Shown in pieces: positions 1 through 64,000 of a stretch of 64,000 bases of DNA (its first letter is position 1; each line of letters opens with the position of its first letter). Source of the stretch: Hysterium pulicare CBS 123377 (Eukaryota > Ascomycota > Dothideomycetes > Hysteriales > Hysteriaceae); the NCBI GenBank assembly GCA_000467715.1, contig AJFK01000067.1, forward strand, positions 1 to 64,000. The letters are read 5' to 3'. The translations under genes and the position numbers were made by a program. The notes beneath the pieces were generated by a model. That model saw only the letters and a program-made list of their open reading frames with translations. It was not told the DNA's origin and ran no database searches.

Positions 1-191
1 CGTATTCAGTGCTCGCGTTTATATATGATGATGTCTAAGACCATCGCCAAAAGGAGGTTGATAAATCGCGCTTATCCCGTTGCGGAATGATATATGCACG
101 TGCACCTCCTTGACTTCGAAAGTTGCAACAGCATCTTCAAGTCTCCATCACACAAACACCAACATGATCCACCCATTCCAAGGACTACACT

Positions 192-983
192 ATGTACCGC
201 ATTTCCTGCCTCTGCCGCTTCCCATCAAAACTACGTAGAAGGGCACGGCGTTCGAGAATGGCAACGATGGTCATCATTTTCTTTGTCATATGCATGCTGA
301 TTGCACCTTTCTACATAATTTACAAACCACCCGGATTGCTAATTGACTTCTTCCAATGGAAATGGCGAGATGTACTATGGCGCGTTAACACGACCGCGAA
401 GGTTGTTGCATTGACTATTGATGATGGACCATCCAAATACACATCCGAGATCATGGACGTCCTGAAAGAGAATGACGCAATCGCAACATTTTTCATCATC
501 GGATCGCAAGTCTCCGGCCGAGAGGAAATGCTGAAAGAGATGATTCGGAATGGTCACGAGCTGGGGAATCACGCAATGCACGACGAGCCCTCCAGGTCCT
601 TAACAAATGATGAGCTCGCGGACCAAATTCATTCCGTCGACGATATGCTTCGGTCAGCATACGCCGCAGTCAACGAGAAATCACCACCCAGGTATTTCCG
701 ACCTGGATCCGGATTCTTTAGTAAACGCATGCGTAGGCTCCTGGAAGAGCTTAATTACATTCTTGTGCTTGGGAGTATCTATCCGCACGATCCTCAAATT
801 CCGTATTGGCAGATCAATGCGCGCCATATTCTTAGTATGGTACGGCCTGGAGGTATCATTATTTGTCATGATAGGAGAAGTTGGACGGCTCCTATGTTGC
901 GAAAGGTACTACCTGAGCTCCGAAGAAGAGGATATCGCATTGTGACTATTACCAAGTTGAGCGGGGAGGCTGGTCGACGGTGA
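192..983 (+). CDS. Membrane-anchored polysaccharide deacetylase (NodB/CE4)
   Basis: Single-exon gene of 263 residues. After a short basic N-terminus (Arg-rich, residues 14-22) there is one hydrophobic segment at about 25-43, so it should be a type II membrane or signal-anchored protein with the enzyme outside the cytosol. The rest is a NodB fold: TIDDGPS at 75-81 supplies the catalytic base Asp and metal Asp, the metal His pair is in GNHAMHD (about 126-131), the Arg/Pro motif is RYFRPGSG near 165, and a late ICHD supplies the last catalytic His. Family members (carbohydrate esterase 4) remove N-acetyl groups from chitin or related sugars, so a cell-wall chitin deacetylase is likely; the substrate is not shown by sequence. 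The next in-frame Met is residue 23 (position 258), which would give a plain signal-anchor start and is a real alternative. Confidence 0.85.
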   Translation: MYRISCLCRFPSKLRRRARRSRMATMVIIFFVICMLIAPFYIIYKPPGLLIDFFQWKWRDVLWRVNTTAKVVALTIDDGPSKYTSEIMDVLKENDAIATFFIIGSQVSGREEMLKEMIRNGHELGNHAMHDEPSRSLTNDELADQIHSVDDMLRSAYAAVNEKSPPRYFRPGSGFFSKRMRRLLEELNYILVLGSIYPHDPQIPYWQINARHILSMVRPGGIIICHDRRSWTAPMLRKVLPELRRRGYRIVTITKLSGEAGRR

Positions 984-1989
984 TGAGGGCGTTTTGATGA
1001 TCCTCAAACGAGCATTGAATAACTCGCGCGCTCAAAAGGAAGGTCTTTGAGTCCAACTCTCCCAATAAGCCTTGACGCAAGCATTGCTCGGAGAATGGCT
1101 GCAATCGATATGCACAGCTTACACACATAAATGCGTGTCACTTAAACCGTTCTTTCAACCCTTTCGAGCAGGCGATCATGAGGACATCACTGGAAATCAG
1201 TTGGTTGCTGCCTTGTCAGGGAAAGAGGATATCGGAGAATCACTATTAAAGGTTGAAACAGGTCTCAACCCTCAATTCCGAATGTATTCTGCAGGGCATT
1301 GTATTAGAAGGCACATCCAGAAGGGACGACTCCTCAATGGATCCTATCCTAGACGCTGACGAGAGGCGAAGGGGAACGCAAATGAGCAAAATCACGGTTA
1401 GGCGGAGAAACAAGTAAAATAACACATCATATACGGTTTCGTCCTGATCTCACTGACTCATCAACGTATGAATTTATCAGACGCCCGAGACCCTGCCATG
1501 TTTGCCTTTCATCAACTTGCAAGACGCCACCATTGAGTAAGACTGATAGCTAAAGCAAGGTTCGAAGACGGAAATGGATCCACCAGGTCTCTGCAGACAT
1601 TGAGGGTAGGCTGGTGCGAGAATGGGTGGTCAAAGGACGGGAGAAATGACACCTAGCATGTTCCGCACCTTTCTAGCGACAGAGGATTTTGAACGATTGA
1701 ATAGTACTTGGCCTGAGCATGTAGAGAAGCTTTCCTCGCTTGCTCTAGAACAAATTTTTTGAATCGTTCAATGGCAAGCTTGGTCTCATAACATTGGAAT
1801 GTGCTTTAGTATTGCATAGGCTCATTGCTATTCTCGAAGATACTCATTGAAAGTATTTTAACAAGCGTAGACCATATCTGCATCTTCGGAGCAACCATAG
1901 GTGAAACAGACTCAAAGAAAAAGTGTCGGTTGCTCAATCGCAGCCTTCACATACGCAAAGTGCTGACAGACGACGTACAACAGCTGTGC
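984..1989. other. Intergenic, no gene seen
   Basis: About 1 kb between the deacetylase and the 3' end of the BTB gene. The open frames here are short (under 100 codons), lack splice sites that would join them, and show no family resemblance. It must contain the 3' ends of both flanking genes, which point towards each other. Confidence 0.6.
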
Positions 1990-3217
1990 CTAGTCATATC
2001 GATCCTCGTCTTCCCACTTTCGCGGATTTGCCTTCCTATGCTCCTTCAATAACCTCTGTTTATGTTCATCACGCCCGCACCAAGACACGTACCACGTTGG
2101 CTCCCCATGTTTGATCCGGCAGTGCGTATCCCATTTACCCTCAACAGAACTGTTCTGTTTCCAGTACTCCTCATGCGACTCATTTTCCTTGAATTTACTT
2201 CTATCCATACAGTCAAGGCACAAGCCATCGAAATAGTCGCTGGTCACATTGATAGTCTTCCTAACGACGCCGTTCCAGTTGATGTTGCAGTTAGTGCAAT
2301 TAGGGTCTGGTGAAGTGTAGTTGAAACTTCCCAAGTTGGAGAGAAGCTTGTTCACAGAGTTTCGAGGGAATGTATCTTCGAGGGGATAAACGCAGGCTCG
2401 AACCAATGCACCGAAGTAGCGTCCGCTCGTGTCGCCCCAGCAGGTACAAGGCTCTTGGTAACCAAACAGGAGAAGACGACGAACTCTGGCCCAAAGCAGG
2501 CGATGGAGGGTTGATTTGAGACCACCACGCGCATGGTTCACGGGGCCTGTTTGTTAACAGTTAAAAATTTCAAAGCAATGTCGTCAGAACAATTGACTTA
2601 CCCATGAAATCGGCTGGCGCCAAATGCAGATGTTTCCACTTGAACTGGACAGGCCTGTGTTCCGAAATATGACCCGCATTATTGTAGACCAACCACTTCG
2701 TGACGTAAGCAAATCCTTTCGCATGATCGAAGAAATAAGTTGGTAGGCCCAGCTCCGACATTGCATCCACTGCACGTGCACCACGCTCTGTGTTGCTTAT
2801 GTTTCTCTCATACCAATGCTCGAACCACTCCTGAAGTATCTGGGCGTCGAAAACGTACTTTTTGGCCTGATTGATGATGTGCCAAACCTCATACCTTTGA
2901 ATGTCGTAGAGTCCTCTGGCCTCCATCTCGGCTTCGGTGAGGCCGTGCATGTGGGCAAGCCAAACGTACATGCTGTCCTTCGGTTCCTCATCTTCCAACT
3001 CGATAACTATCTTTGAATCCGATGTTTCATTGGGAATGATCGCTTCGAAGTGTTTCGAATACTTCCTTAGGATAGTTTTGGAAACTTTGAAATCGGTCAC
3101 GTACTTGGCCTCCCCACCGTGTCCGACGGCAATGGTAGAAATAGTGAGGTCGCTCGGAGTGACAAGCACGATATCTGGATTCCCAATGATGGGTAGTCCC
3201 ATGTGCACGTCTGCCAT
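1990..3217 (-). CDS. BTB/POZ-domain protein with C-terminal Cys cluster
   Basis: Two exons (3217-2602 and 2546-1990) joined across a 55-base intron with GTAAGT donor and CAG acceptor; 390 residues. Residues about 35-145 resemble the BTB domains common in filamentous fungi: a strand-rich start with KYVTDFKVSKTILRKYSKHF, the usual point where the side chain set meets the substrate adaptor fold, then helices. The C-terminal part has two CxxC-like pairs (NCTNCN and GLCLDCMD) followed by further Cys/His residues, suggesting a small zinc-binding element that most BTB proteins of this type lack. BTB proteins often act as dimerising adaptors, for example for cullin-3, but nothing here fixes the partner. 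A second possible 5' non-coding exon lies upstream (acceptor- and donor-like sites near 3270-3330). Confidence 0.75.
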
Positions 3218-4167
3218 CTCGAAGTGGGTGAGCGATGCCAGATATGGGGTTGAGGTGGAGATTTAACTAGATGGGACAAATCATTAGCCTAGAAGAAACG
3301 CAAGCATAATGATGTTTCATATGACTTACGAAGACAGACGGATGGCGGACTGGGCATGCTGACCCACACGGAGTGGAATGTTGAGGAACAGAAAGTGGAG
3401 TGACGAACGAAGGTGAGGATAAGGTTTTTAGGCTCCATCCATCACGTGGTCAGATGAGGTGAAAGCTCGCGTCATCCGATTCCGCGGAGCACTGCTCATG
3501 AGAACTCATTAGCGATGTGAAGAGTAAATGTGCAAGTGAAGCATGCCTAAGATGTATTGGATGCCTCGATACAGGAATCCTGCGTGGCTCTATGGCTCTA
3601 AGCCATGTTGACTGTACCAATCCAGATTCTTGGGTAGAGTTCTGCCCAGGTGAGGGGAAAGTCTGGCGGGTCGGCCAATTTGTCAAAAGCAAGCTGCGCG
3701 ACGTGGAAGGGCGGTCGAACGTGAAAGGTGAAATTTTCAAATGTAGGCGAAATCGTACAAAGGATGATCCAGATTCATTGGAGGAGCCTTAATGAAGAAT
3801 GCAATGACAAAGACGACTAGGAGGGCGAGAGTGAGCAGTTGCCCTTCCATGCTCTGGAGGTGAAGGACGAAGATGTGAGCAGGTGGATTGGCGGAGCTAT
3901 GAAGCTGACGGGCCTTGAAAGCTGGTAGCTTTTTAAATGTCATAAGACATGGTTGAAAGTTGAACTTTATGAAGTAAAGGTTTGAAAAGAGGGAATTCAA
4001 ATGCTACTTGACCGTTCATAACCACAGCAACATCTCATAATATCCTCGCTATGCTACCAACTCGATTCCACCAAGATGCTATGTTCACTCGTTGGGTATT
4101 AATCCTGAAAGATACATGAAGAGTGCCAAAAACTTCATCGCTTGGACAGCGACAAAAACATAAGCAC
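3218..4167. other. Intergenic stretch upstream of the BTB gene
   Basis: Contains the BTB promoter or 5' UTR (near 3220-3420), the possible 37-residue ORF listed separately (3737-3850), and the 3' end of the NOP15-type gene. Other open frames on both strands show no family resemblance. Confidence 0.5.
3737..3850 (-). CDS. Possible 37-residue single-pass membrane protein
   Basis: A short frame beginning MEGQLLTLALLVVFVIAF, i.e. a 16-residue hydrophobic helix directly after the start, followed by a conserved-looking polar tail ending DFAYI. The frame is open further upstream to 4000, but that extension is poor in character, so I take the Met at 3850. Tiny tail- or signal-anchored proteins of this shape occur in oligosaccharyltransferase, TOM and serine palmitoyltransferase complexes; I cannot assign it to any. 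It could be chance. Confidence 0.3.
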   Translation of the reverse strand: MEGQLLTLALLVVFVIAFFIKAPPMNLDHPLYDFAYI

Positions 4168-6106
4168 CTACGCCATAGCCACCTTAACCTTCTTGACCTT
4201 CTTGACTTTGACATGGTCGTCGTCGGCAGATTTCGCCTTGCGCTTCTTCTCCTTCACAGTCTCGTCGCCTTCGTTCGCCTTAGTCGCTTTGGTCTCCTTC
4301 TTGGCTTTCTTCTTGTCTTTGACCACATCAGCACTGGCATCGGTCTGCGTGCTCTTCTTCGGTTTCTTCTCTTTAGCAACCTTAGTGCCCTCATTGAGGG
4401 TGTTGGCAGTGTCCGCCAAAACCTCCTGTGCACTGATAGTGGGTATTTCGAGCTCGGCCTTCCCCTTCCCGGCCCTCTTCGACTTCTTGACCTTAACCTT
4501 CTCGGTCACGGCTACGACACCGTTTCCGGCCTCTGCAGTCATGACCACGTCAACCACCTGCTTGGGCTCATCTTCGTGGGGGGTTTCAGTCAATGCCTTC
4601 GGTTCCTCTTCAGCCGCCTCTATAGCTTTGGCTTTCTTTGGCACGTTATCCACAGCTTTCAATGCTGGTGCATCGTAAGCGTAACCTAGCACGGCGTCCA
4701 TCTTCTTGTTCTTCCCCTTCCGCTTCTTCTCCTCATTAGCAACTCTCTTCTCCCATACCTCTCTCTCCGCTCCGCGCTTCAATTCAGCTCCCTCCATCTT
4801 GTTCCGTGGAACAGGTTTGTACCGCTTGTTGGCGCCTTTGAACAAGTTTGGATTGACTTGTTCGGGCGGAACAACCTTGACGACAAGGATGTGTCTGAAC
4901 ATGAGATATTTATCCATTGTTGTTGCAACAATATCGGCGACACCCGCAGAAGCGAATTGAATCCAGGCACAATGTTTTGAGGCACCGGTCTTTTTGTTTC
5001 GGGAGAGACGAAGTTGAATGATTTCACCGAATTGAGAGAAGTATTCTTTCATTTGGTGTTCGTAGAAACCGTGAGGGATATGACTGTTGCATATTAGCGA
5101 TTTGATTCTCGTTGCAGTCATCTTCAGTTCCCGCATACCCTATATAAACGACCCCAGGGCTATCTCCCTCTTTTGCTGCTTGGTCCAACTCCTTGCGTAA
5201 CGAAGTCGTGGTAACAACAGGCAATTTGCTGACATCGATACCGTCGCCTTCTTGCCCAGCGTCTGATTCATCATCACTACTCTCGAAGCCAGCGAGTAGT
5301 GCCGCCGTTTGGTCATCCTCGTCTGCTTCGACCTCATCTGCTGCTGGCGATGGTTCATCCGCGATAACTGGCTTCTCCACGGCCTTCGACTTTTTAGACT
5401 TCTTGCTCTTCATCTCAGAAGGCTCCTTGGCTACGTCAGCCTTCTCAACGGCAGCAGGTTTGCTCTTCTTCCCCTTCTTAGCAGGCGGCTCCACGGGCGA
5501 GGCAGCTGGTTCGTCAATTGGCATGGACTTCGCTTCGCTAGCAGGCTTGCTCTTCTTTGCCTTCTTGCCATTGACTTCCGGCTCATCCGCGGAAGGCTTG
5601 CCCTTCTTAGTCTTTTTCACAATAGTCGCACTCTCAACAGCATGCTCGATTACTTTCTCGTCGATCGGCTCCTCCGTGACAGCCTTCGTCTTCTTGCCCT
5701 TTTTTGACTTTTCTTTCACAACCTCCATGTTATCACCGTTGGCATCGGCTACATCAGTATTGACTTCTGCCTCTTCAGCGGCTGCCTTGCCCTTCTTCTT
5801 GGCCTTCTTCTGCTTGTCTTTTACAGGCTCGTCCTTTGCTGCGGTCTGAGTTGCCTCGAAATAATCTGCGGCGCGCTTTCGTGTAACTTTCGCGGGGGCT
5901 TGTACAGAATCGATCGGTTCAACGGCGGATTTGAGCGCTTTGGATACCTTTTTGGCAGCAACCGTAGCATCGTCTGTCTTCTTCAGCTTTTTTGGCTTTG
6001 GGGAAGAGTCAATGGCGCCTAGATACGAAATTAGCTGTAATTTTAGAGGAAAAGATTAAGGAATAGTACCTTTGCGCTTCTTCGTCTTTGATTCCTCGGG
6101 GGCCAT
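4168..6106 (-). CDS. NOP15: Nucleolar RRM protein of the NOP15/NIFK family, Lys-rich
   Basis: Three exons: 6106-6070, 6018-5139, 5083-4168; 610 residues. The second intron (GTATGC...CAG) sits inside the RRM: the exons join as VVYIG-HIPHGFYEH, giving a proper RNP2 (VYIGHI) followed by the helix EHQMKEYFSQFGEI and RNP1-like KHCAWIQFAS, residues about 301-380. The domain ends in the KVVPPEQVNPNLFKGAN motif typical of NOP15/NIFK, ribosome-biogenesis factors needed for 27S pre-rRNA (60S) processing in the nucleolus. Both flanks are long Lys/Glu/Ala-rich low-complexity arms with many KKxKK runs; yeast Nop15 is only about 220 residues, so the arms (about 300 N-terminal and 230 C-terminal) are the odd feature. 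The gene is divergent from SMN1 with 351 bases between start codons. Confidence 0.85.
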
Positions 6107-6457
6107 GGTTGCTGTGAGAGGGTGTTGTTGGAGCACTCGAATAGTGGTGCAGTGTCGTGTGTGGGGAAAAGTTGAGGAGCTTGAACTTTTTTTGACGCTA
6201 GCGCAGGATTTGCCGAAAATTCCCCGTGTGCTCCATCTCGTTTACGCCGCAAGTGAACATGATGTTGACAAGTCAATCACGTTTTCCCATATCCTCGCTG
6301 TTGTGAAGTTCGACTGAAGTCTAGGCTCACCGAAATGATCTCAGGTTAGTTTGGAAAGGGTGCCAAACGTGAGGAAACGCTGGTCATAAAACGTCAAACG
6401 ACATACTAGCCGGGCTCTGATACAAAGTCTCCGTCTGTGGCTGGAAAAACCAGTGCC

Positions 6458-7254
6458 ATGGCGCCTGGTGTTGATTTAGGGAGTCGCGATGTTTGGGATG
6501 ATAGTGTCTTGATAGACTCTTGGAATGAAGCTTTGGCAGAGTATAAGGTTTGAATGCCATGAAATAAATGATGCCTAATCCAAAGTCGGTGTATACTGAT
6601 ATGTAGAGCAGAAGTATCACAGTATCCAAGCACAAGGGAAACGGTTAGAGGATGTGCTCAGCGCAGAAGAACTGGAAGAGTTGAGGAGGTGGGTTTGCAC
6701 ATCTCAACTTCCCAAAGAGCACATGCTAAGAATAGCCTTAGGGAATATGCAGATCAGATTATTGAAGAAGAGAAGGGCCAAGGTCAAACAGAAGATCTTG
6801 ATTCAAACGCCGAGGCGGAGGATATGGAAATCTCCGGAGCTGATGCAACAGATGCTGGGCCTCAGGTCGTTGACCGGGCGTCTATAAGACCGCAGGTATG
6901 ATTTGATATTTGCAACGGCGTGGTCCGCGCGGTGTGCTGACTTAGATAGGAACCAACCACTTCCGGGCATGAACAGATGGAAGGAACATCAGAAATCCCA
7001 GCTCGACCGCATGATACGGGTTCAGCCGCTTCAATGCCACAGGCCCTTCTCGGATCAGGTAAGCTAGTCGGCTTGCTATTTTCCGCTTCCGAATTCTGCA
7101 ATGGCCTGGAAGGAAAGACACTGATTTTGCTTTTGCAGTTCAAGATGAGAACCTGAAGAATTTAATGATGTCTTGGTACTATGCTGGGTATTATACGGGA
7201 CTTCACGAAGGACAGCAGAAGGCTGCTACGGCTCCTGCGCCGAAGAGTTCCTAA
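6458..7254 (+). CDS. SMN1: Survival motor neuron (SMN) homologue
   Basis: Five exons: 6458-6547, 6612-6688, 6742-6895, 6950-7058, 7139-7254; 181 residues. The N-terminus DVWDDSVLIDSWNEAL, followed across intron 1 by EYK-KYHSIQAQG, is the Gemin2-binding helix of SMN. The C-terminus MMSWYYAGYYTGLHEGQQ is the YG-box that drives SMN oligomerisation. Between them lies only an acidic, Gln/Ser-rich linker: no Tudor domain is present, as in S. pombe Smn1. SMN with Gemin2 assembles Sm rings on U snRNAs in the cytoplasm. Intron 2 was the hardest to place; donor GTGGGT, branch-like GCTAAG and acceptor CTTAG give a 53-base intron that keeps phase. Intron 4 has GTAAGC and TTTTGCAG. No annotation by length alone would catch this gene because no single exon is long. 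Confidence 0.88.
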
Positions 7255-8157
7255 GTGGATCGGAACTTCGACTTGCGGGATTCTCCCCTGAACGGCGACA
7301 CAGGGGGTTTTGTTTACAGAAGTCCGGTATTCGACTGCCTCTGAATTGGAGTTGGAGTCATTTCGAGGGCCAGTCTGAACGAGGATACCAAACGTCTTCC
7401 ATAAACAGAAACTGGCTCCTCGAGAGTGAGGCCAATAATTGAAGGTCAGAGTTTCCAGTCGCTTAGAGCACTGATTTCGTACAGCTTGTTCCGGTGCAGC
7501 GCTCGCTGCTTCGAACGGCGCAAATGATGCTTCGGTTGTACAGCAACCGGCGTAGGTCGAAATGAGTTGGCTCAGTCTCTTTATGCACTGTGCTCGCCTT
7601 CAGCGTGTCGACAGGGCCTTGTACAGGCACAGTGCCAGACCCATCCCTGCTGATGGCGCTTGGTAAAAGCTTGGTTGCCCTTGTTGGGGTCGTGCGGCTT
7701 GAAGCGAGACACCGCTCCGACACAGTTGAGACGCAGCCGAGCGACCTCGAACATTTCCACCCTCAAACACCCTCTGTAGACGTCGGCCCCGTAGCCTCAA
7801 ACAACCATCATCAGTTCATTTTGCTAGAGCCTTTCTCGTTTCTCCGGAAAGATGCCAAGCCGAGGGGCAGTGTTGTTTCGCCTTGGCCCCTTTGCGCCTA
7901 CATGTTCTCCGACGACCAATTTCATGCGTGAATTTAAGCAGCACATTTCCCATGACATCCGGAATCATCTCTCTCATAACCACCTCGGTCCCGTGCCATC
8001 TCTTTCGTTAGCTTTTTTCTGTCTCTTCTTATTATTACCGAGCCGGCCCTCGTACTGTGCCTTTCGATCCTTTGCCTTTTAGATTTATTTCACTTCGCCC
8101 GCAGAGCGGACAATTACATTCTTTTAAAGGCCGTTCAGCATCTCTCGAATATTCATA
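7255..8157. other. Intergenic, promoter of the cupredoxin-like gene
   Basis: Open frames on both strands around 7460-7930 overlap each other and look like shadow. The last 200 bases before 8158 are pyrimidine-rich (for example around 8000-8100), as expected just upstream of a highly expressed fungal gene. No further gene seen. Confidence 0.5.
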
Positions 8158-8995
8158 ATGAAGTACTTCGCTGTTCTACCCTTGGCTGCTAGCCTGGCTG
8201 CTGCACAGATGTCGGTTATGAGCATGGCTCCCGCAGCGACAGCAGCAGGTGCACAAACACACACAGTAAGCAAGACTCAAGTCAAATCGAGACTACCAAG
8301 TTACCGACATCTGCCTAGGTTACTGTTGGTGGCACGAAGCCAGCCGCCACACCAGGAGGTGCAGCCACACCGGTATTAGGATACAGTCCCGAATCAATTG
8401 TGGCCAACGTCGGAGATGTGGTGCAATTTGTCTTCCTAGCAAAGAACCACACCGTCACTCAGTCAAGTTTCGCGAATCCCTGCGTGAAGATGGCAAATGG
8501 CTTGGACTCCGGCTTCATGCCTAACCCCAGCGGCCTTCCGGGCGTCACATTCAACGTGACCGTATCAAGCACGACCCCAATGTGTAAGTAACCTCATTGG
8601 GAGTTTAAAACAGTGAGGATCTAATTTTTCTAGGGTTCTACTGCAAGCAAAAAGAGGGAACACATTGCGGAAAAGGGATGGTGTTCGCCATCAACGCTGC
8701 CACTACTGGTGACAAGCAATTCTCCGCCTACAAGCAGCTCGCTATCAACCAGAACGGAACCGCCGCTTTGTCAACAGCCAACATCGCAGCCGCAGGCGCA
8801 ACTCAAGTCGCCAGCACCGTCACCATCGCCGCAGGTGGGGCTACTGCAGCAGCTGCTGCCGCTTCCGTCGTTGCAGGTCAGGGTACTCTGGGCAATGGCG
8901 ATGCATGCACTTGCCAGTGTCTGTGCGGCCAAAACTCTTTCCCAGCTATGGCTGCACAGAGCAACTTTGGAGGATTTGCTGGAATGATTGCATGA
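8158..8995 (+). CDS. Secreted cupredoxin-like (extracellular serine-rich type) protein
   Basis: Three exons: 8158-8265, 8319-8583, 8634-8995; 244 residues. Starts with a clear signal peptide (MKYFAVLPLAASLAAAQ). The middle part is a cupredoxin fold of the fungal extracellular serine-rich family: VGDVVQFVFLAKNHTVTQSSF-type strand with the first copper-ligand position His, NPC (Cys), then WFYCKQKEGTHCGKG with Cys/His in the usual C-terminal ligand loop. The exon junctions fall between these strands. After about residue 160 an Ala/Thr-rich stretch leads to a Cys-containing tail (ACTCQCLC) that is not a standard GPI signal, so the protein may be free or wall-bound. Such proteins are abundant secreted products in plant-associated and saprophytic fungi; copper binding is plausible, not shown. 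Confidence 0.85.
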
Positions 8996-9478
8996 GTTTG
9001 AGGTTGGACGGACGAGCAAGAAGGTTGCGGAGGATACTAATGACTTCTGCATGGGATTATTCAATTCGATCGAGTTGGATCTTGGGTCAGGACGCTGTTG
9101 AATGGCAGACCCCCTCTATATTTTTTATTTTCTCCGGCGTTGGCATTATACCGTAATCCACATGACGGCGTATGTGGTCGTTTGTAAAACCAAGTTATAG
9201 AATTCCGAATGGATCAATTCGAGAGATTATTTCCACAAATTTCATGCCCTTGTCAATGAGTATCACAAAAATCTTGCGTGATGCGAACCTCAGGATCAAA
9301 GTTGACAGCGAGCTTATTGCTGCATTTCACGCTAATATCGCAGGACCAAACTCTAAGACTATCACCAGTCCTCTAATCCCACAAAAATCCCTACTGCAAG
9401 CTCGCCCCATGCTACCAACACCCCCACGTAAAACTCCGATGAATGAGACCCATGTGTACGGGCATGGATGTGAATGGT
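8996..9478. other. Intergenic between convergent genes
   Basis: Holds the 3' ends of the cupredoxin-like gene and of the SERF gene. The 180-codon open frame starting at 9172 on the plus strand is antisense to SERF exons and has no domain character. Confidence 0.6.
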
Positions 9479-9938
9479 CTATTTTTTGCCGGCAGAGCTT
9501 TCGCCAGCCCTTTTGGCATCGGCTTTTGGATACACGTGTTAGCTCATATCCGGGGCATCAATCAAAATCTACGATCCGCATCCGGTGCATGAAGAACACA
9601 GCAGAAGAACATTTCCCCTTACCTGCGGCCTGCTTGGCGCGCATGATGGCGGCCTGGTCTTCCTTGGTCTTCGCGAATTCAGTGCCGGATTGCTGTTACG
9701 GGCAGTGTTAGAAGTTATTTAGAAGTGACCTTCTCTGCATGCTGCATGAAAGATGCCTGGGAACGCACACTGTTCTTTGATTTCTGCAACGAGGTCAGTA
9801 TAGAGTCTCGGTAAGGTACGTACGTGGACATCTTTGGTGGCGCTGTGGAGAGGCCAAAGGTAGGGTTTCACAGACCTTGCCGGCGGCCTCCTTCTGATTC
9901 TTCTCGCGGGCCTTGTCTCGCTGATTGCCGCGGGCCAT
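9479..9938 (-). CDS. SERF/4F5-family small basic protein, with a 15-base micro-exon
   Basis: Four exons: 9938-9876, 9783-9769, 9692-9623, 9522-9479; 63 residues. Exon 1 encodes MARGNQRDKAREKNQKEA, the diagnostic start of the 4F5/SERF family. Exon 2 is only 15 bases and encodes KSKNS; exon 3 encodes QSGTEFAKTKEDQAAIMRAK; exon 4 closes with an Ala/Lys-rich tail. All junctions are phase-consistent (donors GTCTGT, GTGCGT, GTAAGG; acceptors GCAG, ACAG, AAAG). SERF proteins are small, charged and disordered; in animals and yeast they bind nucleic acid and influence protein aggregation. The first donor (GTCTGT) is weak. A stretch at about 9835-9855 could be an alternative exon but would break the family sequence. 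Confidence 0.82.
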
Positions 9939-11072
9939 GTTGATTCGATCTAGCGACTTGAGTGCGGAACGAGTTCACAAAGATTCCAAGCGGCGTTTTT
10001 GGACTTGTAAGCTTGAGCGTGGAGTGCTTTGAATAGGGCAAAGAAACAAGCGGTGGAAAGACAAGAATGTGGTAAAAATAGTGAAAACACCTGGCGGCTA
10101 GATCCGGGGGTGATACGCGCGGTTCTAGAAGCTCCAACCGGATCAACCCACGCCGGAGCTGACTGCTGCTCTTTCACCCATCACCACCACATCTTTCCCA
10201 GGGGTTCCATTGCTGCCAACAACGTGTGAATGTGTTGCAGCTGTAACCATCACAAGGGACCGCAGAACCAGATATCCAGACTCTGCAAATACGATGAGGC
10301 GTGCTCGAAGCCTGAAGCCTGTCCGCTTGCCGCCCAAGGATGTGCAGCTCCTCGTCTGTTTTAGGATTATTCCAAGGTTGTGAAACACAACGGCGTCTCT
10401 TCCGCGGTCGCGTTGCAGAACACCACAGCCAATACTTTCGCGATAGCCACTCCTCCACCAAACCTGCCTCATGTATGGATAGGATCAGCCTTGAGGCCTC
10501 GACATATTGGCCTGCGAGGGCTGCCCAGCGAGGCCGTACCTCCACTCACCTAGAACCAAGGCCTCCAGCTGTTCGTTGACGGTGCTAGGCTTCATCGAGG
10601 GGCAAATCCCGCGTTTCACCCAGAACTGTAGTAACGATGAATGCATCTCTGGACGAATTTGAACCACTCATCTGAGAAAAGTGAATGAATTGGCCAACGC
10701 GACCTGCGCCCTGCTTCTATTGTCCCCGTCGGTACAATAGGATACTGGGGCTAGTGAGACCCCATTGGGACTACAGAAGATTCTCACTCCCATCTTCTCT
10801 TGTCTTCTTCTCTTTCCTCAACTTCATACTGCACATTCTCTCACTCTTACTCATTGTTACGTATTGTTGAGTGAGCTAGAAGATTCCTCTGCCTTCAAGG
10901 CTTGGGACCATTCTTCAAGTTTATCGCCAACTATTTCCTTGCTGTATTCTACCACAATCTAGCTTTCTTATCCACTACGCTCGACGCGTCTCCCAATACG
11001 ACTGCCGGCCAGCCTCTCTACAAAATTATTCAAAAGCTTCTCTAGATCAGGACCTCTGAGTTCTTATCCAAG
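9939..11072. other. Intergenic; weak coding signal on the minus strand at 10.2-10.6 kb
   Basis: The minus strand has a plausible first exon from Met at 10595 (MKPSTVNEQLEALVL, then a GTGAGT donor near 10553) but I could not build a downstream reading frame that looks like any family. The plus strand from about 10790 to 11072 is C/T-rich and is probably the 5' UTR and promoter of the gene at 11073. Confidence 0.4.
10553..10595 (-). CDS. Possible first exon of an unresolved small gene
   Basis: Met at 10595 opens a frame reading MKPSTVNEQLEALVL, amphipathic and coding-like, ending at a good GTGAGT donor. Downstream of a possible CGCAG acceptor the frame continues as QYVEASRLILSIHEAG and then degenerates. 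The start recalls fungal Vma22/CCDC115 proteins, but the following exon does not match that family, so I leave it unassigned. Confidence 0.25.
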
Positions 11073-12148
11073 ATGGCCCTTCTCTCAACAAAATCTCTGG
11101 CCGGTCCAGGCTATATTATCCTTAATGTCCTTCGAGCCATGAACATTATCACGTTGATGTCCGTGGTCGCTGCGAGCGTTGTTATGCTCGTCAAGACTTT
11201 CGTCGTTTCGAAGGTACATCTAATCACACTCTCCTGTGGAGTCAGTCCTAACATCACTGCAGTTCTTCTTCTTCGACGCCGTGAGCCATGTAATTACAGC
11301 TCTAACAAGTAGTCCGTGCTTCCCCAGCCCACGAAACAAGAATTCGAAACAATCAATCTAACAAGCTGTTTTAGTGTTCTTGATCGTCTCTGAATGCTCG
11401 CTCCTCCGCGGCTATTTCGCCCGCAACTGGCCTCTGCTCAGCCCTGCCCATGGTTTCGTTGCCCTCGGTGTCGCGATGATCGTTCTCGGCTTGAACCTAC
11501 TTGGCAATATGAATAAAGCGGCTACAAGTCAAGACTCGCTAGGCCTGGCTTTCTGGCGATTGGTGCTTGCCTCTGGGATTTTGGCCGTGATTATCGGATT
11601 TTTCAATGTCGTTGCCGTAAGTATGATTTCATCACCAATTCCTTCGATTTTACTCACGCTTCTATCAGAGCTACGTCTTCCGGGATAAAGCTCAAGGCAT
11701 CACGGCTCGCCGGGTTCGCTCACACGGAGCTGTCGCCCTCACCGACCCTGAATCCGTTCCGAAAGCATTGAGCGTCAACACCCACACAACCGGCTCATCC
11801 AACGGATCCTCCTGCATCAAACAAAAAACCTTCTCTCCGACCAAAACCCGCCTCAGCCATTTTTCTCCGGCTCGCACCTTCCGCAACGCCCGGCAATCCA
11901 TCCTTCCATCCTACCACAGCTCATCTCCTCTCCGCGTCTTCCGCTCTTCTTCAAACTACAGCCAGTCGGTTAGTGGCAGCTCGCCTTCGAAGAAAGCAAA
12001 GCGCGAGAGCGCGGGTCCTAGGATGCCTCTTAATATTTCCGCTCCTTTGAACATCAATCCTCAATTTGCTCATCTTGTGAGACCGGATATGGCGCATCAT
12101 CCTAGCGTGCGACGGCCCGAGGAGACCGATGCCGGATTGGGGTTTTAA
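11073..12148 (+). CDS. Four-helix fungal membrane protein (DUF7598-like)
   Basis: Four exons: 11073-11213, 11263-11308, 11375-11616, 11669-12148; 302 residues. Four hydrophobic helices occupy roughly 13-45, 48-75 (split by two introns), 85-108 and 115-142; the first contains GPGYIILNVLRAMNIITLM. The C-terminal half, from about 145, is soluble, Ser/Arg/Pro-rich and probably disordered, with many phosphorylatable SP sites. From memory this matches a membrane family restricted to filamentous ascomycetes that databases list as DUF7598; no biochemical role is known to me. The short second exon (46 bases) is supported by phase (leftover A joins TG to give Met) and by the uninterrupted membrane helix produced. 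The gene is convergent with COA1. Confidence 0.75.
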
Positions 12149-12880
12149 TCTGATCCCAGGGCAGAACGGCATTGATCACATCTTCTCTAAGCGCGAGAAC
12201 ACTTCTAAGGAAGTGCAGACTTCTGGTCCAGCGGCCTTCCATTCTCTCATCTATTTCTATTTTCTTCTCTCTTCTTCTACAACATCTACTACTGATTGAC
12301 CTACCAATCATCATGATCAATCCAGTTAGTATGTCAAATTTAGGGTCTCTCTCTCTCGGTCGGCGCAAACCAGGGTTAAGGACGCATAGTCACTCCTTCA
12401 CGAATGTCATGATGATGGATTGGTGGAGTTCGCTGGGCCTGGAAAAGAGACTGTACAGTCATTATGTCTTTAGTTCGTCGATACAGATAAACACGATGAG
12501 AAAATAGCAATGAAAACACTTCAAACCTTAAGACATTTTTGTATTGTGATGACCATTGGTTTTGTGAGTTTTTACATGCATATATGTACAGCACCCCCAT
12601 TTCCCTGCAGGTCTTGTCAGGAAGCAGTATATCTTCCTCTTCGCCGTTCTTTTTCGAACGGATTAATGTGAGGCATCGATTACATCTTCATCCGTCTTAT
12701 CCTACAAAGGCATGACTTTCGCTCAATCAACTTCTTTTCGACCACCTCTTCGACCTCCATCTCAGTATGCGCATAATTCGGAGATGCCTGAACGCCGCAC
12801 CAAAATGCACATGCAAATGCCAATGATGATACACCTAGCAGCTCCTAGTCCGATTTCCACACACCCTAGTATCCTCTATC
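12149..12880. other. Intergenic between convergent genes
   Basis: 3' regions of the DUF7598-like gene and COA1. T-rich tracts around 12240-12300 and AT-rich sequence near 12500-12600 are consistent with 3' UTR and polyadenylation signals. No coding frame stands out. Confidence 0.55.
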
Positions 12881-13718
12881 TCAGGCCGTAGCAACATCCC
12901 TCGCATCCTCATATCTACTCCCGGACAACGGTCCAATCATGCCTCCAGTCTCATAAAGCTGCATAACGGTCCCATCCTCCAGCTTCAAGCTCCACTCCAG
13001 CGTATCGTACTAAACACACGTAACAGTCAGCAAACCGTTCTAACGTCCAAACCCTCTTTCAAAAATGGAACTCACCTCCCCCGTCTTCCTCCTCCTCGCC
13101 ATAAACCGACACTGTCCCACGCCCCTCGTCCCCTTGATCCAATACGTAATATCAATCCTCCCATGCACCTGATTAATCTCGCCACTTATCCACGGGAACT
13201 TGCTCTGGAAATAAATCTCATCGCCGAGTAACTCTCTCACTTTATCGTTCGTGCGCAGAGCGTACAGCGTCGATGTCACAACCGACGAGTTCTGCCGCTG
13301 GTAGTTGAAGATGCCAAGGGCGGAGATTGTCATTATGAGGACGAAGATGGGGAAGGAGTAGAGGATGTCGCGGGGGATTCGGGGCTCTTTTCTGTAATTG
13401 TGTGTGAGTTGCGTTATTCTATGTCATGTCGATGGTGGGGGATATGAGATGTTGCTCGTACGGTGGTAAAGCTCGATTGGCTTTTCTTTCTGTCATAACT
13501 TCAAATCGCTTGGGCGGTGGGATTAGGGGCTCGGGCGGCCAATGTGTTAACGCGACGGACTTGTTGTACGTGGGTAGAGGAGGAATTGGATTCGGATGCT
13601 GTTGGGCGTCGCTGGATGCATTGCGGAGGATGGTGGTTGCTGTGAGCTGCCGCGGTCGGAGGGGAGTGCGTGGGAGAGCCCGGACAGGAAGAAAGCAGAG
13701 GAGCCGTGGCGGAGGCAT
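12881..13718 (-). CDS. COA1: Cytochrome c oxidase assembly factor COA1
   Basis: Three exons: 13718-13462, 13391-13076, 13009-12881; 233 residues. The N-terminus is Arg/Pro/Leu/Ser-rich without acids, as in a mitochondrial presequence. Exon 2 encodes a transmembrane helix (YSFPIFVLIMTISALGIF, about 96-113) and then the Coa1/Tim21-like domain: STLYALRTNDKVRELLGDEI, FPWISGEINQVHGRIDI and a following basic strand. Exon 3 ends the fold with EWSLKLEDGTVMQLYETG. COA1 works in the inner membrane with Shy1/Surf1 on newly made Cox1, linking its synthesis to assembly. Intron phases agree (2 then 0). The start codon is 375 bases from the divergent gene at 14094, so the two probably share a promoter. Confidence 0.88.
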
Positions 13719-14093
13719 GGTATTGATTTAAGGGAAAATAGGGAGTGTTGAAGTACAATTGAAATGCTGGTGAATCGAGGGAGAAAGTTCCAGCGGATGA
13801 TGGGTTGAAGATCGTTGGAGATGCTTGGCAGGATGTTTGTTCGGTTTGCTTGTCCGCTGCACTTGGAGTCCAAGCAAAGCTGCGTCATCAAAACATTTCA
13901 CATGCATATTCACATTCATATTCACATTCACATTCACACTTCCGCCTAGCGAGAGGCCAAACATCCACCTCACCACGCCCACCACCAACTAACACTTATC
14001 CCACACTTCCATTACTCAGTCCATATTACACTTCCACACCACACTTCCCAACCCAAATCTTCTTCTCACCTCTCAAATCCACAACCTCCAAAA
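13719..14093. promoter_or_regulatory. Shared divergent promoter of COA1 and the 210-residue membrane protein
   Basis: 375 bases separate the two start codons. It contains an imperfect hexamer run (listed separately) and C/T-rich tracts close to the plus-strand start. Co-regulation is inferred from the geometry only. Confidence 0.5.
13907..13939. repeat. Imperfect ATTCAC/ATTCAT hexamer tandem repeat
   Basis: About five and a half units of ATTCAC or ATTCAT in a row, in the middle of the COA1 divergent promoter. Seen directly. Short simple repeats of this kind vary in length between strains. Confidence 0.85.
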
Positions 14094-14726
14094 ATGGCCA
14101 CAACCCGCCTCCGCCAAACCTTCCACTACCCCCAAGACTCCGACTCCGACACCGGCGCCCCCGAAGGCCTCGACGAAGAAGAGCAAGAAGAACTAATAAC
14201 GCACCTCGCCGCCTCCGACGCCAGCAACACGCAACTATACACCTATCTCGTGCTCCTACTACCCTTACTCCCCCTCTTCCTCTACATCCCGCAACTCCTC
14301 TCCACAACGACCTTCATACCGGCTATTTGTGCGATATCATCGTTGCTGGCGACAGCTTACACGCTTTATTATATCCCGCTACCGCCCGCGCCGGTGGAGA
14401 AGAGTTCGATGTTAGCGAGTGGGAAGAGGAGCTCGAAAGCTGCGGCGAGGGACTTCTCTGGACGGAAAGCGTTCTTGGATATCACTGGGGCTGGGGAAGA
14501 TGATGGGCCCGTTAAGAAATATATCGTTCCGCTGAACCTGGCGCTCTGTGTCGTATTAGTGCTTCAAGAGCTGACGGTACGGAGGGGTTGGCGAGAGGGG
14601 ATGATGGTGGGAGGTGGATATGTGCCTGGGTTTGTATTTGCCGTGGTTATGTTTGCGAGGAATGAGCTTAGGAGGGTGGATTTGGGGGAGTTGGAGAGGT
14701 TGAGGTATAGGTATAAGGGTGCTTGA
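14094..14726 (+). CDS. Small fungal membrane protein, three to four helices (possibly DUF7719)
   Basis: Single exon, 210 residues. An acidic N-terminus (residues 15-40) precedes two closely spaced hydrophobic helices (about 49-70 and 74-95), a basic Ser/Lys-rich loop with AARDFSGRKAFLDITG, and two more hydrophobic segments (about 145-160 and 176-190). The end reads DLGELERLRYRYKGA. From memory this C-terminal signature belongs to a fungus-only family named DUF7719, but I am not certain. No function known. Low codon restriction and absence of introns are unremarkable. A long plus-strand frame overlapping it (13805-14503) is a shadow: it reads as Pro/Arg-rich nonsense. Confidence 0.72.
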   Translation: MATTRLRQTFHYPQDSDSDTGAPEGLDEEEQEELITHLAASDASNTQLYTYLVLLLPLLPLFLYIPQLLSTTTFIPAICAISSLLATAYTLYYIPLPPAPVEKSSMLASGKRSSKAAARDFSGRKAFLDITGAGEDDGPVKKYIVPLNLALCVVLVLQELTVRRGWREGMMVGGGYVPGFVFAVVMFARNELRRVDLGELERLRYRYKGA

Positions 14727-15431
14727 TGGTATGGGATCGACAAGCCACTTCGAGGTATTATGGTATATGCAGGTCTATAATCTGGAGGATTACGAAGCTT
14801 CATCTTTAGTGGAGCACTGGTTCTTGGAGAAGCGCATCTCATCCGAGCCTTTCCAAGGTGTGCAGACTCTGTTTCACAAAAGAAAGCGGCGAGCAGAAGT
14901 CTCTAACTCAAACAGGAAAGCCATCGAGTTACGATGCATTATTTCTGACACCAAAGAAGGAGGTGTACACTTCAGGCCTTATACACGGAGTCGGTAGCCA
15001 GTAAAAGGCTCTTCAAAGTTCCAGACCACCGAACTCTATAGCTCCCGACAAGCTCTATTATCGAGTCCTTTCTCCTCACATCCGAAATCAACAATACGTA
15101 ATCCAATCCGCAATTTCGATATCAAAATGCCATCCTCCAGCGCTCCAGCAAACGCTCGCTCGACACAACAGAAAACACAATAGCCGCCCAAGTCCATAGT
15201 AAGACTGCTGAATCCAATCTAATAGTCCTAGTGAAAACTGCGCCGATTGTTAATCTCATTGATGAAAAGATGCAGAACAAGTAGCATATCACCTTGTCTC
15301 GTTGCCAAACCAATAAACTTATCAATAACGCCCTCTCGAACTATAACTCTATCATCCTATCTTTCACAATTCTGGAGGGATTTCGATCACTTCGATCGGG
15401 ACACTGCAAATAGCTTCATCAGTCATGAAAA
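14727..15431. other. Intergenic between convergent genes
   Basis: Downstream of the membrane-protein gene and of PHO81. Several frames under 100 codons, none with a recognisable domain or supporting splice sites. Confidence 0.55.
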
Positions 15432-18400
15432 TCACATGTCAATGGTCTCATTAAACCTCAGCACTCCATTTCCCTTCAGGAATCCGTCAACGCCACTCGG
15501 GACCTGATACGCTGTCGGATTGGCGACGTTGAAGGAGCCTTGTTGGGCCAGTGCGGAATCAGGGGCATCGGAAATGTCTGCGACAAGAACCAAACCGGCC
15601 GTCTTGACGGATTCGATCAAAGCGGGTGCGAGGTCCTGAGAAAGTGTTAGTTTCCGTAACGGGCAGGCAATTGAACGCAGAAGGAAATGTACCAATAATC
15701 TTGAGCTGCAAATTAATCCCATGAAGTTATTATCCCTTGCAATTTGTACCGCTTCTTTGACTGAAATCGTTGTACGGCCACTACTTTTGACCGTCTGTGG
15801 ATTGTTCGCGGATATCGAGGCATCCGCGCCGAGCTCGTTGCATAGAAGGACAGGGTCTAGAAATTTGTCGTTCGTTAGCTGACTATTCCTCCAATCACAT
15901 GTACAAGCACATGGTTACACAACAAAAAACAAGCAAGCGGTGTGGGGAGTTATAAAGACCCGCGTCAGCGCACAAGCTGAACTTACAATTCGGCTGCTTC
16001 CAGTTCAACGCAGTACAGATGTCTTGATTGAAGCTGCTGAACACCACGCTTCTCAAAAATCCGTCCTTATCCCCAATTCCTTGCTCCCTCAATACTCTAG
16101 CATGTTCGAAGACGATAGTTAATATCTTATCCGCGAAATCATTGATGTTAGGTGTCGAACCGAGTTTGAGGATTTCTTCTTCGTAGGTGTTAGGGTAGAG
16201 GACGTGGAGTTCTACATGGATGTGAGCAGGTAGGAGGGCAAGAGCATCACGGAGAGTCATGAATGATGTGGCAAGAGCTTGGTGTATGGTAGGAATATCA
16301 TCGGGAGATGCATTTTGCAATCGGGATAGTTGTTGGGCGGCGCTCGGGTTCTGGTTAGCGCCAATGCTAACGAATTGGGCGAATGTGAGGATATTGACCG
16401 GGACGTCGAGCCCTTGGTGATTTACTTTCCATCTCGGGTACAAAACCGGTACGCCATCGGCCGTCAATTGCACGAATAGACGAACGTATTCGCCTGAGAG
16501 ACTGGAACCGGTGATGAGGGCGGTTGGATGTGAGTCGAGCTGACTGGTAGCTTTCCAGTAGGTGGCAAAGTGAGTGATCTCTAAGGGAATTCCAATAAAG
16601 GGCTTCACTACTTGGAAATTGAAGCTTATGCGACCAATTGGTCGGAGCCGGGGGTCGAACAATTCCAGATGCCATTGACCGGAACTGTAAGCTGTGCCAG
16701 TAAAGACCTTTGACGAAGCAACGCTCCGTGCGATGACCTTAGAGCCAAAGGTTGGGTAGATGTCGAAGTCGATCGCAAACGTATCGAGATTCTCAATCTG
16801 GAAGGAAACGACTTTGAACTCATCCTGGATGGGTAGTAGAATGTTCCGAGGTATCAAATCCGACGCCTTCGAGGAGATGGTGAGCCGAGCTGCAGGATAT
16901 TTCTGGTCATCGTAGAACTGTATTGCATCGCTACCAGCGTTTTCAAAGCTGATGACGACGAAAGTCTTGGTGTCAAGGAAGTTGTGTCCATAACGCCTGA
17001 GGGGTATAATGGGTGGCGGTAAAATGAATTCTGGTATGCCTTCTCCTTCCCCCTCGATTTCCATAGGAGCAGGCATGGAGCTTGAAGGATCTTGACCAGC
17101 GACACTAAGTATCTGCGGTGATACTTGCTTTGGCGTTGCGAGGCCAACACCACGTCCGACCGATGCTAATAGTCCCATGCATTCAAGATGACCTTCCCAC
17201 GTAGCATAGTACATGGCGGAAAGTCCCTTCTCATCCAAGTCATCAACACTGACACCACATTGCAGTAGTGTTTGAAGGCACTCAACATGGCCCTCGCTTG
17301 CAGCGTGGAAAAGGGGTGTCCATTGATACAGCTTGTCTGGTTGATTGAGATCAGCTCCGTATTTTTGTAACAATAAAAGCATTTGTGGACTCTTGCCCGA
17401 CCGGGCGACTAGGTGCTGGGGGTACAATCCTTCAGCATCTGGTAAATTCTCGGCGTGGCCTTGAAGAAGAAGCTCTACGATCGGCATGGAGTCATGTTGA
17501 CAAGCAAGGTTCAGTGGTATATGTTCCGATGGTCCTAATCGCTTGATTTGGGCCCCTTTAGTTAGAAGGATTTGCACGCAGGCTAATTGCGAATGCACGA
17601 TAGCATGAATGAGTGGTGTGAAGCTGTCTTGGTCCCTGAAGTCGATGGTGTCTGGGGCAGTATTGATGAGTTCTTCGACTAATTCGACGCGCCCATGCAT
17701 GCAAGCATAGTGCAATGGGATTCGCCCATAGACATCGGTAGCGTGTACGTCCACCTCAGCAGCCAAGCCCATCCTAAGTACTGTCATCCGTCCACAGATT
17801 GCTGCTTTGTGGAGACAGTTCCGTTCATTGATTTCGTCTTCTTGACTGAGGTTGACCTGCCTAGTATCTAGCATGATTTGTAGTGCTTTCTCGGGTGCTT
17901 CGTCGAGTGTGCTCAAGAATGCTCTTGATATACGCTCCTGAGCATCGTTCAGTTGCGAAAGTCGTGATAAGCATTCTTCGATCTTTTCTGTGTTGGCGGT
18001 GTTGATTGCTTGTACGATTTGGTTATCTAATTCGATGTCGCCATCTAAGGATGGTTCCGGTGCTCTGTTTTCGTTTGTCGCAGGCGTATATTGCATCTTG
18101 TCCCCTTCTGCCCATCCTGAAAAGTCCAGTAGAGCTTGAGTCGCCTGGTCCGATAGGCTGCTGATCACGTCGCGGTTGAAGCAAGGTTGCACCTCAACCG
18201 CCCTCGACAAATATAGTTGTTTTTCTCGTGACTGGCGTGCAAGTCAGCCATGGCTGTAGTATCCGTCTAACCTGAGACCCGACCTTGGAGGTTTTATCCC
18301 ACTAATGAGACACGTCAGTAAGCTGAGAATAGTCGTATCTACAGAATAAACAGACCTTTTTCAAAATTTTAGAGAATGCGGTTGCGTTCACTTCGACGAA

Positions 18401-19120
18401 TTGCTGACCTATGGTTAGCTCAACTTTCAACCAAATAGTGCATGCTTACCTGAAGTTTGTTGAGGTCCATGCTAAACTGCTTCAAGCCTTCCTCGAGAGC
18501 TATGTATCTTGAAGACACTTTTGAAACTGTTGCTCGTTGTTGCTGCATGACCCTTTTCTTGTCCATCAGCGTCGAAAGCCTCAGTTTCAGCTGGAACCTC
18601 AGTTAGTCTTGACTTCGGGTAGTGGAGAGTCATAGAGTACCTCAGCCTCCTTCTGTAGGTAAAACGTGTTGACTTTCTCAAGCTCTCGCTCCTATCGTGG
18701 GTTAGAATGCCTCTGTTGAAAGCATAAGGCGAGGGCGCACCAATCGGAAGAAGAATGTAGCTTTATTGGCCTGTAGAGAGGCCTGTGGATCTTGAAGCTC
18801 TCCTCCATGGCTGGTATCGCTCTGAGCAGGGAGTACCGGTGTTGCACTCAACTTTTTGATGAGCTGGAGGAAGGGTTAATTCAGTGCAGCTGGACGATAT
18901 AGGGCGAGTTGTACGACCTTCTTGAGCGCCTTGTAGTCAACAAAGCTGGCGGCATACTCAGGGATGTCGAGCTGCCGTTTCTGAATATGCTTGCCAAACT
19001 TCCTATTGAAACGCGGTGGGTCAGTCTTGTCGCCCTTGGAGGCTAGGCTAGTGGAAGACAAGGTCTTTCTCAGACCAGCAACAGGGGGTCCTGGGGATCC
19101 CATAAGGATGGAACATACAT
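15432..19120 (-). CDS. PHO81: PHO81/NUC-2: SPX-ankyrin-GDPD-like phosphate-sensing CDK inhibitor
   Basis: Ten coding exons: 19120-19119, 19002-18918, 18863-18741, 18691-18641, 18590-18450, 18403-18356, 18301-18272, 18231-15987, 15856-15693, 15635-15432; 1030 residues. The SPX domain starts MKFGKHIQKRQLDIPEYA and continues through ALKKLIKKLSATPVLP, FFFRLERELEKVNTFY and ALEEGLKQFSMDLNKLQ to about residue 155. Ankyrin repeats follow at about 295-510 (for example GRIPLHYACMHGRVELVEEL), and a GDPD-like C-terminal domain runs from about 580 to the end. In yeast and Neurospora this protein inhibits the Pho80-Pho85 (PREG-PGOV) kinase when phosphate is low, SPX reading inositol pyrophosphates. The start codon is split: AT at 19120-19119, then a 116-base intron, then G. 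Exon 18301-18272 is only 30 bases. Very confident in identity, slightly less in the last two exons. Confidence 0.92.
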
Positions 19121-20315
19121 TTTTCAAGAAAATGAACGGACGGTGCTTCAGAAGAGCACTTACAGGCTTGAGCAACAAGCGAGTGGATCAGAAATAGGAA
19201 TGGCGAATCAACCATACGGGAGAACAGACTCGGGTTGTGCCTGTCAGCAGGCGCCTATAGGACAGACACACGGAAAAAGAAACGAAAAGGGTGAATGAGG
19301 CGAGGATGACAGCTGTATGGTCGGACGTGCGTGAAGACAAAGGCAAGTAGGGTGTGAAGGCAACGGAGAGTTGGCAGGAGCTCAGGCATGTACTTCGCAA
19401 CGGGTTGTAACTCTTATTATGGACAACAAGAATTTTACCAGCTATCGGATGAGGGGCAGGGATCTGTGCGATATCGCGGAGCACATTATGAGAGGACCAC
19501 GAGACGGTGCAGAAATGGAAATGGGGGGCTTTGGGAGAGCTGGGCAGAAAGGGCCTGTTATCCACGGTCAATTTGGTATGTTACGCACATCAGCCAATGG
19601 CCATGTCCGGAATTGGAACGTGAAGGTTCACGTGATCAACAACACCCAGCACTCATCATCTGTCCGCGTACCGTTATGTATATTCACGTACCAGACGGTA
19701 TCGTCGATTTAGAAATGTACTCCATGTACTCTACAGACAGGGGAAGGGCCGCAAAAGAGTCATCGTCCGCATTTGGTCGCGAATTTGATTGGAGGCTCTC
19801 CTATGCACGACTCTCATTCCCGCACCCACACCCTTACCGTAGGGCACAAGGTTCAAGCAGGCGCTCCCGCCAGCTGCAGCCATTGCCAATGATATCATCG
19901 GCCGGCTGCGTTAAGAATTGCTGCATTGGAACGGCCCGGGTCATCGGCATCAACTACGGACCCCTTTGGAAGATTGTGTATATCACTTTCATCTATTATG
20001 ACCTCGCGCGGATGCGACTATGACAGGATATCTAGACTCCCGCAACAGAGCTATGCTTTTTGATACAAACCAAAAGGCTCCTCTCCAAGCCACGCTCCCT
20101 CGCATATGCACCAGAATGGAACCGAAAAGCCATTGGTTATACTGCCCAGGCAATGGGACTATCGGAGAACACCAATGTCAGAGACCGTAGATATCCCACC
20201 CATCAAACTCCGCTCCATGCTTCTTCTTGCTGTCATCTCCTGTCCGAATGGAATCGTACGAGGCTTTGTCCCATGGTGTGCGCACAGCAGTTTCAGTGCT
20301 CAATTCTTCGTCCAG
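19121..20315. other. PHO81 upstream region and CRM1 3' region
   Basis: 1.2 kb. The part next to 19121 is the PHO81 5' UTR and promoter, including one CACGTG. Open frames of up to 211 codons on the plus strand (for example from 19388) overlap one another in different frames and contain no domain. The CRM1 stop codon lies at 20316-20318. Confidence 0.5.
19629..19634. promoter_or_regulatory. CACGTG, candidate NUC-1/Pho4 site upstream of PHO81
   Basis: A palindromic CACGTG E-box 509 bases upstream of the PHO81 start codon. Pho4 and its Neurospora counterpart NUC-1 bind this core, and PHO81 is a Pho4 target in yeast. The same hexamer occurs elsewhere in the window (for example near 96 and 51653), so its presence alone is weak evidence. 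Confidence 0.3.
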
Positions 20316-23300
20316 TCAAAGCTCGTCGTCGTCCATATCCGAAGGTTTCAAAAGCCCGCCGACCTTCATTGCCCGTTCGCGCTCCTCCGCCTTCGCTTTG
20401 GTTGCAGCTTGCTCCCGTTCTTCCGCGAACAGCTCGGCATTGTCACCCGAGAACTCTTTCAACGAGATCAAGAAGTCTCGGAGAATAACCTTGAATCTGT
20501 TAAGATCCGAGTTGTTCGCAAAGAGCCCGTCAATGAATGAAGCGATTTGTGTTCTAAAGTATTGTTAGTCTCCTACGTTGGTCAGAGGGCACTTGAACAT
20601 ACGCTTGCAGGTTCGGGAAAGCATTCGCTAGAAGATTGCCAACAAAGTTCCTGAGAAAGTCCCTATTTGTTGTGCCCTGTGGAGCCATCTCGGGACTGTA
20701 GATTGGTCCTGACAATTTACCTGTTTCAACGAGCCAGAACATTTTTGCGAGCAGTAATGACTGTGATTTGAAACCAGCTTTGTGGTCGCTGTCCGTAAGA
20801 ACGAAGAAGACGTCCTGGAGAATCGTAGTATAGAAGTTCTGGAAGAAAGCATTGCACGTCTGCGGGTCGGTTTCTGACATGTTGGTAATCAGCTCATAAC
20901 ACATGCCTAGACCAGCGCTTTCGACTTCACGATTGTCGTGCTTGCTAGCCCACATGCAGGAATCGATGACGAATTTGAAGGACCGAGCATCTAGCTTCAG
21001 AAGGGCAGGGAAACAACGCAAGTTGATGGTCCGGAGAAGGTTGAAGAACTGCACTCGGTGCTCTGGATACTCGGAGAAATCTTTATTGATCATGTCTAGT
21101 GTGCACTCGAACACACTGTCCATAATGTTCATGATCTGATCTTCCATCATGCCCTGTAGAAAAAGTCAGTAAAGTCCTGTCCTAGGGGCCTCAAGCGGGC
21201 CCAACCCGGTAGTGTTTGCTCAAATTGGGTCTCCAACGTACATGAAGTTTATTGATGATTGTGGTCATGACGTTGAGCACTTCGGCTTCACGAGCATCGG
21301 GAACATTCCGCTTGTAATCGAGAAGTACTGCCTCCAGCAGTTTGGGTACAATATTGTTGTGAATCATTTCGAGATCGTCTGCCCGCTCAACGTAGGTATT
21401 GATGAGTTTAAGGATCTCCTTCTTTATGGTTCGCAGGCCGCGGACTTTTGGCATTTTCGTGGCAACATTTCCTACTTACGATTAGCTGGCATTCCCTGAC
21501 CTTAGACCACAATTGTCACTTACCGTCTCTCTGAACTGCTTCATCGATCAAAGAACTACTAGCACGATACATGGTTAGCATGTCTAGGTAGATCCGGCCG
21601 ATTTGAGGATAGAAGTAAGCCCCTATTGAACTGCATGCAGCTACGTTCGTCTTCATGATGTTGCCAATGATCTTTATTATCTCGCCGTCTTGTAGACATT
21701 GGGGGTTTTGATTGGCCTGCGCAATGATTTGATCCCACTACGCCAATATCAGTACGTTGACCGATTTTGCAAAATTGAATCTCTTACAGCTTGGTTCGGA
21801 AATGACATAAGCTCGTGAATCAGTCTCTCCTGTATGCTCTTTTGGCCTTGCGCACTGATCATATGACCGCAAGCTTCGTAAAAGGTATGAACCTGTTGAG
21901 GGGTCAAGTCGCAGGTGATCTTCTTCAGATTGCGGACAATTTCGTCGATGAACGGCTCATTCTCTCCTGGCTGCAATGCAACGAAATGACGTCGGCATTT
22001 GTTGGCAATCTTGATGAAAGTATCGCAAGCCATGTCCTGGACACCTGAGTTCTGTAAGTACAATGTCGAGGAGAGCCTGGGTATTACTTACCTTCATGCG
22101 TCTCATGCATGAATTCAAAAAGCTTGTTTACAACTGTCTTGAGGAATTTCCAGTGCGCTTTCAAGAAGCGAGGATATTGTCCGACAATATACATGATATT
22201 ACTCGCGACTACAGCTTTGTTGTCTTTACCTCGCTTCATTTCTGTTAGGCCGAGTAAATCTTTGATGACTGTGACCAAGAATCGCTTCTCGGTTTCTTCG
22301 TTCATGGCACCGGAGATAGAACCGATTGCCCAACATAAAGTGTTGCAATTAGACCACGACCACTCGGTGCCGTCCACTTGGCGTGCTAACTTTTCAGACA
22401 TGATTTGCTCTGTATCGTTTACGTCCAAATGCGTAAGGAAAACTAGGCACTCTCTAGTCGACTTGTAGAGTTGGATCGTGTCGCTCTCTTTTACGAACTC
22501 GCGAACGATTTCGCCCTCGTCATTTTCCACAATCAAAACCTCCTCCGGTCTGACCATCTTTTCGATCATGACGGTTCGAAGGTTTGAGAGTACTTCTCCA
22601 TATTTGTGCTTGCGAAGTGGATAATTAGCGAGCATGCCCGGGTCCCGGGCGCCACCGTTGGCAGCAATCCCCATGTTGAGGAGTGGATTGATGTCAGTAA
22701 TTGGCAAGGCCTGCATTTCGTCATAGAGTTCGGATACCAATTTTGTCCAGTACTCCAAACAGATCTTGAAAATCTCTCTATCGTCGATCTGGCTGATTCG
22801 AATGAGATAGAAGTGGCCGTGGGTAAGATATTCACGATTGGGAAGGTTCTCGATTACCTAGATCGTTGTTAGCCTAACGGGAAATAAATCCGGGAAAGAG
22901 GCTCACATTGAGATGCATGGTGAAGAAGTTGCAGAGAAACAAGGCCAAGTTTTGAACAAATTCCTGGTCCCTACCATTGCTGCTGGCGTAGGTGGACTTT
23001 AGGTCTAGCGACAAGGGGATAATCTTAGAGATAGCTGTTAAGGTTTCAGTGAACATTTGAACTAGCTTCTCGTTGTATGCTTGCTCAGTATGCAGACTGG
23101 CAATCTCTGTCAAGCATTTCAAAGTTATATTACGGAAATCCGGGACGTCCAAGAAGCGGCTCCGCAAGGTCTCAATCAAGCTGGTGCCGGAAGGAGGAGT
23201 CTCGAATATGTACCCTAGTGGAATCCAGTTGAGAAATCGTAATAAAGTCTCCAGAGTGGCCTTGATAAGGCTGGCTTGAGTTGCAGTTCGGAGTACTTCC

Positions 23301-24086
23301 GAACACAGTTGGTAGATAGAGGTAAATTCATCACACATGCTCTGCTTAAGCTCTTTCCTCTTTGTAGACGTCAGCTGGTCTTCAGAAAAGTCGAAAACTT
23401 CTTCCGACAGCAATCGGAGGATCGCCATATTGTTCTCGCAAATGGGCAGGCTACTGTGGCACGAGGAAATAATTTCCGTTATGAACGTTGGCCAATTGTG
23501 CGGCCATTCCTGTTTGAGGATGGAAACAAGAACGAGGTTCAGCTTATTTAGGAGGGTACGCTCTTGTCGAAGGCTCTCCTCGGTGTTGGATAGTTGGATG
23601 ATGAAGTTGACTACAAAGTTACGAATACCTGCACATGATTAGAACGTGGCATTCTAAGATGAAGAACATAGCTACCTTGGCATTGATCGCGTGGCAAAAC
23701 CTTCCATCTAGTCATGATCACATTGTCCAGGACCTGCAGCCCCAAATCTGCCAAACGTCAGCCAAGCCTATTCTCTCTTAAAGCTGGAGGTATACTTGCA
23801 CTTCGTCTGCGGATATTGCGCATCTTGTAGTATCTTGTCTACCAGGAGCCACGCATCTGGATTTTCTTTGAACTGTATGGGAGTCAGTCGGTCGGTGGCG
23901 GAAGAGATTCGCGGAATGATCAACGCACCTGGTTCAAGGTAGCCTGGGCTTGCTTTTGCTGCAAAGATACTCATGTCAGCGCTTGTGCTACAGGGAGCCC
24001 TCAGATCGGTTGAGACATACTGTATCACCTCGGCCTTCATAGAAGGCACGCACTGTGGCGTCTAGCTCCTCGATTGACATAGACAT
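20316..24086 (-). CDS. CRM1: Exportin-1 (CRM1), leucine-rich NES nuclear export receptor
   Basis: Eleven exons: 24086-24021, 23958-23929, 23872-23800, 23747-23676, 23628-22907, 22857-22092, 22044-21788, 21737-21524, 21471-21242, 21153-20603, 20553-20316; 1072 residues, the usual CRM1 length. The protein is recognisable throughout: [72 protein letters not shown], the NES-groove segment around [46 protein letters not shown], and the acidic end DMDDDEL. It carries NES cargo out of the nucleus with Ran-GTP. The groove residue equivalent to human Cys528 is Thr526 (codon 22243-22245). Intron 3 (23799-23748) uses a GC donor. Exon 2 is 30 bases. Confidence 0.95.
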
Positions 24087-26068
24087 GTTGAGTTGCTGGA
24101 CCGAACGAACGGAGGGATCAGAGCCCCGGCAGCCTCAGTATGTTTGTGATCACCCCCTCAGGAGCTTCGGACTGCGTTCATGCAATAATGAACAGGCTCC
24201 GAATGAGAAATGAAGTCGTTGAGATGGTGAGCTGGCGGGTGCGAAGTTGATGCTGGTGGGGCAGCGCGCGATTCGATTGCAAAGAGGTGGCTGCGGCGTG
24301 CTTTCTAGTTTGTAGAAAACGCAAGTCTTGTCATACAGTAAACAGTTCAAAGCAAAGTTAGTGAGAACGTCTGACCTGCGGCGAGTAAAGAGGATAGACA
24401 AGAGAGAGGTCGTCGTGGATGAAGGTGTCGGTAACCTTTCAACGCGTGCGCTTAAGAGTGCCGCACCGACGATACCTAGCGCTAGACCCTAAACGGTAGC
24501 CTGGATGTATCTTGATTGGATTTCGTAGAGCCGCGTTCACTGGCAGATTAATAATTCATTAATAATTGCTCTAGGGGGAGCTGCTCTCAAGCCTTTTTCT
24601 AACCGTATTCATGAACTAATCAGCTACCTTTATTTTTCGGTGGTGCGGTTCACGATGGGCATTCAGTTGAAGTAGGTGAATGATTGTGTCCTTTTCATTG
24701 ATGCTATGTGAATAGTAGGCTCCATATTCTGTATACGAAACCTCAGTGTTCCCAGCGGGCTGAATATATTCACCTACATGTTCCGTTTACAGACTTACTA
24801 GAACAGGGTCCGTTGGATTTTCTTCAACCAAGAAGGGTGCGATTTCCTTCTTTCATATTCTCACCTCTCCATGACAGCATCCTGACTTTTCTCCCCTAAA
24901 ACTGCGGTAAAATATTGCATACAGGCTCCAGTAGAAGCTAATAGCGAAAGTCCGATATCCCAGACGCAGCTCACGGGTACATAAAAGATGGTCCGTCTAT
25001 GCCTCATTTCTGGATGCTATCTAGTAAATATTTAGTGCCTCTGTCCTGGAAGTAGTATTTTTTGGGTGCGTATATCATTTTCCCTTACTCTTACATGCTG
25101 GAGATTCACGGAGAGCACTCTGGGCAATCCACATTGTAGCCAATATTAAGTAATCAAGTCCATCGCAACTGCGCTGCATCGTTTCAGACGCTACTTAAGA
25201 CGCTTCCTCGACGGTGACTTGAAGACGTTGAAAAGCATGGGGAAAATGTCTAAGTTGAAAAAATTAGAGTGAGAACGTCGCTTGACAAATGACCAACTAG
25301 GTGCAGAAGCCAATGCATCCTAACGCAGGTGGTAAGCAATCTAGCAGAGCGGCCCCAGGTCTCGGGGTACTTGTACTATCCTGGCCGGGGAAGATCATGG
25401 CGAGACATGGCGAACAGCAGTGCCAAAATGTCTCACCGGCCGCAATAGACCTATCATTCGAGATGATGGAGTATACCAATGGCAGCCCCGCTTCGTGGTT
25501 TCTCTCGTCGATGTCATGTTCGTCGACGCCAGTTCCGACGAGCATTCGCGCATCATGAAGGTTTCCGAGAACAATAGAGAGGCACTGAGCCTGACTTCCT
25601 CGTTGACAACGATACCTGGAGGCCAAGAGAGCAATCCACGAGGACCAGAGCACCAGCTGCAATAATCGGAATACTGGCTGAGATGGTTCGAAAGAAAGCG
25701 CTCCCAGCGGATGCGCGAAAATAATTTGTTTCGTCGGAGTTAAGTCCACGACGTGGAGTGGAGAAGGTGCACGCGAGATTTTCTCGGCCTTTCCAGGGAC
25801 GCCCAATGACGCACTGACCTTCCGATGTCTCTCCATCAATCACCACGCACCACAAAGCCGTACATCTACATCAACAAATCCGCTTCCCGACATTCATTCT
25901 CTGCCGAATGTCTGCACCTCACACGACCACCGTGCCTTTTTACCCACACCGTCCCCCACGAATTGTATCCAGTCCCTGACCAAGACCCTGCGAGAGTTCG
26001 CCCCGCCATCCCACTTTCCAAAGTCTTCTTATACAGTTCCTGATCCCACCGACCCGACTCCCTCCACA
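24087..26068. other. 2-kb gene-poor stretch between CRM1 and YPI1
   Basis: The first 400 bases are the CRM1 promoter and 5' UTR. From about 24500 to 25250 the sequence is AT-richer with no coding character. A 180-codon minus-strand frame (25839-25297) and overlapping plus-strand frames exist but match nothing; the minus frame is listed separately with low confidence. From 25850 on is the YPI1 5' region. Confidence 0.5.
25297..25839 (-). CDS. Open frame of 180 codons, unrecognised, doubtful
   Basis: The longest frame in an otherwise empty 2-kb stretch. The translation has six or seven Cys, several His and mixed hydrophobic segments but no signal peptide, domain or low-complexity pattern I recognise. 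Three other frames are also open across much of the same 540 bases, which argues for low stop-codon content rather than a gene. Confidence 0.18.
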
Positions 26069-26660
26069 ATGGCCAACGCTACCATGGGGACTCAAACTGC
26101 TTCCAACCCATCTGGAGGCAGCAGAACTATTGAAGAGCCTCCACAACCTGTTCTTCGTCTTTCTTTACCCTCCGGGACACTTCGCCTTAGGGCTGAGCCG
26201 GCCGAAGAGCGCCACATACAATGGGCAGAGGATGTTATCGACAACGAGGGCATGGGGAAGAAGTCTTCTAAGGGTGAGTAACACCATATTGTGTAATGAT
26301 AGCGAGCGTTGTCTACAAGGAGCCAAACTTATATTTAGGGACTAAGCTAACAAACAAACAGTCTGCTGCATCTACCATAAGCCTCGCGCTATGGACGAGT
26401 CCTCCGATGATTCATCTTCGGACTCTTCTTCAGACTCAGATTCCAACAGCGAGCCTGATAACAGCCGAGCACGCCCCGTCGGCGGAAGTCGTAGGGGTCG
26501 ACGGCCCCAAGATCGTCCACATCATCACAGCCACGACGGCCATGACCATCATCACAGCCACGGAGAAGGGCCCTCGGGTGAACCTTCAGCACGAAAGTCG
26601 CGTGCTATACCACGCAAGCGAAGCCCGAATGCTTACGAGAAAATGCCCAAGAAGCGGTAG
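26069..26660 (+). CDS. YPI1: Type 1 phosphatase inhibitor 3 (YPI1/PPP1R11)
   Basis: Two exons, 26069-26273 and 26362-26660; 167 residues. The diagnostic inhibitor-3 core crosses the intron: [20 protein letters not shown], then [15 protein letters not shown] is the RVxF-like docking site for PP1, and VCCIYHKP is the Cys-containing motif of the family. Downstream is a run of Asp/Ser residues (a CK2-like acidic patch), Arg/Gly-rich sequence and a His-rich stretch ([17 protein letters not shown]) that also occurs in human inhibitor-3. The protein is disordered apart from these motifs. Ypi1 regulates nuclear Glc7/PP1 with Sds22, including chromosome segregation. Convergent with DAD2. Confidence 0.92.
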
Positions 26661-27337
26661 AGGCGTGTGATGCACGTATACGTTATCATGGTGTTACGAG
26701 CTGGGGATTCTTTATTCAAGGGTCTCAGTGCTTGCAAAAAAAATGGCATGTAAAGCGAGGTGTTATGGAGTTTATTTCATCAGTGGCCCCAAGCTTAATG
26801 GTTGGCACATTGGCATCACTTGGGTTTCTCTACTCATCCGGGACAGGAGTGAAATTGAGTTAGACGCTTAGAGCTTAGAAGCAACATAGCATCGGGCAAC
26901 TGACATTCAGCGCTGTTGTTCGGGAAGTGGCACTGGCGCTGCTTAATGTAGCATTAGAATACACTTCGGCTTCCTGCCACCACCTAGTTTATAAACAAAC
27001 GGAGATGCTACATGCTACGAGATTGTTTTGTTCATACCATACCCAGTATTTGGCTTCTGTTGGTCCACACTTAGTTTGAACCTAATAGCATACAGCTCCT
27101 CGAAGGCGATTTGTCCACGAATGTCTTGGCGTGATACACTTGCAGTTCAACTTCATCCCGACGTTGTCCACAATCTCTAAGCTGCATGGGCAGAGGGCTA
27201 GACCCTCTCGCGTCATTTGACGATGTTGATAGTCTTAAAGCCCGATAACAGTGTCTGTCCAGGTGTCCTCCCATTCGAGGTGTCAACGGAGACCGAATCT
27301 TCTTTGGGTCATTCCATCCCACTATAGTCCGCTCTAC
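26661..27337. other. Intergenic between convergent YPI1 and DAD2
   Basis: 3' regions of both genes; an A-rich tract at 26737-26743 could be near the YPI1 cleavage site. No coding frame of note. Confidence 0.6.
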
Positions 27338-27892
27338 TCAATCCGCGTCCGTGTTTCCCAATGTTGCCTGAGGAATCAATCCGGCATGCTGAGTAGGGAT
27401 ACGAACAAGCGTCTGAGGGAGGGGTATTTCCGATTCGGGTTTCTTGCTTGCTTCGTCTTCCTCTCCTTCTTTGGGTTTGGGGAGTTTCGCTGCATTGAAG
27501 TCAGTCTGGGTGCATACAAGCAAAAGCCATGAGATCACGTACTTGACGCCATGTTAATAGCTCTGAGTACATTATGCCAATTCGACAAGACTGCCGCGAT
27601 TGCTAAAACCCGTTAATGTTAGCCCTGACCCTCTGAACGAATGCTTTCATTTCTGAGGTGGCCTACCTTCGGTACCGTCTGATAATGTACCCAACTTGTC
27701 TGCCAGCATCTGCATCTGATCGGCCAGTCCAGCGCTCAGTGCTTGTAGGTCTTTCAAGTTGGAAAGTTCTGCCTTTTTCTCATTGATGCGCGCGAGGAGA
27801 ACTGGGGATTGGCCGGTAGAAGATTGCACGCCGCCGAGGGAAGTAGACGGATTTCGAAGGTGGGAGGGAAGTGGGCGGCCGGAGTAGGACAT
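27338..27892 (-). CDS. DAD2: DASH/Dam1 complex subunit DAD2
   Basis: Three exons: 27892-27667, 27602-27543, 27489-27338; 145 residues. The core LARINEKKAELSNLKDLQAL is a heptad helix and is followed, across intron 1, by DGTE-AIAAVLSNWHNVLRAIN, the Dad2 signature. The C-terminus is a Lys/Glu/Pro-rich tail ending NTDAD. DASH rings couple fungal kinetochores to microtubule ends. The length is near that of other fungal Dad2 proteins. Intron phases are 1 and 1. The 5' region (27893-28106) separates it from the relics that open the accessory island. Confidence 0.92.
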
Positions 27893-28106
27893 TTTGATTG
27901 TAGCTATAATCGACAATTGCTTCTCCTGAGAACTTCGAATACTAGTATCTTTTGTGGCGAGTGTTCGTCTAAAAACATTCACTCAGCGCGGAACGCGACC
28001 CGCCGCCATTCACGTGTCGGCCTTACCGTCGTCGGCGAAAAGGTTGGCCGGCCCGGACAAAACCTTAAGGATTCTACCTACACCTAAATTTTATATATAG
28101 TAATTA

Positions 28107-28208
28107 TTAACTGTCTTCACAGGCACCCTTGAACGTCTCAATCATTTGCTTGTCCAGCTCTTCCATTTTCTTCCACTGCCCTCGATCCTTGTAGATCGAA
28201 GCTAGATT
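28107..28208 (-). pseudogene. Remnant of a TPR repeat from an NLR-like protein
   Basis: A 33-codon minus-strand frame reading NLASIYKDRGQWKKMEELD followed by KQMIETFKG and a stop. This is the kinesin-light-chain-like TPR unit that ends many fungal NB-ARC or NACHT proteins. Neither a full repeat array nor a nucleotide-binding domain is next to it, so it is a fragment of a lost gene. Confidence 0.6.
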
Positions 28209-28280
28209 GGCTACCTAGGTATTCGGGCCAGGCTAAGGGCGTCTCTCTTTCTCTGTTTCAATAATGTCAACCCGAGGGCA

Positions 28281-28890
28281 TTATTGTTGGTAAGTTGTGA
28301 TAGATGCTCTTGCTAAGATACCTTCGCACTGTGTCAAACAAGAATTTCTACTACATTGGTTTGACCGTAGGGCTGAGCAACGGAGAGTGGGATGTGCCGT
28401 CCTCGTTGGTATAATGCTGTCAGGCACCATGGTCCAGGAGCAATTGTAACACTTCAGAATAGCCATATGCTTCGATCCAAAAAGTGGTGTGCGTCTAGCG
28501 AGGCTTCGTACATGGATTTTATCAGCGTCGGTTGCCAAAAATAACGTCGACAACTTCTTCATGCCCAGAAGTCGCTACCCACCACAAGTGGTTTACTCCA
28601 TTGATATTTCGATTATCTGGGAGATGCCGTCTTTACCAGCCGGTGAAGAGTTTTGGAATCTCCAATTTGGACGGCATTGCAGATTCGTGCGACGTTGAGC
28701 CATTTCTCCTTTTCGCCAGCCCGCTTATCGAGGAGACCAAGGACCTCTTCTTGACCATTACTGGCAGCTGTTTCAATTGCTCCATCGATAACTTTGATGC
28801 AGGTAGTTTGATGAAGAAGTTTAGTCATCTCCTTGCCACTACCCTCATTCCCAGCGGCTGTCTTGACCATCTCTTCTGTGATCTTGACCT
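28281..28890 (-). pseudogene. Decayed ankyrin-type repeat gene, NLR-associated
   Basis: On the minus strand, pieces in different frames still resemble each other's family: KITEEMVKTAAGNEGSGKEM (the ITEEVVKAAAGN-type repeat found in long fungal NACHT-ankyrin proteins), NGQEEVLGLLDKRAGEKEK, NHLWWVATSGHEEVVDVIF and YGYSEVLQLLLDHGA (ankyrin helices). The frame changes several times and contains stops, and no start or continuous exon set can be drawn, so I call it a broken host gene. With the TPR piece just downstream it may be one relic. Confidence 0.6.
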
Positions 28891-29087
28891 ACTCGCTGCG
28901 TCTGCGAGGCCCGGCGTTTTAAAAGGCGCAGGCTTAGATGGCAAAGGCTTGATGAAGATGCATAGCATTTTACACGAGATAGACTTCATCTGATATTGCA
29001 TAGCAAGGTGTTTTGAGTCAGAAATCCCATGCAATTGTATATTGAATACAATGTTTATTTACCTCTCATGCGAATTCCACGATATGG

Positions 29088-31336
29088 CTATAAAGAAGCT
29101 GACAATTTGAATAGGCCCTCAAGGATCGTGTGTCGGAAGTCTGTCAGCAACTGCGCTGGATTGTGATCTAAAGTTGAAGGCGCGAGGGACCCAGACAGAC
29201 AGCTAAAAACAATGTCGGAATATTTTCTCCCAGTGTAGTGAGGTAGATAAGTCTTCGCTGCCGTCATAAGATGCTTTCGAATTTGCCACTCATCGTTGAC
29301 CTCTGCAAACCCTTGTTTTGCAGGATCGAACGCGCTTGCTATTTTCCAACACCCAAGCTCTAGAAATATGACACCTAACGAATATATATCATGGATGCTG
29401 TTGAAGGTTTCTTGAGGAGCAGCCCATCTCTGAGGATGAGTATACAGGAACCTTGGCGCCCGGTATTCTTTGGTATGCTCCGAACTAGCTGCTTGTGGCC
29501 TTGCGAGATCGAAGCCGAACAGATAAGGTTGGGAGAGCTTCAGTCCCCTCCCGGAGTTGTCTGTGGCTTCTGAATCAGGAAAGAAAAGTATGTTTGTGCT
29601 GCAGAGACTCTTGTGTACCCATCCTACAGCGTGTAAGTTGGATATTCCACGAGCGAGCGAGTACGCAATTTTCATTCGCGAACTCAACGGCATCATCGGT
29701 ACCTTCTCGTAGAGATCCTTAAGCGTTCTGTGTACTGGTGCTTCAAGCGCTCTTATGGGTAGTCGAAATACAAGACCGAAATAACTGTTCATTGGCTCAT
29801 CGATATAGCCCTCATATTCCGCGATCGGTAGACTGGAGCTCGTTGTTTCTCTAAGCAATCGGTCCAGCCGCTTCACATTGCGGGCCACCTTCTCTCGGGG
29901 AAGCTGAGCGCTGTAATTTCTTCTTTCGATAAGGACGTAGGCTGTCTCTAGCTTTCCGTACGTGTGCATTGCGCCCGAGTGTATTTGAGAGAACTCAACG
30001 CGCTCGACTCTACTGTGTGGAAGGGGTTTTATCGATGCTAAGCCGGCGTCATCATCGAGCGTTAATGCCAGCAGTCGCATTCGTGCTGCATCTGCCAATC
30101 CTAGGGCTCGTGCTGGAGCACTCAAACTGAGGTCGTGCAAGCTGTGTTCGGAGTAGAAATGTGGGTCGAGCAAAAGGTTGGTTTCCAAGGATTGATAGAC
30201 TGCATCGTTCCAATTCTGCAGTTCTTGCAGGATTGAGCGAACCAAAAGAGTCTTGTCATGATTGCCAGGCTGATCGATTCGTTGGGCTGTGGTTTGTAAG
30301 GTAATGTCCTCGGGCATGTCACGACCCTTGAGCTCATGCAGAATCCGCTTTTGCAGGTCTGGAATTTGGGTCTGTTGTAAGAATGCTTGTATTGTTTCGA
30401 CTCTTGCGAAGACGTTGTCGACAGTGAGACTCTCAACACCTTTTGGTAGATACGTCCTCATCCAGCGGTTCAGTCGCTTCAAAACAACATCATCCACTTT
30501 TCGAGACATTGATATGGTCAAAGTCAGTATCGTCAACGGTGTCGGTCTTTCGCGAATGCTATCTCCAATCGAGTTTTCCAGGACTGGCCGTAACTCGATA
30601 CTCTCTTCTCCTTTCCACAGCGTTCTAAGAGGGGTAGCGGCGAGCGGCGACTCGAGCTTCAAAAGCTTTTCATAGAGTTCCGATATCTTGACAACTCCTC
30701 CAACCCGCAACATGGAATCCATGATGTTGATCAATGCGCTTGTGAATGAAAGCGGTCCAGCCTGAGGAGTAGACTCTCGAATTCCACATGCGGCGAGTAG
30801 TTCAAATGTACGCGAGTCTCGATCTCGAACTGCTTGGAATGCGTAGCAGCAGTCAAGGATCATGAGAACGTCGCCGTCCCAGGCTCCAAGAGATGGCTGA
30901 ATGTCGTACCATTTGAGCTCGGGGCTGTCCATCTTGGACGTTCTACTGACACATCAGTTCAAGTATCATGATGAGTCTGCTATTCTTACGCTGTCCATAG
31001 CGACCTTTTCTCATCTCCACCTCGGTCACCATGTCCAGAATAATATAACATGAATAAGCAGTCCTTCGCTACATCTTGATATGTGCTGTAGACATTGTTC
31101 AAGGTTTGCTGCATATTGATCTGTGAATGCTTCGAAGGTATTCGATAAGCGTCGACAGTAGCACCGATGCCTTCCAATGTACCCCGGAGTCGGTTGACTT
31201 CAGCGTCAATGCCATGATCATCTTTCTCTTCCCAAGTGATAAGCAGTGCGTAGATGGCGTTATAGCCCACCTTGTTTCGTTTGATCACGTCACTGACAGA
31301 GTTATTCAATGCTTCCAAGATTTGTTCCTCTTCCAT
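29088..31336 (-). CDS. Caspase-like domain fused to a pseudokinase; candidate cell-death protein
   Basis: Two exons, 31336-30990 and 30942-29088 (intron donor GTAAGA, acceptor GTAG); 733 residues. The N-terminal 150 residues are a C14-type caspase/metacaspase fold: a strand with NAIYALLITWEEKD, then FMLYYSGHGD with the catalytic His at 102, and VLMILDCCYAF with the catalytic Cys at 148. The intron falls between these two motifs. A helical linker (about 250-330) follows. The C-terminal 280 residues are kinase-like but inactive: WVHKSLCSTNILFF replaces the HRD loop (about 559) and LFGFDLARP replaces DFG (about 592), while KEYRAPRFLY and DIYSLGVIFLELGCW are retained. Such pseudokinases occur beside HeLo/HET-S-type domains in fungal immunity-like proteins. 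Divergent from the 91-residue gene with 247 bases between starts. The fusion order is the unusual part. Confidence 0.82.
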
Positions 31337-31583
31337 ATTAAGCGCAACCCGGAGTAAGGGCCGAAAGCGATGGGTTTACACAGAATCGTAGAGCTGAGCC
31401 AGAAAAAAGCCTCGCTGCTTACGATTCGGCTTGGAGACGAGGCTCTGCACCAGGGACCAATAGAACTGCTACACGAATATGAGGAAATGCCGCGTTCAGC
31501 CTCGTTCAGCCTGGTCTCAAATGACTGCCATGTCAGCCTCGTTGCCCTAGATCCTCTGAAGAACCCACGATAGTTGTTCAATC
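31337..31583. promoter_or_regulatory. Compact divergent promoter of the caspase-pseudokinase and 91-residue genes
   Basis: Only 247 bases lie between the two start codons, so both genes must be driven from the same short region. No specific motif stood out. Confidence 0.5.
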
Positions 31584-31963
31584 ATGTCCGAGAGCAAAGA
31601 CAAAGTGGGTACTCAAGGCTTGAACTATATACATTAACTCACCGGTTCCGAAGCGCGATCCCGTCAACATTTCGAAGGACGAATGGAAGGCGCATGCGAC
31701 ACACGAAGGCTCTGATACCGACGTAAGTAACACACGGAGAGGCAATAGACATTACAATAACTAACTGATATATATAGTACGTTTCCGTGTCATACTTTCA
31801 AAAGGGCGAGAAAGTATGGTACAAACCCAGTACTGAGCGGGGAATGTATGGCCCTTACACAGTTGTGGAGCACTCGGGAGACGAAACCTATACGATCAAG
31901 AAGGACAGTGATGGCGTAGAACATCCTTCACCGGTCCACAAAGATGAGCTTGATCGAGTGTAA
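31584..31963 (+). CDS. Unrecognised 91-residue protein, possible SH3/chromo-like barrel
   Basis: Three exons: 31584-31604, 31654-31722, 31778-31963; 91 residues. Start MSESKDK, then RDPVNISKDEWKAHATHEG, then a strand-rich C-terminal half: VSYFQKGEKVWYKPST, GPYTVVEHSGDETYTIKKD, and a final HKDELDRV. The spacing of aromatic and Gly residues in that half resembles a small SH3-like or chromo-like beta barrel. I know no named family for it. The first intron (49 bases, GTGGGT...AAG) is the least certain; the second has GTAAGT. Its position, back to back with the caspase-pseudokinase gene, suggests a shared role. Confidence 0.6.
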
Positions 31964-32272
31964 GAGATGAGTAGGGCTACGGGTGAGGCTGAATGCTGCA
32001 GACGCACACAGCGGTCTAACATTGACCGGACTAATTAAGAAACCTAAGATGAGAATGTACTCGAGTTCTGCATCATCGCTTTCTGCCCACTTGCTTCTTT
32101 TGTGCTTCTGTTCAGCCTCTCGCTAAACACGCACTCCAGCTCCTTCAGCAAACTACCCAAGCTACCTAGGTATATTCTCCAAGCTCTCTAACCAATCGCC
32201 GCCATAGTGAATAGAGCGACAGCCCTCTTATGCATGTACACACAAGATTTAGGACGAATTGACGTTAGGCTA
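31964..32272. other. Intergenic
   Basis: About 300 bases between the 91-residue gene and the DUF6594 gene, same strand. No coding signal; presumably terminator and promoter. Confidence 0.6.
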
Positions 32273-33363
32273 ATGAATAGTGCGTCGAAAAGACTAGAGA
32301 TTACCAAATATGAACTAATTTGAACAGTCGAAAATTATCCTCGTGGATACCCCCGACTTGCAGCCTTTCAAAGTAGTGATGATGATTTCATCATCTTTCG
32401 CCGATTTGCTACTGCGCACACAAGATGCTTGCTTCTTGCTCAGGACGAGATCTCATCACTTGAAGAGCAGCTTCAGCGCCTCGATAGTGCTGAGCGTACA
32501 CAATTGTATCTTAGTTCTAGAAAATATGACGGAAACTCTGAACGACAAACTGTGCTGAAAGAACTTCGGATGAAATTGAGAGAATATGGTCAGTGTATCC
32601 CTCAACACAATAGCGACAACAGTAGCTGACGATGAGGAAACAAGACAAGGATTTAATTCGATACCTACAGTTGTGCTCAGCCGGAAGACCAAGACACGCA
32701 AATCTTGACAGCCTCAAGAGATGGATGAAAGCTGTTAAACCACTCATCAAGGAGGAGACACGTTTTCTCGATAAGCCAGACGATTTTGTAACAATCCACA
32801 GAGATGTGGAAGAGGGAGCACTGGAGCTGATGGTTGAGAAACTTGCCCGGAAGTCAAAGATAGGCGATATGGTACTTCTGATCTATGCTTGTTTTTGAAC
32901 GGTGCTAATCACTGCGTAGGTATTAAGGTCGGAGGTAAAAGCGCTCTGCTTATCTGAGTGATCCCATATGAGGCTGACGATTGGAAGACTGAACGTCAGA
33001 AATCTACGGATCTACATCTTCACTTCTACTCTGCAAGTCGGAAGGGCATACTAGTTCGCCTGCTTCTGACGAGCCTCGCTTCTTTCCTCTTGCTCGTGCC
33101 CACGATCCTTCTATATGAACTGTCGAATCTGCGAGCACGTCTCATTGTGATCGCAATATTCATAGCATTGTTTGCCAGTGCCGTCGCTTTTTTGACGAGG
33201 GCAAGACGGCATGAGATATTCGCTTCGACTGCAGCGTAAGTCTGCAATAGTCTCCGTGAATCTTCCGACTGACCTGACGATTCCTTAAACAAGATACACG
33301 GCGGTCATGGTGGTTTTTGTTTCCAACATTCAACCAATCGTTTCCGGGAATGTATCTTCATGA
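32273..33363 (+). CDS. DUF6594 transmembrane protein
   Basis: Five exons proposed: 32273-32279, 32328-32588, 32645-32871, 32973-33235, 33294-33363; 275 residues. Exon 1 is 7 bases (ATG AAT A) and joins to give MNIENYPRGYPRLAAFQSS, the family's start. A charged helical region follows (DEISSLEEQLQRLD and so on to about 165). Two hydrophobic helices lie near 195-225 (LLLTSLASFLLLVPTILLY and VIAIFIALFASAVAF), then RARRHEIFASTAAY, a typical DUF6594 ending, and a last helix TAVMVVFVSNI. The fourth junction is uncertain: either one intron 32872-32972 as given, or two shorter ones with a 15-base exon at about 32920-32934; both keep phase. Many DUF6594 proteins occur in expanded accessory sets of filamentous fungi; function unknown. 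The stop overlaps the convergent gene. Confidence 0.75.
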
Positions 33364-36300
33364 GTTCCAAAGTTACCTCCATCTTGTTGACCCTCAGCAT
33401 CGGGCATATTCGGTCGCCACCTTACGCCCCACCATTTCACTCGATCGGATGTAGTGTTCAAACTCTTATCAGGGAGATACCAATCCCCAATATCATCGGA
33501 TGGCCTCCATTGACTCGCTCCTGGCTTCCTCAGAGCAAGCTTGACTTCTTCGTCAGGGACAGCCGACCGCGGAGGAAAAAGGCCGATAGTGTGCTGTAGA
33601 TATTCCGAAACCGAATCCATGGACTTTCGGTATTCCAGAAGAGCTCGCTCGCCTTGCTGTGTTATTAACCACGGTGGAAAGTCCTTGCAGAGCTGCACCA
33701 AACCAAGTGGGCAGATATCTTTATCTCGAACATTCAATGGTTTTGCGTGTAGATCGACTATTAGCCGTCCAATATTCTTGAGATTCGCCCATATAATGGC
33801 TTCGTGCAGTGCCGTTAGTCCTCGCCTGTCATAAATATCGACTACAGGTTTGACCAGATCCGCGAACTCCTCACATATCATCTTCAGTGTTGTCTCTGAT
33901 TCGTAGACTGGGTTCGCATCAGAAACGATGCCGTGAAGGAGGGTGTACGGCCCATCACTGCCCGGGCTCACCACTTTTGCGCCATGAGACAATAGATACC
34001 TCAACGCTTTCCTTTTGCAGCAGAAGGCCGCAGTCGCAGCAGGTGTACCATCGAGATCCAAATTGATATCGCCTCCTTTGGCAAGCAACAACTCAATCAT
34101 ATCGACATGATCATATTCTGCAGCTTTGTGTATGAGGCCAATATCATCTATGGCTGCTTTCGCGGAGTTTCCGAGACAGTCTAGAATCACTCTTGCTGCA
34201 CCCACTGTCCCATTTTCTGCGCAAATCGCTAGAGCGTCAATACAACCATTATAAAACTCTTTCTGTTCCATATAGCTTGAGCAGTAATTAAGAATGATAG
34301 CCATCTCTTCTCCATTGACAGTGTCATGTTGAAAAGATATCGCTGCAAATCTAAGCGTCTGCTCCGAGACTGAAGGTTGGAAGTGCAGGAAATGTCGCAA
34401 AACGGAGGCATGGCACGAGGTTTGAGAAATAAGATTCGCAACAGCAGCGGCTTCAAGACTAGGAGTCACGAGCCCTGACTCCGGCTCTAGCAATAATCGC
34501 ATGGTCTCTTGAGCCATTTCATCTACGTTTCTGCCGTGGTACAGCCAAAGTCTAAATGGATCCAATGTGTCACCTACGTGGTTGATAGCAGCTGTTTCTT
34601 GATCTTCATGATCCAGATGAGCACCATGCGATTGAAGAAGCCGAATCATTTCTGGCATTAGGAAGGCGCTTGCGACGTCAATGGCATATGGCGGATAATT
34701 CAAGCAATCTGGTGGCATGTGCGACATCTTGTTGAGGTCAACTCTAAGGTCGATCAGAGCTTGTACAGCAGGGACGTTTCGCGCCATTATCGCCCAATGG
34801 AGAGGAGAGCCGCTGAAGACGAGATTCAGGTCACGGAGGAATCTCACTGCGACCATGTCGTGGAAAGGTGTCAAAGATCCTAGTGCACTAGCAACCTTTG
34901 GGATCTCAGAATCTTCGAACATAAAAAGCCAGTGTAGTGGCGAGAGGCCATCGGCGGTGTTGGTGCGTGCTAGGTCAGGATGAAAATTGAGTAGAGTCTG
35001 CACAAGCTTAAGTGATCCGCTTTCGCATGCGACGTGAAGCAGCGTTTCGTCGTCGACAGTGACTGTAGAGCCATCAACCCCTCTTTGTAATAGCTCTTCA
35101 ACTAGTTCCGGATCGATTCTCGCAAGATGATGTAGAACAGGCTGGCGTCTGAACTTCCCATCTACCTCTGATTCAATCTCCAAATGATGAAACTGACCGA
35201 TGTCAATGACGCTCAAGAGCCTTTCGGCAGTGAGTTCCGTGATAGTGACATGGTCATGAAGAAATATACTTGACACTGATTGTCTGAGCCAGTAGGTATG
35301 GGCTGAACGAATCTGATGCGCGGCCTTACTTTCTGATCGCATTGACGATACGACTCCTGAGAGTGAGAGAAAGGGATGGTCAATCAGGGTCGCCATATCT
35401 AGTGGCTCTTTGCCTAGAATGCCGTTCTCTAAAAATGCTTTGCAATAGAACATTGCTGGTTGGTGACCAAGTCTCGCAGCTTCGACGAGGTATTGCAAAC
35501 TCTTCTCATCGTCCTGTAAGATACCAAACCCTAAAGCATGGAAGGCTGCTAAGTTGAATGCATCTAATGCTCGGATGTCTTCTTGACTCGACTTCGAGCT
35601 GTCTCTAAGCGCGCCTGTTAATTCTGTGCGGACTTCGCTGGGAATTGGAGCCGCGGAAATCTGCGAACATGAGTTCAGCCAGGCAAGTCCAGGAAATCGC
35701 TGAATGGGCTTTATACTTACATCGAAAATAGAATAGCTGGATCTTTTCAAGGGTATAGCAATGACAGGCTCGTAGCTGTTTCCCTCTTGATTAAATATAT
35801 TCTGTACCCATCGGAAATCAAGGGTTACTGCATTGACTCACTCGTCTTCGGGATCCATGACCTGGCGAATGTCTCGTATAGAAGAACGTGACTCAGGGTG
35901 TCGCTGTAAGGCTAGTTTCAGGACTTCAAGAAAGGGCTTCGCTATCGCTTCCGGCAAATCTAAGCCTTCGATCCAATGGACACCATATTTCAGGAGTTCC
36001 TCGTCAGTCGCGTCCAGATTAGATAAGAATGTTAGGGCCTTGCTCACGTCTTGAGTATCTATGCCTATAGAATCAGCTGTGTAGAACCTGCGACCATCGT
36101 GTGCAGTCTCCCATGCAGCTATTCCGTAAGAGTACACATCGGCCATCTCAAAGCCATAGTGAGGTTGTAATGCTCTTTTGGAACACAGATTACGTAGTTC
36201 CGGGGGGTTAAGGACACGGGTTCCGTGATATGTGTCAGCTCCTAAGGTCTCTGCGAGGCAGAAGCCAAAATCGGCATACTTAGGAACGAACCCGTGTGGA

Positions 36301-36974
36301 CTTTTCGAGAAGACGAGTATGTTTTCGAGTTTAATGTCACCATGAATGATGCCGCAGGCGTGAAGTAGCTCCAGTCCAGAAGCTAACTGGACTAACGTGA
36401 GCTCTTTTTGCGACCATGACAATGTATTTTCCTGCAAAAATGCATCCAGGCTACCAAGGTCGGCGAGTTCAAGCACAAGGAATGGTAGTGGGCCTTCGTC
36501 CCAACCGTAGCCGACAAGTTCGACGATGTTTCCGTGGTGAAGGGTGTTGAGGTGACACAAGACCTGGACTTCCAAGAGAACATCATCCAGCCGTTTCCTC
36601 GCTGATCCGTCATACGAAAGTTGCACACTTCCATTGCCACCTCGGCGTATGTGCTTTACAGCCACCAGCTTCCGTCCCTTAGCTTCTCGTCGTTCCACTT
36701 CGAATGTTGCGCCTTGGCCTAAATGTGAACCAAAAGAGGGCCAAAGTCGATCATTGATAGATAGATCCGCTAGTCGGGAGCAAGCCAGTGTAATGACGAG
36801 ATCCTGAAGTGTCGATGACAAGGAAAGGCTCTTGGTGTTGTGGGGCACTCGGCTGAACAGCTGCCCTCCCGAGAGCTCCAGTTGCGATCCATACCGCGAT
36901 ACAAGTCGAAGAGGCTTCAAAGGGAGATCTGAAACCGCATTTCCAGAGAGATAGAATTCGTCTGATGGATCCAT
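33330..36974 (-). CDS. Ser/Thr kinase-ankyrin repeat fusion protein
   Basis: Three exons: 36974-35842, 35775-35721, 35660-33330; 1172 residues. Residues 80-375 are a protein kinase: GQGATFEV (86-93), Lys107 in VAVKHI, Glu135 in the C-helix, HGDIKLENIL (HGD in place of HRD) at 211-220, DFG at 235-237 and GTRVLNPPEL near the activation-segment end, so it should be active. A frame-based reading would stop at 35838, but the splice GACGA-GTGAGT to AACAG-C gives PED-DYEPVIAIPLKRSSYSIFD and leads into the repeat part. From about 420: a Sel1-like helical stretch (AFHALGFGILQDDEKSLQYL), then ankyrin units such as TLLHVACESGSLKLVQTLL and GLTALHEAIIWANLKNI. Intron 2 (60 bases) is in frame and could be retained. 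The stop codon lies inside the last exon of the DUF6594 gene. Confidence 0.8.
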
Positions 36975-37516
36975 GGTATCTATGACTTGGAGGCATTGAA
37001 GCAGATCGTTGAGCTTTCGTGGCGAAGTGCGGGGTGGGCTACAGAAAACGCTGTAGGATGCCGATATGCAGAGTTTCAGCCTTCTTCAATCTTCGATTTC
37101 TCTGCTGCCTTGATACAGAATGGCCTTTTATGTCCTCCACTTCGTAATTCAGCCATGGAATTTCTTCGTATCGTGAACGTGAACCGCACGTTGTTCGTGT
37201 AGATGGCCTCGCCACTTAAGCTGCCGACCCGCTCCGGCTATAGAGTATGCACAGACCAGCCACGGTGAAGGTTTGTTTACTTGCCGCACGGCCTATCAAC
37301 AACTTTTTGCGATGACAGCGTAGCAACGACCACCAACGGGCCTTCCTATGTCTCTGATTCCTCCGCCCAGAATCCAACATCAAACGAATAATATACTTAC
37401 CCTTTATACCTAAGTGGCGCATATGGCGCGTCTGAATGATGTATCTGCACCCTCGACCGAGAGTATTGATGCTGGTAAGCTGGAGCGTTCTCTGCATGAC
37501 CGTTGGGTTATTCTCT

Positions 37517-39922
37517 ATGGACATTCTTCCTGACGACGAAATAGTGAAACGTAGGTTTTTGAGGCAAAACCGAGATCTTGCAAAGTAAGACACCTCATCC
37601 GTGAACTATATAATGATGTTTGTTGCTGATGGATTCGATGCAGGACAAACTCGACGCAATCAATCCGCATCCGTAACCTCGAAGCCGAAGGATCCCGTCT
37701 CCTCGCCGAAAATCTCTCTCTACGTGAACAAGTCATACAGCTGCAAAATGCTCTCGAAAATCAATCCAACCGTCCTTCGCTGGAGAACATTGATGCAGTC
37801 AAAGATCGCTTAGAAGCCAAGATACAAGAGCTGGGAAGTTTAGTGGCAGAGCTTGGGCAAATACAACGACCGACTGCAGAATCGAGGTGCAAGAGTCAGA
37901 CGGCAGCAACCAAACGGAGTCCAGATGAAAGAAATTGGAGGAATGGAATTGGATTTGGTGAGGCGGAGGACTCAAGGTTGCCTACGATTGCGGAGGGCAA
38001 ATATTACCCTAGGAAGACTATGAAGTATGTAACACGGGCATATAGTTACACTGTGGAGAAGCTAATAGGATATAGTGCGGATGAGCTTGGCGAGATTCTG
38101 GAAGATCCAGATAGTCAATCACCGGACCTAGGCCCGCCACCTGTTGCTCGATTCCAAAACGAAGATCCCATTCAGTTTGATGCTGGACCACCTCCAGCCG
38201 ACGAAGTCGCAGAGGAGGAGGTACGGGATCCGGATCCAGCCCTCAATATTGAGACCCGAAGGAAACGAAGGGATAGCCATGCCAAAATCAGCATCCGACG
38301 CGTAGCCGTATTCCAGTCGCCTCCTGAAAATCCTGAAGATGGTGCTACCACATTAAATAAGTCTGTAAAGGCTGGCGCGAAACGGAAAGTGAGTGTGATG
38401 GAAGACGAGGAAAAGGCGGGCACGAGAGGCGAGCCACAAACAGATGGCTTTAGATTCAGTCGTAGGGCGGCTTCAACTGTTTCTGATAATGGCACCATCG
38501 AAGGGATTCATGATGATCGTCAGAAACGTGTACCTGAGCGACCAATTTTGGGCAACAGTAGGTTTATTTTCATCAGTTTGAAGAAAACAATGCTGATACT
38601 GTGCAGAACCCGTAAACACCGACCCCATAATGTCACCTAAGAAACAGAAGGCCTCCGCGCCCGAGAAGGCCGATGCTCAGAAGCCTACTAAGCCAAGAGC
38701 ACACCGTGGCCGATTTGCTGATTTCCAACGTACAACTGAGCCTATCGAAGTCCGGCCCGCCCTTATTGAAACCGCAGAAATTCCACTCGATCTACCTCCG
38801 AAGACTCCCGCAGTTGACGATATATTCTCCCCACCATCCACTGAACCCTCGACGCAGCGCCCAGAATCCAAGGACACGCCTCCGCCCACCGACCTTAATC
38901 TCTCCAACTCATCATCGGAACAACCAGGAGCCGGAGGCCGCGCCGCTCGTCGCGCGCGTGCTCCAGTCAACTACGCTGAACCAAATCTTATCAGCAAGAT
39001 GCGCAGACCTACGAAAGAGCTGGTTGATGCGGTCGTGCCTTCTACTCAGCAGCGGCAATCTTCGAGCGTTAATCCAGACGAGGCATCGGCGCCAGCCACC
39101 ATTGAGAAGTCTCAGATGCGAACAGTGGTGATTAAGCGCGAGCGTGACGAGGGGGGAGACTCCGCTTGGAAGAACATTCCATCAGTACCTGGACCTGAAC
39201 CGCAGGATGAAGTTGGAGAAAGGGATAGTCCGTTGAGTAAGAAGACGGGTCGACAGAACCAGAGCTCAAGCCAGGAACGAGGAATCGATCCTGCTCCAGC
39301 GTCCGGCCCTCCATCTATGACCCTGAACTCCTCTGCTGCTTCAAATGCCATCTCTGCTCTAATATCTGGATCCGCCAACTCCAGAAGGAAGGCGATCTCC
39401 AAGGACTCATCAACATCAAAACCAGAGTCCGCACCTGCGCAAGTCAAAGGTAAACCTGACCCCAAGGAGAAAGCAGATACAAAAGACAAACCAGAAGCTC
39501 AGCCCCAATCAAAACCCAGATCTTCCGACAACCTCGCCATCTTCGACTTCACAGACTCCTCGCCCACAGATGCCAATCCTACGTCTATAGCCCGTCCTCG
39601 AATCGATCTAGCAAAACAAGCCAGAACAGCACGTAGGCATTCTTCTATATCTTCTTCTGCGGGTGCAAGTGCGGCTGTCAACAAATCGCTGCCGTCTGTA
39701 AGCTCGCGACAGAATCCTGGAGGCGTGAGAAGTGCTAGTGCGAGTAACTTATCCTCTGCACCAAAGAGCGGAGACGAGGCGAAAGCGAGAGGCAGTAAGG
39801 ATGTCAAACGGTCTGCCACCTCAACAACGCATCTAGGCAGTGGAAGCGAAGATGGCGCTGGAGCGACAGGGAGTCTTAGGGGTGAGAGAGCGGCTAGTAG
39901 ACGACGGAGTATGATGTTGTGA
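37517..39922 (+). CDS. SGO1: Shugoshin, centromeric cohesion protector
   Basis: Four exons: 37517-37584, 37644-38024, 38076-38557, 38607-39922; 748 residues. The N-terminal coiled coil crosses intron 1: FLRQNRDLAK then TNSTQSIRIRNLEAEGSRLL and ENLSLREQVIQLQ, the PP2A-B' and dimer region of shugoshin. The conserved C-terminal motif RRARAPVNYAEPNL with KMRRPTKEL lies at about 425-447; it binds phosphorylated histone H2A at centromeres. Intron 2 (51 bases, in frame) was recognised because its removal gives RKTMN-ADELGEILEDPD, the usual acidic patch before SPDLGPPPVARF. The rest is Ser/Pro/Lys-rich and disordered. It is divergent from the kinase-ankyrin gene (542 bases between starts), so the accessory island ends here. 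Confidence 0.93.
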
Positions 39923-40535
39923 TTTCTTTTTGTGAACTGTTCCACCTTTTCATATTGACCAGACCTTTTTTTTTCTTGAATGTTCTTTTGGCGATGGAGT
40001 AGAGGCGCTTTTGGAGGCAGATTGGTTGTAGATATCCCGGTTTTTGAGTATCCTGGAATTTTGGATACCTAGACTTTCGCTCGTTTTTAATTCCTATCAT
40101 GATAATATTTTGGTATCCTGGATGGTATTGTGCGTACATTGATTGGAATTGTGATCGGGCTGTGAAAATTGGTCATGGTCTTCTGCGGAGTCGAGAACAT
40201 CATTTTGGTCTTAACCTAGGTTCTCAGTATCTAAGTACAACCTTTCACTTGATACTCAGCAGGATCAAAATGACCAGGGAGACAAAGCTACAGCACTTTA
40301 GCATAAACTCTTCGTCGTCAAGGCTGGAAATGAAGAGACAGGTGTTGTATCAAACGAACAAAAGACTCCTTGTATTTGAATAGTACATCCATACCACCCA
40401 ATGATTTACTCAAACCCCTATTTCGAGTGCCTGAACGCCGCCCATGCATACAGTGTCAATGACCTCTTCGCCAATAAAATTCCACTCCGCAATTTTAAAA
40501 ACGAAAGAGCATAACGAGGGATCTGATGCAACTAA
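39923..40535. other. Intergenic between convergent SGO1 and KEX1
   Basis: AT-rich 3' flanks with a T-run at 39965-39975 that could be the SGO1 terminator region. Short frames only. Confidence 0.6.
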
Positions 40536-42592
40536 TCACGATTTCTCTCTCCTTCCCATCCTCCTCTCCCTCTCACTGCCCTCTCCATCCGAGCTCGCTT
40601 CGCCCACACTATAGTTACTATCATTCGCCATGGTCCTACCCACGTTGCCATTTCCATTCGGATGTAAGCGGGACTTGTCTTCAGTGGGGCTGTCAAGGTC
40701 GTCTAGCTCGCGTTCATCGAAATCAGCAGCTTCCAGATCTCCCCTGTTCCTATCTCTTCTTCTGAAGCTTTCTAGTCCCATGCCTGCCATAAGAGACTCG
40801 CGGCCTTCCTCTTCCGCAACCCCTTTATAACCCAGCGCAGCTCTGCGACGGCGATCGCGCCAGACGAAATAGCCCCAAGCACCTGCCATGAGAGCGACGA
40901 TGATTAATGCGACCTCGCCGGATCGATAGTAAGCCTTCCATTCCGCTTCTTTCAATTTCTGTAGTTCCTCTTCTTCCGCTTTAGTGGAGTTGGGGTGAGC
41001 GCCTACACTGATAAGCGGGCCCTTTTCGCCGTCGATACGGGAGTCGGCTGGCTCGCCGCCTATGGCACTAATATCGACGCCCATGAAGCGGTCAAGCATG
41101 TCGCGGGTACGGCGAGGGTAATCGAATGGGACCATGTGGCTGGAATTGTAGAAGAGGATGTAGGTGAGATTACGAGCTTCTTGGTAGATACCTGCCGGTT
41201 CGTTTTCGAAAGTCCAATCGCGACGTGGAGCCCAGACACCGGGTGAGAGTTCGAAACCTGTTCCGCCATTGAACTTGAGATTGTTAATAAGTGATTCCGT
41301 GCCGAGATGATTGCAAATGAGATCCCGGTCACCGGAGAAGAGGACGACAGGAACCTCGGCCAAGATGTCGGGAAGGAGTTTGATTGAAGGGACACTGTTC
41401 CGGGCGCGAAAGTTCACGGACACTGCTCCCTTGCACTCCTCCCAGCCGGTATTCTTATCAGTATCGATATGAAGCGCATTGGTCACGTCTTTGCGGCGAA
41501 GATAGGGGGTCACGGTGCTGAGGTCTGGAGGCCAGTTCATGCCACACGAGTCGTCGTCACGTAGACGGACGTCGTACATGTTTACGCATTGGTGCTTTGG
41601 ATCTGCCTTGAGGTTTTTGGATTCATCGAGGATTGTGAGCATGATCTGCTCGCATTCTCTCGTGTCAACATGATCGGCACCGCCTTGGTCCAAGAGTTTG
41701 GTGCAAATGGCCTGCTGATTCTCGACGCGTCTGCCGGCATCGGTCCCGGACTGTATCAGTCCATTTTCGTAGGCAAAAGGAAGGTAGGAGAAGTAATGGT
41801 CCACTGGTGAAATCCAGCCATTTCCAATTAAGAGACCAGCGAGCTTCAAGGGCTTTTTGGAGGCGTTTTTGTTGCGGTCAAGAATACCGCGAGCGATGTA
41901 AGGGATGTGTTGACCGGCATATGATTCTCCAGCGATGTAAATCTAGGCGAAGTCAGTGTTTATCCCGGAGAAGCCGCATCATTAACTCACATCGTCATTC
42001 TCGTACTCTGGAAACAGCGCAAACCACTTTTCCAAGAAGATCATGAACTGGTCCTTCATCTCGTCCAGCTCGTGGAGGTAGCTGTTCGAATCAACGTAGC
42101 TGAAGCCAGTTCCAACCGGATTGTCCACGAATAGCACGTTGGCGAATTCATCCCAGGATCCATTATTGTATTCGAGTTTCCCGCCTTCTCTTACGCGGTA
42201 TGGCCCGATCTCCATCATGGCGCCATCCATGGAGCTACACCCAGGCCCACCATTAAGCCATATCACTGTTCTTTGCTTGTTCGCAATGTGGCGATTTTGG
42301 AAATGCCAAAAGAATAAATTGCCGTGATGCTCTGGAGTGACTTCAATGTGCCTACACCGAACTCGAGATTAGCCTTTGATCATATTTTACCAGGGCAGAA
42401 TTCAACTTACCCAGCATGCATCTTTAATAAAGGTTCCGGCGCTCCTGGCAGCGAGTGCACGTAGTAGTCCGCTGCGGTCTTCTCCGCACTCACGCCAGGT
42501 ATCCATGAAATTGGAGAGAGTATGGAGGAAGCCAGCAGGACCAGTGCGCCACCGGTCCGCCATCGCGACGATGGATGTGGAGAGAATAACAT
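40536..42592 (-). CDS. KEX1: Kex1 pheromone-processing carboxypeptidase
   Basis: Three exons: 42592-42411, 42351-41991, 41942-40536; 649 residues. A signal peptide occupies about 1-38. The S10 serine carboxypeptidase signature is complete: [17 protein letters not shown] with the oxyanion region, Ser188 in [10 protein letters not shown], the catalytic Asp in [10 protein letters not shown] (about 388) and His in NSSHMVPFD (about 450). A transmembrane helix ([18 protein letters not shown]) at about 526-543 is followed by an acidic, Arg-rich cytosolic tail of about 105 residues, the Golgi-retention arrangement of Kex1. It trims C-terminal Lys/Arg from secreted propeptides such as pheromone after Kex2 cleavage. 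I chose Met 42592 because the hydrophobic signal follows it; the frame is open further upstream to 42718. Confidence 0.94.
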
Positions 42593-43718
42593 TATGGTAT
42601 CGAAGGGAGAGAGTTGAGGAAGCGCGAAGCCGGTCGTAGTCCGAAATGCGCTGGCTATCTCATGGAACTGATTGTGTATGCAGAGGTGGTAAGAGGCGGT
42701 GTGAGTATTCTTGGTCAAAGAGATTGATTAACACTAATATGAGATAGCAATTATTGAAAGTATTAGAGAAGGGAGCAGTTGTTGTTCTGCGTTGGTGGAG
42801 GTATTGAGACCTCAAAGCGGCGTGAAAGGACTCGTGTCCAGGGTTTCGGCTGACAACGAAGGAAGAGCAGGGAGGGTTTGTAGGACCAGGTAGGAAGGAA
42901 GACAGCGAATGAATGCAGATGCCGAGCGAGTCTTCGCTCTTCTGCGGAGACGTGAATAGAGAGGTGATATCAGCAGTAGGAGTACGCGGGTGTGATAATG
43001 ATTCCAGAAGCTTTGTCCTCGTTGTTGCCCAGAATACGTACTCAACGGGGAAGGGCACCGCCGAATGTTAGCGAGCACCCATCAAGCAGGGGGTCCTTCG
43101 GAAGGCTTGCGTGGCCTGGAACAGCATCTGCTTCTCCCAACCTCCCATCCATCATCCGAGTTTCACCACCATGTCGAGGATTTCAGATGCGGCATTCTTC
43201 AACATCAGGCAGCGCTGAGGCTGCATCACGGATTGCTTCATCTCGTCACCCCGATCCCTTCTGCCGCTATGCAGATCTCCAGAGGCTTATTCTTGCGACC
43301 GGGTTCTGGGGACCCAATCACCCCTCTGTCATAGGTTCATCATCATCTTGTGCATGTTTCAGAGTTACTGGTCCTCGCGGAGAGTCCAAAGGCAATTCAG
43401 AGTGCGTCCTTGACTTAGATGTATTCAATCAATCGCCTTATAGAGAAACCTTCGAATGTCAACGAGTTGCTATTCCATCCTTTCTGAAGTGCATCTTGAC
43501 TAGCAAATGCTTGCAATACCACCGATTCCACTGGACTCCCAAGCAGTAAGATGTGGCCCGCACTGCTTATTCAGGCGAGACTTTCCAGATGTAGTAAGTT
43601 TTTCCTACGACTTCAAACTCATTGAATTCTGTATGCCACGGTGGCGCATGGCGAACTTATTGACACTCACTGCTAATTCCAACGGCCGCCACATCTACCG
43701 CGATAACACTACATTTTA
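42593..43718. other. KEX1 upstream region and SFM1 3' region
   Basis: 1.1 kb. Contains an open plus-strand frame of 185 codons (42992-43549) overlapped by frames on the other strand; no domain, no splice pattern. Probably the KEX1 promoter and SFM1 terminator. Confidence 0.5.
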
Positions 43719-44599
43719 TCATAGCAGATCCCCTAATCCTTTTTCCGAATCTTTCTTAATAAGCTCTACCATGCCCTAAGTACTGTGTTAATGTCTATCG
43801 CCTCGCTGAAAACTTCAACACTTCAGGCAAATTAGGACTCTTACATCAGGCATGATCGGCTGCCCATCTTTCCCTATTACATAGCGAAACGGCATCTCTG
43901 TACTCTCATTCCTATTGATTTTCAACTCCGGGTGGTCTACGAAGGGTATGCTTCCAAGTGCGACTGCAAGCTGTTAGTGATACAGTAGTACACACTCCCT
44001 TTCTTGGCGCTTTGCAGGTACCTCTATCTTGAACTACTGTTCTGGTGACTCGCACAGCGGTATCTGTCGTCATTTGCACTGGACCTAGTCGTCGACCCTC
44101 GTAACCCTTCTTCCGCAATTCAGAGGTTCGATCTACGATCCACGGAAGTCAGCAGACTCTTTGCCCCGTACGGCTGGACTAGATACATGCCTCTGGGCGG
44201 ATCATCACCTATATTGGCGTCAGTTCATATCATAACAATCTGTCCCTGGGAAGAAACGTATCACCTACCTAGAATGCCACCGAACAAGAAAACATTGAAG
44301 ATATCTCCATCTTCGGGGCTCAAGTCGCTAGATGCCGCAGGATCCAACAGACACACCCTGTCCTTTTGATCTGCGAATATGGTTTCAATACTCCTGTTTT
44401 CGACGTTTAAGCCCTTGGCCTGCTTCAAGTTCTCTGGCAACTTGAGGGACTCGGGAACGGATGAGAGAATGAACTCTGCACCGCTACTGTGACATTCTGA
44501 AGCTATTGTGAAGTACTCAAGGGACGACCATTCTTCAAGCTCTGGATCTAAGTGCTCGACAACGAAAGTCTTGCCAGGTACGGTCCTGGTGTTGGCCAT
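43719..44599 (-). CDS. SFM1: SFM1-type SPOUT protein arginine methyltransferase
   Basis: Five exons: 44599-44269, 44208-44191, 44132-44022, 43963-43845, 43775-43719; 211 residues, against 213 in yeast. Recognisable motifs: FVVEHLDPELEEWSSLEY at the start, VCLLDPAA then LSPEDGDIFNVFLFGGILG, and across two introns GDDPPR-DRTSELRKKGYEGRR and LGPVQMTTDTAVRVTR, the SAM-binding knot loop. The C-terminus has ESTEMPFRYVIG and, in the last exon, GMVELIKKDSEKG. Yeast Sfm1 methylates ribosomal protein Rps3 on Arg. Exon 2 is an 18-base micro-exon. Intron 2 (44190-44133) starts with GC (AGAG-GCATGT) rather than GT; the reading frame and family sequence demand it. Divergent from the endosulfine gene over a long spacer. 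Confidence 0.88.
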
Positions 44600-45985
44600 A
44601 TGGAAGCGAGAACGTGAGCCGCTTACAGGCTCGAAAATGCCCGGAGTATGTGCCGATGTGCCTTTCTCTTGGTACGGGAGTCAGCTGCACGATGCAAGAG
44701 GCATTGACCAATCAAGGGCTCGATTGGCTTTTTCGACACCTTTTTCGAAAGGGTCGAGTGTGATGGTGGTTCCTCGTGCAGGACGTCAACGACGGTCCAA
44801 GAAGTGTCGGAATTTTCCTGGGTGGCTCAGAGAATACTTGCAGTAGCTTCAATTTAGGACATGTGGACGGTTAGTATTTGCAGCAGGGTCCGTTTCCAAG
44901 CCAATCTAGAATAGCGGAGCTCTTCCAACACTTCGTTTCTGGATAGTGTAGATGAAGGGAGGGGAAGAGGGGCTTGGTAGAAATCTTAAAGTGACAATAA
45001 CAAAGAAGTTCGTGTGAAGATGCGTAACATGAGACGTGGTTTCGGGAGGACTACGAATCAACAATTGGAGCAAAATTGGGCCGGCCTTGGTGATCCCACA
45101 GCTAACATTGCTTGGCCCGCGTGACGTTGGAGGGCTTCTTGGGCTGAAGCTGGAGAAGGCAATGTGGACGACAATCGAACTAAGTGAACCGCCTCCCTGA
45201 GACCCCCCATTCACTCCTCAACTCGATACGCTCGTCTTCCTGTGCTTCTGGGCAGGTATTGTGCCTAAGCATTGGCTTGCTTAATTGTCGGACCACCTTC
45301 ACATTCTATCACATACATATTCTGCGTGCCCCACCTACACTTTGTGTTATTGCATGCCTCAACTAGACCACCCAAATCAATCCATCCTCGCCGGAAGCTA
45401 GTGGGGAGCAGTACCTCACACTATTACAACTGAAGACTCGACGACTTTTCAAATATCCTCACTCAAGCCTACCAACATCAGGTACGAGAGCTCGAAAGCT
45501 TCCATCCTGCAGAGCTGCTCGGCGATCCGCATTGTCAGGACCTCGGGAGGGCAACGATTATCTTGCGTATCGTAGAAGGAAATCCCCCTGTCGAGCGGAG
45601 CTGTATACACAACATATACAGCTGCTCCGCTATATCAACAGCAAAGAAATCAACTGCCGTTGTTCTTCTACCTCAGGCCGAAAAGAAACGTCCGAGCACG
45701 CAAGCCAACGAGACGTCGACTCATCGTCGGCTGCCCGAGCGACGAAACATTGTTCACCCTTGACCCTGTACTTGACAGCGAACCAACAACATCAACGCAA
45801 AAGTTCACGAATCACGAAAAAAAGTTGCTCCGGTCTTGCGTCTCCCCAACAACAGAGAACAAAGAATAAATTCGACACTTTCGCACTTGCGCTCTCCCGT
45901 CTGTCTCGTCTCTACCTACCCTCAACTTAGAACCGACGTCACACTACATTCCTCAGTGCAACTCCGAAACCACAATCCCCACACA
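44600..45985. other. Long divergent spacer between SFM1 and the endosulfine gene
   Basis: 1.4 kb. The part from about 45250 to 45985 is pyrimidine-rich in places and probably a long 5' leader with several upstream ATGs (for example near 45563 and 45660) before the endosulfine start. Frames here have no domain character. Confidence 0.45.
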
Positions 45986-46603
45986 ATGAATCCTCACCAG
46001 CAGAACAAAGTCGACATCAGCGTACGTCACCGGCAGATATCCCTCGCTAGGCTTTTTGATAAGCCTGCAATGCATTTTTAATATTATACACATTTCAAAG
46101 AACGTTGAATTGACAAAATGGCACAGTCTTTGACCCCAGACGAGCAGCGGCTCTTCCGGCTTTACGGAAAGCTCCCCAACAAGAAGGATCTATTGCAGAA
46201 TAAGCTTAAAGTGTGTATCCTACAATTCTTTAGATCCTCTTCTCTTCCACTCCCGACCATCTATTACTAGCTCCAAATTTCATGTCTCTAACTCTTCAAC
46301 TTCCAGGAACGCAAGTACTTCGATAGCGGCGATTACGCTCTCTCCAAAGCCGGCAAAGCTTCTGACATTGGCGTCACCTCGATCGGCCGCGAGCACCCTG
46401 TCCCCGAAAACATCCCACACATTTCTCCGCCTGCGCAGGGAGTGAATGGCCACGGGCAAAATGGTCAGGAGAAAGGTACTCCGGGACCTGGCGGAAGTCC
46501 GGTCAAAGAGAACAGCTTCCTACATCGCGAAACCAGCTTGAACCGGGAGACGAGCGCCGACGAATTTGCCGACGAAGAAGAGGAGGGTAGCAAGAAGGCA
46601 TAG
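45986..46603 (+). CDS. IGO1: Alpha-endosulfine (Igo1/2-type PP2A inhibitor)
   Basis: Three exons: 45986-46021, 46127-46210, 46307-46603; 138 residues. The endosulfine core DEQRLFRLYGKLPNKKDLL leads, across intron 2, into ERKYFDSGDYALSKAG. Ser47 in FDSGDY is the site that Greatwall/Rim15 kinase phosphorylates to turn the protein into an inhibitor of PP2A-B55. The rest of the C-terminus is Gly/Pro/Glu-rich and disordered. In yeasts this switch works at quiescence entry and mitotic entry. Small exons and a long 5' leader are the only unusual points. Confidence 0.93.
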
Positions 46604-47546
46604 ATATCCCAATCTGGTGCGATGGTGTAGGAGGTATGATTGTCGTTAAATAACATGTTTGGCTCTGGGCCGCCCACTCGAAAGTTTGTCACAGACGCCG
46701 CCTTCTACGGTCTTTGCTTCTGGATCGACTTTTCTGTTCTACGGAAACGGGGTTCATTGGCGTTCAGGATATACTTTTATGATCGTCTAGACGACGATTA
46801 CCAGTCTAGACATTTGAGGGTTCCCTTTCTACCGGGATTATCTTCACACCCTTCCTCGGCTTCTGCTTTTCCTTTGTACCGGGCGACAAACATCGGCCTG
46901 TTATCTGGCATTCCCTTTTTTGCTCGATCAGAAACCCCGCTTGATGTTTGCTTCTCTTCGATGTAGTCTATGTTCAGGTGTGTGTGCTCTCTGCGTTCTT
47001 GATGATGTCTGAGACACGGCCTTTCTGCGGGTTCAGGAAAAGCAGATTTAGCAAATTAGGTATACAAGACCTTCTTACCTGAAAACTCGCTGCTTCATAT
47101 TGATATTGATATTTGTGGTTCGTGTATATCTTCGTAGTCTCCGCTGACGCTCTAGCAAGCTAGAGCTTAGAGCTATGATAAACTAGGAATTTATTAAACA
47201 CAAATTCTCCATCTTATATTAGGCTGAGGTAGAAGAGTAATGTTGGGATCATGATAATGTATCCAGGTTGCTTTGCATAACCTCCCAGATATCAACTCGA
47301 CTCCGCTAAGCGTGTAGAACGACACTAGCTTCATGTCACATATGTTATTCTAGCTTTTTCCTCCAAAACTAATATTCGACAACAAAGCTTTTAGAGGAAA
47401 ATCTAATTTAGGGTAAGACTCTTATACCCATGCATTTTATGGTATCATAATGCCCAATCGCAAAATATAACTTTTCCCACACGTCTCGTCCGCCAAATCA
47501 ATTAGGGACCTCTCTCCTTCTGTTCCCGATTCCACCCCTCGCGGTT
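46604..47546. other. Intergenic between convergent endosulfine and MYG1 genes
   Basis: About 940 bases, AT-rich from 47090 to 47480, without coding frames of note. Likely 3' UTRs. Confidence 0.6.
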
Positions 47547-48712
47547 CTACACCTCAACCGCTTTCTTAGCCATCTCCAATGCGCCCTCAAAAGTCTTGTT
47601 TCCACCGATGAAACCACTCGCATGCACAAAAACACACCCCGGGATACCGGATACTTTGTCTAGTTCTTCATCTCTAACTCCTTTCCAGGCATCCGGTAGA
47701 TCTTTTCGGTTATCGAAGCCGCCATTCTCCTTCGACACGGCTCGGATGCGCCACTTACTGTCCTGCTCTCCCGACTCGGGAAAGAGGACATAGAGGACTT
47801 GGGAGCGCTGATCTGGCGAGGAGGATGCATCTTTTTCGAGGGCGTAGAGATGATCAGACCAGGGTACACCTTCCTTTTTGTACGGAATCACCATGATTCT
47901 CCCGCTAGGGTCATATTGCAGACGGTCTTGGAAGGCTTGCCTTACGACGGCGCGCGCGGGTAGCCATGCGGAGAATCTATCCGCTAGCTCTATGATAAAT
48001 TGCTCGCCTACGAAGGCGGAGGCTTTGAGGAATCTCGTATCTTCTTCTGCTTGGGCTTCCTCTTTCGATTTCTCTTTCGCTTCCGCCACTGGTGGATAGA
48101 TATGATTGTACCGGTTCACGACTGAGGCGATGGAGAAGCCTCGGTCCTCGAATTTCTTTTGGAGTCCTGCGGCTGTGAGATCCGCGGGTGCGATGGCGTT
48201 TACGCCGTTGTCGTTTGCGTCGAATGCCTCGATGAAGTCGGTGTATAATTTTTCGAAGAGTACGTTTAGCTCTTCGCTCCCTTCCTGCAGCCCTGTCTGC
48301 TGTTTTATGATTTCTTTCCCGAAGTGGAGGTAGACGAGTCCTGCAGATGAGAGTTTGGTATTGTGGCCAGGGAAGACGGTGTTGAAGGTCCGTTGGTGGT
48401 GGTCGTAGCGGTTTGCAGAGGCATCGTATTCACCGCCGACGTCGACTACTGTGTGGCAGGTTGAGAGGACAGAAGGGTCTCGTGTGCGGACGAGAGGCGA
48501 GGTGGTGTAGGTTGGGAGAAGACGGAGCATGGAAACTGCTAGGGCTTCGTCGGCGTGGAAGTGGCCGCTGTACAGCTTCTTAGCTTTGAGCAAGGACACA
48601 ATTTTGTTGCAAGCTTCCACGTGAACTGAAGACTTGATATATATACTTACTTGTGAGTTCCTATTAGGGGACCGTCCATCTTGAGTTTCTTTGCGGGGGA
48701 TTCTGTGGCCAT
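47547..48712 (-). CDS. MYG1: MYG1 (UPF0160) DHH-like exonuclease
   Basis: Two exons, 48712-48651 and 48567-47547; 360 residues. Spliced start MATESPAKKLKMDGPLIGTH followed by N-GHFHADEALAVSMLRLL. Metal-binding motifs of the DHH-type phosphoesterase fold are all visible: HNGHFHADEA, VDVGGEYD and RYDHHQRTF, with GLVYLHFGKEII and, late, HASGFIGGNKTFEGAL. MYG1 is a 3'-5' RNA exonuclease acting in nucleolus and mitochondria in mammals. The 435-codon open frame that runs further upstream to 48854 reads through the intron in the wrong frame and is not the protein. Acceptor CTGTACAG was preferred over an earlier AAG because it restores HNGHFHADEA. Confidence 0.93.
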
Positions 48713-49591
48713 TCTTCCAAATCGGAAAAATGGGGGTGTTGAAGCGATTGAGATTTTCGAAGTATTGTAGTAGAATATTCGAACGTGGGGCCTTATACGT
48801 CTCAAACCATCCATCCAATGGCTGTGAATACTTCGAAAAATAGTGAATGTTCAATACTTAGGTAAGAAGGAAATAACTGCCCCGTCTGCCGTCATCATAA
48901 CGGGCCGTTGGTCTCGGCAGGCGCTATGTAATTTTAGGTTAAGATTGCAATCAACCACCTGCACCGATCACCTAAGTATTCATCACTTCCAAGAGAAACT
49001 TGTCCTTTCCCTAGCACAAGCCTTTTCTCCTTCTTTCTCCCTTTTCTTCAGCATTTATTGTAACATTTCCCACGTACAAAATCTGCTACGGTAATTCCAC
49101 CCGAAAGAAACCTCTCAGGCATCGAACTGGCCCCTGTCTCGATCTGTGGGATCTCCAATATCCTGGAAGAACCAGCACGCGACAGCTATCAACCAATAGC
49201 TATAATACTTGTGCCTGATCGCGCAGAAGAAATCGAACCGCTGCCTACGAATCTCTCCCGACATTCACCACAACCCTCGATATCTCCACCCACAAATCCC
49301 TAAAACCATCTCGCGGACCTCGAATCCGGAGCTCCTACCGACCTTCACCGATTTTCACGTGAAGATAAGAGCGTCAACGCCAAGAAATTCAGAAACGCGG
49401 CGTAACGAAAGTTCACCACCACGCCCAACATCCGCCTAGCTACCTTTCAAGGCAACTCTGCTGCTCGGGTTGCAGGCTATACAGTCCGGCGCGCTCTCTG
49501 CGCGTTCTACGCGCGTAGCAGCTCTTGAATACACCTTTGGACACAGCCAGCCTAAGCTTGCCGGACAGCGTGCTCGGCGTCTTCTGTGCTG
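48713..49591. other. Divergent promoter of MYG1 and ICE2
   Basis: 880 bases, including a T/C-rich stretch at 49000-49080. Several short upstream frames exist in the ICE2 leader; no gene seen. Confidence 0.55.
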
Positions 49592-51015
49592 ATGTGGCTC
49601 ACCAGAGTCATTTCGTCAACCTCGTTCCTAGGCGCCATTATCTTCACAATCCCCCTAGCCTTCGACATAGGTGGCCGAACATGTGGCCTAGCCTTCTCGC
49701 TCTCTCTATCTAGCTATTATTTCTTCTACTCCGCCCTAAGACTCGCAACGCCCGATGGATCAAGATTTAGATATGCGCTGGTCAAGTTGATTGCTTGTAC
49801 GCAGTGGTTTATGATACCCACACTGTTGATATGGAGTCTGAACAAATTCTCCGTCGATTCGGATAATAGTAGTGGATGGGTTGAGAGGACGTTTGGTGGG
49901 AAAAGAGCGCAGGATACATCGGTGTATGAGTGGCTGTTTGGTGGGGGTGGTTTGGTGGAAACGGCGACTGTTGGAAGCTGGGATACGTTACTGCATTGGT
50001 CCACACCAGTATTCCAGCTTGGTGAGGGATTCTGCAGCTTGTTGGTTATTCAGGCTGCTGGTCAAATCACAAGGTATCTTGTAAACAGGGAGAGAGGGGA
50101 TACCTGGATGGTAAGTGTCGAGCTTCTGCTTAAAGTTCTGCACGTATTAACACATATCAGATCGGTCTTCTAATGTTGTCTGGATCGATAATATCGAGCT
50201 CAGTCTACTTCCTCTGGCGCATCACGACTTTCCCCGAGATCAGCAATGTAGATGCTATACTGATAGGGATGGCGATTACGAGTGCCATATTCCTTTGCTC
50301 GTGGGGCATCGGAAGCGGAAGAGGTAATCCAGTGGAGAGTTCCCTTCTAGTAAGTATTGATAATTCTCGGGTAAATAGGGGCTGCTAACTTGTCTTTCAG
50401 TTCGCCTACGTAACCCTCTGTATCTACCAGATATTCACCGACTACCAACCCTCCGCATCTGCAGAAGCCACTCCACCCCCGCCAGCTCAGCCAGCCTTGC
50501 CTCCCCTTCCTCCAATTATTATGGCATCGTACACGACTCTACTACACGCTCTCTCTACCCTTCCAACTATGATCCACACCGGATATAATCTCATAGTTGG
50601 CGCCGTCATGACCATCACCCCGTCCGTTATCATCTCGCTCGCATACCGGGTCTTTGTCATGTATTCTTCCGCCCGAATCATTCCTGCTATTCGTCAATCC
50701 GGTGCACGCGCTTTATCCCAAGAACCCTCCCTTGAAGACGACGATGAAGCTGGTTTTCTCATAGGTGTTCTGTCCTGGTTCAGCCCGAGTATCATCATTG
50801 CGGTATACACGAGTTTGCTTATGCAGCATTTCGCGTCGACGAATCAGGAGGGGGCTGCGGGAGCGGAGTGGTGGACTACCCAGGGTGGAGACGCAGGAGG
50901 CAACTTTTGGAGATGGATCAACCTTGCATTAACGATGGTCTTGTACGCGATTGAGCTTAGAATCAGCAAAGATGATGATGACGGGAGGTTGACTAGTCAC
51001 TGGAAAAGTGACTGA
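49592..51015 (+). CDS. ICE2: ICE2, ER membrane protein
   Basis: Three exons: 49592-50110, 50161-50349, 50401-51015; 440 residues. Starts MWLTRVISSTSFLGAI, then IPLAFDIGGRTCGLAFSLSL, the family's N-terminal signature. About nine or ten hydrophobic helices spread along the length, with an acidic loop near 340 (SLEDDDEAG) and a polar C-terminus ending HWKSD. In yeast Ice2 controls ER inheritance and lipid flux by restraining the Nem1-Spo7 phosphatase. All introns have GTAAGT donors and CAG acceptors and are phase 0, so the model is firm. Confidence 0.92.
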
Positions 51016-51763
51016 AGTAATGAAGAAGCAAAGGGGATGAGCATTTTACTCAAGAATGAAGATCTAAATTCAGCGTCCACATAACATGTACCTGCATGTT
51101 GCATTTGAAGCGAGCATAGTCGATCTAAAGTGAGTATCCATCTCAAGAGTAGCATCGATAACTGTCACCGCCCGTCACTCCGAAGAGCATCGCATTACGC
51201 AATCAATCCGCCCGCCCTGCCCTCTGGAAGCCGCTGGTTTCCACAAATTCCCACTACCGTCACCCTTTGAGGTTCCATATCAACCAAAACACCCCATTCC
51301 GAATCATCTATACTATCGCAATCCTATAAAATAACGTTCGACATCCCAAAGAACTCTAGAATAGAGCCTCGGAAGCAGAAGAGAAGAAGACTTTATTTGA
51401 TGAAGGAGACCATGAATGTATTCCCACGCGCTAGTTGAACGAGGCTATTGAGGCCCGTAAGATATGGGCATGATGTGACGCAGCGTTACAGTACCCTATT
51501 AGTATTTAATGGAAAATATCTCAAACTATTTTTTGATGTTCAATTACGCCTTAAATATCCCGTGAAAAGGGAATGGACTTATTATTACAGTCTCAATACC
51601 TTTGCCCATGCCATGTTAGACTTGGCAGAAGCTGGTGAAATGGTGGCTAAGTGCACGTGATAGCGGTTGCTCCTCGCGCGTCAGCCTAAACTCGAAAAGC
51701 GCGTCACCAACCGATTGACATCCACCATCAACTCCATGGGAACACACCCTTGACACCCTGATC
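51016..51763. other. Intergenic between ICE2 and RAD52
   Basis: 750 bases. A 70-codon frame near 51448 shows no domain. Includes the RAD52 promoter with one CACGTG near 51653. Confidence 0.55.
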
Positions 51764-53615
51764 ATGCCTGCGTATGTAACTATTGGTCTTCTTGTGTCTC
51801 GTCCTCGCTAATAGTAAATAGACCTGGGGATCAATACCGGCTGGCAAACATTGAGAATCCATTCGAAGAGAAACCGCCACGCTTGAGTAACTTCACAGCC
51901 CAGGAAATTGCGACATTACAGAGCCGGCTGAATAAACAACTTGGACCTGAATATGTGTCTACAAGACCTGGTGCTGGAGGTGGCAAGGTAGCATATTTAG
52001 CTGCTGAGAAGGCTATAAACTTGGCAAACGAAGTGTTTGGGTTCAATGGATGGTCGAGTTCAATACAACAAGTGCAGATTGACTTTGTAAGTCGATGAGA
52101 AGGTGCACGGAAGAGTGAAACTAATGTTCTATTAGGTGGACGAGAACCCAACTAGCGGGAAGATCAGTCTAGGCCTATCCATAATCGTTCGGGTTACGCT
52201 GAAGGATGGCACATTCCACGAGGTACGTTGTTTGGACGATGGGTGTACGATACGTATTGATCATGGTTCAGGACATCGGCTATGGGCACATTGAAAACTG
52301 CAAAGGCAAAGCAGCAGCCTTCGAAAAAGCTAAAAAAGAAGCTGCTACAGACGCTCTAAAGAGAGCCCTACGAACGTTCGGCAACGTTCTAGGGAACTGC
52401 TTATACGACAAAGACTATCTCAAGCGCGTGGGAGCCATCAAAGCACCGCCGTCCAAATGGACCGCAGAGAGACTGCACAGACATCCGGACTTTGTTTCGC
52501 CCAAGAAGGAAGACCCAGACGTTGTGCCAGAGAAAGAAAGCAGACTTACGCGCGTATCTAGCGAGCAGACGATTGCTTCAGCTGGTACCGAATTTGAGGA
52601 CGAATTTGGGGGCAACCTTTTCGATGGAGTGGACATCAGCGACAACCAAGGAGACGAGTTCACATTTGATGCCATCACAGAACAGAGCGGTCCAAAATTA
52701 CTTGAAGCACCTCCCCAGGCGCCACCGCAACCACAGGCAGCTCAGGTAAATCAACAAGGCGGTGCAACGACGCGTCAACCGGTACCTCGCGTGCAATCCA
52801 TGCCTGCAATGCGACCGCAGCCTGGAAACCAACAAGGGCAACAGTTGCACCACGCGCAGCATGCTAGACCACCCGTACCACCCAGAGTTGCTCCTCAAAC
52901 ACCAAATGGAAACCAGAATATCCGACCTGAACTCAATCGAGGACGAATGCCACCTCCCCAGAATGACACGCATCCACCCCCTCGCCCTCAGCAACAACAA
53001 CAAATTGCTCAAAACCAAGGCCAACGACCAAATCCTCACTCATCATCTGAAAAGGGTCCACAGCAGGTACCACAGGTAAAAAATGAAATTCAACGGAATA
53101 ACCCTATCCCTGCTCCGCCTACCTCGCATGAACCTCCTGTTGGGTTTGTGACATCCCGCGCAGCTGAGTTGATCCAGAATATCGAGACTAAGAATGCTCC
53201 GCTTCCTACCAATGTCCCTGCATTCAATCCCCATGCTGAGAGCCCGTCCATAAGACGCACAGGCGGATTCGACCATACAACATCAAAACCAGTTAGTCGG
53301 CAACTAAATGGGGGTAACGAGCAACAAGCTAATCCGAATGCCAACTCTCATTCGAGATCGAACTTTATCCACCCGCAAACCGATACCAACAGAAGAATTG
53401 GCATGCCAATGGCAGCGCACAGTCCGCTATCAAATAGAGGCGCTTACAAACCACCAGGCATGGTTGCAGGGATAAAAAGGGGGGCCGATACGATAAGTAG
53501 GCCACCACTGGCAGACATGAGTAACAAGCAAGCAGAGGGTGGTGTAGCTGATGGGTCAGACGCCAAAAGGATAAGGCCGGAAGGGACGGAGAACGATAAC
53601 GCGGTCCGCACTTGA
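51764..53615 (+). CDS. RAD52: RAD52 recombination mediator
   Basis: Four exons: 51764-51771, 51822-52086, 52136-52222, 52272-53615; 567 residues. Exon 1 is only 8 bases and joins to give [17 protein letters not shown]. The N-terminal annealing domain (to about 185) is well conserved: [77 protein letters not shown] and [19 protein letters not shown]. From 200 on the protein is Gln/Pro/Asn-rich and disordered, with the short motifs that bind RPA and Rad51 presumably inside it. It loads Rad51 and anneals single strands in homologous recombination. Length is typical of filamentous-fungal Rad52. Tandem with RAE1. Confidence 0.94.
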
Positions 53616-54872
53616 GGTTATCATTTCATATTATTAGGATGCATATGATTTTGTAGCGTGTTCGGAGTTCAGGAGGTTCAGCCGGACTACGTTTTGGAGT
53701 TAGAAGAATTGGGATTTTGAAACATGTCTTAAGACACAAATTTTTATGGATACCAAGTAGCCAGCAGGGAATGGAATAAAAGGCATCACGATTGGATTGC
53801 CAGGAATCTTGATATGTGAACCAATCGTAATATCTTGGATATTATATACAATATCTCTTCGTTCATCAGATACCGTCGTATACAAAATTGTGACAGCAGC
53901 GGCCGTAGCCTCAGTGCTTGACTCTATTTGTTTTGTCATCACCTGAACGTAAGAGAAATTGAATCTGGCTTGTTCGACCAAGCAAAGGCATGCTCGTGAA
54001 AAGCATCCAGCAGACCCTTGAAGAAAAATCTTTGGAGTTCCTCGCATCAAGAATAAGCCCCATCGAGTTACCCCTCCAACAAATCCAATTCCAAAAGGAT
54101 CGAACTTGAGAAAGGGCAATCGCATAACTATCCATCTCGACGAAAATACCCTCATGCTCGTCCTCCCGAGAGGACCAATGCCGCTGCACCCAGACACCTC
54201 CTCCACTCCCAGAGCAAAGAACCGCCGTTCATCTCGTTCAAGGAAAAGCGGACTCATATCTTCGTCCAGATGCCAGACCCATCGCAAGAGACGTTGATCC
54301 TAGTCCGAGAGAGAGTACAAACGGTGTGCAGAGTGAGGTCAATGGGAAGTAGACGAGAGAGGCCGCGTTGCTTCTATGGCGGCGCGTTGGCGCGATGTGC
54401 CTGCAAAAGCCGGTTGTCCGGGGACTTTCTCCCAAAGCATTGTGTGAGTGAGGTGCTCAGATCCGAAGATCGTGAGTCTCTGTGTGTGAGCTTTGAATGC
54501 GATTCTTTGAGCGAGGAACTGGAGGAAAGAAGAGTTCGGAGTCGGAGAAGATTTGATTTTGCGAGGGCAGCTGGAAGATTGTTGGTCCGAGCCGGGGCGA
54601 AGCGCTAGGCAGAGGCTGGGTCGGGCCAGGCGGAAGCGTGAAGGCTGCCTCAAGGATGCCGTAGATGCCTTGGTGACTTCGCGAGCTGTGGTTGTTCTTT
54701 ATTCACGCGCGCCAGAGCTTTAAACGTCGCCCGTCCTTTTGTTCCACCACCACTACAAACCCTTTTGTTCTGCCGTTTGTCTTCCTCTTCTATTAAACGC
54801 CAGTTCCAGCTCCCCTCAGATCTTTCGAGCTACCAGAGCTATCACGTTAAAAGGCTTCGATCAATTCGCACC
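53616..54872. other. Intergenic between RAD52 and RAE1
   Basis: 1.25 kb. A 195-codon minus-strand frame (54287-53700) and 112-codon plus-strand frames overlap one another here; none shows a domain, and I could not build splice-consistent exons. The last 150 bases are the RAE1 5' region. Confidence 0.5.
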
Positions 54873-56087
54873 ATGTCTGGACTTTTTGGCGGCGCGGCTG
54901 CTACGACTGCAGCGGCTAGCAGCACACAAGGCGATACAAGCAAGGATGTCGAAGTACCTCAAGGCGACCTGCCTACAGACAGCATTTCAGACCTTGCTTT
55001 TTGTCCATCGGCCGACTTCCTCGCCGTGGCATCTTGGGACAGCAAAGTACGAATCTACGAGGTTGCAGGGAGTGGAATCGCAGGAAAATGGATGTTCAAC
55101 ATGGATAAACCAATACTCGGCGTTGGCTGGTCACGAGTAAGCTCAAAGAAACGTTCCCCTTCATGTCTTGGTGTAGATAGCTAATGGTTTGGTGTGCAGG
55201 ATGGTACAAAAATTGTAGGAGCTGGCGCAGACTTCAAAGCCGTCATGGTGGACCTACGAAGTAACCCATCGCCTGGTCAAGTGCAGTCAACGCAGGTTGC
55301 AGAGCACAAAGATACAATCAAAAGTGTCAAATGGTTTCAGAACAATGGAAACGACTACCTCGCTACTGGTTCATGGGATAATACTGTGAAGTTCTGGGAT
55401 CTTCGTTCTCCAGCTCCAATGGGGGAGCTGGACCTTCAACACAAGATCTATTCAATGGATGTGAAGAACGACCTCCTTGTTGTTGCCACCGCCGAACGTC
55501 ACATTCATATGGTCAATCTACAAAACCCCAGTAAAATTTACAAGACCATAACTAGCCCGCTGAAATGGCAGACTCGTGTCGTGAGCTGCTTTACGGATGC
55601 TACCGGCTTCGCAGTCGGCAGTATTGAGGGGCGCTGCGCTATTCAGTATGTGGAGGACAAGGACACTACGTATGCACTCCCTTTAAACATTTCAAAGACC
55701 CAAGTCACTAACTGTCTATTCAGGCTCAACTTCTCTTTCAAATGCCACCGCCAACAAGACCCAAGTCAACGCGACGTCGCCAAAGTTTACTCCGTCAACG
55801 CCATATCCTTCCACCCACAGCACGGCACTTTCAGCACGGCAGGCAGCGACGGTACATTCCACTTCTGGGACAAAGATGCCAAACACCGACTCAAAGGCTA
55901 CCCAGAAGTCGGTGGCTCTATCACAGCGACAGGCTTCAACAAGGACGGCAATATCTTTGCCTATGCTGTCAGCTATGACTGGAGCAAGGGCTACTCATTC
56001 AACACGCCACAGCAACCACTCAAGCTCAAGCTGCACCCGATTATTGGAGATGAATGCAAACCTAGGCCGGGTAGTAAGAAGCGGTAG
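54873..56087 (+). CDS. RAE1: RAE1/GLE2 mRNA-export WD40 protein
   Basis: Three exons: 54873-55136, 55200-55669, 55724-56087; 365 residues. After a short Ala/Thr/Ser N-terminus, seven WD40 blades follow: SISDLAFCPSADFLAVASWD, GAGADFKAVMVDLRS, GNDYLATGSWDNTVKFWDLR, DLLVVATAERHIHMVNL, RVVSCFTDATGFAVGSIEGR, VNAISFHPQHGTFSTAGSDG and ATGFNKDGNIFAYAVSYDWS. The end PRPGSKKR is basic. Rae1 binds Nup98-type GLEBS motifs at the pore and works in mRNA export. The second intron interrupts the KDTT-LNFSFKCHR region, in the loop after blade five. Confidence 0.94.
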
Positions 56088-57235
56088 TTTTCTACCTCGC
56101 TACATCGCTGCTTGGCTAATGCGTCTGTGCTTAAGATAGGGTCCAGAGCATTCTTTGGCCGAAAACAAAGCTACAGGAGAAAAGTTTGGCTCGGCTTGCA
56201 GGTTCCGTTTTTTAGGGCTGTTTTACAAGAAAGCGCTCGTCGGTATCTTGCATTCAAGTTAAAGTTATTTGCTTTTTCTGATTGGTATTCGATTGGATTT
56301 TCCGTGGATAGCGAGCTTCATTGGTGGCGTATGGCGTTCTAATCCTCCAAACATCGTCTGGTATTTTGCAGACGCTTTTCAGAAAGTTTCGAGTGGGAAA
56401 GGGGCAGGTTGTTGAAACGGGTGTCAGATTGTGGAACCCTTGTACGATGGGTGATCCCAAGGCTGGGCGAGGAGAATACTTTACATAGCTTCAATTGAAG
56501 GGCTTAAGAGCACTACTGTCGAATTATTACCGTGCTATGTGACTATTTGCCCGGCAAGGGGATTTGGTAGGTATTGATCAAAGTACAGGATTTTGATCCT
56601 AATACGGATGGAACGGAGACGATAATGGAAAAATGATTTAGAATTTGATTTCATACAATTGATAATATCTCTATAGATAAAAATGGGGGCATCTAGTCCA
56701 CGGGAGTTCTAAGTCTTCCCTGTTTCTGCATCCCATTCCTTGACTAAAAGTATTAATCTTTCCACAAAAGATACTCCTACCTTCGTATATCGTATACATC
56801 AGGCCTTCAACAGGCGCAGTAGGTGTGTCGAAGACAAGGCTCCATCAACCAAACGGTATAGCATATCCACAGAGCAAAACACATTGCATATCAGGGATGT
56901 AGGTACTGATATCAGCTTGATGAACACCGCTTAACCGAACATGCATTCTTCGCCCTTCAGCATAAACGAGAAACCCATCGTTTACAGGTTCAACATCGGA
57001 GACAATGGGTGCCTCTTCTATATTAAAACCCTCCTGTTCACTTGATGCAGAATTAAGTCCTGGGGCTCTTCCGCTGGCCAGGTGGGGTTTTGCGAGGTAG
57101 GAGTTGGTGTAGGAGATAAATATGTTTCTCGAATTTGGAGTGTGGAAGGATTGCACCACGTCGATATTCTCTCCCCAGCGGATGTTTCGTGACCACAGAA
57201 GGTCGGCTGTAGTTTCGCAGCGAAATAGATCTCTT
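56088..57235 (-). other. RAE1 3' region and an unassigned minus-strand coding-like stretch
   Basis: 56845-57159 on the minus strand is open for over 100 codons and reads like protein (SFHTPNSRNIFISYTNSYLA, EAPIVSDVEPVNDGFLVY); a separate downstream piece reads TAPVEGLMYTIYEV and then, after an intron, KEWDAETGKT and stop at about 56717. I could not join these with consistent phase or find a start codon. It may be a small gene directly behind LTO1. The remainder, 56088-56700, holds nothing visible. Confidence 0.35.
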
Positions 57236-57859
57236 TCAAGCTAAGAATCTCTTATCTCCAAAATCCTCCATATTATCCTCCTTTCTCTCATTCCTCGCAA
57301 CTTTGATCTGGCGTGACTTCTTCGCGCCGCTCGACGAAGACGCTTCAGCAACAGGAGCCATTGCATCTCCTTCTCCAACGATCCGCTCGATTACTTTTGC
57401 TTTGGCCCCTGCACGCTTCAATCGATCGTCAAAGTCCGCAACGGCTTCTTCCGTGTTTTCCGTCGAGAAAGTCTCTGGTTCTACTAGTGCGTAGAGAGTC
57501 TGGATATGTTTCTCTAGACGGGGGTTTGGCGGAAGGAGTGGGAGTTTCTCCTTTCCCTCTTCAGTCATCTTAGACTCAACCGCAGTACCGGAGCACTCTT
57601 TCTCTTCTGAAATCTCCGTGGCCGGACTCGATGCCGCAGATTTCCCTTGCTCTTTCTGTTGAGGTAGCCTCGAAGCCCAGACGACAGCTTTTCCATGTAG
57701 CATGCCCATTGCGGCGAACTTCTCGAAGCCCTTTTCCAAGCCGAAAACTCGGCCTTCGATACGGCCGGCTCGAGCACCGTCGACGACGCCTGCGTCATAG
57801 CCTTCTTTGTAGTATTGGTCCTCAAGATCGAGGAGGGTGTCGAAGGGATCTTCCTCCAT
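57236..57859 (-). CDS. LTO1: LTO1 (ORAOV1-type) Fe-S targeting adaptor
   Basis: Single exon, 207 residues. Residues 14-50 carry the deca-GX3 motif of the family: EGYDAGVVDGARAGRIEGR and then GLEKGFEKFAAMG, with Gly every fourth position. The central part is Glu/Ser-rich; the Leu/Pro block NPRLEKHIQTLYALV and a coiled segment follow; the C-terminus is Lys/Arg-rich. In yeast Lto1 with Yae1 links the cytosolic Fe-S machinery to Rli1/ABCE1. The yeast protein ends in a Trp that recruits CIA; here the end is KRFLA, which is not that signal. Divergent from the gene at 58613. Confidence 0.88.
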   Translation of the reverse strand: MEEDPFDTLLDLEDQYYKEGYDAGVVDGARAGRIEGRVFGLEKGFEKFAAMGMLHGKAVVWASRLPQQKEQGKSAASSPATEISEEKECSGTAVESKMTEEGKEKLPLLPPNPRLEKHIQTLYALVEPETFSTENTEEAVADFDDRLKRAGAKAKVIERIVGEGDAMAPVAEASSSSGAKKSRQIKVARNERKEDNMEDFGDKRFLA

Positions 57860-58612
57860 TATGATTCAAGCGAATTGTCGTTATGGGGGTGTTTCAAGGA
57901 AGAGGTTACTTTCATACCTGGGAACGTGCTTAGGCGACTAGTCTCGATTAGTACTAGATACCTTCACGATATCCATTGACTTCATCAAGTACTGCCATCT
58001 GTGTAATACCTCTTATCCCTCTCATGCGAATCTCCAAAATAAACAATGCCTGTTTCTTGGAGGCTGGTGTGCTAGGTCTGAGCAGTTCCTCCTCCGAACC
58101 GGGCTCTTTCCGGCATTTACAGATTGCTCTCAGCCTCGATGTCTTCTACAAAGAAGGGCAAAACTAGCACCAATGACATGAGTAAGTCAAAGCCAAAGGT
58201 CTGAGTTTCGGTTGCCACATGTTTCAAGGGTACACTACGTATGATCTCTACTTCTCTCTCTTCTATGTCTAGCAGGCATGCCTACTGGTCGAACAGTACC
58301 TAGATTCTTTTAGATAACGCAGTGCCGAAAGTGTCAGGCTCCACCTACAATGGCAACTTCTTTGGGTACTTGACCAGGATATAGTGCTCTAATATAGCGT
58401 CTTTCCTTTTTTGCAGGTTCTGCTATCATAATTACCCTTTCTCCTTCAGAAAGTACGGATGTGGTCCTCCATCATATGAAGGAAAGAGCAGTCTAACAGC
58501 GCACTTCCATAACATCTCACTCTGCTACACTAAGCCATCACTGGTGAGTCAACTCCTCTCATAAAAATCAAAACTGGATCCACAAGAGAAGACTTCCTGA
58601 GCTGCTCAAATT
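57860..58612. other. Divergent spacer between LTO1 and the repeat-module gene
   Basis: 750 bases with short frames only. The last 100 bases are C/A-rich and lead into the start at 58613. Confidence 0.55.
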
Positions 58613-59596
58613 ATGTACAGCCCAATGCAGTCTGCGCCCGGAAGGCGTCCTCCAACCCTCACATCAAGCAGCATGCAACGGAAAAGCTACACCACTCCCC
58701 GCTACAGTAACAGCAATCGCGAATACTCCTCCTTCAATAAACGCGAACCTGCTGCTGAGCATCCGGATGGCAAATCCAACTACCGTATCATCGAAGACGG
58801 TGGTTGGGAAAACAAAAAGCATTTCATGGAGTCGTACAACTTACGCACTCACAACCCTGACGACTTCAAAGAGGCGAATGCTATTTTAGACGGATTTAGG
58901 AAGGTCGATACGCAAAAGCATGAGACGAAACGTGACACCTCCAACTACTACTCCAGCAATCAACGTGCTCCCTCCGCTCTCCTGCCACACGAGAAGTCCG
59001 ATTATCGCATCATCAGAGATGGTGGCTGGGACAACACGAAGCACTTTATGGACTCCTACGGTCTACGCCTATCCAATCCGGAGGATCATGCAGAGGCAAA
59101 ATCCATTCTGGACGGATTCAGGAAGTTCGACGCGCAGCAGTACCAGTCTCAACACGGATATGGAGGTAGATCTAATGAGCCGGATGATGAAGAATACACT
59201 CCACATAGGGAGAATTCCTACGATGGGTATGAAGCGGAAATGTCAGATTATCGCTGGTCGATGAGTGATGACCACCGTGATGGAATGAGGGATGAGTATA
59301 CTTGTGAGCCGTATGAGGGCCGTTATGAGCCCTGGCATGGTATGGATTCTGAGGCTCCGTGTCAAGACCATCAAGAAGGAGGATATGCAGGAGATTTCAA
59401 TGAGCTGGAATATCGTGGTGAATACAATGAACCAGAGCATGATGGCGGATACGATGGCCCCGGGTATTGTGAGCAAGACGGTAGGGATGACTACGACGTC
59501 GGTTCTAACGATTGTAATTATGATGATGGCGATGGGGGATTTGATGATGGTGGCTACGATGAAGGTGATGGCGAGGGTTGGGGATACGAGGAGTGA
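58613..59596 (+). CDS. Protein with two copies of an unnamed 45-residue module and an acidic Gly/Tyr tail
   Basis: Single exon, 327 residues. A basic Ser/Arg-rich start is followed by two tandem modules of equal length, residues 55-99 and 129-173, which share 31 of 45 positions by hand count. Each begins S-x-Y-R-I-I-x-D-G-G-W, continues KHFM-[ED]-S-Y-x-L-R and ends ILDGFRK-x-D. The C-terminal 150 residues are extremely acidic and rich in Gly, Tyr and Asp (for example DDGGYDEGDGEGWGYEE), so disordered. No signal peptide or membrane segment. I know no name for the module; proteins with it are, from memory, common and often multi-copy in filamentous ascomycetes. A single copy sits in the gene at 61148. 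Confidence 0.72.
   Translation: MYSPMQSAPGRRPPTLTSSSMQRKSYTTPRYSNSNREYSSFNKREPAAEHPDGKSNYRIIEDGGWENKKHFMESYNLRTHNPDDFKEANAILDGFRKVDTQKHETKRDTSNYYSSNQRAPSALLPHEKSDYRIIRDGGWDNTKHFMDSYGLRLSNPEDHAEAKSILDGFRKFDAQQYQSQHGYGGRSNEPDDEEYTPHRENSYDGYEAEMSDYRWSMSDDHRDGMRDEYTCEPYEGRYEPWHGMDSEAPCQDHQEGGYAGDFNELEYRGEYNEPEHDGGYDGPGYCEQDGRDDYDVGSNDCNYDDGDGGFDDGGYDEGDGEGWGYEE
58775..58909 (+). repeat. Module copy 1 (45 codons)
   Basis: Encodes residues 55-99 of the gene at 58613, from SNYRII to FRKVD. Spaced exactly 222 bases from the start of copy 2. Confidence 0.8.
58997..59131 (+). repeat. Module copy 2 (45 codons)
   Basis: Encodes residues 129-173, from SDYRII to FRKFD; 31 of 45 residues equal copy 1, with no gaps needed. 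Confidence 0.8.
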
Positions 59597-60002
59597 GGAG
59601 TGAGTACTCGGATACTGAATGGCTTATTCAATGCATGGCCTGACACCTTTCCCAGATGCTAAAAGCCAAATCAAGTTACGGATCATTGCTACTTCAGCCG
59701 TACTCGAAACATCACGTTCAAGCTCCTGGGGCTAGTATGAAGCATTATCGCCAATAGATGAGAAATTCAAGTGGTTACTAAAACTTCGAACACGTTTCTT
59801 CATGTATGTGGTTTGGCGTTTAAAACGAGATAAGCCTACGATCACGCACCACCGGTCAGTAACGCAAACTACGAGAAGAGTATATAAACTAATTTCTTAC
59901 TGGTCTTTAGTGCCACGAACAGCCATTCCTCAAGCCACATAGCTGGACTTTCAGCTAGACCTGTATCCAGCAAGTACGGTTCAACTACCATACTGCAGTA
60001 CT
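59597..60002. other. Intergenic
   Basis: 400 bases between same-strand genes. No coding frame of note. Confidence 0.6.
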
Positions 60003-60520
60003 ATGGCACACGAAACATCAACGATCTCGAAAAACTCGCGTACTGCATCAGAATCCTACCCGAACAACGAAAAGGAAACCGAACCGGTGAGCCTGAAGCA
60101 TTCCACCCGCCGAGTGTTCCCTCTTATCTGAGTATCCAGGCCGCGCACGTCACCTCCAATGAGGCAACTGACATGGCAGATGAACGCACCTTCGAGAACA
60201 ATTCGCCTCTCGAAGTGGTCCAACCGGCTGACCGAATCAGAGGAAAGGGATATCTTCCTCGCATGTCTAAAGTGTCAACCGAAGCCATTTTCGAAGGTTG
60301 CACATCCAGCGAATCGGATATGCAGTCTTCCTCTCCGAAAGACAACTTCCTATCCACAGAAGAGAAGGTTACATTAGACAATGAAACGGAGGAGAAACGC
60401 CCGTATCCTTACCGCCTACTGAAGGATATGCCATCAATCGGGGAAGCCCACGGTACTAATGAAGGCAACTACTCTGACAAAGACTCTCAACCGAGGATAA
60501 TTCTTCCGCCAGAGAGCTAG
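60003..60520 (+). CDS. Small disordered protein of unknown function
   Basis: Two exons, 60003-60086 and 60140-60520; 154 residues. GTGAGC donor and CCAG acceptor join MAHETSTISKNSRTASESY... to AAHVTSNEATDMADERTF. The protein is rich in Ser, Glu, Asn and Pro throughout, with no signal, helix or domain I recognise; KGYLPRMSKVSTEAIFEG and RPYPYRLLKDMPSIGE are the only less disordered stretches. It lies between the two module-bearing genes, on the same strand, and may be part of the same small-gene cluster. A coding gene is likely from frame and splice quality, but no function can be proposed. Confidence 0.55.
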
Positions 60521-61147
60521 AGTGTCCGCGTTTGAGACATTCATTTGAACAGTATTACAGGACGGATTCTGTACACGTGGATCATCAAAGAAATTTAAGT
60601 AACAACTCTGAGCAGGAGAAGTGAGATCGGCTCGCGGCTTGGAGGAGGCTAGGCAAGTATAAGATTTTAACAGGGAGAGAGGCTTTGAAGAATTCAACGT
60701 GATGATGTTGGCCGATCCGTGGCATAGCTTGCAAGGGTCTCTGCTGCGAATTAGGTAACTCTCATTTGTTTGCATCTCCGCGAGAAGGAGATGTATGTAC
60801 CGAGTGACTTTTTAAGGTATTTCGAATGATCAAGCTCTTTCAAGGTTCTTAACCGTGCTTGTATTCGCACCGAAGATGATGCAGCTCCATATTTGGTTCT
60901 GAGACCTAGGCCAGTAAGCATTCACTATTTCTAATGTCTACACATGACTCGCTTCAAGGCCACTTCCCCACCACCCCATATTTAAATCATAAACCAGTCT
61001 CTCAAAACACCACCGCTAAAACATACCAACATCAACTCAACCCAAAAACCACACAATCAAAAGTACTTGCCCCCAAACCCCTTGCCTCCGATCTTCGCCC
61101 AGAGCTAACATCTTCTTCTACCCAGCTACAGCTACCAAACAACCAAC
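60521..61147. other. Intergenic
   Basis: 630 bases. The last 200 are C/A-rich with few G, typical of a fungal 5' leader, and lead to the start codon at 61148. Confidence 0.55.
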
Positions 61148-61384
61148 ATGTCCTCCAACAATAACAACAACTCCACCGCCACCAACTCGGGCGCCACCAA
61201 CTCCAGTGCCTCCCAAAAATCCAACTACGCCATGGTCAAAGAAGGCGGCTTCAGCGGCAACAAGAACTTTATGGAGTCTCATGGTCTCCGTATGGGCGAG
61301 CCATCTGACGATGCGGAGGGAAAGGCGATTCTGGATGCTTACCGTCAGGTGGATGAGCAGGCTGCGAAGCAGGGCAAGAAGTAG
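61148..61384 (+). CDS. Single-module 78-residue protein
   Basis: One exon. An Asn/Ser/Thr-rich start (six Asn in the first ten residues) precedes one copy of the 45-residue module at 25-69: SNYAMVKEGGFSGNKNFMES, then HGLRMGEP and ILDAYRQVDE. Conserved with the copies at 58.8-59.1 kb are the S-x-Y start, GG plus aromatic, the FM-x-S, the LR and ILD-x-[FY]-R. A short basic tail ends the protein. The same organisation as a minimal one-domain paralogue of the gene at 58613; likely cytosolic. Function unknown. Confidence 0.72.
   Translation: MSSNNNNNSTATNSGATNSSASQKSNYAMVKEGGFSGNKNFMESHGLRMGEPSDDAEGKAILDAYRQVDEQAAKQGKK
61220..61354 (+). repeat. Module copy 3 (45 codons)
   Basis: Residues 25-69 of the 78-residue protein. 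Same length as copies 1 and 2, alignable without gaps. Confidence 0.75.
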
Positions 61385-61966
61385 CGTGGGTGTTTATCAC
61401 ATCTGATATTCAGGACGATTATACGACATGGGTATGGAGGCTGGCTGACATATTGGCGGTCTTCATCTAAGAACTGCTTGTAGCTTAGGTTTTCAATCTC
61501 TAATCTAAGCTTCTCACTTCAACTCTTTTCTCAGCCTTTAAAGACTAGAAAGGTAGACCATGACACTTCTTAGATACTCGTAAGGACGGCAACTGGATTT
61601 CAGGCCTCTCCCAGAGCCCAAGTCGGCTGGGTAGAGCGAGAACACCGAATCTGGTAGGGCTAGGCTTACCTTCTATTGGCCATTGCTTACTTCACCGGCC
61701 AGGCATATGCGAACATAAGATTCCGCATTCTTTCAACCCAAACCGGCAACTGCGCACACGTGACCCGCGCTAGACCGCCTGCTTCACTGGACTAGATATA
61801 AGTCTTCTTTCGCCCAACCTCACTAAAACTCTAAGCCACCACTCCCTTGCTCTAGAACCCTCATCCGTACAGCTCCCTCCTCGTCAAAGCCGGCTGTGCA
61901 TCGTGTTCATAAAGCTAACAACCTCATCCGGACCAGCGCAGCTTATCCAAATTCCGCCTGCTCAAG
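61385..61966. other. Intergenic
   Basis: 580 bases between same-strand genes, no coding signal; the last part is the leader of the gene at 61967. Confidence 0.55.
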
Positions 61967-62587
61967 ATGTCTTCTAACAACAATCCTTTCACTTACAAGC
62001 CTGGCGCCAGCGCCTTCACGCCGAGCAAAGCGCAGAAGTCCAACCAGGCTAGCCCTGGCAGTAAGCCTTCTGAACCCTCCACCAAGAACTTCACTAATTG
62101 CCAAGGTCCACGTCCCCAGCAGTCGGCCGCTGATGCTGTGGCGAAGGCATATCTAGAGAGCTTTATCCAAGCCAATACTCAGCAGAAGCAAGAGCAGAAG
62201 CAGCCTCCAGTCACTGCCCAGCCACCTCAACCTCCAGCGCCGCATTTCAACCCGCGCAACTACGGCCATCCAGGCACGAGTACGGCCTTCACTTCCGCTC
62301 CGCCTACAGCTCCAACCAATCCTCCCAAAGGCCGTTCAGGACCCCAGTCTCAGCCAAAGCTAGCCAAAGCCGGTGAAAATACGAAGCCCAAAGCCACTGT
62401 TCAGGAAACCACGAACCAGGACAGCGACTCTGACGATGAGAACGGCGAACTCGCTGCTGCTTTCCTTCAGAAGAAGCTCGGTGGCAAGAAGCCTTGGGAG
62501 GAGTCCGGGACTACGCCTTGGGTCCATCGGAGTAAGCCAGGCATTGGATGGCTACCAGATGACGGTAAGGGCTTCTCTTACAAGTGA
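61967..62587 (+). CDS. Pro/Gln/Ala-rich protein with conserved-looking C-terminus
   Basis: One exon, 206 residues. The start MSSNNNPFTYKPGASAF resembles that of the gene at 61148 only in the Met-Ser-Ser-Asn opening. The middle is Gln/Pro/Ala-rich and disordered, with one helical stretch ADAVAKAYLESFIQANTQQK. An acidic patch (DSDSDDENGE) is followed by a helix AAAFLQKKLG and a C-terminal segment ending KPGIGWLPDDGKGFSYK, the part most likely to be functional. No domain recognised and no targeting signal. Independent of the module family as far as I can see. Confidence 0.6.
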   Translation: MSSNNNPFTYKPGASAFTPSKAQKSNQASPGSKPSEPSTKNFTNCQGPRPQQSAADAVAKAYLESFIQANTQQKQEQKQPPVTAQPPQPPAPHFNPRNYGHPGTSTAFTSAPPTAPTNPPKGRSGPQSQPKLAKAGENTKPKATVQETTNQDSDSDDENGELAAAFLQKKLGGKKPWEESGTTPWVHRSKPGIGWLPDDGKGFSYK

Positions 62588-64000
62588 AGCGGCGGAAATA
62601 TCAGGAAGAGGATCTTCTGTTTCGCGGAGGTCATATTTTGGTGAGTCCGCCGAGAAGGCTGTGAGTTTGACATGAACGAATATGCTGATATTCGATGATC
62701 TAGGTTGTGACACAATGGAAACTTTCGGAGGTTCTAGTTCTTTGAGGCTTATGGAGTGAGCTTGACGAAGGATTTTCAGAGGATCTGATCAACGTGGATG
62801 ACGGAATGGATAAGAGATAACTGCTTGGCCATGACTGGTTATGTACGAGATGGTGCTATTTTCTTACCTACCTGTAGGTAGATTTCTGGAGTTTGGATGG
62901 GTTCCACGGTGCATAATAACCGAAACTCCTCATAGGTTGGTAAACCTAAGTACCACATCGAACGAATCTCGGTCCTTCAAAGATGACTTCTCAGTAATGA
63001 AATGTGCTACATGTACTCACTTATTACGTAGTCAAGTGTTATGAGAAATCCGTTACTATCGATCCATCATCACTCCCACGCGTGTAGCTCCAATACAAGA
63101 AGCCATTGTCTCATCTGCGCGTGGCTAGAATCTTCCATTCTCAGCGTACCATTTCGAAAAGGATCATTTTAATAGAGCGACAGAGCAAACATTGCACAAC
63201 AGCCATGCTAGCCCAACTCGTCCATCATTGCATCACGATAATCGTTTCTGTGCCTCAGCCAAAAGATTGCAGTGGCAGAGTCGGTGAAACGAATCATCAA
63301 GCTCTTGAAAACCTACTCGCCACAACTTCCCCGACCATCAACCCAGAAAGGGAGAAAAAAGAAGCTATAAAGAAACATTCATCTAAAGACAGAAAAGCCA
63401 CAAAAAAAAAGCCACGAACCACCCCAGGGCCCAACTATTCGTCCCTCGGAACCCAGATCCTTACATACATCCGGCAGCATCGGGGGGGAAAAGATGCGCG
63501 ATTCGGAAACCGGCGTGACGCAAGTAAGTCAAGGTAGCAGCGCATGGTGTGCGCTGTTGTTTCTATTGGAAATTTCTTTTGTGCATGTTTGTGTCACTGA
63601 TCTTCAAGACTTTGATGTTGTGCTTCCTACGCTTACTTTTCTGGCCCCCTGAACTCCCGGTACCGCTGCGTCGGTACGTGGACTTGACTTCGGTGTATGG
63701 AGTTGGATGTCGGGATTGTAGTCCACCAGTAGGATATTGGGAAAGGAGACTGGTTTTGTGAATTGCTTTTTGAGTGTGGTGGTTCGTTGGGATGTCTATG
63801 GGTTAGTTTTGGTGGGTTCCTGGTAAAGCAGCACCTTTTTCTCCATCTCTGCATCCCTGAATTAATGTGAGCAGTTAATACGTCCGAAGAAAATCGGTAC
63901 CGAAGTTTTGAAGGGGGTCAGAACAAAACGCTTTATGCAATGCGGTAGCGAGGTCGTTTGAGAAATAAAGAAATCGGTACCTGCCGATCCCTTCTAAATG
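62588..64000. other. Right-hand end of window, no convincing gene
   Basis: 1.4 kb. A possible first exon (63494-63523, reading MRDSETGVTQ and ending at a GTAAGT donor) might belong to a plus-strand gene whose later exons lie outside the window. Otherwise only short frames, an A-rich tract near 63400 and G-run at 63483-63488. Confidence 0.4.

Follow-up and report, generated by a model that had tools for sequence, protein, structure and literature searches.

A caspase-pseudokinase gene between DAD2 and SGO1 of Hysterium pulicare, a candidate death-type protease switch, and its neighbours

The window analysed here is a 64-kb stretch of contig AJFK01000067.1 of Hysterium pulicare CBS 123377; the island studied within it spans positions 28107-36974. 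Between DAD2 and SGO1, both of them chromosome-segregation genes, lie about 9 kb with four genes that are intact and a fifth, a repeat gene, that is broken. The two flanks had been taken for core genes in an earlier, sequence-only reading of this DNA, and this is borne out by profile matches: the domain part of DAD2 (27647..27892, minus strand) matches DASH_Dad2 in Pfam (E 1.6e-11), and the N- and C-terminal domains of the shugoshin SGO1 (37630..39922, plus strand) match Shugoshin_N (E 7.4e-10) and Shugoshin_C (E 9.6e-10). The gene models were built by hand from stop-to-stop frames, are predictions from sequence alone, and were compared with Pfam, NCBIfam, PADLOC and PDB sequences. Ten introns of 44-66 nt are placed across the predicted models, all of them starting with GT and ending with AG.

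The intact genes are closely packed. A gene for a caspase-pseudokinase protein and a gene for a 91-residue protein are divergent, and the 247 nt between their starts (31337..31583, according to the gene models) may contain a promoter shared by the two. The start of the DUF6594 gene lies 309 nt beyond the end of the 91-residue gene, and its coding end overlaps that of a kinase-ankyrin gene, tail to tail, by 34 nt (33330-33363).

The broken repeat gene, at 28113..28888 on the minus strand, is spread over three frames, with stops between. A DUF7104 piece at 28814-28888 was recognised above the cut-off (E 1.8e-9, frames with X at stops); searches with whole frames added weak ankyrin-like pieces at 28423-28783 (Ank_2, E 0.029) and a weak TPR-like piece at 28113-28214 (TPR_7, E 0.034), both below cut-off. 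Each of the three models is matched in a different minus-strand frame; at E 0.1, the plus strand and the reversed sequence were without a match in all three frames of each. When the six open pieces were searched singly, two of them matched (DUF7104, E 2.1e-8; TPR_7, E 0.0011), and the remaining four, including the ankyrin-like ones, did not. Judged by DUF7104, the predicted dead gene is real; its ankyrin and TPR parts are weak. The earlier description of this region as decayed NLR-type repeats holds for the decayed repeats, not for the label: since neither a NACHT nor an NB-ARC domain was found at E 0.1 in the six frames of 28060-29087, the dead gene is not called an NLR. Decay by repeat-induced point mutation was considered and rejected, the composite index being -0.75, a value reached or exceeded by 80% of 1704 windows of the same length. 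Literature searches returned nothing on DUF7104, and nothing on NLRs in Leotiomycetes.

The caspase-pseudokinase gene (29088..31336, minus strand) is composed of two exons, 30990-31336 and 29088-30945, separated by a single 44-nt intron, and encodes 734 aa. Both domains assigned to it from the sequence score above the Pfam cut-offs, and both assignments could be refined, the first to an EACC1-like caspase and the second to an MLKL-like pseudokinase. The caspase domain covers approximately residues 39-210, with His102 and Cys149; Peptidase_C14 matches the first exon with E 3.1e-7 and the whole protein with E 2.0e-6. Among NCBIfam models, the EACC1-associated caspase (NF047832) aligns residues 47-210 with positions 26-204 of its 211 (E 5.6e-10), nearly the full profile length, although its score of 39.1 bits is far under the curated cut-off of 140. 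No S8 or CHAT match was found for this gene in Pfam, its protease part being C14, and a sequence search of PDB with nothing but the caspase part retrieved no caspase.

In order to compare the catalytic residues, fungal residues 1-245 were aligned with ten bacterial caspase domains, taken from 10 of 33 plasmid records. The bacterial domains are 17-27% identical to the fungal row, and H102, C148 and C149 are identical in all 11 rows. The second cysteine, Cys149, is presumably the nucleophile, by analogy with metacaspases. The region between the caspase and the pseudokinase is without a family match.

The pseudokinase covers approximately residues 440-734, and Pkinase matches this C-terminal part with E 6.9e-8. 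At E 0.05 or better, 19 distinct PDB sequences were retrieved, the top three being MLKL chains (E 3.1e-6 to 5.1e-4), followed by LIMK2, eIF2alpha kinase entries and KSR, among others. The MLKL match spans 131 residues of the C-lobe only, the beta-3 Lys region lying outside the alignment. Within it, HRD is replaced by HKS, with Ser in place of the catalytic Asp, and the place of DFG is taken by GFD, where MLKL has GFE; on these two replacements the C-terminal domain is classified as a pseudokinase. 'MLKL-like' may mean just a degenerate kinase of the broad group of LIMK2, eIF2alpha kinase and KSR. A single-sequence model of the domain reached a pLDDT of 39.3, too poor for a structure search. 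Established for this gene are its layout, the joining of the two domains, the conservation of His and Cys, and the absence of the catalytic Asp and of DFG from the kinase part. A live gene is suggested by its uninterrupted frames, its plausible introns and a codon use that is nothing out of the ordinary.

Divergent from it lies the 91-residue gene (31584..31963, plus strand), whose three exons, 31584-31604, 31654-31722 and 31778-31963, encode exactly the 91 aa expected. Its sole family match, below cut-off, is Integrase_p58_C, a retroelement integrase C-terminal domain (E 0.0049). In a single-sequence model, the last 61 residues form four strands plus one short helix (pLDDT 73.8); Foldseek returned 312 matches for it at E 10, none of them at E 0.001. 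Tudor, SH3, integrase-C and myosin identities were discarded for this fold, all the structure matches being weak. The segment 31584-32272, corresponding to the gene and the gap that follows, has a RIP-like index of 0.15, reached by 0.1% of 1712 windows of the same length, the segment having been chosen post hoc.

The DUF6594 gene (PF20237; 32273..33363, plus strand) has six exons and encodes 275 aa. Once spliced, the model is matched by the profile from end to end (208.2 bits versus a cut-off of 30, E 2.3e-61). A predicted exon of 15 nt (32920-32934) is required for both frame and profile fit. The membrane location proposed for the product agrees with a hydropathy scan, by which three membrane helices are predicted at residues 195-213, 222-240 and 247-265. 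Comparison with PDB by sequence gave nothing meaningful (best E 1.8), and the term DUF6594 was found in no paper by literature search.

The last intact gene, at 33330..36974 on the minus strand, has three exons and encodes a kinase-(Sel1-like)-ankyrin protein of 1172 aa. The kinase and ankyrin parts already read from the sequence are confirmed by Pkinase (E 4.4e-26) and Ank_2 (E 1.1e-24); the Sel1 match is below cut-off. Among solved structures, the best match of the kinase is LRRK2 (PDB, E 2.3e-13), in whose alignment both aspartates are kept, as HGD at 211 and DFG at 235; Lys107, in VAVK, was read directly, outside the alignment. On these motifs, the kinase is probably active. Several matches below cut-off were set aside: those of both kinase domains to the defence-system profiles MAD6, MkoA and PD-T4-6 and to NCBIfam kinase models as generic kinase similarity, and those of the ankyrin part to the profiles PDC-M72A and Ankyrin of the same kind as generic ankyrin similarity.

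The composition of the island is much like that of the rest of the window in GC3, codon number and GC, and hardly points to a foreign origin. GC3 ranges from 0.442 to 0.565 in the four island genes; 11 long coding stretches elsewhere in the window span 0.460-0.607, with three of the four island genes inside this range and DUF6594 just under it. In effective codon number, three island genes fall within the spread of the other stretches (52.2-60.9), the 92-codon gene of the 91-residue protein (71.9) being too short to judge; two models in the codon-use set were extended by one codon beyond the stop. In 2-kb windows, GC is 0.46-0.49 between 28 and 37 kb, versus 0.46-0.52 across the window.

Other genes of the window are mostly of conserved kinds, and include CRM1, a serine carboxypeptidase, a MYG1-type gene, RAD52, a WD40 protein, ICE2, YAE1, an RRM protein and a polysaccharide deacetylase. 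An ankyrin-GDE1-C2-GDPD protein is encoded at 15895-18243 on the minus strand, and resembles the PHO81 type. An RNase MRP RNA gene was located at 54040-54517, minus strand, by a match to the full Rfam model RF00030 (105.3 bits), and no tRNA genes were reported in the window. At a Pfam threshold of 0.001, one of ten stretches in one set and five of ten in another were without a match.

Relatives were searched for in collections of bacteria, archaea, viruses and plasmids. Pattern scans found none for DUF6594 in viral contigs and none for the caspase-pseudokinase in genome contigs. A Streptomyces caspase used as query also found no relatives in genome contigs, yet 33 plasmid records hold its relatives; such scans thus detect no more than close relatives, and little can be read from their negative results. 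With the fungal caspase as query, two plasmid matches were obtained, with E 3 and E 9, and the profile score of the latter (184.8 bits versus the cut-off of 140) identifies it as a true EACC1-type caspase. This Streptomyces plasmid gene (L001:3935-7021) encodes the caspase followed by a TPR region, in which HaaT and AfsR models were matched below their cut-offs, and a hypothetical gene lies beside it. That adjacent gene has no match in NCBIfam, and the same is true of the 91-residue and DUF6594 proteins of the island.

The reading we prefer, to which a probability of about 0.5 is assigned, is that the caspase-pseudokinase protein is a single death-type protease switch, encoded among neighbours that merely reside in the same interval. 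A role of the cell-death type is reasonable for this protein. The pseudokinase would bind a partner or a nucleotide, or become phosphorylated, and thereby change shape; the caspase, supposed to be proteolytically active, would then process itself or a substrate, and this processing would lead to cell death or to a stress response. The DUF6594, 91-residue, kinase-ankyrin and dead repeat genes are most simply seen as sharing a gap in which accessory genes are tolerated; their accessory status we infer from what is generally known of their families. If the neighbours are merely co-resident, only one gene of the island is of interest, and the rest is a gap like any other between core genes. If the protein is such a switch, a single fungal polypeptide joins two domain types of separate animal death pathways, a fungal caspase is tied to a bacterial conflict system, and DUF6594 gains a testable candidate function.

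A rather less probable view is that unrelated genes have gathered in a permissive gap, that none has a death role, and that the caspase protein is a regulatory protease of an ordinary kind. The mixture of families and strands, the turnover evident from the dead gene and a composition much like that of the rest of the window are all consistent with it. A caspase bearing its catalytic dyad and fused to an MLKL-like pseudokinase is, however, hard to read as housekeeping.

A single module made up of all four intact genes is unlikely. The immunity-like or self/non-self locus proposed in the earlier reading would be a module of this sort, and no NLR sensor was identified for it. In the module, the kinase-ankyrin protein would be the sensor and would phosphorylate the pseudokinase that is joined to the caspase, in the way that RIPK3 acts on MLKL; DUF6594, cleaved or released by the caspase, would break a membrane; and the 91-residue protein, encoded head-to-head with the caspase, would be an adaptor or an inhibitor. 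The tight packing (247 nt, 309 nt and the 34-nt overlap), a predicted active kinase beside a pseudokinase, and a protease close to a protein for which three membrane helices are predicted would fit such a module, and two reviews offer a precedent for clusters (PMC12881547, PMC10197012). Against it, gene orientation is mixed and no interaction domain common to the genes appears among their family matches. Accessory families often occupy the same gap, and those found here are widespread enough in filamentous fungi for them to be neighbours, in all likelihood, by chance. A stronger form of the same idea is quite improbable: that apoptotic and necroptotic logics are merged in a death module, in which an active ankyrin-sensor kinase would act on an MLKL-like pseudokinase carrying an EACC1-type caspase, and cleavage would free a membrane-breaking DUF6594. 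DUF6594 would then be a new executioner family.

That the dead repeat gene is a lost sensor partner, or a lost C-terminal repeat region, of the caspase-pseudokinase gene is a long shot, compatible with the other readings: it lies on the same strand with the caspase gene directly upstream, beginning 200 nt past the caspase stop, and its repeat kinds serve as sensors in fungal NLR-like proteins according to PMC12881547, but it is split over three frames, with weak ankyrin and TPR matches, mixed repeat kinds and no nucleotide-binding domain.

The candidate switch and its surroundings can be set against four known systems. The dead gene resembles fungal NLRs in repeats of NLR-associated kinds, weak as the ankyrin and TPR matches are, and differs from them in that no nucleotide-binding domain was found in the six frames of 28060-29087.

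Fungal gasdermin-protease clusters, as described in PMC12881547 and PMC10197012, are similar in having a protease fused to a kinase-like domain, and a compact group that includes a membrane protein. The island differs in its C14 caspase, without an S8 or CHAT match, in a DUF6594 protein with three membrane segments, and in that no gasdermin is recognised. In the gene models of the island, Pfam recognised neither a gasdermin nor a HeLo or HET domain; within 10 kb, the absence of gasdermin refers to Pfam matches of these models, with frames partly scanned and a family whose fungal members Pfam may miss.

With MLKL, the fungal pseudokinase shares the loss of the catalytic Asp and of DFG at corresponding places, and MLKL chains are its top three PDB matches. 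The fungal domain is fused to a caspase, not to a four-helix killer domain: the N-terminus is the caspase, and no HeLo match was found there in Pfam at E 1. None of the papers examined describes a fungal protein in which a caspase is joined to an MLKL-like pseudokinase, which is weak evidence of absence.

PMC7159879 describes EACC1-type bacterial caspases as components of a two-gene system with a membrane protein, with up to 50 alternative C-terminal domains and effector deployment by autoproteolysis suggested by its authors; in the related vWA ternary systems, the catalytic residues are disrupted in most kinase domains. In EACC2 systems, according to PMC8195603, the variable domain behind the caspase can be a kinase of the S/T/Y type. 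The fungal gene differs from EACC1 in its score below the curated cut-off, in its intron, and in that no EACC1 protein is recognised, NCBIfam being likewise silent on the gene beside a true bacterial caspase; DUF6594 has three predicted helices instead of one, and is not adjacent to the caspase gene on the same strand. Like the EACC1 system, the island has a membrane-protein gene, DUF6594, nearby, and like the bacterial caspase component, the fungal protein has an N-terminal caspase, with aligned His and Cys, and a different domain behind it.
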